IMG/VR virus record: IMGVR_UViG_3300021792_000016
Location: 1 to 23,860 of that record
Source of the DNA: a virus
Direction: 5' to 3' (one strand)
DNA length: 23,860 nt
The notes under the pieces were generated by a model. It was not told the DNA's origin and did no database searches. It saw only the letters and a list, made by a program, of their open reading frames with translations. The translations under genes and the position numbers were made by a program. Shown piece by piece: positions 1 through 23,860 of this stretch. Numbering within the stretch: position 1 is the stretch's first letter; each line of letters begins with the position of its first letter.

Positions 1-196
1 CTTCGGCCTGACCGTCACCGAAAGCGCCAGGCGTCTCGGCGTCGGCCGCCAGGTACCGTCCGCCGCGCAGTGGGTGGAGACGCTGAAGATCGCCGCCCGC
101 GCCGAGCGCACGCCCGGCCACACCCTCGAAGTCGCGTTCATGCCGGGCGGCACGGCGCGGATCACCGAGCATTCGCTGAAGGTCCAGCCCGCATGA
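1..196 (+). CDS. C-terminal end of an unknown protein (5' end outside window)
   Basis: An open frame enters from the left edge (codons start at base 2) and ends at TGA 194-196, giving 64 residues. The segment has a stretch resembling a helix-turn-helix (TESARRLGVGR near its start), then a mixed, partly beta-like tail. I do not recognise the family. Its stop overlaps the ATG at 193 as ATGA, which matches the stop/start overlaps of the next genes and supports this frame over the alternative frame that runs from a GTG at 70. Function unknown. Confidence 0.5.
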   Translation, partial: FGLTVTESARRLGVGRQVPSAAQWVETLKIAARAERTPGHTLEVAFMPGGTARITEHSLKVQPA

Positions 197-300
197 TCGC
201 CCGCCTCCTCCGGCTGCTCGGCCGCCGCGCCGTCGTCATCACCGCGCCCGATCCGGTCATCCGCACCGGCCGCGTGCTGTCGCAGGGCTGCGGTCGCTGA
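193..300 (+). CDS. 35-residue basic peptide, unknown
   Basis: ATG at 193 overlaps the stop of the preceding frame (ATGA), and the TGA at 298-300 overlaps the next ATG (TGATG). The peptide starts with an Arg/Leu-rich amphipathic stretch (MIARLLRLLGRR) followed by a short hydrophobic patch. No family is recognised. The overlap chain is the main evidence that it is translated. It could instead be a fortuitous small frame in very GC-rich DNA. Confidence 0.35.
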   Translation: MIARLLRLLGRRAVVITAPDPVIRTGRVLSQGCGR

Positions 301-404
301 TGCCCCGCCTCTGCGCCGTCCTGGTGCTGCTCGGCCTCGCCGCTGCGACCCGCCGCCCTCGCCCGGTGCGCTACGTCCACCCGCTCTCGCCCACGGTCCA
401 CTGA
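300..404 (+). CDS. 34-residue peptide with N-terminal hydrophobic segment
   Basis: ATG at 300 lies in a TGATG overlap with the previous stop, and TGA at 402-404 overlaps the next ATG. Residues 4-17 are hydrophobic (LCAVLVLLGLAAAT), like a short signal or membrane anchor, followed by a basic tail. The chain of coupled mini-genes ahead of the packaging genes resembles small membrane or lysis-accessory genes in phages, but no specific function can be assigned. Confidence 0.4.
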   Translation: MPRLCAVLVLLGLAAATRRPRPVRYVHPLSPTVH

Positions 405-508
405 TGCGCCGGCCCCCGATCTTCGAGCCCTGGCGGGTCGCCCTGTTCCTGATGATCGTCCCGGCCGGCTGGCTCTACGTCTGGGCGCTGTCGCCCGTCG
501 CCGCCTGA
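404..508 (+). CDS. 34-residue single-span membrane peptide
   Basis: ATG at 404 and TGA at 506-508 are both part of TGATG overlaps, so this mini-gene is coupled on both sides. The peptide has a basic start (MRRPP) and a convincing membrane span from about residue 12 to 31 (VALFLMIVPAGWLYVWAL). The predicted product is a small inner-membrane peptide. Family unknown. Confidence 0.45.
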   Translation: MRRPPIFEPWRVALFLMIVPAGWLYVWALSPVAA

Positions 509-1137
509 TGCTCACCCGCCCCCGCCCGCCGGAGCGTCTCCTCGGGAATGAGGGGGCCGCCACCATACGGCCGTTCGAGCCCGCCCCGGACCTACGGGAT
601 TGGGCCTATGCCTCCTTCATCGCCGAGGACGCGGTCCTGCTGAACGAGGAGCACGCCCATCTCCGCGAGGCGCAGGTTGCCTTCATGTGGACGGCGGTGC
701 CGAACGCGCGCGGCGGGAACGGGGTGGTGGGGCAGGCTGAAATCCCGTCCATCCAGGGCGGGAAATGGGCGCGGGCCCGGTTCTTCCAGCAGATCGAGGA
801 GTGGTTCGGGCACGTCCCGCACTTCCTTATCACCCTCGACGCGGGTTTCGCCGACGAGGCCGACGACGCCACGTTCTGCGCCCTCGTCGAGCATGAGCTC
901 TACCACTGCGCGCAGGCTCGCACGGCCTGGGGCGACCTGAAGTTCCGGAAGGACGGCTCGCCCGCCTTCACGATGCGCGGCCACGACGTCGAGGAGTTCG
1001 TCGGCATCGTCGGGCGCTACGGCGCGGGCGCCGCGGCCGGCCGGACATCGACGTTCGTCGCTGCAGCCGTCGCCGGACCCACCATCGCCGCCGCTGAAAT
1101 CGCCGGGTGCTGTGGCACCTGCGGGCGCGGCCTCTGA
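508..1137 (+). CDS. Putative phage metallopeptidase
   Basis: This 209-residue protein carries a zinc-peptidase signature, HELYH, at residues 129-133. A conserved-looking RGHDVEEF segment follows, with His159 and Glu162/163 as possible further ligands. The pattern matches the 'putative phage metallopeptidase' family (PhageMetallopep), usually found beside terminase genes. Its substrate is not established; processing of a virion or host protein is only a guess. The C-terminus is Ala/Gly-rich and ends in a Cys cluster (CCGTCGRG). The start at 508 overlaps the upstream stop (TGATG), and no better in-frame ATG exists before the conserved region. The small-terminase gene follows 12 bases later. Confidence 0.75.
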   Translation: MLTRPRPPERLLGNEGAATIRPFEPAPDLRDWAYASFIAEDAVLLNEEHAHLREAQVAFMWTAVPNARGGNGVVGQAEIPSIQGGKWARARFFQQIEEWFGHVPHFLITLDAGFADEADDATFCALVEHELYHCAQARTAWGDLKFRKDGSPAFTMRGHDVEEFVGIVGRYGAGAAAGRTSTFVAAAVAGPTIAAAEIAGCCGTCGRGL

Positions 1138-1149
1138 TCGTAGCCGCTC

Positions 1150-1506
1150 ATGTCTGAACCTACAGCCCCGGAACAGCGCCCGGCCCACCTGTTCCGGCCC
1201 GGTCAGTCCGGCAACCCATCCGGTCGGCCGAAGGGCTCCCGAAACAAGCTCGGCGAGGCCTTCCTCACTGCGCTGTCCGAGGACTTCGACACCCACGGCA
1301 CCAACGCGATCGAGCGCTGCCGCAAGGCGGATCCGGTCGCCTACGTGCGGGTCGTGGCGTCCCTGCTGCCGAAGGAGCTGAAGGTTGATCGCGGCCCTGT
1401 CGAGGATCTGAGCGACGATGAGCTTGCTCACCTTATCGACGTCGTCCGGGCAGAGATCAGCCCTGCTGGCGAAGCTGGAGAAGGAGAGGGCCCGGCGGGC
1501 GGCTGA
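1150..1506 (+). CDS. DUF5681 protein, probable small terminase subunit
   Basis: The 118-residue product has the DUF5681 signature at residues 15-32 (FRPGQSGNPSGRPKGSRN), a short basic Gly/Pro motif found in phage proteins encoded just before the large terminase. By position it is the candidate small terminase subunit, which would recognise phage DNA and load the motor. That role is inferred from context because the family's function is not firmly known. The middle is helical, and the acidic, Gly-rich tail overlaps the start of the large terminase gene by 89 bases in another frame. No strong Shine-Dalgarno is visible before the ATG. Confidence 0.65.
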   Translation: MSEPTAPEQRPAHLFRPGQSGNPSGRPKGSRNKLGEAFLTALSEDFDTHGTNAIERCRKADPVAYVRVVASLLPKELKVDRGPVEDLSDDELAHLIDVVRAEISPAGEAGEGEGPAGG

Positions 1507-2116
1507 GAACAAGCTCCGCGATTACCGGCCCTACCCGAAGCAACGGCTCTTCCACAACGCCTCGGCCTCGCACCGCGAGCGCCTGTTCATGGCGGGCAAC
1601 CAGCTCGGCAAGACATTCTCGGGCGCGGCGGAGGCGGCAATCCACCTGACCGGGCGCTATCCCGAATGGTGGCAGGGTCGGCGCTTCGACCGTCCGGTGC
1701 GCGCCTGGGCGGGCTCGGAGACGAACGAGGTCACCCGCGACGGCGTGCAGCGCTACCTCGTCGGGGAGCCGAAGAACGAGCAGGCCTGGGGGACCGGCAT
1801 CGTCCCGAAGGCCTGCCTGAAGGATTGGACCCGGCGCCAGGGCGTGCCGAACGCGCTGGACGGCATCATGGTCGAGCACGTCTCCGGCGGGCTCTCGATG
1901 CTGGGCTTCAAGAGCTACGACCAGGGCCGCACTAAGTGGCAGGGCGAGACGCTCGACTTCGTCTGGCTCGATGAGGAACCGGACCACGACATCTACATGG
2001 AAGCCCTGACCCGCACGAACGCCACGGGCGGCTTCATCTATCTCACCTTCACGCCCCTCAAGGGCATGTCGGCCGTCGTGGACAGCTATATCCAGGAGTG
2101 CGGGCTCGGTGAGTAA
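1418..2116 (+). CDS. Terminase large subunit, ATPase half
   Basis: This 232-residue ORF carries the motor domain of a large terminase: Walker A AGNQLGKT at residues 59-66, Walker B ending in the acidic pair within VWLDEEP (182-188), and the coupling motif LTFTPLKG (209-216). The N-terminal stretch (residues 15-45, ending DYRPYPKQR) is also typical of the family. The frame then stops at TAA 2114-2116, where relatives continue into the nuclease domain. The nuclease half continues in the +1 frame from 2109. The combined length of about 480 residues fits a complete P22-type large terminase (about 500). The start lies inside the DUF5681 gene, and no later in-frame ATG precedes the conserved region. 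Confidence 0.88.
   Translation: MSLLTLSTSSGQRSALLAKLEKERARRAAENKLRDYRPYPKQRLFHNASASHRERLFMAGNQLGKTFSGAAEAAIHLTGRYPEWWQGRRFDRPVRAWAGSETNEVTRDGVQRYLVGEPKNEQAWGTGIVPKACLKDWTRRQGVPNALDGIMVEHVSGGLSMLGFKSYDQGRTKWQGETLDFVWLDEEPDHDIYMEALTRTNATGGFIYLTFTPLKGMSAVVDSYIQECGLGE
2094..2098 (+). promoter_or_regulatory. Shine-Dalgarno for the terminase nuclease ORF
   Basis: AGGAG lies 10 bases before GTG 2109, inside the last codons of the ATPase ORF. It is the best support for separate, coupled translation of the second half rather than simple gene breakage. Confidence 0.5.
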
Positions 2117-2852
2117 GCACGTCACCCGCATGACGATCCACGACGCCGAGCACTACACCCCGGAGGAGCGTCAGGCGATCATCGACGCCTATCCCGCGCA
2201 CGAGCGCGAGGTGCGGACGAAAGGCATCCCGTCGCTCGGCTCGGGCCGCATCTTCCCGATCGTGGAGGAGGAGATCCTCTGCGACGCGATCCCGATCCCG
2301 GCGCACTGGCCCCAGATCGTCGGTGTCGACTTCGGCTGGGATCACCCCTTCGCGGCGGTGCGCTCGGCCTGGGACCGGGATTCGGACATCTGGTACGTCA
2401 CCGGGGTCTATCGCCAGAAGGAGGCCACCCCGGTCATCCACGCCGCGGCGATCAAGCCCTGGGGCGAGTGGATCCCGGTGGCGTGGCCGCACGATGGCCT
2501 GCAGCACGACAAGGGGTCGGGCGAGGACCTCGCCTCGCAGTACCGGGCCCAGGGCCTCAACATGATGCACGAGCGCGCCACCCACGAGGATGGCGGCAAC
2601 GGCGTCGAGGCCGGCGTGCTCGACATGCTCGCCCGGATGCAGACCGGCCGGTGGAAGGTGTTTCGGCACCTGACCGACTGGCTGGAGGAGTTCCGGCTCT
2701 ACCACCGCAAGGACGGGAAGATCGTGAAGGAGCGCGACGATGCGCTCTCCGCCTCCCGCTACGCCTACATGATGCGGCGCTTCGCTGAGACGGAGCCCGC
2801 GCCCCTCAAGATCAGCACCGGCCGACGCGGCGGTGGCTGGATGGGTACCTGA
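2109..2852 (+). CDS. Terminase large subunit, nuclease half
   Basis: This 247-residue ORF continues the large terminase. It has the RNase H-like nuclease layout: first acidic residue in VGVDFGWDHP (Asp74), a second in WPHDG (Asp129) and a late acidic pair in KERDDALSASRYA (210-211). In intact relatives the opening segment (HVTRMTIHDAEHYTPEER) directly follows the ATPase motif, so the ATPase and nuclease are normally one chain. GTG 2109 overlaps the upstream stop (GTGAGTAA) and has AGGAG 10 bases before it. It cuts DNA concatemers during headful or site-specific packaging. Whether it acts as a separate chain or is joined by a frameshift cannot be told from sequence. Confidence 0.85.
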   Translation: MSKHVTRMTIHDAEHYTPEERQAIIDAYPAHEREVRTKGIPSLGSGRIFPIVEEEILCDAIPIPAHWPQIVGVDFGWDHPFAAVRSAWDRDSDIWYVTGVYRQKEATPVIHAAAIKPWGEWIPVAWPHDGLQHDKGSGEDLASQYRAQGLNMMHERATHEDGGNGVEAGVLDMLARMQTGRWKVFRHLTDWLEEFRLYHRKDGKIVKERDDALSASRYAYMMRRFAETEPAPLKISTGRRGGGWMGT

Positions 2853-2854
2853 CC

Positions 2855-3205
2855 ATGACGAACGCTGAATGGCGCGAGGCCTTCATCAGGGCCTGTGAGG
2901 ATGCGGAGCATGCCGAGCCTGTGCACCTGCCGGCGAATACGCCCGTCACGATCGGCTGCACGCGCTTTCGCGCGGTTTACGACTCGGCCACAGACACGAC
3001 TGGCCTCATCACAGAGGACGAGTGGAGGCGTCGGCTGGATAAGGCCCGGGCGCACAGGGCGGCCGCCGTCGCCCGTGAGGTCGGCGTGAGGCTCGAAGAG
3101 GGCCAACACGCCCGGGTGATCGCCGGTCGAAGCGTCTTTCTGATCGGCTGGGACGACACGGTCGACGACTTCGTGGCGATCCGCGCGGACAAGGCTGACC
3201 GCTGA
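2855..3205 (+). CDS. Hypothetical protein between terminase and portal
   Basis: The product has 116 residues, is soluble and charged, and shows no motif I recognise. ATG 2855 lies two bases after the terminase stop, and the TGA at 3203-3205 overlaps the portal ATG (TGATG), so it is clearly part of the packaging/head operon. The central part (WRRRLDKARAHRAAAVARE) is likely helical, and the end (VIAGRSVFLIGWDDTVDDFVAIRA) looks like beta strands. It could be a head-completion or DNA-binding accessory, but nothing in the sequence decides this. Confidence 0.75.
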   Translation: MTNAEWREAFIRACEDAEHAEPVHLPANTPVTIGCTRFRAVYDSATDTTGLITEDEWRRRLDKARAHRAAAVAREVGVRLEEGQHARVIAGRSVFLIGWDDTVDDFVAIRADKADR

Positions 3206-5538
3206 TGGCTCGCAAGCAACCCCGCCGCGTCGAGCGGCCCGCCTCGCTTCCCCCGGAGGTCGAGGAGAAGCCGGCGCGCCCGGCCGACCCGCAGGCCGAG
3301 GCGAACGCCAAGGTCATCGACGTCGCCATGAAGCGGTGGCTTCGCGCCGATGAGGCTGGCCGGATCAACCGCGAGCTCGCCTACGCAGACCTGGAGTTCC
3401 TCGAGCCCGGCGGCCAATGGGACGTGAGGATCAGGCAGCAGCGCGAGGCCGATGGTCGGCCGTGCCTGGAGTTCGACCACCTCAGCACTACAATTTCGCA
3501 GATCACCGGCGACATCCGGCAGATGCGGCCGGCGATCAAGGCCGTGCCGATCAACGACCGCGGCGATCCCGACACGGCCGAGATGCTGGCGGGCATGATC
3601 CGCTACATCGAGAACCGGTCGGACGCGGCCTCGACCTACTTCGCGGGCGCGGATCAGCAGGTCGCGGCCGGCATCGGCCACTGGAAGGTGATCACCGAAT
3701 ACGGCTCGGACTCCACCTTCGAGCAGGAGATCGCGGTCGCGGCGATCCCGGACGGCATCGGCGTGCGCTGGGATCCCGACGCGGTGAAGCCGACCCGCGA
3801 GGACGCGAAGTTCTGCTTCGTGCCCGTCGACATGAGCCGCGAGGTCTACGAGGAGACCTATCCCGACAAGCCTGCGGCCGAGGTCGGTGACAGCGAGCTC
3901 TCCAAGGCCGGGCTGGCGGAATGGTCGACGCACGACGTGGTGCGGGTCGCGGAATACTACACGAAGACGCCGGTCCAGAAGACGCTCGCGCTGATGCCGG
4001 ACGGCGAGATCATCGACCTGACCGACGATGATCCTGATGCCCTGGAGGCCGTCGAGCAGGCGAAGGCTGCTGGGCAACCCGTGCGCGTCGAAAAGCGCCA
4101 GGGGCACCGGGTCGAGCGCTACCTGATCTCGGCGACCGACGTGCTCGACGGGCCGGATCTGATCCCGGGGCCGATGATCCCGGTGGTGCCGCTCCTCGGC
4201 GTCGAGCAGGTGATCGGCAAGCGGCGCACGCTGCGCGGTGTCGTGCGAAAGGCGCGGGACGCGCAGCTCGCCTACAACTACTCCCGTTCGACCCAGACCG
4301 AGGTCGTGGCCCTCCAGCCCAAGGCGCCGTTCACCGGCACCGAGAAGATGTTCAAGGGCTACGAGGACGTCTGGCAGACGGCCAACACCGTCAACCACCC
4401 GTTCCTGCCCTACAACCCGGATCCGACTGCGCCTGGTGCTCGGCCGGAGCGGACACAGCCGCCGGTCGCCTCGGCCGGCCTCGCCGAACTCACCCGGGAG
4501 GCGGCCGACGACATCAAGGCGGTGACCGGCATCTACGAGGCCTCCCTCGGAGCGCCCTCGAACGAGTCCTCGGGCAAGGCGATCAAGGCGCGCCAGCAGC
4601 AGGGCGACGTCGGGTCGTTCGTCTACATCTCGAACTTCACCCGGGCCGTGCGCCACACCGGCCGCATCATCCTCGGCATGGTGCCGCACATCTACGACAC
4701 GGCGCGCACGCTCCGGATCGTGGGCGAGGACGGCAAGGAGGACGTCGTCCAGATCAACCAGCCGCAGGGTCTGGAGGAGGACGGCGTCGCCGAGCGGATC
4801 GAGCATGACGTGACGGTCGGCGCCTACGACATCGGCTTCGAGATGGGGCCGAGCTACACCTCGAAGCGCGAGGCGGCCGCGGACGGGATTACCGCGTTCA
4901 TCCAGTCCGCGCCGCAGTCCGCGCCGATCGTGCTCGACCTCCTCGCCAAGGCGCAGGACTGGCCGATGGCGGACAAGATCGCCAAGCGCATCCGGACGAT
5001 GCTGCCGCCCCAGATCCAGGCCGAGGAGGCGCAGGAGAGCGGCGAGCCCCCGCCGCCGCCTCCGCCGCCCTCACCGGAGCAGCAAGCCGCCGCGGCGGCC
5101 GAGCAGCAGAAGCAGCAGCTCGAGGCTGGGCGTCAGCAGATCGATCTGCAGAAGCTCGACGTCGAGCGTCAGCGGATCCAGGCCGAGATGGCGAAGGTCC
5201 AGGGCGAGATCCAGCGCGCCGCGGCCGAGGCTTCGGCCCATGTGGCCGGCCCCGCGCAACCGGGCCAGCCGGACACGCGGCTGGAGGACATCGCCACCGC
5301 CGTGCAGCACCTGTCCCAGATCGTCGCGACGATCCTCGAGGAGCTGCCCGCGCCCGCCGCGCCGGATGGGCCGCCGAGCCCGGAAAACGGGCCGCCAGCG
5401 CCCGAACCTTCACCCCCGGGCCCGATGCCCGCCGATCTCAGCCAGCCGCCTCAGGGCGGCTTTTCTTTTGACCCGAGCGCTCTGGGGCAACCCGGCGCCG
5501 AGATGATGAGCCAGCCCGCGGGAGGGCAACCCCAGTAA
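3205..5538 (+). CDS. Portal protein, P22 type
   Basis: A 777-residue protein matching the P22-like portal family in its N-terminal two thirds (for example WLRADEAGRINRELAYADLEFL and FDHLSTTISQITGDIRQMRP, then the ESSGKAIKARQQQGD segment near residues 452-466). P22 portal has about 725 residues. The portal is the dodecameric ring at one capsid vertex through which the terminase packs DNA and to which the tail attaches. The C-terminal part is unusual: a run of prolines from about residue 614, a Gln/Ala/Glu-rich coiled coil (about 626-680), then a Pro-rich tail to the end. An intrinsic-terminator-like hairpin lies inside the last 100 bases of the gene. The start is set by the TGATG overlap. Confidence 0.9.
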   Translation: MARKQPRRVERPASLPPEVEEKPARPADPQAEANAKVIDVAMKRWLRADEAGRINRELAYADLEFLEPGGQWDVRIRQQREADGRPCLEFDHLSTTISQITGDIRQMRPAIKAVPINDRGDPDTAEMLAGMIRYIENRSDAASTYFAGADQQVAAGIGHWKVITEYGSDSTFEQEIAVAAIPDGIGVRWDPDAVKPTREDAKFCFVPVDMSREVYEETYPDKPAAEVGDSELSKAGLAEWSTHDVVRVAEYYTKTPVQKTLALMPDGEIIDLTDDDPDALEAVEQAKAAGQPVRVEKRQGHRVERYLISATDVLDGPDLIPGPMIPVVPLLGVEQVIGKRRTLRGVVRKARDAQLAYNYSRSTQTEVVALQPKAPFTGTEKMFKGYEDVWQTANTVNHPFLPYNPDPTAPGARPERTQPPVASAGLAELTREAADDIKAVTGIYEASLGAPSNESSGKAIKARQQQGDVGSFVYISNFTRAVRHTGRIILGMVPHIYDTARTLRIVGEDGKEDVVQINQPQGLEEDGVAERIEHDVTVGAYDIGFEMGPSYTSKREAAADGITAFIQSAPQSAPIVLDLLAKAQDWPMADKIAKRIRTMLPPQIQAEEAQESGEPPPPPPPPSPEQQAAAAAEQQKQQLEAGRQQIDLQKLDVERQRIQAEMAKVQGEIQRAAAEASAHVAGPAQPGQPDTRLEDIATAVQHLSQIVATILEELPAPAAPDGPPSPENGPPAPEPSPPGPMPADLSQPPQGGFSFDPSALGQPGAEMMSQPAGGQPQ
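5444..5469 (+). terminator. Terminator-like hairpin inside the portal 3' end
   Basis: AGCCGCC (5444-5450), loop TCAG, GGCGGCT (5455-5461), then a TTTCTTTT tract. It has the form of a rho-independent terminator but lies about 70 bases before the portal stop codon. Confidence 0.5.
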
Positions 5539-5541
5539 CAG

Positions 5542-5608
5542 CTTGACCCGTCGGGCAATCAGCGGCATTTCGCTATGCGTCGCGAGGCGTGTGGGCTGAA
5601 GCCCCGCC
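5542..5608 (+). repeat. Dispersed intergenic repeat, copy A
   Basis: The noncoding stretch after the portal begins CTTGACCCGTCGGGCAATC and resembles 21040-21123. The first 48 bases (5542-5589) match 21040-21086 at 37 positions with one gap. Further on, both copies carry GTGTG, six bases, then AGCCCCGCC (5589-5608 here). The last part also forms a stem-loop (AGGCG 5585-5589 with CGCCT 5605-5609, inner GGGC/GCCC with a TGAA loop). It lies 16 bases before the next ATG. The TTGACC could be a promoter -35, but no good -10 is visible. Confidence 0.55.
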
Positions 5609-5624
5609 TGGGTCGAGAACTCCA

Positions 5625-5774
5625 ATGAGCGACGATCCCAACGACTGGTACCGAGAGCGCCTGCAGCGGAAGCTCGAGGCAGAAGCCCGCGCGGCGATCA
5701 TCAACTTCTTCCTGATGCGTCTCCTTGCGGTCGCAGCCGTCGCCGCGCTGGTGATCATCGCCATCAAGCTCTGA
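5625..5774 (+). CDS. 49-residue tail-anchored-like membrane peptide
   Basis: I chose ATG 5625 because a GTG at 5589 would start inside the upstream hairpin and repeat. The first 20 residues are charged and helical (SDDPNDWYRERLQRKLEAEA), followed by a strong membrane span from about residue 24 to the end (FFLMRLLAVAAVAALVIIAI). The predicted product is an inner-membrane peptide with a cytoplasmic N-terminus. It sits between portal and scaffold, where P22 has no membrane protein. Function unknown. It is followed by about 110 bases without features and then a terminator. Confidence 0.6.
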   Translation: MSDDPNDWYRERLQRKLEAEARAAIINFFLMRLLAVAAVAALVIIAIKL

Positions 5775-5884
5775 TGGCCCCCTGACATTCTGATCGACGC
5801 GCGCCGCCCTCCGCGGCCGACCTCGCGCGTCCGCCCCGATCCCGCAGGCCAGTGCACGAGGCGCAGGCCGCGAGGATGCACCCG

Positions 5885-5915
5885 ACCCGCTCGCGCACTG
5901 CGCGGCGGGTTTTTT
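5885..5915 (+). terminator. Intrinsic terminator immediately before scaffold start
   Basis: ACCCGC (5885-5890) pairs with GCGGGT (5905-5910), an inner GCGC/GCGC pair closes on ACT, and five more T residues follow. The T tract ends one base before the scaffold ATG at 5917. Confidence 0.65.
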
Positions 5916-5916
5916 C

Positions 5917-6795
5917 ATGGACAGACAGATGGACGAGGACCTGATCGTGCTGGGCGCGCAGGCGGAGACGCCGGCGGCAGGTGCAGAGGACTCGCGCGCG
6001 GCGGACCAGGAGACCGGCCACGAGGCCGATCCCTTCGGCTTCGCCGCAACGCCAGGGGAAGACGAGGCCGAACCGGCCGCCGAACCGAAGCCCGAGGCCA
6101 AGCCGGCCGAGGGCGACGAAGGCGATCCGGAGAAGCCGCGACGGCGCACCGGCATCCAGCGGATGCAGGACAAGATCAGCCGTCTCGAAGCCGAACTCGC
6201 GAATGCCCGCAGCGCGCCCTCCGGCGCCGGTGAGGACCGCAAGGCGGCCATCGAGAAGGAGATCGGTCCGGCCCCGAAGGAGGCCGATTACGAGGACTAT
6301 GCCGCGTTCGAGGACGCCAAGGCCGAGTACCGTCTCCGGAAGGTGCTCGCCGAGCAGAAGGTCACCGAGCGCGAGGCGTCGGACGCGACCCGCCAGGCCA
6401 CGGCCCGGCGCGAAGCGGTCGAGGCCTTCGAGGATCGCCTCGATGAGGCGCGGGAGAAGCTGCCCGACTTCGACACGGCGCTCGCCGCCGCGAAGGGTCG
6501 GGAGGTCAAGCCGCACATCACCGAGCTCGTCGTCGAGAGCGAGAAGGGTGCGCTCCTCACCTACTTCCTCGCCAAGAACCCGGAGAAGCTCGCCGAGCTG
6601 AACCGGATGAGCCCCGTCCAGGCCGCGAAGGCCGTGGGTGCGCTCGAAGCCCGCCTCACCCTGGCGAAACCGAAGAAGACCCCCTCAGCCCCCGCTCCCG
6701 CGAAGCCCGTCGCCGGCTCGGCTGCGCCCTCGTCTCCCGATGCGGAGATCGAGGCGTACCTGTCGAGCGCCTACGGCAATCGCGGGTCCAAGTAA
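5917..6795 (+). CDS. Scaffolding protein
   Basis: The 292-residue product is acidic, Ala/Glu/Lys-rich and mostly helical, with a disordered, Pro-rich N-terminal region. A coiled coil runs from about 80 to 97 (QRMQDKISRLEAELANAR) and long helices fill the middle. It lies directly upstream of the coat gene, and P22 scaffold (gp8) has a similar size (303) and style. It would direct coat assembly around the portal and then leave the procapsid. The call rests on position and composition rather than a strong motif. ATG 5917 abuts a terminator T-tract with no Shine-Dalgarno. ATG 5932 in the same frame is an alternative start, which would remove five residues. Confidence 0.75.
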   Translation: MDRQMDEDLIVLGAQAETPAAGAEDSRAADQETGHEADPFGFAATPGEDEAEPAAEPKPEAKPAEGDEGDPEKPRRRTGIQRMQDKISRLEAELANARSAPSGAGEDRKAAIEKEIGPAPKEADYEDYAAFEDAKAEYRLRKVLAEQKVTEREASDATRQATARREAVEAFEDRLDEAREKLPDFDTALAAAKGREVKPHITELVVESEKGALLTYFLAKNPEKLAELNRMSPVQAAKAVGALEARLTLAKPKKTPSAPAPAKPVAGSAAPSSPDAEIEAYLSSAYGNRGSK

Positions 6796-6811
6796 CAGGA
6801 CCTGACATCCG

Positions 6812-8071
6812 ATGGCCAATATCTTTCAGACTGCCCAGGTGATCGCCAAGACGGCGGTCCGCGTGCTCGACAACGAACTCGTCGCCGCTTCCAAGGTGTA
6901 CCGCGGCTACGAGGACGAATTCGCCGAGAAGGTGAACGGCTACGAGAAGGGCGCCACCGTCACCATCAAGAAGCCCCCGCAGTTCCAGGTGCGGATGGGC
7001 GACACGGCCTCCAACCAGGACGTCGTCGAGGGCACGACCTCGATCACCGTCAACCGCAAGGCGGGCGTCGATCTCAAGATCTCCTCGACCGACCTGACCC
7101 TCAGCATCGCCCAGCTCGGCGAGCGGGTGATCAAGCCTGCGATGGTGTCGATCGCCAACCAGATCGACCAGGACGTGATGGGCCTCTACTCGTCCGTCCC
7201 GCACTGGGTCGGCACCCCCGGCAACGTGCTGTCGAGCTACCCGGGCTTCCTGCGCGGCACCACCCGCATGAACAACATGTCGGTGCCGCGGGACTCCCGG
7301 TTCTGCATGCTCTCCCCCGACGACGAGTCCGGGCTCGCGGGCGCGCAGACCCAGTTCTACAACGACAAGCTGGTGGCCGAGGCCTACCGCGACGGCGCCG
7401 TCGGGCGCATCGCGCAGGTTGACACCTACATGAGCCAGAACGTGCCGGTGCTCTCCACGGGCTCGCGCACCAACGGCACCGTGAACGGTGCGGGCCAGGC
7501 CGTCACCTACACCCAGGCCCTCGCCAACGGCCTGCAGGTGAAGGATTTCGGCGGCCAGTTCCTGAACGTGTCCGGCCTTGGGGCGGGCGGCACGATCGCG
7601 GCCGGTGAGGTCTTCACCATCGCGGGCGTCTACGCGGTCAACCACGTCACCAAGCAGCCGCTGAACTTCCTGCGGCAGTTCACGGTGACCGCGGCCGCCA
7701 CCGCCGACGGCTCGGGCAACGCCACCCTCGCGATCTCCCCGGCGATCATCGCTCCGGCGGCGCTCCCGGCGGGTGCATTCACCACGGTCTCGGCCGCTCC
7801 GGCCGCCGGCGCCGTCGTGACCTGGATGGGCGCAGCCAGCTCGAACTACACCCAGAACATCATGGCGCATAAGAACGCCTTCGCTCTGGCCTGTGTCCCG
7901 CTGATCAAGCCCCCGGGCGCGGTGAACTGCACCCGCGAGTCCTACAAGGGCCTCTCTGTGCGGCTGATCCCCTACTACGATGGCGTCAACGACGTCTCGC
8001 AGTGGAGGCTTGACGTCCTCTACGGGGTCAAGGCGGTCGATCCGCGCCTCGCGGTTCGCCTCAACGGCTAA
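6812..8071 (+). CDS. Major capsid (coat) protein, P22 type
   Basis: A 419-residue protein matching the P22 coat family (P22 gp5 has 430). The N-terminal start (MANIFQTAQVIAKTAVRVLDNELV), the following VKKPPQF-like segment (TIKKPPQFQVRMGD) and the region ISSTDLTLSIAQLGERVIKPAM are characteristic. It forms the icosahedral shell with an HK97 fold. A Gly/Ala/Thr-rich segment from about 220 to 350 occupies the place of the P22 insertion domain. The C-terminal SYKGLSVRLIPYYDGVNDVSQWRLD is also typical. It is 16 bases after the scaffold stop, with AGGA upstream, and is followed by a terminator, consistent with a highly expressed last gene of the block. Confidence 0.93.
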   Translation: MANIFQTAQVIAKTAVRVLDNELVAASKVYRGYEDEFAEKVNGYEKGATVTIKKPPQFQVRMGDTASNQDVVEGTTSITVNRKAGVDLKISSTDLTLSIAQLGERVIKPAMVSIANQIDQDVMGLYSSVPHWVGTPGNVLSSYPGFLRGTTRMNNMSVPRDSRFCMLSPDDESGLAGAQTQFYNDKLVAEAYRDGAVGRIAQVDTYMSQNVPVLSTGSRTNGTVNGAGQAVTYTQALANGLQVKDFGGQFLNVSGLGAGGTIAAGEVFTIAGVYAVNHVTKQPLNFLRQFTVTAAATADGSGNATLAISPAIIAPAALPAGAFTTVSAAPAAGAVVTWMGAASSNYTQNIMAHKNAFALACVPLIKPPGAVNCTRESYKGLSVRLIPYYDGVNDVSQWRLDVLYGVKAVDPRLAVRLNG

Positions 8072-8093
8072 GCCGCCCCATCACCACCGCTAA

Positions 8094-8125
8094 GACGAAA
8101 GGGCGCCCTCGTGGCGCCCTTCGTC
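8094..8125 (+). terminator. Terminator between coat gene and reverse-strand gene
   Basis: GGGCGCC (8101-8107), loop CTCGT, GGCGCCC (8113-8119), flanked by GACGAAA and TTCGTC that extend the stem with one bulge. It lies between two converging genes and could end transcription from both sides. The T tracts are short. Confidence 0.6.
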
Positions 8126-8147
8126 GTTCTGGGGCCCAGAGCGCCCC

Positions 8148-8798
8148 TCATTCACTGGTCCGGCCGTTGTATCTGGCTCGCGAGGTGGCCGCCTCTTCGG
8201 GGTTCCAGCCCCGGTTGAGGCGATCGAGTACCGTCGTGCGTGTGACGCCCGCCCTTCTGGCCCATTCGGCGACCACCCTGTGCTCGCCGCGCACGGCTAT
8301 AACCCTGTTGGTCCTCTTGTTCGCGGCCTGCTGATTGTCTGTCGCCCATCGGCAGTTTCCGGGCTCGTAGGGACCGTCATTATCCTCGCGGTCGATCTCC
8401 AGACCTGGAGAGTATGACCCGGCCATATCGGCCACGAACGCCTCGATGTGGTGCCAACGGTCGCAGACCGTGATCCCTCGGGCCCCGTAGTTCGGCCAGT
8501 CCTTGTCATCGGTGTCGTAGCAGCGGTTCATCATGTTCCGCCAACGTCGATAGAGCGGGTGGTCGGACAGTCCATGGCGGCTAGTCTTCTCAGTCCGCAG
8601 GCACCCACACGACAGGGACTTCCCCTGCTGGATATTTTTCAGCTTAACGAGCTTTGGCGGCGAGCCGCACGAGCAACGCGCAACCGCATAAATCTCCCGC
8701 GAACCGGAACGCTTGCCAAAAGCCTCCAGAGTCCATCGCCCCAAGATTTGTCCAACATGACAGGTCTTCGGGTCTGCCGGTGAGATTTCGAAGGTCAT
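8148..8798 (-). CDS. HNH-like endonuclease, probable free-standing mobile gene
   Basis: A 216-residue protein from ATG 8798, with AAGG upstream on that strand; a TTG at 8834 would add 12 residues. Two Cys pairs (42/44 and 64/66) suggest a zinc site. The centre (RHGLSDHPLYRRWRNMMNRCY...YGARGITVCDRW) and residues 134-153 (EIDREDNDGPYEPGNCRWAT) match a widespread phage family related to HNH nucleases and homing endonucleases. The C-terminal EWARRAGVTRTTVLDRLNRGW looks like a DNA-binding helix-turn-helix. It is opposite in strand to every head gene and visibly less GC-rich. It probably cuts phage DNA lacking the insertion. The usual first His of the HNH motif is not evident, so activity is unproven. 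Confidence 0.7.
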   Translation of the reverse strand: MTFEISPADPKTCHVGQILGRWTLEAFGKRSGSREIYAVARCSCGSPPKLVKLKNIQQGKSLSCGCLRTEKTSRHGLSDHPLYRRWRNMMNRCYDTDDKDWPNYGARGITVCDRWHHIEAFVADMAGSYSPGLEIDREDNDGPYEPGNCRWATDNQQAANKRTNRVIAVRGEHRVVAEWARRAGVTRTTVLDRLNRGWNPEEAATSRARYNGRTSE

Positions 8799-8836
8799 GT
8801 CAGACCTTACCCTGAATACTGACGGCGGTGTCAAAA

Positions 8837-9364
8837 ATGGACGAAGTCAAAGTCGTTATCCCCACATGGGGGTATAAGCCTTGCGGCGAGGCCCGCATCT
8901 TCGAACTGGCCGCAGGCGAGAGCCTGCCCGATGGCTGGTCGCCCTCGCCTTCCGTCATCGCCGACCCGGCCCGCGCTACCGCCGAGGCGCTCACCGATCG
9001 CGCGGCCGGTCGCCCGTACGCCGACCCGGTCGTCAACGCGGTCGACATGATCCCGGCCGCCGCATCGCCCGATACCGCCATCGACGAGATCGAGCGGCTG
9101 AAGGGCATTATCGCGGCGGGATCGCGGGAGAACGAGGCGCTCGTCGAGGAGATCGATCAGGCCGAGGGCCTGCTCGCCGCCGCATCGGCGGAGATCGCGA
9201 CACTGCGGGGTGCGCTTGAGAAGGCGCAGACCGATGGCGCCGACGTCGCCGCCGCGCGTGACGAAGCCGCCGCCGCCGTGGAGCGCCTGTCAGCCGAGCT
9301 TGCGACGGCCCGGAAGGATCTCGAAGCCGCGACCGCGCCGAAGTCCGCCGCTAAGGCCCGCTGA
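8837..9364 (+). CDS. Hypothetical coiled-coil protein after coat block
   Basis: This is a 175-residue protein from ATG 8837; a GTG at 8828 would add three residues. The N-terminal 45 residues (VVIPTWGYKPCGEARIFELAAGESLPDGW) form a compact motif found in small head-region proteins of related phages. From about 80 onward it is a long, Ala/Glu-rich coiled coil (IERLKGIIAAG...ATARKDLEAATAP). It sits between coat and the gp4-like gene, so it could be a head-completion or head-surface factor. No function is established. Its own promoter is not obvious after the inserted reverse-strand gene. Confidence 0.7.
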   Translation: MDEVKVVIPTWGYKPCGEARIFELAAGESLPDGWSPSPSVIADPARATAEALTDRAAGRPYADPVVNAVDMIPAAASPDTAIDEIERLKGIIAAGSRENEALVEEIDQAEGLLAAASAEIATLRGALEKAQTDGADVAAARDEAAAAVERLSAELATARKDLEAATAPKSAAKAR

Positions 9365-9366
9365 CC

Positions 9367-9933
9367 ATGAAGACCCGCGAGCAGCTCATCGCGCGCGTCC
9401 TGAAGAACCTCCAGGTGCTCGCCGCCGGGCAGGCGCCGAGCGACGAGGACCGTGCCGAGGTCGACGACCTGATCGAGCCCGTCTGCGCGAAGCTTCTCGA
9501 CGATGGAGTCGCTAAACTGACGGGCGACGAGATCGAGGACGCGGCCTACCTGCCGCTTGCTGCGGTCATCGCCGAGGCGGCCCTGGTGCCCTTCGGCATC
9601 GCAGGGCAGAAGGCCGCCGATCTCGTCGCGCTCGCCGATCGGGCCCGGATGGATCTGCGGCTCGCGTACCGGGTCTATGACGCTCGGCCGCCCATGCGGA
9701 TCGAGCCGTTCTGGGGGCGGCGTTGCGGTCTGCCGCCGATCGTGCAGGGGGGCGCAGGTCTATTCCCGCCCAATCGACCGGATCTCACGCCAGAACCCGT
9801 TGCGGTGCTTCTGCCGACCTTGCCGGATCTCACGCCTGAAACTGTTGCGGCGCTTCTGCCGACCTTGCCGACGGTGCTACCCGGCGTACCGGGCCAGCCT
9901 TGGAACAACGGGGGCCTGCTGTCGTGGTCGTGA
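9367..9933 (+). CDS. Tail accessory factor, P22 gp4-like
   Basis: A 188-residue protein whose first 105 residues (MKTREQLIARVLKNLQVLAAGQAPSDED, then a helical region with VIAEAALVPFGIAGQKAADLVALADRARMDLR) follow the P22 gp4 pattern. P22 gp4 has 166 residues and is the first tail factor to bind the portal after DNA packaging. It starts two bases after the previous stop. The C-terminus is unusual: two nearly identical 15-residue repeats (PDLTPE.VA.LLPTL) followed by a Pro/Gly-rich tail. They could bind a partner such as the adjacent spike, but this is a guess. Confidence 0.72.
   Translation: MKTREQLIARVLKNLQVLAAGQAPSDEDRAEVDDLIEPVCAKLLDDGVAKLTGDEIEDAAYLPLAAVIAEAALVPFGIAGQKAADLVALADRARMDLRLAYRVYDARPPMRIEPFWGRRCGLPPIVQGGAGLFPPNRPDLTPEPVAVLLPTLPDLTPETVAALLPTLPTVLPGVPGQPWNNGGLLSWS
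9778..9867 (+). repeat. Tandem 45-bp repeat in gp4-like gene
   Basis: Copies at 9778-9822 and 9823-9867 are in frame, directly adjacent, and differ at four bases. They encode PDLTPEPVAVLLPTL and PDLTPETVAALLPTL. Confidence 0.9.
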
Positions 9934-9944
9934 AGGATCTCCTG

Positions 9945-11531
9945 ATGCGCGCCGCTCTCGCAGTCCTGGCCATCCTACTGCCTGTCGCTGCCCTTGCGCA
10001 GTCCCTCCCGTCGCCGCAGGTCATCACCCGGCCGTCGAACGACAACTCCAACCGCGCCGCCTCGACCGGCTACGTGGATCGTGCGACGCAGGGCTTGGCT
10101 ACTCAGTCGGCAGTCGATGCACTCTCAAATTCGGTAGGCGGCCTTTCGAATTCGATCAGCGGGCTCGCGCCTCTGGCGAGCCCGATCTTCACCGGCACCG
10201 CGACGATGCCGAAGATTTCGCTCTCGGGCGCTGGCTCGACCGGCGACGTGTCGGGGATGAGCGTGCCGATGGCAGGGCGCCCCGTCGCGCCGACCCTTGC
10301 AACTGCGCTCGCCATGACGGCACAGGTCGAATTCTTCAGGCTCCCGGCAGATGGACCGGACTGGGGGCCGGGCATCCAGCGCGCGCAGCAGTTTTTGGCC
10401 GCAACCGGCGGAACGATGCGGATCTCAACGCCCGGTACGGTCGCCATAACGACGACTGTCAACATCCCGAAGGGCAACCCGTACCTAAAGCTCGCCTGCG
10501 ATAGCCAAGCGTCAGTCATCACGAACTCAGCGAGCTTGCAAAACGCGATGTTCTCGGTCGGGAGTACAACGGCCGCCGGAGGCGTGAATTTCGACGTGGA
10601 CGGCTGTGCATTCGCTGGCGCGAATACAACTGCGAGCTATGCGTTTTATCTGAACAATGCCAATGGCATGACGATCAAAAATGCGTCGTTTTCCAACATG
10701 ACGACAGCAATCAATGCCAGCGCATCCTACGCGGTGTCGCTCGACAACATAGTCTTCAGTGCAGTCACGGCGCCGTTCTATTCATCAACTTCGGCACACA
10801 ACTTCGTCGCACGTAGGGTCAAGACGTATGGCGGAGGGACCGTCTTCCGGTTCGATGCCGCAACGGATAACATTTCTATTGTTGAGGGCGATTTTGAAGG
10901 ATCGGGACCGACGCTTCAGATGGCTGGCGGCACGGCGCTACGCTACGTCGGGAACTACACCGAGTACTTTACCGGCGATCCGATTTTTTCGACAGGCCCG
11001 CTATATGGCGCCGATATCTCAAATAACTGGATCGCGCTTGGCAGCGGCGGTGCATCAACTTGGTCACTTAAAAACTTTGTAGGCGGCCAGTTCAAGGGCA
11101 ACTCGATCTATAACCAGACAATCAGCTTTGGCGCTGGCACGATTGACATGGAAGTCGGTGACAACGTGCTGACGGGCACCGGCAGCATCGCGGCCACGCC
11201 CTACCAGTCGCCGACTCTCGCCAACTCGTGGACGCAGCAAGCGAACTATTCTGTGGCGGGCTTCCGCAAGGGTCGCGACGGCAAAGTCTACCTGCGAGGC
11301 AATCTTCTCAACAGCACGTCGGCGCTCGGCACGGCGGCGTTCACCCTGCCCGCCAATTACCGGCCGGGTACGATCCGCACCTTCTCAACCAGCAATAGCG
11401 CGAATGGCCTGACGGCCGTTCAGATCGGCACCGATGGCACGGTGAAGATCATGCAGACCTCTGGGGCGGGCACGTCAAGCAACCCCTACCAAGCGAGCCT
11501 CGATGGCATCGCGTTCGAGCCTAGCACCTGA
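9945..11531 (+). CDS. Tailspike / tail fibre with beta-helix and signal-like N-terminus
   Basis: A 528-residue protein from ATG 9945, preceded by AAGGA at a 7-base spacing. Residues 1-19 look like a Sec signal peptide (MRAALAVLAILLPVAALAQS). A tail-fibre type segment follows (SNDNSNRAASTGYVD, then LAPLASPIFTGTATMP). The centre, from about 130 to 420, is rich in Asn, Thr, Ser and Gly with strand-like repeats, as in pectate-lyase-type beta-helix spikes. The end (from WTQQANYSVAGFRKGRDGKVYLRG through LPANYRPG) resembles fibre tip domains. It likely binds or degrades host surface polysaccharide. Bases from about 10500 to 11180 are clearly more AT-rich than the neighbours. The gene lies between the gp4-like and gp10-like genes, unlike P22. 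Confidence 0.78.
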   Translation: MRAALAVLAILLPVAALAQSLPSPQVITRPSNDNSNRAASTGYVDRATQGLATQSAVDALSNSVGGLSNSISGLAPLASPIFTGTATMPKISLSGAGSTGDVSGMSVPMAGRPVAPTLATALAMTAQVEFFRLPADGPDWGPGIQRAQQFLAATGGTMRISTPGTVAITTTVNIPKGNPYLKLACDSQASVITNSASLQNAMFSVGSTTAAGGVNFDVDGCAFAGANTTASYAFYLNNANGMTIKNASFSNMTTAINASASYAVSLDNIVFSAVTAPFYSSTSAHNFVARRVKTYGGGTVFRFDAATDNISIVEGDFEGSGPTLQMAGGTALRYVGNYTEYFTGDPIFSTGPLYGADISNNWIALGSGGASTWSLKNFVGGQFKGNSIYNQTISFGAGTIDMEVGDNVLTGTGSIAATPYQSPTLANSWTQQANYSVAGFRKGRDGKVYLRGNLLNSTSALGTAAFTLPANYRPGTIRTFSTSNSANGLTAVQIGTDGTVKIMQTSGAGTSSNPYQASLDGIAFEPST

Positions 11532-11588
11532 CGCCAGCCGACCGCCTCAACCCCACCGCCATCCTGATCCTACACCTAGGAGCCCACC

Positions 11589-11645
11589 ATGCTTCGCCTG
11601 CTTCAGCGAGCGAAGACGCGTCTCCAGGTCTTTGCCTTCCTTTGA
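11589..11645 (+). CDS. Possible 18-residue peptide
   Basis: AGGAG stands before ATG 11589 at good spacing, and the frame encodes MLRLLQRAKTRLQVFAFL, a basic amphipathic peptide. It ends 20 bases before the TTG start of the gp10-like gene. It may be a leader peptide, a gene remnant left beside the inserted spike, or chance. Confidence 0.3.
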   Translation: MLRLLQRAKTRLQVFAFL

Positions 11646-11665
11646 TCTGTTCGTAAGGCTCACAA

Positions 11666-13087
11666 TTGGCCGCCATTCAATGGCCTCTCTCGTCCCGGCC
11701 CGGCCTCTCGGCCGCCGAGGGCGCCGGGCGGCTCATCAATGCGTTCGTCGAGCAGCTCGGCGACGGTGCTCGCGCGCCCGCGTCCCGGCGTCGGGCCCCG
11801 GGCCTCGTCCAGTTCGCTGACACGGCCTGCTATGGCCCGCGCGGCTTCCGCCTAGTCGGCTCGTCGGTGCTCGGCGCCTACCACAACAAGCTCGTGGAGA
11901 TCAGCGCCGACGGGGCGGTGAGCCTGCTCGGGACGCTCCCGGGCAAGAAGGCGGTCACCATCGCCCGCAACAACCGAGCACCGGTGCCGGATGCCGTCGC
12001 CGTCACGGAATATGGGGCCTACCAGGTCACCCCGACCGCCTCGCCGCGTCCGCTCTCCATCCCCGGCGGCCTTCCGGCACCGAACAGCGTCACGGAGCTG
12101 TTCGGCTTCCTCTTCTTCACCGCCGGGAACGGCTACTGCTACGCGACGGGCGTCAACAGCCTCACCTTCAACACCCTCGACTACACCGTCGAGCAGGCCC
12201 GCCCCGGTGGCCTCCTGCGCGGCGTTGCCTTCCGGGACGAACTCTTCCTGTTCGGACCCGCCGGGATCGGCGTCTACGGCGGGCAGTCACAGGCCAACGG
12301 CTTCCCCCTCGCCCGCATTACCGGCATCCCCCGCGGGCTGATCGGCGCTTCCGCCGTCGCAGGCCAGGAAGAGGGCTGGTCGAACGAGCTGATCTGGGTC
12401 GGCGACGACGCCGTGGTCTACAAGCTCTCGGGCTACACCCCGGTCCGGATCTCGACGCACGACGTCGAGCGCGATCTTCTCGCCGCCGCCGCGATTGATC
12501 CGACGGCGATCGAGGCCTCGGTGCACTTGGTCTCCGGCCACGCCTTCTGGGTCGTGTCCATGCCGAAGCGGACCTGGGTCTTCGATCTGACCACCGGCCA
12601 GTGGCACGAACGGGCGAGCCACGAGGCGACCCGCTGGCGGGCCTCTCAGAGCGTGAAGGCCTTCGGGCGCTGGCTCGTCGGCGATACCCTTGGGACCGGG
12701 CTTCTCTCCGTCTCCGAGCAGGCTTTCGACGAGGTCGGCGCGCCCCTGCGCTTCCGCGTCGAGAGCCTGCCGGCCCAGGCCTTCCCGCAGCGGCTGGCCG
12801 TGCCCCGGGCGGATTTTGACTTCACCGTCGGCGTTGGGCGGCTCTCCGCCGATCCGACCATTCTCGACCCGCGCGCCCTGATCTCCTGGTCCGACGATGG
12901 CGGAGTGCGCTGGTCGAACCCGCTGTCGCGTCCGCTCGGGCGCCAGGGTGAGACCCGCACTCGCCTGACTCTGCTGCGCACGGGGATGTCCGGTCCGCAG
13001 GGGCGGATCTGGCGCATCGACGTAAGCGATCCCGTCTACTGCGCGCTGCTCGGCGGCGCCATGGCGCTCGACGCGAGGACCGAATGA
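11666..13087 (+). CDS. Packaged-DNA stabilisation protein, P22 gp10-like
   Basis: The 473-residue product is nearly the size of P22 gp10 (472) and shares its start pattern (IQWPLSSRPGLSAAEGAGRLINAFVEQLG) and beta-propeller-like body (segments such as VTELFGFLFFTAGNGYCY, FRDELFLFGPAGIGVYGG and HLVSGHAFWVVSMPKRTWVFDLTTGQWHERAS). In P22, gp10 binds gp4 below the portal and seals the packaged DNA. The start is TTG 11666, supported by TAAGG about 8 bases before it and by the family-like N-terminus; no in-frame ATG lies nearby. The stop overlaps the next ATG (ATGA). Confidence 0.85.
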   Translation: MAAIQWPLSSRPGLSAAEGAGRLINAFVEQLGDGARAPASRRRAPGLVQFADTACYGPRGFRLVGSSVLGAYHNKLVEISADGAVSLLGTLPGKKAVTIARNNRAPVPDAVAVTEYGAYQVTPTASPRPLSIPGGLPAPNSVTELFGFLFFTAGNGYCYATGVNSLTFNTLDYTVEQARPGGLLRGVAFRDELFLFGPAGIGVYGGQSQANGFPLARITGIPRGLIGASAVAGQEEGWSNELIWVGDDAVVYKLSGYTPVRISTHDVERDLLAAAAIDPTAIEASVHLVSGHAFWVVSMPKRTWVFDLTTGQWHERASHEATRWRASQSVKAFGRWLVGDTLGTGLLSVSEQAFDEVGAPLRFRVESLPAQAFPQRLAVPRADFDFTVGVGRLSADPTILDPRALISWSDDGGVRWSNPLSRPLGRQGETRTRLTLLRTGMSGPQGRIWRIDVSDPVYCALLGGAMALDARTE

Positions 13088-13236
13088 GCACCGCCCCGAC
13101 CATTCCGAGCCCGCAGGCCGCGGCCGTCGTCCTGCCGAGCGGCGCGATCTCGCGGGAGTGGTTCGTCTTCCTCTCCGCGCTGCTGGCCGTCGTTGTGGCG
13201 CAGGAGGCGCGGCTCGCCGCCCTCGAAGCCAAGTAG
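13084..13236 (+). CDS. 50-residue single-span membrane peptide
   Basis: ATG 13084 overlaps the gp10-like stop. The peptide has a Pro/Ala-rich N-terminus, a hydrophobic span (about 26-40, WFVFLSALLAVVVAQ) and a short helical tail (EARLAALEAK). It sits where P22 encodes the tail needle gp26, but it is far too short to be one. Function unknown. A role in virion assembly or a small coiled-coil oligomer is possible. Confidence 0.6.
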   Translation: MSTAPTIPSPQAAAVVLPSGAISREWFVFLSALLAVVVAQEARLAALEAK

Positions 13237-13246
13237 GAGTCCGTCC

Positions 13247-13966
13247 GTGTCGTCCATCTTCTCAGGGAAGGCCGGTCGCCAAGCGGCGATGTTCCAGGCC
13301 CAGCAGCTCCAGCAGGGCGAGGATCAGGGCAACGCGGCCCTGGATCAGGGCTATCAGCGCGCGTCCGACGCCTACGGGCAGGCCGCGAGCACGCTGGGCA
13401 ACCTCGCCAGCAGCTACGGCGCTGGCTCGACGATGTACCAGAACGCCCTCGGGCTGAACGGCACGGCAGGCTCGGACGCGGCGAAGTCGGCCTACACCAC
13501 CAGCCCCGGCTACACCTTCAATATGGACCAGGGCCTGCAGGCCCTCGACCGTACCCGGGCCGTGAACGGGACGCTCGCCTCGGGCAACGCCGATACCGAC
13601 GCGATGAAGTTCGCCTCCGGCCTCGCCTCGCAAGATTATAACAACTGGCTGTCGAACCTTTCGAGCCTCGACACGAAGCGTGACGCGGCGACGACGGCCC
13701 AGGCCGGCACCTATGGGGCGCTGGGCAGCGCCGGGCTCCAGACCGGGGCCACGAAGGCGAACCTCGCCGCCACGACCGCGGCTGGGATCGGGCAGGCCGG
13801 CGCGAACGGGCTCATGGCCGGACAGCAGGCCTCGGCGAACCGGTTCGGCGCGATGCTGGGCGGGGCGCAACTCCTCGGCCAGGGCATCGGCGCGCTCGCC
13901 GGCAACGGGAACGCGCTCGGCAACATCGGCAAGAACCTGACCTCCGCCTTCAGCATCTTCGGGTGA
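13247..13966 (+). CDS. Putative virion ejection protein (small)
   Basis: A 239-residue protein from GTG 13247, with AGGAG (13235-13239) at ideal spacing; an upstream in-frame start at 13193 would overlap the previous gene and adds unlikely sequence. It is rich in Ala, Gly, Gln and Asn, with a helical Gln-rich N-terminus and a central segment (SPGYTFNMDQGLQALDRTRAVNGTLASGNA) that recurs in many podoviral virion proteins. The C-terminus is Gly/Ala-rich and weakly hydrophobic (MLGGAQLLGQGIGALAGNGNALG), which may insert into membranes. By position it corresponds to the P22 ejection genes (gp7, gp20, gp16 group). Exact equivalence is not shown. Confidence 0.6.
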   Translation: MSSIFSGKAGRQAAMFQAQQLQQGEDQGNAALDQGYQRASDAYGQAASTLGNLASSYGAGSTMYQNALGLNGTAGSDAAKSAYTTSPGYTFNMDQGLQALDRTRAVNGTLASGNADTDAMKFASGLASQDYNNWLSNLSSLDTKRDAATTAQAGTYGALGSAGLQTGATKANLAATTAAGIGQAGANGLMAGQQASANRFGAMLGGAQLLGQGIGALAGNGNALGNIGKNLTSAFSIFG

Positions 13967-13970
13967 ACCT

Positions 13971-16265
13971 ATGAGCGCAGGCTACGGCCCCCCGGTCGTC
14001 AACACGTTCGGGATGATCACCGGCCTCGGCGACGCGATCGGCAAGTCCTACGACGCCGCGCGCAAGCAGGCGCAGGAGGACGAGGCCCCGGAGATCTTCT
14101 CGAAGCTCGTCGGCCTTCAGTCCGCGGGAGCGTCGCCCGCCGGTGGTACGCTGGGCTCGATGGCGCAGAGCTATCGCGACGGCGGCGCGAAGCTCCCCTC
14201 CTTCGCCTCGACCGGCGGCGGCATGGGCGATTATCTCCGCACCGTCGGCGGCGTCGAGAGCGGCGGCTCCGACACGGCCAAGAACCCGGACAGCACCGCG
14301 ACCGGGCGGTACCAGTTCACTCAGGGCACGTGGAACGGGCTCGCGAGGAAGTATCCCGACCTCGCCCTCACCCCGAACGGTCGCACCGATCCGGCGCAGC
14401 AGGAACGGGCGATGCAGGCCTTCACGAAGGACAACGCGGACGCGCTGTCCCGTGCCGGGGTCCCGATCACACCGGGCAACCTGTACGTCTCGCACTTCCT
14501 CGGCGAGGCGGGTGGGCCGCGCTTCATCGCCGGCGCCATGTCGAACCCGGATGCGCCCGCGACGCAGTTCGTGACGCCTGGCGCCGCCGCGGCGAACCGG
14601 ACGATCTTCTACAACCGTGACGGGACGCCAAAGACGGCCGGCGAGGTCTATGCCGAGCGGACCGGGCGCTTTGCCCCCGGCGACGCGACTCCGGCGCCGG
14701 TCCTGCCAACGCGCCTTGCCTCGGCCGACCGCGTGATGACCATGCCGGGTTCCCCCGCTACTCCGGTGGGCATGCCGGCTCCGTCGCTCGCACAGGCGGC
14801 CCCGACGCCGGTTGGTACACCCTCGACGGTCGCTCAGGCCGATCCGGACGCGTCGAACAAGCCCGCCCCCGGCGCCCAGCCGGCTGGCTTCGTGATCCCC
14901 GGCCAGGACGCTCCCGCCGCGGCTCCGGCGGCCCCGCAGGGGTTTGCAGGCTTCGGCTCGGCTGCCTCTCGGATCTCGCCCGCACAGCAGGAGATCCTGA
15001 CCGCCGCGTGGAAGAACCCCGTCACGCGCCCGATGGCGACCCAGATCTACGGCGAGTTGCTCAAGGGTCAGTCGAGCCCCTGGAAGCTCCAGCAGATGGG
15101 GGATCAGCCGGTGCTCATCAACGAGCGCACGGCCCAGATCGTCCCTGTGGGGCAGGCCAAGCGGAACACGGCGACCGTGAACAACACCGTGATCGACACG
15201 GCCACGGGCCAGCCGATCTACCAGGGCGAGCGCGACCCGAAGACGGCTACCGTCAACGGCACCATCGTCGATCTGCGGACCGGCCAGCCGATCTACACGG
15301 ACGAGAAGGCCGACAAGTACACCTACCAGAGCCTGCCCGGTGTCGGCATGGTCGCGTTGCACCCGACCGATCCGGACAAATCCCGGGTCATCATCGCTGG
15401 GCAGCAGCCCCGGCCGCTCACGGCCGACGAGCGCACCGCCTATCAGATCCCGGCGGGCATCGGCGGCGGTATGGACGCCAACGGCAAGCCCTTCACCCTC
15501 GGGGGCGGTTCGAAGACCGAGGTCAACGTCGACACGAAGGGCGCGGGCAAATTCACTGAAAAGGCGAACGAGATCCAGGCCAAACGCTACGGCGACATGG
15601 TCGAGGCCGCGGACAACGCTGTGCCCCTGCGGGCCGATATTGAAACGATGGCCCAGATCGCGGGCCAGATCAGCACCGGCAAGCTCGCCGACGCGAAGCT
15701 CGGTCTTGCGCAGTACGCCAAGGCCGCGGGCCTGGAGTCGATTGCTTCCAGCCTGACGGGCGGCAAGATGGGCGAGATGGAGGCCTTCTCGGCGCTCGCC
15801 GACAAGCTGACGCCTCGCATGCGCGTGCCCGGCTCGGGCTCGACTTCCGACTCCGATGGTCGCGCCTTCAAGAACAGCCTCCCGTCGCTCCTCAAGACGC
15901 CGGGCGGCAATGCGATCATCGCCGACACCTTCCGCGGACTCGCCGACTACCAAGCGCAGGCCGGTGACATCGCCGGCAAGGCTCTGCGCGGTGAGATCAG
16001 CCAAGCCGAGGCGGATCAGGCGATCCGCGCCCTGCCCAGTCCCTACGTCCGGTTCAAGGCGTACCAGGGCGGACAGCAGGGCGCGCCCGATGCCTCTTCC
16101 TCGTCGCTACCCAAGGGTGCCGATCGGATTGCAATCCCCAGCGGCATCTCCGCCGGCGCTGCCATCGCGCAGGCCAAGCAGGCGGTCGCCGCCGGCAAGG
16201 ACAAGGCAGTGATTGCCAAGATGCTGCACTCCTGGGGCATCGACCCGAAGAGGCTCGACGATTGA
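13971..16265 (+). CDS. Virion protein with lytic transglycosylase domain
   Basis: A 764-residue protein. Residues about 85-190 contain a lysozyme-like transglycosylase domain with the catalytic-glutamate context VGGVESGGSDTAKNPDSTATG (Glu96) followed by RYQFTQGTWN. It would cleave peptidoglycan locally during DNA entry. A long Pro/Ala-rich linker follows (about 240-335), then a strand-rich segment with tandem repeats (about 400-445), and a helical C-terminal half (from VDTKGAGKFTEKANEIQAK to the end) resembling ejection proteins of related podoviruses. It starts four bases after the previous stop, and its own stop overlaps the next start. The fused architecture is similar in idea to T7 gp16. 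Confidence 0.8.
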   Translation: MSAGYGPPVVNTFGMITGLGDAIGKSYDAARKQAQEDEAPEIFSKLVGLQSAGASPAGGTLGSMAQSYRDGGAKLPSFASTGGGMGDYLRTVGGVESGGSDTAKNPDSTATGRYQFTQGTWNGLARKYPDLALTPNGRTDPAQQERAMQAFTKDNADALSRAGVPITPGNLYVSHFLGEAGGPRFIAGAMSNPDAPATQFVTPGAAAANRTIFYNRDGTPKTAGEVYAERTGRFAPGDATPAPVLPTRLASADRVMTMPGSPATPVGMPAPSLAQAAPTPVGTPSTVAQADPDASNKPAPGAQPAGFVIPGQDAPAAAPAAPQGFAGFGSAASRISPAQQEILTAAWKNPVTRPMATQIYGELLKGQSSPWKLQQMGDQPVLINERTAQIVPVGQAKRNTATVNNTVIDTATGQPIYQGERDPKTATVNGTIVDLRTGQPIYTDEKADKYTYQSLPGVGMVALHPTDPDKSRVIIAGQQPRPLTADERTAYQIPAGIGGGMDANGKPFTLGGGSKTEVNVDTKGAGKFTEKANEIQAKRYGDMVEAADNAVPLRADIETMAQIAGQISTGKLADAKLGLAQYAKAAGLESIASSLTGGKMGEMEAFSALADKLTPRMRVPGSGSTSDSDGRAFKNSLPSLLKTPGGNAIIADTFRGLADYQAQAGDIAGKALRGEISQAEADQAIRALPSPYVRFKAYQGGQQGAPDASSSSLPKGADRIAIPSGISAGAAIAQAKQAVAAGKDKAVIAKMLHSWGIDPKRLDD
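15168..15305 (+). repeat. Imperfect 75-base-period repeat in the transglycosylase gene
   Basis: Segments 15168-15230 and 15243-15305 encode TATVNNTVIDTATGQPIYQGE and TATVNGTIVDLRTGQPIYTDE. The preceding LINERTAQIVPVGQA looks like a third, worn copy. They suggest a small beta-repeat spacer. Confidence 0.7.
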
Positions 16266-17152
16266 TGGCGGGATTCCTTGACGATCTGGTCCAGGGCTAC
16301 GCTATTCCCGCAGGTGATGGCCGTTCCTGGGCAATCAGCGACCGCGTCGCCCGAGATCCTCGGTCCATGATCGAGACTCGTTCCGCCGACCGATCACTCT
16401 CGCGAAGGCAGGTTCCAGCTCGCGCTGCTGCTCAGCCGGAAGCGGTATTCCGCGGACCGACCCCGCCCATGCCGGACGACTGGACATCTCACCCCGCGGT
16501 GCAGACCTTCATGGCGGCATTCCCGGCGGCGCCCCAGGCGCAGGCGGCGCCGACCTCTTCGCCCGAGCGGTCAGCTGCTCTGTTGACCGGCCGCGACGTG
16601 CCGGCTGGTGTGGAGATGCCAGACGGCCTGCCAGTGTCCGGCGGGCAGGGTTCGCCCCTCGTGGATGGGTACCTCGCTCTCCAGGGTCGGCGGATCCGGG
16701 ATGCCGTGACCGCGCCGCAACGGGCGCTCTCCGGTGAGCTTCAGGTCTTCGGTCCAGATGGTCATCCGACCGACGAGGCGATGGGTGCGGCGAGCGGAAT
16801 GGCGGGCTTCGCCGTGACCGGCGGCGTGCCACTGGCGGCGGGCGCCGTTCGGCGCGTCGCTGCCGAGCCCATTGAGGCCATCCGCGTCGGCCTCGCCAAG
16901 CACTTCGACGATCCGGGCTACGGACTGTTGCCGGGCACCCCGGGCCCGGAAGCGAACGCGGCAATCGAGCGGATCCGCTCCGGGCTCGCTGAGTCGCAGG
17001 GCGATCCGAACTATGGGCTGCCCCCGCAGGGCTCGCAACGCGCTACCGATGAAGCAATTGCTGCGATCCAGGCCGGGCTCGACCGGCATTTCGCGAGCAT
17101 GAGTTCCGCCGATCTCGAAGACCTCGCGAGCGCCTACACCGGCAGGAAGTAA
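16265..17152 (+). CDS. Putative virion-internal protein with C-terminal repeats
   Basis: A 295-residue protein from ATG 16265, which overlaps the previous stop (TGATG). The N-terminus (MAGFLDDLVQGYAIP) resembles the N-terminus of the next protein (MAGLFDDVPDA). The middle is Pro/Ala-rich and probably disordered, followed by a Gly/Ala-rich helix (MGAASGMAGFAVTGGVPLAAGAV) that could touch a membrane. The end has three helical repeats of about 30 residues starting at 203, 233 and 264. No family is recognised. Its place between two ejection-type genes suggests a virion-internal protein. Confidence 0.65.
   Translation: MAGFLDDLVQGYAIPAGDGRSWAISDRVARDPRSMIETRSADRSLSRRQVPARAAAQPEAVFRGPTPPMPDDWTSHPAVQTFMAAFPAAPQAQAAPTSSPERSAALLTGRDVPAGVEMPDGLPVSGGQGSPLVDGYLALQGRRIRDAVTAPQRALSGELQVFGPDGHPTDEAMGAASGMAGFAVTGGVPLAAGAVRRVAAEPIEAIRVGLAKHFDDPGYGLLPGTPGPEANAAIERIRSGLAESQGDPNYGLPPQGSQRATDEAIAAIQAGLDRHFASMSSADLEDLASAYTGRK
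16871..17098 (+). repeat. Three 30-residue protein repeats
   Basis: Repeats begin at 16871, 16961 and 17054: IEAIRVGLAKHFDDPGYGLLP, IERIRSGLAESQGDPNYGLPP and IAAIQAGLDRHFASM (third one truncated). The DNA copies have diverged, so the duplication is not recent. Confidence 0.75.
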
Positions 17153-17158
17153 GAGCGC

Positions 17159-20100
17159 ATGGCTGGTCTCTTCGACGATGTCCCCGACGCCGCTCCGGCT
17201 GCCACGCCGAATGCTGCCAAAGGACAGCCGAGCCTTTTCGACGATGTGCCCGATGCCAAGCCCTCGGCGCTCGCACGAGCTGGCGAGGTCGCAGCGGACG
17301 TCGCGAATTCGGCGGGTGCCGGGCTCATCCGTGGCGCGGCTGGCCTCGTGGACCTCCCGCAGACCCTATACGGCCTCGCAGATCAGGGAGTGGGAGTGGT
17401 CGCCCGCGGGCTGGGGCGCGCCGTCGGCCTGACCCCGAATTCGGATCTCGGGGCGGATACCCGTCCGCACGGGCTCATCCCGTCCCCGGCCGATCTGCCG
17501 AAGCCAGGCGGAACGGCCATTCACGCGCTCGAAGCCGTGACGGAGCCTCTCTACAAGCCGAAGACTACGGCCGGCGAGTACGCCGGTACCATCGCGGAAT
17601 TCGTCCCCGGGGCCGGTGCCACGAAGGCTCTGGAGGCTGGCGCGTTGGCAGGGGCGAAGACGCTTGCGAAGACCGTCGCCGCGCCCGCCATCGCATCGGA
17701 GACGGCGGGACAGGTCACGAAGGGGACCGATCTGGAGCCGTGGGCCCGTGGGGTGGCCGGCGTCGGTGCGGGGCTCGGCGTAGCTGCAGCCGCCCGCCCT
17801 GGCGTGGCCGAGCGCGCCTTTGAACATTCCGCGGGCAAGATCTCGCCGGAGGAGGTTGGGCAGGTCCAATCCCTCGTGTCCGACGCCAAGGCCCGGGGGA
17901 TCGACCTCACATGGCCTGAGGCTCTTCAGCAGGTGGTCGGGCCGCGTCGCATGGGTGACCTGCTGCGCGTCGTTGAAGGACAGGGGAAGCTCCAGGATTT
18001 CTTCGCTGCCCGCCCGGGCCAGATCCGCGCCGCGGGTGAGGCCGGGCTCGATACGATCGCGCCTGCAGCCTCACCCGGGCAGGTCGGAGATGCGGCGCAA
18101 GCGGCTGCTCGCAATGCTGTCGCTGCGACGCCCGAGGGACAGGCTGTGATCCGGGCCTCGCAGGCCGCAGGCCCCCGGGTCACTGCGGACCAGGCCGGGC
18201 AAGTGATCCAGCGCGAGATGCGTGCGGTTCAGGACGCACGAGAGGCGCGTCGCACAGAACAGGCCGGGCGCGATTATGAGGCTGCGCGCGACGCCCCTGA
18301 GCGGATCGGTGTTGATCGGACCGTCACCGTCGAGCGTCCGGGCGAGCCAGTCCTTCAGACCCTTGATGTCGTGCCCTCGCGCGGTCCCGAATTTCAGGCG
18401 CCGCCGGATGGTCCGGCCACCATCGGCTCGCTTGCTCCGAAGCGGCCTGACGCTCCGCAGAATGCCGGCTCGCGCGGTCCGTCGCTCGCCCGGTTCATCT
18501 CCGAGAACGGCGGCATCGGGCTCGAGCGTGGGGATGTGAAGGCCGCTGGCCTCGACCGTGTCCGCCAGCCAGGTGTCGCGAACCTCGTGCGCCAGGACGG
18601 CAAAAGCATCGACGACTTCTGGCGCGAGCGTCTGATTGAGGAGGGCTACCTCCCGCCCGACCGCGATGGCGGTATGGCCCGCAACATCCACGACGAGCTG
18701 ATTTCGCGTTTGGAGGAGGAGGCAAAGGGCCGAAAGACGTATCCCTACGACTACCTCGGCCGCGATGACCTCAACGGCTTCGGGGCGATGAAGGACGAGT
18801 TTGCCGACTCTGCCGGCCGCGCGATGACGGATGTGCGCGAGGCTCTGAAGTCGGTCGACGTCGATCCCCACACGGTCCACAAGGATATCCTCGACCGCGC
18901 TGCCGCCGCCCTCATGCGCGGCGATGAGACTGATCCGCTGAAGGCCTACGAGCGCACCGTGATGGCCTCACGCGAGCCGGCCGCTCAACCGTCTTCGCGC
19001 CTCATCCCGACCACGGTGACGGAGGAGATCTCCGCGCCGCGCTTCGGGCAGGCGAACCCCCAGCCGGCGATTGATGCGCTCGACCGACAGGTCCGCACCG
19101 CGAAGGGTGACGTTCGGGCGAGCCTCGAAGGCATCCGCCGCGATCTCTACGAGCATGGCGTGGATCCGACGTCGGGCGTCCGGGAGACTGATCTGTCGGT
19201 CGAAGGCCTGCTGCATGCCCGTGAACGCTTGGATCAGCACATCGAAGCGGCTCGGGATGTCGGTGACCGGACGAAGATGCGCGACCTCCAGATCGTCCGC
19301 GCCTCGCTTGACCGGCAGTTGAAGGCCGTTCCGGAAGTAGCGACGGCGGACGCGAACTTCGTGGCCAACAGCCGTCCGCTCGACGCGTTCGCGGGCGACG
19401 CTCCCCTCGGCCGGGTGACGGCTCGGAACGAGCAGACCGGGAGGATGTCGACGCCCGCCGAACAGGTCCCCTCGAACCTGCAGGGCGCCACGGCCGCACG
19501 TGAATTTCTGCGTGACGCGACCCCGGAAGCCCGCCGCGCCTTTCAGGACCGGGAGGTCACGCGGATCCTCGACGAGGTCTCTTCCGGTGAGGGCGCCAGC
19601 GCCGACCGGATCCGGGCCGCGATGAGACGGAACGAGGACCTCCTCTCGCAACTGCCGGAGGCCCGCGGTCGGCTTCAGCGTCTGGCTAACGCCTACCAGG
19701 GTCGCGAGGCCGTCGAGCGCTCACCGTTGGGCCGGATCGCGAACCGACCGGATGTGAAGAACGCGATGGACGCTCTCTTCCCGGCGAAGCTTGTCGAGGG
19801 GTCTTCGCGGGAGGTTGGCGACGCGGTCGCCGGCATGGTCCGCAGCAACGCGGTCGCCGCGCGCCAACTCGTGCGTACCTACCTCGCGACCGAGTTCGCA
19901 GCCTCGAAGCCCGCCAGTCAGACAGGCGGAGCGAAGTTCGCCGCCCGGCTGACGGATAACCCGCTGCGGTCGGAGAACGTGTCGGCGGCGATCCGCGCGC
20001 TTCCCAACGGCGAAGCGCTGGATCGAGGCTTCTCTCGGCTCATCGAAATCATGCAGGCCACCGGCCAGCGGCAGGGCATCGGCTCGCGGACGAGCTTCAA

Positions 20101-20422
20101 CAATGAGGCTCTAGCTGAGCTTCGGACGGGTGGCCCCGCGGCAGAGGCTGGACAGGCGCTCGCGACGGGTGGCCTGAAGCTTCCCGGGCGTATCGTTGAT
20201 GCGCTTCAGACCTGGCGCTTGGGCAAGAACCTCGACCGGCTGGCCGAGCTGATGACGACGGCCGAGGGCGGTCGGCGCCTCGCGCAACTCGCAGATGCCA
20301 AGACCAGCGCTTCGACTATCGCGCTCCTCAACACGATCACGAGGAGCGTCGCTCACGGGGCGGAACGGGCTCGGGACGCGGCCGACGACCCGCTTCGGCT
20401 GACCGTGCGTCCCTCGCAGTAG
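17159..20422 (+). CDS. Large internal virion / ejection protein
   Basis: With 1087 residues this is the longest gene here. The N-terminus has LFDDVPDA twice (residues 4-11 and 26-33). It then has Gly/Ala-rich helices (about 45-75 and 130-215, for example GARGVAGVGAGLGVAAAARP-like sequence) that could enter membranes, and long charged helices. A middle segment (about 440-535, from PSLARFISENGGIGLERGDVKAAG) resembles a domain seen in large phage polyvalent and virion proteins. The C-terminal half is helical. Position and style match the largest podoviral ejection protein (P22 gp16 or T7 gp16 role), which helps move DNA across the inner membrane. No catalytic motif is visible. The last 312 bases overlap an antisense ORF. 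Confidence 0.7.
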   Translation: MAGLFDDVPDAAPAATPNAAKGQPSLFDDVPDAKPSALARAGEVAADVANSAGAGLIRGAAGLVDLPQTLYGLADQGVGVVARGLGRAVGLTPNSDLGADTRPHGLIPSPADLPKPGGTAIHALEAVTEPLYKPKTTAGEYAGTIAEFVPGAGATKALEAGALAGAKTLAKTVAAPAIASETAGQVTKGTDLEPWARGVAGVGAGLGVAAAARPGVAERAFEHSAGKISPEEVGQVQSLVSDAKARGIDLTWPEALQQVVGPRRMGDLLRVVEGQGKLQDFFAARPGQIRAAGEAGLDTIAPAASPGQVGDAAQAAARNAVAATPEGQAVIRASQAAGPRVTADQAGQVIQREMRAVQDAREARRTEQAGRDYEAARDAPERIGVDRTVTVERPGEPVLQTLDVVPSRGPEFQAPPDGPATIGSLAPKRPDAPQNAGSRGPSLARFISENGGIGLERGDVKAAGLDRVRQPGVANLVRQDGKSIDDFWRERLIEEGYLPPDRDGGMARNIHDELISRLEEEAKGRKTYPYDYLGRDDLNGFGAMKDEFADSAGRAMTDVREALKSVDVDPHTVHKDILDRAAAALMRGDETDPLKAYERTVMASREPAAQPSSRLIPTTVTEEISAPRFGQANPQPAIDALDRQVRTAKGDVRASLEGIRRDLYEHGVDPTSGVRETDLSVEGLLHARERLDQHIEAARDVGDRTKMRDLQIVRASLDRQLKAVPEVATADANFVANSRPLDAFAGDAPLGRVTARNEQTGRMSTPAEQVPSNLQGATAAREFLRDATPEARRAFQDREVTRILDEVSSGEGASADRIRAAMRRNEDLLSQLPEARGRLQRLANAYQGREAVERSPLGRIANRPDVKNAMDALFPAKLVEGSSREVGDAVAGMVRSNAVAARQLVRTYLATEFAASKPASQTGGAKFAARLTDNPLRSENVSAAIRALPNGEALDRGFSRLIEIMQATGQRQGIGSRTSFNNEALAELRTGGPAAEAGQALATGGLKLPGRIVDALQTWRLGKNLDRLAELMTTAEGGRRLAQLADAKTSASTIALLNTITRSVAHGAERARDAADDPLRLTVRPSQ

Positions 20423-20632
20423 CCGTAGGAGCCAGTCCCAGAGGTTCGTGACAACCGCCGTGCCGAAGGCGATGAGACAAGTCGAGCAGAACAGTGCGAC
20501 CACCAGCCCGAGCGGCGTCCTCAACTCAGGTGGCGGGTTCGGCTCGACGCCGCCCATCATGACCCACGTAAGGGCCACGATGGCGGTGGCTTGGGCAGTC
20601 ATCCAGAGAGGGCGAGAAAGCCAGCGGGGCAT
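20111..20632 (-). CDS. Two-span membrane protein, antisense to end of ejection gene
   Basis: The ORF from ATG 20632 encodes 173 residues. The first 75 or so lie outside the ejection gene and look like a real membrane protein with two spans (about 13-27, AQATAIVALTWVMMG, and 42-62, LGLVVALFCSTCLIAFGTAVV), separated by a Pro-rich loop and followed by WDWLLRLLRG. The remaining 98 residues, antisense to the ejection gene, are Arg-rich and low in structure, so the natural stop may have been lost at this junction. Another start, ATG 20602, is possible. Neither start has a clear Shine-Dalgarno. The two-span layout could suit a holin or exclusion protein, but there is no further evidence. Confidence 0.45.
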   Translation of the reverse strand: MPRWLSRPLWMTAQATAIVALTWVMMGGVEPNPPPELRTPLGLVVALFCSTCLIAFGTAVVTNLWDWLLRLLRGTHGQPKRVVGRVPSPFRPVSDAPRDRVEERDSRSAGLGICELREAPTALGRRHQLGQPVEVLAQAPGLKRINDTPGKLQATRRERLSSLCRGATRPKLS

Positions 20633-20668
20633 CGGCGACGTGTAACACGCCGCCGAGTTACGGTCAGC

Positions 20669-20920
20669 TTACCAGCGCGGGTTGCGCGTGCCGTAGGTGT
20701 CGTTGTGGGAGTTATAGTTGCCACGCGTCCCGTAGTTGTCGAGCTGCGTGTTGTTCGGGTTCGTTGAGTAGTGCGGGGCCACATAGGTGCCGCTGTTTGT
20801 GGTATAGCCGCTAACAGAATGGCTCGACGAGTTCGAGCCAGTGCCGTAGCCGTAATAACCTTGCGCAGAAGCGGCGCCGACCGAACCCAGCATCAGGGCC
20901 GTCGCAAGTAGCATTTTCAT
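20669..20920 (-). CDS. Small secreted Gly/Asn/Ser-rich protein
   Basis: The 83-residue product starts at ATG 20920 with GAGGGGAAA eight bases before it. A clear Sec signal peptide (MKMLLATALMLGSVGAASA) is followed by a short mature protein rich in Gly, Tyr, Asn, Ser and Thr (YGYGTGSNSSSHSVSGYTTN, later NNTQLDNYGTRGNYN). This type is common in alphaproteobacterial genomes and their prophages, without a known function. It lies on the opposite strand to the late genes with its own upstream region, as expected for a moron expressed from the prophage or early in infection. It may reach the periplasm and alter the envelope. Confidence 0.75.
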   Translation of the reverse strand: MKMLLATALMLGSVGAASAQGYYGYGTGSNSSSHSVSGYTTNSGTYVAPHYSTNPNNTQLDNYGTRGNYNSHNDTYGTRNPRW

Positions 20921-20958
20921 GGTTGTTTCCCCTCGGGCATCACGAACCCGTGACACAA

Positions 20959-20964
20959 CTTATA
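20959..20964 (-). promoter_or_regulatory. Possible -10 element for the reverse-strand pair
   Basis: TATAAG on the reverse strand, about 39 bases before ATG 20920. No good -35 stands at the usual distance. Confidence 0.3.
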
Positions 20965-21039
20965 CGCGAGACGCGACCACTTCCTATCGCTTCCGGGCAA
21001 CAGTATTAATCGACCGCACCTTGCCGCGCTTGGTCCACC

Positions 21040-21123
21040 CTTGACCCGACGGGCAATCCGTCGGATTTAGCCACCGTCCCGAGACGCACGCGAGCCTTCC
21101 GCCGTGTGCCCGCGAGCCCCGCC
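21040..21123 (+). repeat. Dispersed intergenic repeat, copy B
   Basis: It matches the region after the portal gene (5542-5608), with the same CTTGACCCGNCGGGCAATC core and the same GTGTG, six bases, AGCCCCGCC tail. This copy has 17 extra bases in between. Within it, CCGACGG (21046-21052) and CCGTCGG (21058-21064) form a perfect 7-bp inverted repeat around GCAAT, which could be an operator or RNA hairpin. The tail forms the left arm of the terminator that follows. Confidence 0.55.
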
Positions 21124-21139
21124 CCGAGCGGGGCTTTTT
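21115..21139 (+). terminator. Strong intrinsic terminator before the tail fibre gene
   Basis: AGCCCCGC (21115-21122), loop CCCGA, GCGGGGCT (21128-21135), then four more T residues. The perfect 8-bp GC stem lies 18 bases before ATG 21158, so transcripts entering from upstream would meet it just before the fibre gene. Confidence 0.7.
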
Positions 21140-21157
21140 CGTTCCCGGACCACCGAC

Positions 21158-22315
21158 ATGACGATCTCCTGGCCGTTCTCGCGCCAGCAGGTGCTCGACG
21201 CCGATGGGCGCCCGTACCTGCCGGTCTCCGTGAACTTCTTTGCCGGCGGCACCACCAATCCGCTGACCGTCTACGCCGACGCGGGCCTGACCGTGCCCCT
21301 GACGCAGCCGGTCGTGGCCGATGGCACGGGCCGGTTCCCCCGCGTCTACCTGCCGGCCGGGCTCTACGCCGAGCAGGTCCTCGGCCCCTACGGCGATCTG
21401 CTTTGGTTCGACGATGATCTCGGCGAGCCTGTCGTGACCGCCAGCAGCGAACCCACGCCGATTATTGATCCAAACGGCGTGGCGGCGACCGGCGACGTGA
21501 AGTGGCGTTTGGACGCCGCGATCCTGCCGGGCTGGGTGCGCATGAACGGGCGCACGATCGGCGCGTCGGGCTCGGGGGCCACCGAGTTCGCCGACGCCTC
21601 GGCCGCCGCCCTGTTCACCTTCCTGTGGACCACGTTCGCGGACGGGATCGCCTCGGTGGTCGGCGGGCGCGGCACCTCGGCCGCGGCCGACTTCTCCGCC
21701 GGCAAGCAGATCACCATCCCGACGATGCAGGGGCTCACCGCCGCCGGCCTCGACGACATGGGATCGAGCCCGGCCGGGCGGATGCAGACGATCGCGAACC
21801 TGACGCTCTCCGCCGGTTCGACCACCGCCACAGTCGACGACGCCTCGCGCCTCGTCATCGGCATGTCGGTGATCGCCACCGGCATCTCGGCCGGTACCGG
21901 CATCACCGAGATCAGCGGCAACACGATCACCCTCTCTCAAGCAGCCGCGGCCGGCTCGACGGGGACGGTCTCGGCGCGCTTCTCGCTGATCGGCGATGCG
22001 CAGAACCCCGGGCAGATGGGCGGCGACACGATCACCGGCCTGAAGGTCGAGATGATCCCGCCGATTACTCCGACGGGTACGATCGACCCAGTTCCGGATC
22101 ACCAGCACCAGGTGAACTTCAACTTCCAGTCGGCCTATGGTTCCGGTGGTTTGGGCGGCACCGGTACAGTGGGGCAGGCGGCCTCAAACCAGAGCGGGGT
22201 AACGCAGCCGGCCGGTGGGCATACGCCCGTCTTCCACGGCACTCCGTTCGGCGGCGGACAGGCGCACCCGAACCTCCAGCCGACCCGGCTCGGCACCTAC
22301 TTCATGAAGGTCTGA
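21158..22315 (+). CDS. Tail fibre with collar domain
   Basis: A 385-residue protein from ATG 21158; a longer reading from 21104 would run through the terminator and is rejected. Residues 1-85 (FSRQQVLDADGRPYLPVSVNFFAGGTTNPLTVYAD...VADGTGRFPRVYLPAGLYAEQVL) form a conserved attachment domain of phage fibres. Residues about 108-205 (GDVKWRLDAAILPGWVRMNGRTIG...KQITIPTMQGL) are a collar domain. A beta-rich insertion at about 210-275 (LTLSAGSTTATVDDASRLVIGM) interrupts the collar. The His/Gly-rich tip (DHQHQVNFNFQS...GGGHTPVF-like, LGTYFMKV) resembles short-fibre receptor tips. It binds the host surface. It opens the host-recognition block. Confidence 0.8.
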   Translation: MTISWPFSRQQVLDADGRPYLPVSVNFFAGGTTNPLTVYADAGLTVPLTQPVVADGTGRFPRVYLPAGLYAEQVLGPYGDLLWFDDDLGEPVVTASSEPTPIIDPNGVAATGDVKWRLDAAILPGWVRMNGRTIGASGSGATEFADASAAALFTFLWTTFADGIASVVGGRGTSAAADFSAGKQITIPTMQGLTAAGLDDMGSSPAGRMQTIANLTLSAGSTTATVDDASRLVIGMSVIATGISAGTGITEISGNTITLSQAAAAGSTGTVSARFSLIGDAQNPGQMGGDTITGLKVEMIPPITPTGTIDPVPDHQHQVNFNFQSAYGSGGLGGTGTVGQAASNQSGVTQPAGGHTPVFHGTPFGGGQAHPNLQPTRLGTYFMKV

Positions 22316-22320
22316 GGCCG

Positions 22321-22725
22321 ATGCCGTCCTTCATGAATACGCTCGGCGCCCGGCCGCGCGGGGGCCAATGGCGGTTCCGACACGTCTTCCGCGCCAGCGA
22401 TGCGCTGGGTCGGCTCGATGTCACGGACGCGGGGCTCATCGATTTCTCGGGCTGCTCCGAGATCCTGCTCACCGTGACGCCCCGGGATCCGCGGCACCGC
22501 GCATGGTGTGGCTGGTGGACCGGGCGCTGGGCCGAACCCGTGCCCGTGCTGTCTGCGGCGATGTCCACCGGCACGCTCAAACTGTCGAACCCCGGGATCC
22601 TCGAGGCGGTGTTCCCGGCCGGTTCGCTGCTCACCTTCCCGTCAGGCCTCTACGACGTGCGCGTGGCGGTCACCATCGGCCCGGAGACGGAAGAGATCTT
22701 CCGCGAGCCGGTCGAATTCGCCTGA
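22321..22725 (+). CDS. Small beta-rich tail-region protein
   Basis: A 134-residue protein from ATG 22321, five bases after the fibre stop with GAGG overlapping that stop. The pattern IDFSGCSEILLTVTPRDPRH ... GTLKLSNPGILEAVFPAGSLLTFPSGLYDVRVAVT is a small beta sandwich reminiscent of the N-terminal domain of baseplate/fibre attachment proteins (BppU-like), in which a gain or default phrase alternates with an 'only if above threshold' loop. I infer a connector or fibre partner; the family is not certain. A longer reading in this frame from 21502 overlaps the fibre gene and is rejected. Confidence 0.65.
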   Translation: MPSFMNTLGARPRGGQWRFRHVFRASDALGRLDVTDAGLIDFSGCSEILLTVTPRDPRHRAWCGWWTGRWAEPVPVLSAAMSTGTLKLSNPGILEAVFPAGSLLTFPSGLYDVRVAVTIGPETEEIFREPVEFA

Positions 22726-22734
22726 GGTTTGCCC

Positions 22735-23097
22735 ATGTCCGGCTATCCGATCCGCCCGACCTTTCCCATTGATGTGCGCTCACCCAGCGGCTCGGTGAAG
22801 GTCGGTCGCCAAGGCGCATCCCTCACAGTCGATGTCGATGGCACAGGCGTGCTCAACGTCATGCCCGTCTCGCCCGCGCAGTTCTTCGCGGCGCTGGAGG
22901 CCTTCCAGCCCGGCGCGAGCGCGACGGTCCAGGCTGCGGTGCCCTCTGATCCGGGCGACCCGATCCATCGCGCTTTCGCGCAGACCAACTTCATCACGCC
23001 AGGTTGCGCGCTCCTCGCCTTCGTCACCACCACGCTCGGGCTCACGAGCGTCCAGGTGACATACCTGCTCGCCCAAGCCGCCCTCCAGCCCAAGTGA
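22735..23097 (+). CDS. Hypothetical protein in tail fibre block
   Basis: A 120-residue protein from ATG 22735, with GAGG (22724-22727) at seven bases; a TTG two codons earlier is less likely. The first half is strand-rich (IDVRSPSGSVKVGRQGASLTVDVDG), and the second half has helical, hydrophobic parts (AQFFAALEAFQPG; LLAFVTTTLGLTSVQVTYLLAQAAL). No family is recognised. It is translated with the fibre and spike genes and may be a spike or fibre partner. Confidence 0.65.
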   Translation: MSGYPIRPTFPIDVRSPSGSVKVGRQGASLTVDVDGTGVLNVMPVSPAQFFAALEAFQPGASATVQAAVPSDPGDPIHRAFAQTNFITPGCALLAFVTTTLGLTSVQVTYLLAQAALQPK

Positions 23098-23105
23098 CCG
23101 GCGCC

Positions 23106-23860
23106 ATGTTCCGACCGATCTCCAAGGCGCTCGTCGCGCTCGCGCTGCTGACCGGGCCCCTGGCCGCGCAGAGCTTCACGCTCCCGGAACTCGGCATTCA
23201 GAACGCCGGCAACTGCCGGCAGCTCGCGGCCCGTGACCGCTCGAACAACGCGATGGTGCCGCTCGGCTGTCTCGACACGTCGCGGCATGGCTGGACCCTC
23301 GCGCCCGGCGTCGATGCCTCCTCGACCAACGTGCTGTCATCAGGTGGGTCGGTGGCGCGGTCGGCCGCCTCGCGGGCCGCCGACACATTGCAGGCTGCAG
23401 ATTTCGGGGTCGTATGCGACGGGGCGACGGTCAACAACGCCTCCTTGCTCATCGCCGTCGCAGCCGGCCGTGGGTACGCGGCAGGGCGGCAGGTCCTGCT
23501 CCCGCCCGGCACCTGCCTGTTCAGCAACACGTTCGTGCTGTCGGGCACCAATGTTGGCCTTCGTGGCGCGGGCAGGGACAAGACCATTCTGAAGGCGCCC
23601 TCGGGCGTCCTACCTATTCAGGTTGGTAAGCCGAGCGACCCCAATCCGTGGACCACGACGAGCGGCTTTTCGACCTCCCTCGTCAGGCTCGCCGATCTGA
23701 CGGTCGATGTAGGCGGCAAGAGCATCGGCGCCATCGGCGTGGATCGGTCCGCCACGGAAACCCGGTTCGAGCACGTCGCCGTGGTCGGCGATTGCGGGTG
23801 CTCCCTCATCTACGATCAGGGCGACACGTCGATCTACGACGACCCGTTCTTCTACGTGGG
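23106..23860 (+). CDS. Second tailspike, beta-helix type, cut by window end
   Basis: ATG 23106 opens a frame that stays open to the right edge (251 codons). Residues 1-21 look like a Sec signal peptide (MFRPISKALVALALLTGPLAA, then QSF). Residues about 100-170 (LQAADFGVVCDGATVNNASLL ... GRQVLLPPGTCLFSNTFVLSG ... GLRGAGRDKTIL) are the start of a pectate-lyase-3-type beta-helix found in phage tailspikes and depolymerases. It probably binds or cleaves host surface glycan. Several Cys residues (40, 55, 106, 142, 239, 241) are unusual for a cytoplasmic phage protein and fit an exported one. Catalytic residues would be downstream of the window. Confidence 0.78.
   Translation, partial: MFRPISKALVALALLTGPLAAQSFTLPELGIQNAGNCRQLAARDRSNNAMVPLGCLDTSRHGWTLAPGVDASSTNVLSSGGSVARSAASRAADTLQAADFGVVCDGATVNNASLLIAVAAGRGYAAGRQVLLPPGTCLFSNTFVLSGTNVGLRGAGRDKTILKAPSGVLPIQVGKPSDPNPWTTTSGFSTSLVRLADLTVDVGGKSIGAIGVDRSATETRFEHVAVVGDCGCSLIYDQGDTSIYDDPFFYV

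Follow-up and report, generated by a model that had tools for sequence, protein, structure and literature searches.

Large terminase (TerL) pumps DNA into the virus shell; this enzyme is normally one protein and serves as a standard marker gene. In the stretch of viral DNA analysed here (the window, a virus record of 23,860 bases that is an incomplete contig), the domains of this enzyme are instead spread over two open reading frames (ORFs), which raises the question of whether the gene is broken, is rejoined during expression or encodes a working enzyme in two parts. The first ORF, TerL-N, ends at a TAA stop codon at positions 2114–2116. The second, TerL-C, begins with a GTG at position 2109 in the +1 frame relative to TerL-N, such that the end of one ORF and the start of the other share the bases GTGAGTAA. 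Our recheck of the ORFs and sequence agrees with this layout as it was originally predicted from the letters alone. The AGGAG noted ahead of the GTG was also found, with 9 bases separating the two. The features of the locus are listed here.

1150–1506, plus strand: upstream ORF of 118 amino acids, DUF5681 (PF18932, E = 8.6e-10); its 3′ end overlaps the TerL-N start
1418–2116, plus strand: TerL-N, the ATPase core (ASCE subdomain), 232 amino acids; Terminase_6N positions 1–152, E = 1.5e-24
1595–1615, plus strand: Walker A GNQLGKT, TerL-N residues 60–66; N61, G64 and K65 invariant in 52 N halves
1970–1978, plus strand: Walker B and catalytic acidic residues DEE; D185, E186 and E187 invariant in 52 N halves
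2045–2056, plus strand: motif III TFTP; T210–P213 invariant in 52 N halves
2095–2099, plus strand: AGGAG, Shine-Dalgarno-like, for TerL-C; identical in relatives L002 and L159
2109–2116, plus strand: GTGAGTAA, TerL-C start codon overlapping the TerL-N stop codon; identical in L002 and L159
2109–2852, plus strand: TerL-C, the last ATPase strand, lid, linker and RNase H-like nuclease, 247 amino acids; Terminase_6N positions 162–213, Terminase_6C E = 2e-27, 4dkw E = 2.7e-58
2115–2138, plus strand: KHVTRMTI, counterpart of the last ATPase strand in one-chain relatives (strand 233–238 of the one-chain model)
2160–2219, plus strand: lid helices (helices 18–27 and 30–37 of the TerL-C model)
2235–2243, plus strand: interdomain linker, the true ATPase/nuclease boundary (TerL-C residues 43–45, pLDDT <50; same place in the one-chain model)
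3205–5538, plus strand: P22-like portal protein downstream of TerL (P22_portal, E = 8.2e-178)

Both proteins match PHROG terminase families, and the structure matched by TerL-C, 4dkw, is the solved nuclease domain of P22 gp2. The neighbouring genes form a P22-like head module of portal, scaffold (Phage-scaffold) and coat (P22_CoatProtein), and the upstream DUF5681 ORF possibly occupies the position of a small terminase. The motor and nuclease motifs, which had been called intact, are near-invariant across split relatives, including the nuclease acidic residues D74, D129 and D210/D211 of TerL-C. The locus therefore shares its domains (Terminase_6N and Terminase_6C), motifs and P22-like head genes with the headful terminases P22 gp2 and Sf6 gp2, and TerL-C is about 51% identical to P22 gp2. 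However, P22 and Sf6 carry both domains on one polypeptide, whereas in the window a break separates the ATPase core from the lid, leaving two conserved ORFs in different frames. The window TerL is thus a variant rather than an ordinary member of the P22/Sf6 type.

Searches of viral and genome contigs returned 310 distinct relatives, 297 of which were long enough for a tree; these are the best matches to chosen queries rather than a census. TerL is one chain in 232 of the 297 tree rows, split in 58 (the window counted) and recently broken in 7. The original prediction held that relatives have one chain and proposed a search for conservation of the split. The search found the same cut in all 58 split rows, and the closest relatives of the window are among them; only more distant ones have an uninterrupted gene. 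This is not the pattern named at the outset as refuting a working split, in which every close relative would have an unbroken gene. Most relatives and the best-matching isolated phages belong to this latter group. No split TerL was seen among the best isolate matches inspected (four Rhizobium phages, Achromobacter CF418P1 and others), in all of which the gene is in frame and encodes one chain.

The cut falls just ahead of (M/V/L)(S/T)(R/K)HVTRMTIDDAEH or its equivalent, and the first codon of TerL-C is conserved as a start codon (ATG, GTG or TTG) in split relatives. Thirty-six split rows have a four-base overlap (ATGA, GTGA or TTGA), 3 have the 8-base overlap of the window, 4 have some other spacing, and 15 have 112–1,806 bases between the halves. 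The shared cut exceeds chance, as the four-base stop/start overlap occurs at the same codon position in 36 of 58 rows and split rows cluster on the tree (none of 500 label shuffles was as low as the observed split pattern).

The junction and frames of the window recur in two independent relatives, L002, a viral contig, and L159, a prophage of Methylobacterium sp. R2-1, both at approximately 85% DNA identity. The R2-1 stretch is co-linear with the window through TerL, portal and coat and further downstream, and a search of the genus Methylobacterium recovered only this known prophage (1 of 111 genomes). A sister clade (L022 and L178) has ATGA at the same place. In an alignment of the two clades made by eye, the window clade lacks one upstream base; the sister-clade stop is thereby out of frame, and reading stops at the TAA within GTGAGTAA.

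The argument that the second ORF has its own ribosome site stands in part. The window clade has a Shine-Dalgarno-like site, but in several split relatives the site is weak or absent. This variability led us to reject conservation of the site as a common driver of the split, and it indicates that coupling of stop and start is more general than the ribosome site.

Purifying selection acts on both halves. Comparison of the window with L159 and L002 gives dS values of 0.49–0.63, dN of about 0.08 and dN/dS of 0.13–0.16 in each half, so both parts are conserved as coding sequences. Between L002 and L159 there are 19 substitutions across the two halves, all of which are synonymous, and other split pairs have dN/dS values of 0.02–0.17.

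The position of the cut within the fold differs from that first proposed, which was the ATPase/nuclease junction. Pfam family Terminase_6N is itself divided, with profile positions 1–152 in TerL-N and 162–213 in TerL-C. To place the cut, we used an AlphaFold2 model of a one-chain relative (L165, mean pLDDT 86), which Foldseek groups with the P22, D6E, T4 and Sf6 terminases; a search of the PDB with TerL-N alone as the query gave no match, and a profile of one-chain relatives was needed. In the model, the junction corresponds to a loop (residues 228–232) inside the ATPase domain, between a helix following motif III (220–227) and a strand (233–238). Then come the lid helices (248–257 and 260–268), a low-confidence linker (273–275) and the nuclease. 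The cut thus lies about 42 residues ahead of the ATPase/nuclease linker, and TerL-C holds the last ATPase strand together with the lid, linker and nuclease. By profile alignment to D6E, with the residue offset counted by us, the cut is about 40 residues before the D6E linker (230–241) and precedes Y213, M216 and R224, which PMC5727402 names as residues of the lid. A break at a domain boundary, the main argument first given for a working split, was therefore mistaken.

When TerL-C was modelled alone, its lid helices and nuclease formed, but the last ATPase strand (KHVTRMTI) did not, and residues 1–5 had pLDDT values <50. These models suggest that the N-terminal strand of TerL-C completes the TerL-N sheet. 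In D6E, a P-loop arginine touches Y213 of the lid and has been proposed as the link between ATP hydrolysis and lid motion (PMC5727402). Here different polypeptides carry these two elements, and this is what makes the split TerL surprising.

The split is real and conserved, and it is almost certainly functional. The reading that we favour, with a probability of about 85%, is that the window encodes a P22-type large terminase as two translationally coupled proteins that rejoin non-covalently and function in the manner of the one-chain enzyme. A working TerL of two translationally coupled polypeptides was also the outcome favoured at the outset; although the domain-boundary argument has fallen away, this proposal is strongly supported by the conserved split, by purifying selection on both halves and by the usual four-base stop/start overlap. 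The near-invariant motifs, the 15 rows with genes between the halves, the reassortment of halves between lineages and the co-linear R2-1 prophage also speak for it.

In the mechanism that we propose, TerL-N carries the nucleotide-binding ATPase core and TerL-C the last ATPase strand, lid, linker and headful nuclease. The gene layout suggests that the halves are probably coupled by termination and reinitiation, with a ribosome that ends TerL-N restarting at the overlapping TerL-C start and yielding similar amounts of both. Judging by the fold, the chains would rejoin non-covalently, most likely by the TerL-C N-terminal strand adding to the TerL-N sheet, and the lid of TerL-C would close over the ATP site of TerL-N in a complex that may operate like the one-chain motor. 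Because selection keeps both halves intact, they probably reassemble as one working motor. Counted against a two-part motor is that the cut parts the ATP site from the lid, possibly an intolerable change, and so are the single chain of most relatives and of the best-matching isolated phages and the incompleteness of the window contig. The cut would sit in a tolerant loop, and the site, once cut, can accept unrelated genes.

A further-reaching proposal is that the motor is an obligate hetero-oligomer with the lid and nuclease on a separate chain from the ATP-binding core, that these chains part or exchange during the packaging cycle, and that accessory and counter-defence genes dock at the cut site. 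We regard this as unlikely; if true, a covalent link between core and lid would be unnecessary for force transmission.

Considerably less probable is that the halves act apart, with TerL-N as a free ATPase motor and TerL-C as a free nuclease, each recruited separately to the portal. The halves are indeed separate genes and have been reassorted between lineages, but the cut removes the last strand and lid from the ATPase. Given the contact between the P-loop arginine and lid residue Y213 in D6E (PMC5727402), TerL-N alone should be crippled. Moreover, the lid part of TerL-C has near-invariant residues, as does the nuclease part.

The reassortment is evident from trees of each half, from which we conclude that TerL halves have been exchanged between lineages. 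The N halves of L006, L007 and L327 fall near a one-chain group (L039, Comamonas and others), whereas their C halves are of the type found in L008 and L009, and forced agreement of the half trees is rejected in both (AU p = 6.6e-6 and 2.4e-5). Identity between L007 and L008 is about 0.3–0.8 along TerL-N and mostly >=0.9 in TerL-C, a step that places a recombination point near the junction.

A single origin of the split may be read from a 181-row tree, which unites 30 split rows in a clade that includes no one-chain TerL (SH-aLRT 93). Larger trees and those built from either half call for several changes, among them a separate distant group (L229, L316, L331, L347, L380, L383 and L384); one clade for the main split group is not rejected (p = 0.128). 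In one member of the distant group, the C half runs to 508 amino acids, about twice the usual length (L383, 3510–5033). Podoviridae sp. ct2G2228 (MW202785.1; L471), a public virome record, has two coding sequences, 1878–2645 and 2779–3510, that are both annotated ‘large terminase protein’, with the same cut site and a small ATGA-bounded ORF between the halves. Its TerL sequence is distant from that of the window, and the annotation offers no explanation for the two genes. This phage and the distant group point to additional split events or re-fusion.

A ribosome reaching the end of TerL-N could in principle undergo a programmed frameshift (+1 in the window) and produce full-length TerL, with the short form as a by-product, since the two frames overlap and a single frame change would yield a chain resembling that of relatives. 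This is very unlikely. The frame relation varies, being +1 in the window clade and the other frame in ATGA relatives, there is no evident slippery codon pair before the stop (GGT GAG TAA), and the TerL-C start is kept as a start codon. In addition, stop codons and whole genes lie between the halves in 15 other rows. In these rows the halves are necessarily separate polypeptides, so neither frameshifting, splicing nor an intein can be the general joining route.

The genes between the halves are unrelated and vary from phage to phage. Many inserts are a single small ORF with a four-base overlap at either end, one with the TerL-N stop and one with the TerL-C start, and few have content named by Pfam. 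HNH_3 endonuclease genes occur in L109 (1078–1419) and, with NUMOD4, in L037 (3511–4023), and a homing endonuclease may have made or exploited the cut site. An NnrU match was found in L214, and in L152 a 1.8 kb insert holds an Ntox44 match (4049–4768, E = 5e-7) along with three small ORFs without a Pfam match. L197, from Xanthobacteraceae bacterium Astr-EGSB, carries an Acb2/Tad1 hairpin gene (2832–3065, E = 2.1e-19) between its TerL halves. Acb2/Tad1 is a counter-defence sponge family for signalling nucleotides. On L464, a contig of the L207 genome, TerL halves at 899–1591 and 6703–7434 are 5.1 kb apart with cellular-looking genes between; either a true insertion or faulty metagenome assembly may account for this.

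Still harder to credit is an intron or intein that interrupts the gene and is spliced out to leave a single chain. Intron-split terL genes do exist: the coding sequence of Jug phage terL is also in pieces, divided by group I introns, and one chain is restored by mRNA splicing (PMC12363816). Two of the inserts described above encode HNH endonucleases. However, the window and most split relatives have no insert at all, and each half has its own ordinary start and stop codons, with no intein. The inserts that do occur are as short as 112 bases, differ between phages and consist mostly of ORFs that bring overlapping start and stop codons of their own, and no Rfam intron family matched in 19 gap loci.

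Sequencing error or a recent gene-killing frameshift can be excluded. L002 and L159 have the same junction as the window although about 15% of their sites differ from it, selection constrains each half, and the sister clade has its split at an ATGA. The seven broken rows (L026, L076, L081, L183, L219, L391 and L421) do look like such cases, with breaks that lie at differing places and close relatives that are whole. The alternatives left open by the original prediction, namely a +1 frameshift product, a recent one-base change and a sequencing error, are thus excluded or very unlikely.

Other phage enzymes are also encoded by two genes, including a split DNA polymerase with a small ORF of unknown function between its parts in OM43 phages (PMC10580990), and DNA polymerase III and RNA polymerase subunits in jumbo phages (PMC7824862). 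These enzymes serve replication and transcription, not packaging. Although intron-split terL and two-gene phage enzymes are already known, we found no publication in the open-licence literature on a working two-gene TerL without splicing, which appears to be unpublished there.

TerL is treated as a universal single chain, and its mechanism has been argued in terms of how the lid and nuclease move against the ATPase core. With a natural cut between core and lid that selection maintains, the importance of the covalent link becomes directly testable, and a two-part motor is available for mixing its parts and mutating each on its own. In genome annotation, split TerLs may be labelled partial or frameshifted, and accessory genes can be sought at the cut site.

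Two further genes of the window lack a match to the families searched. A 228-amino-acid ORF without a Pfam match (8148–8834, minus strand) lies directly after the coat gene, on the opposite strand to the head genes, and is possibly a free-standing mobile gene. A 1,087-amino-acid protein without a PHROG or Pfam match (17159–20422, plus strand) follows other virion genes and is possibly an ejection protein.
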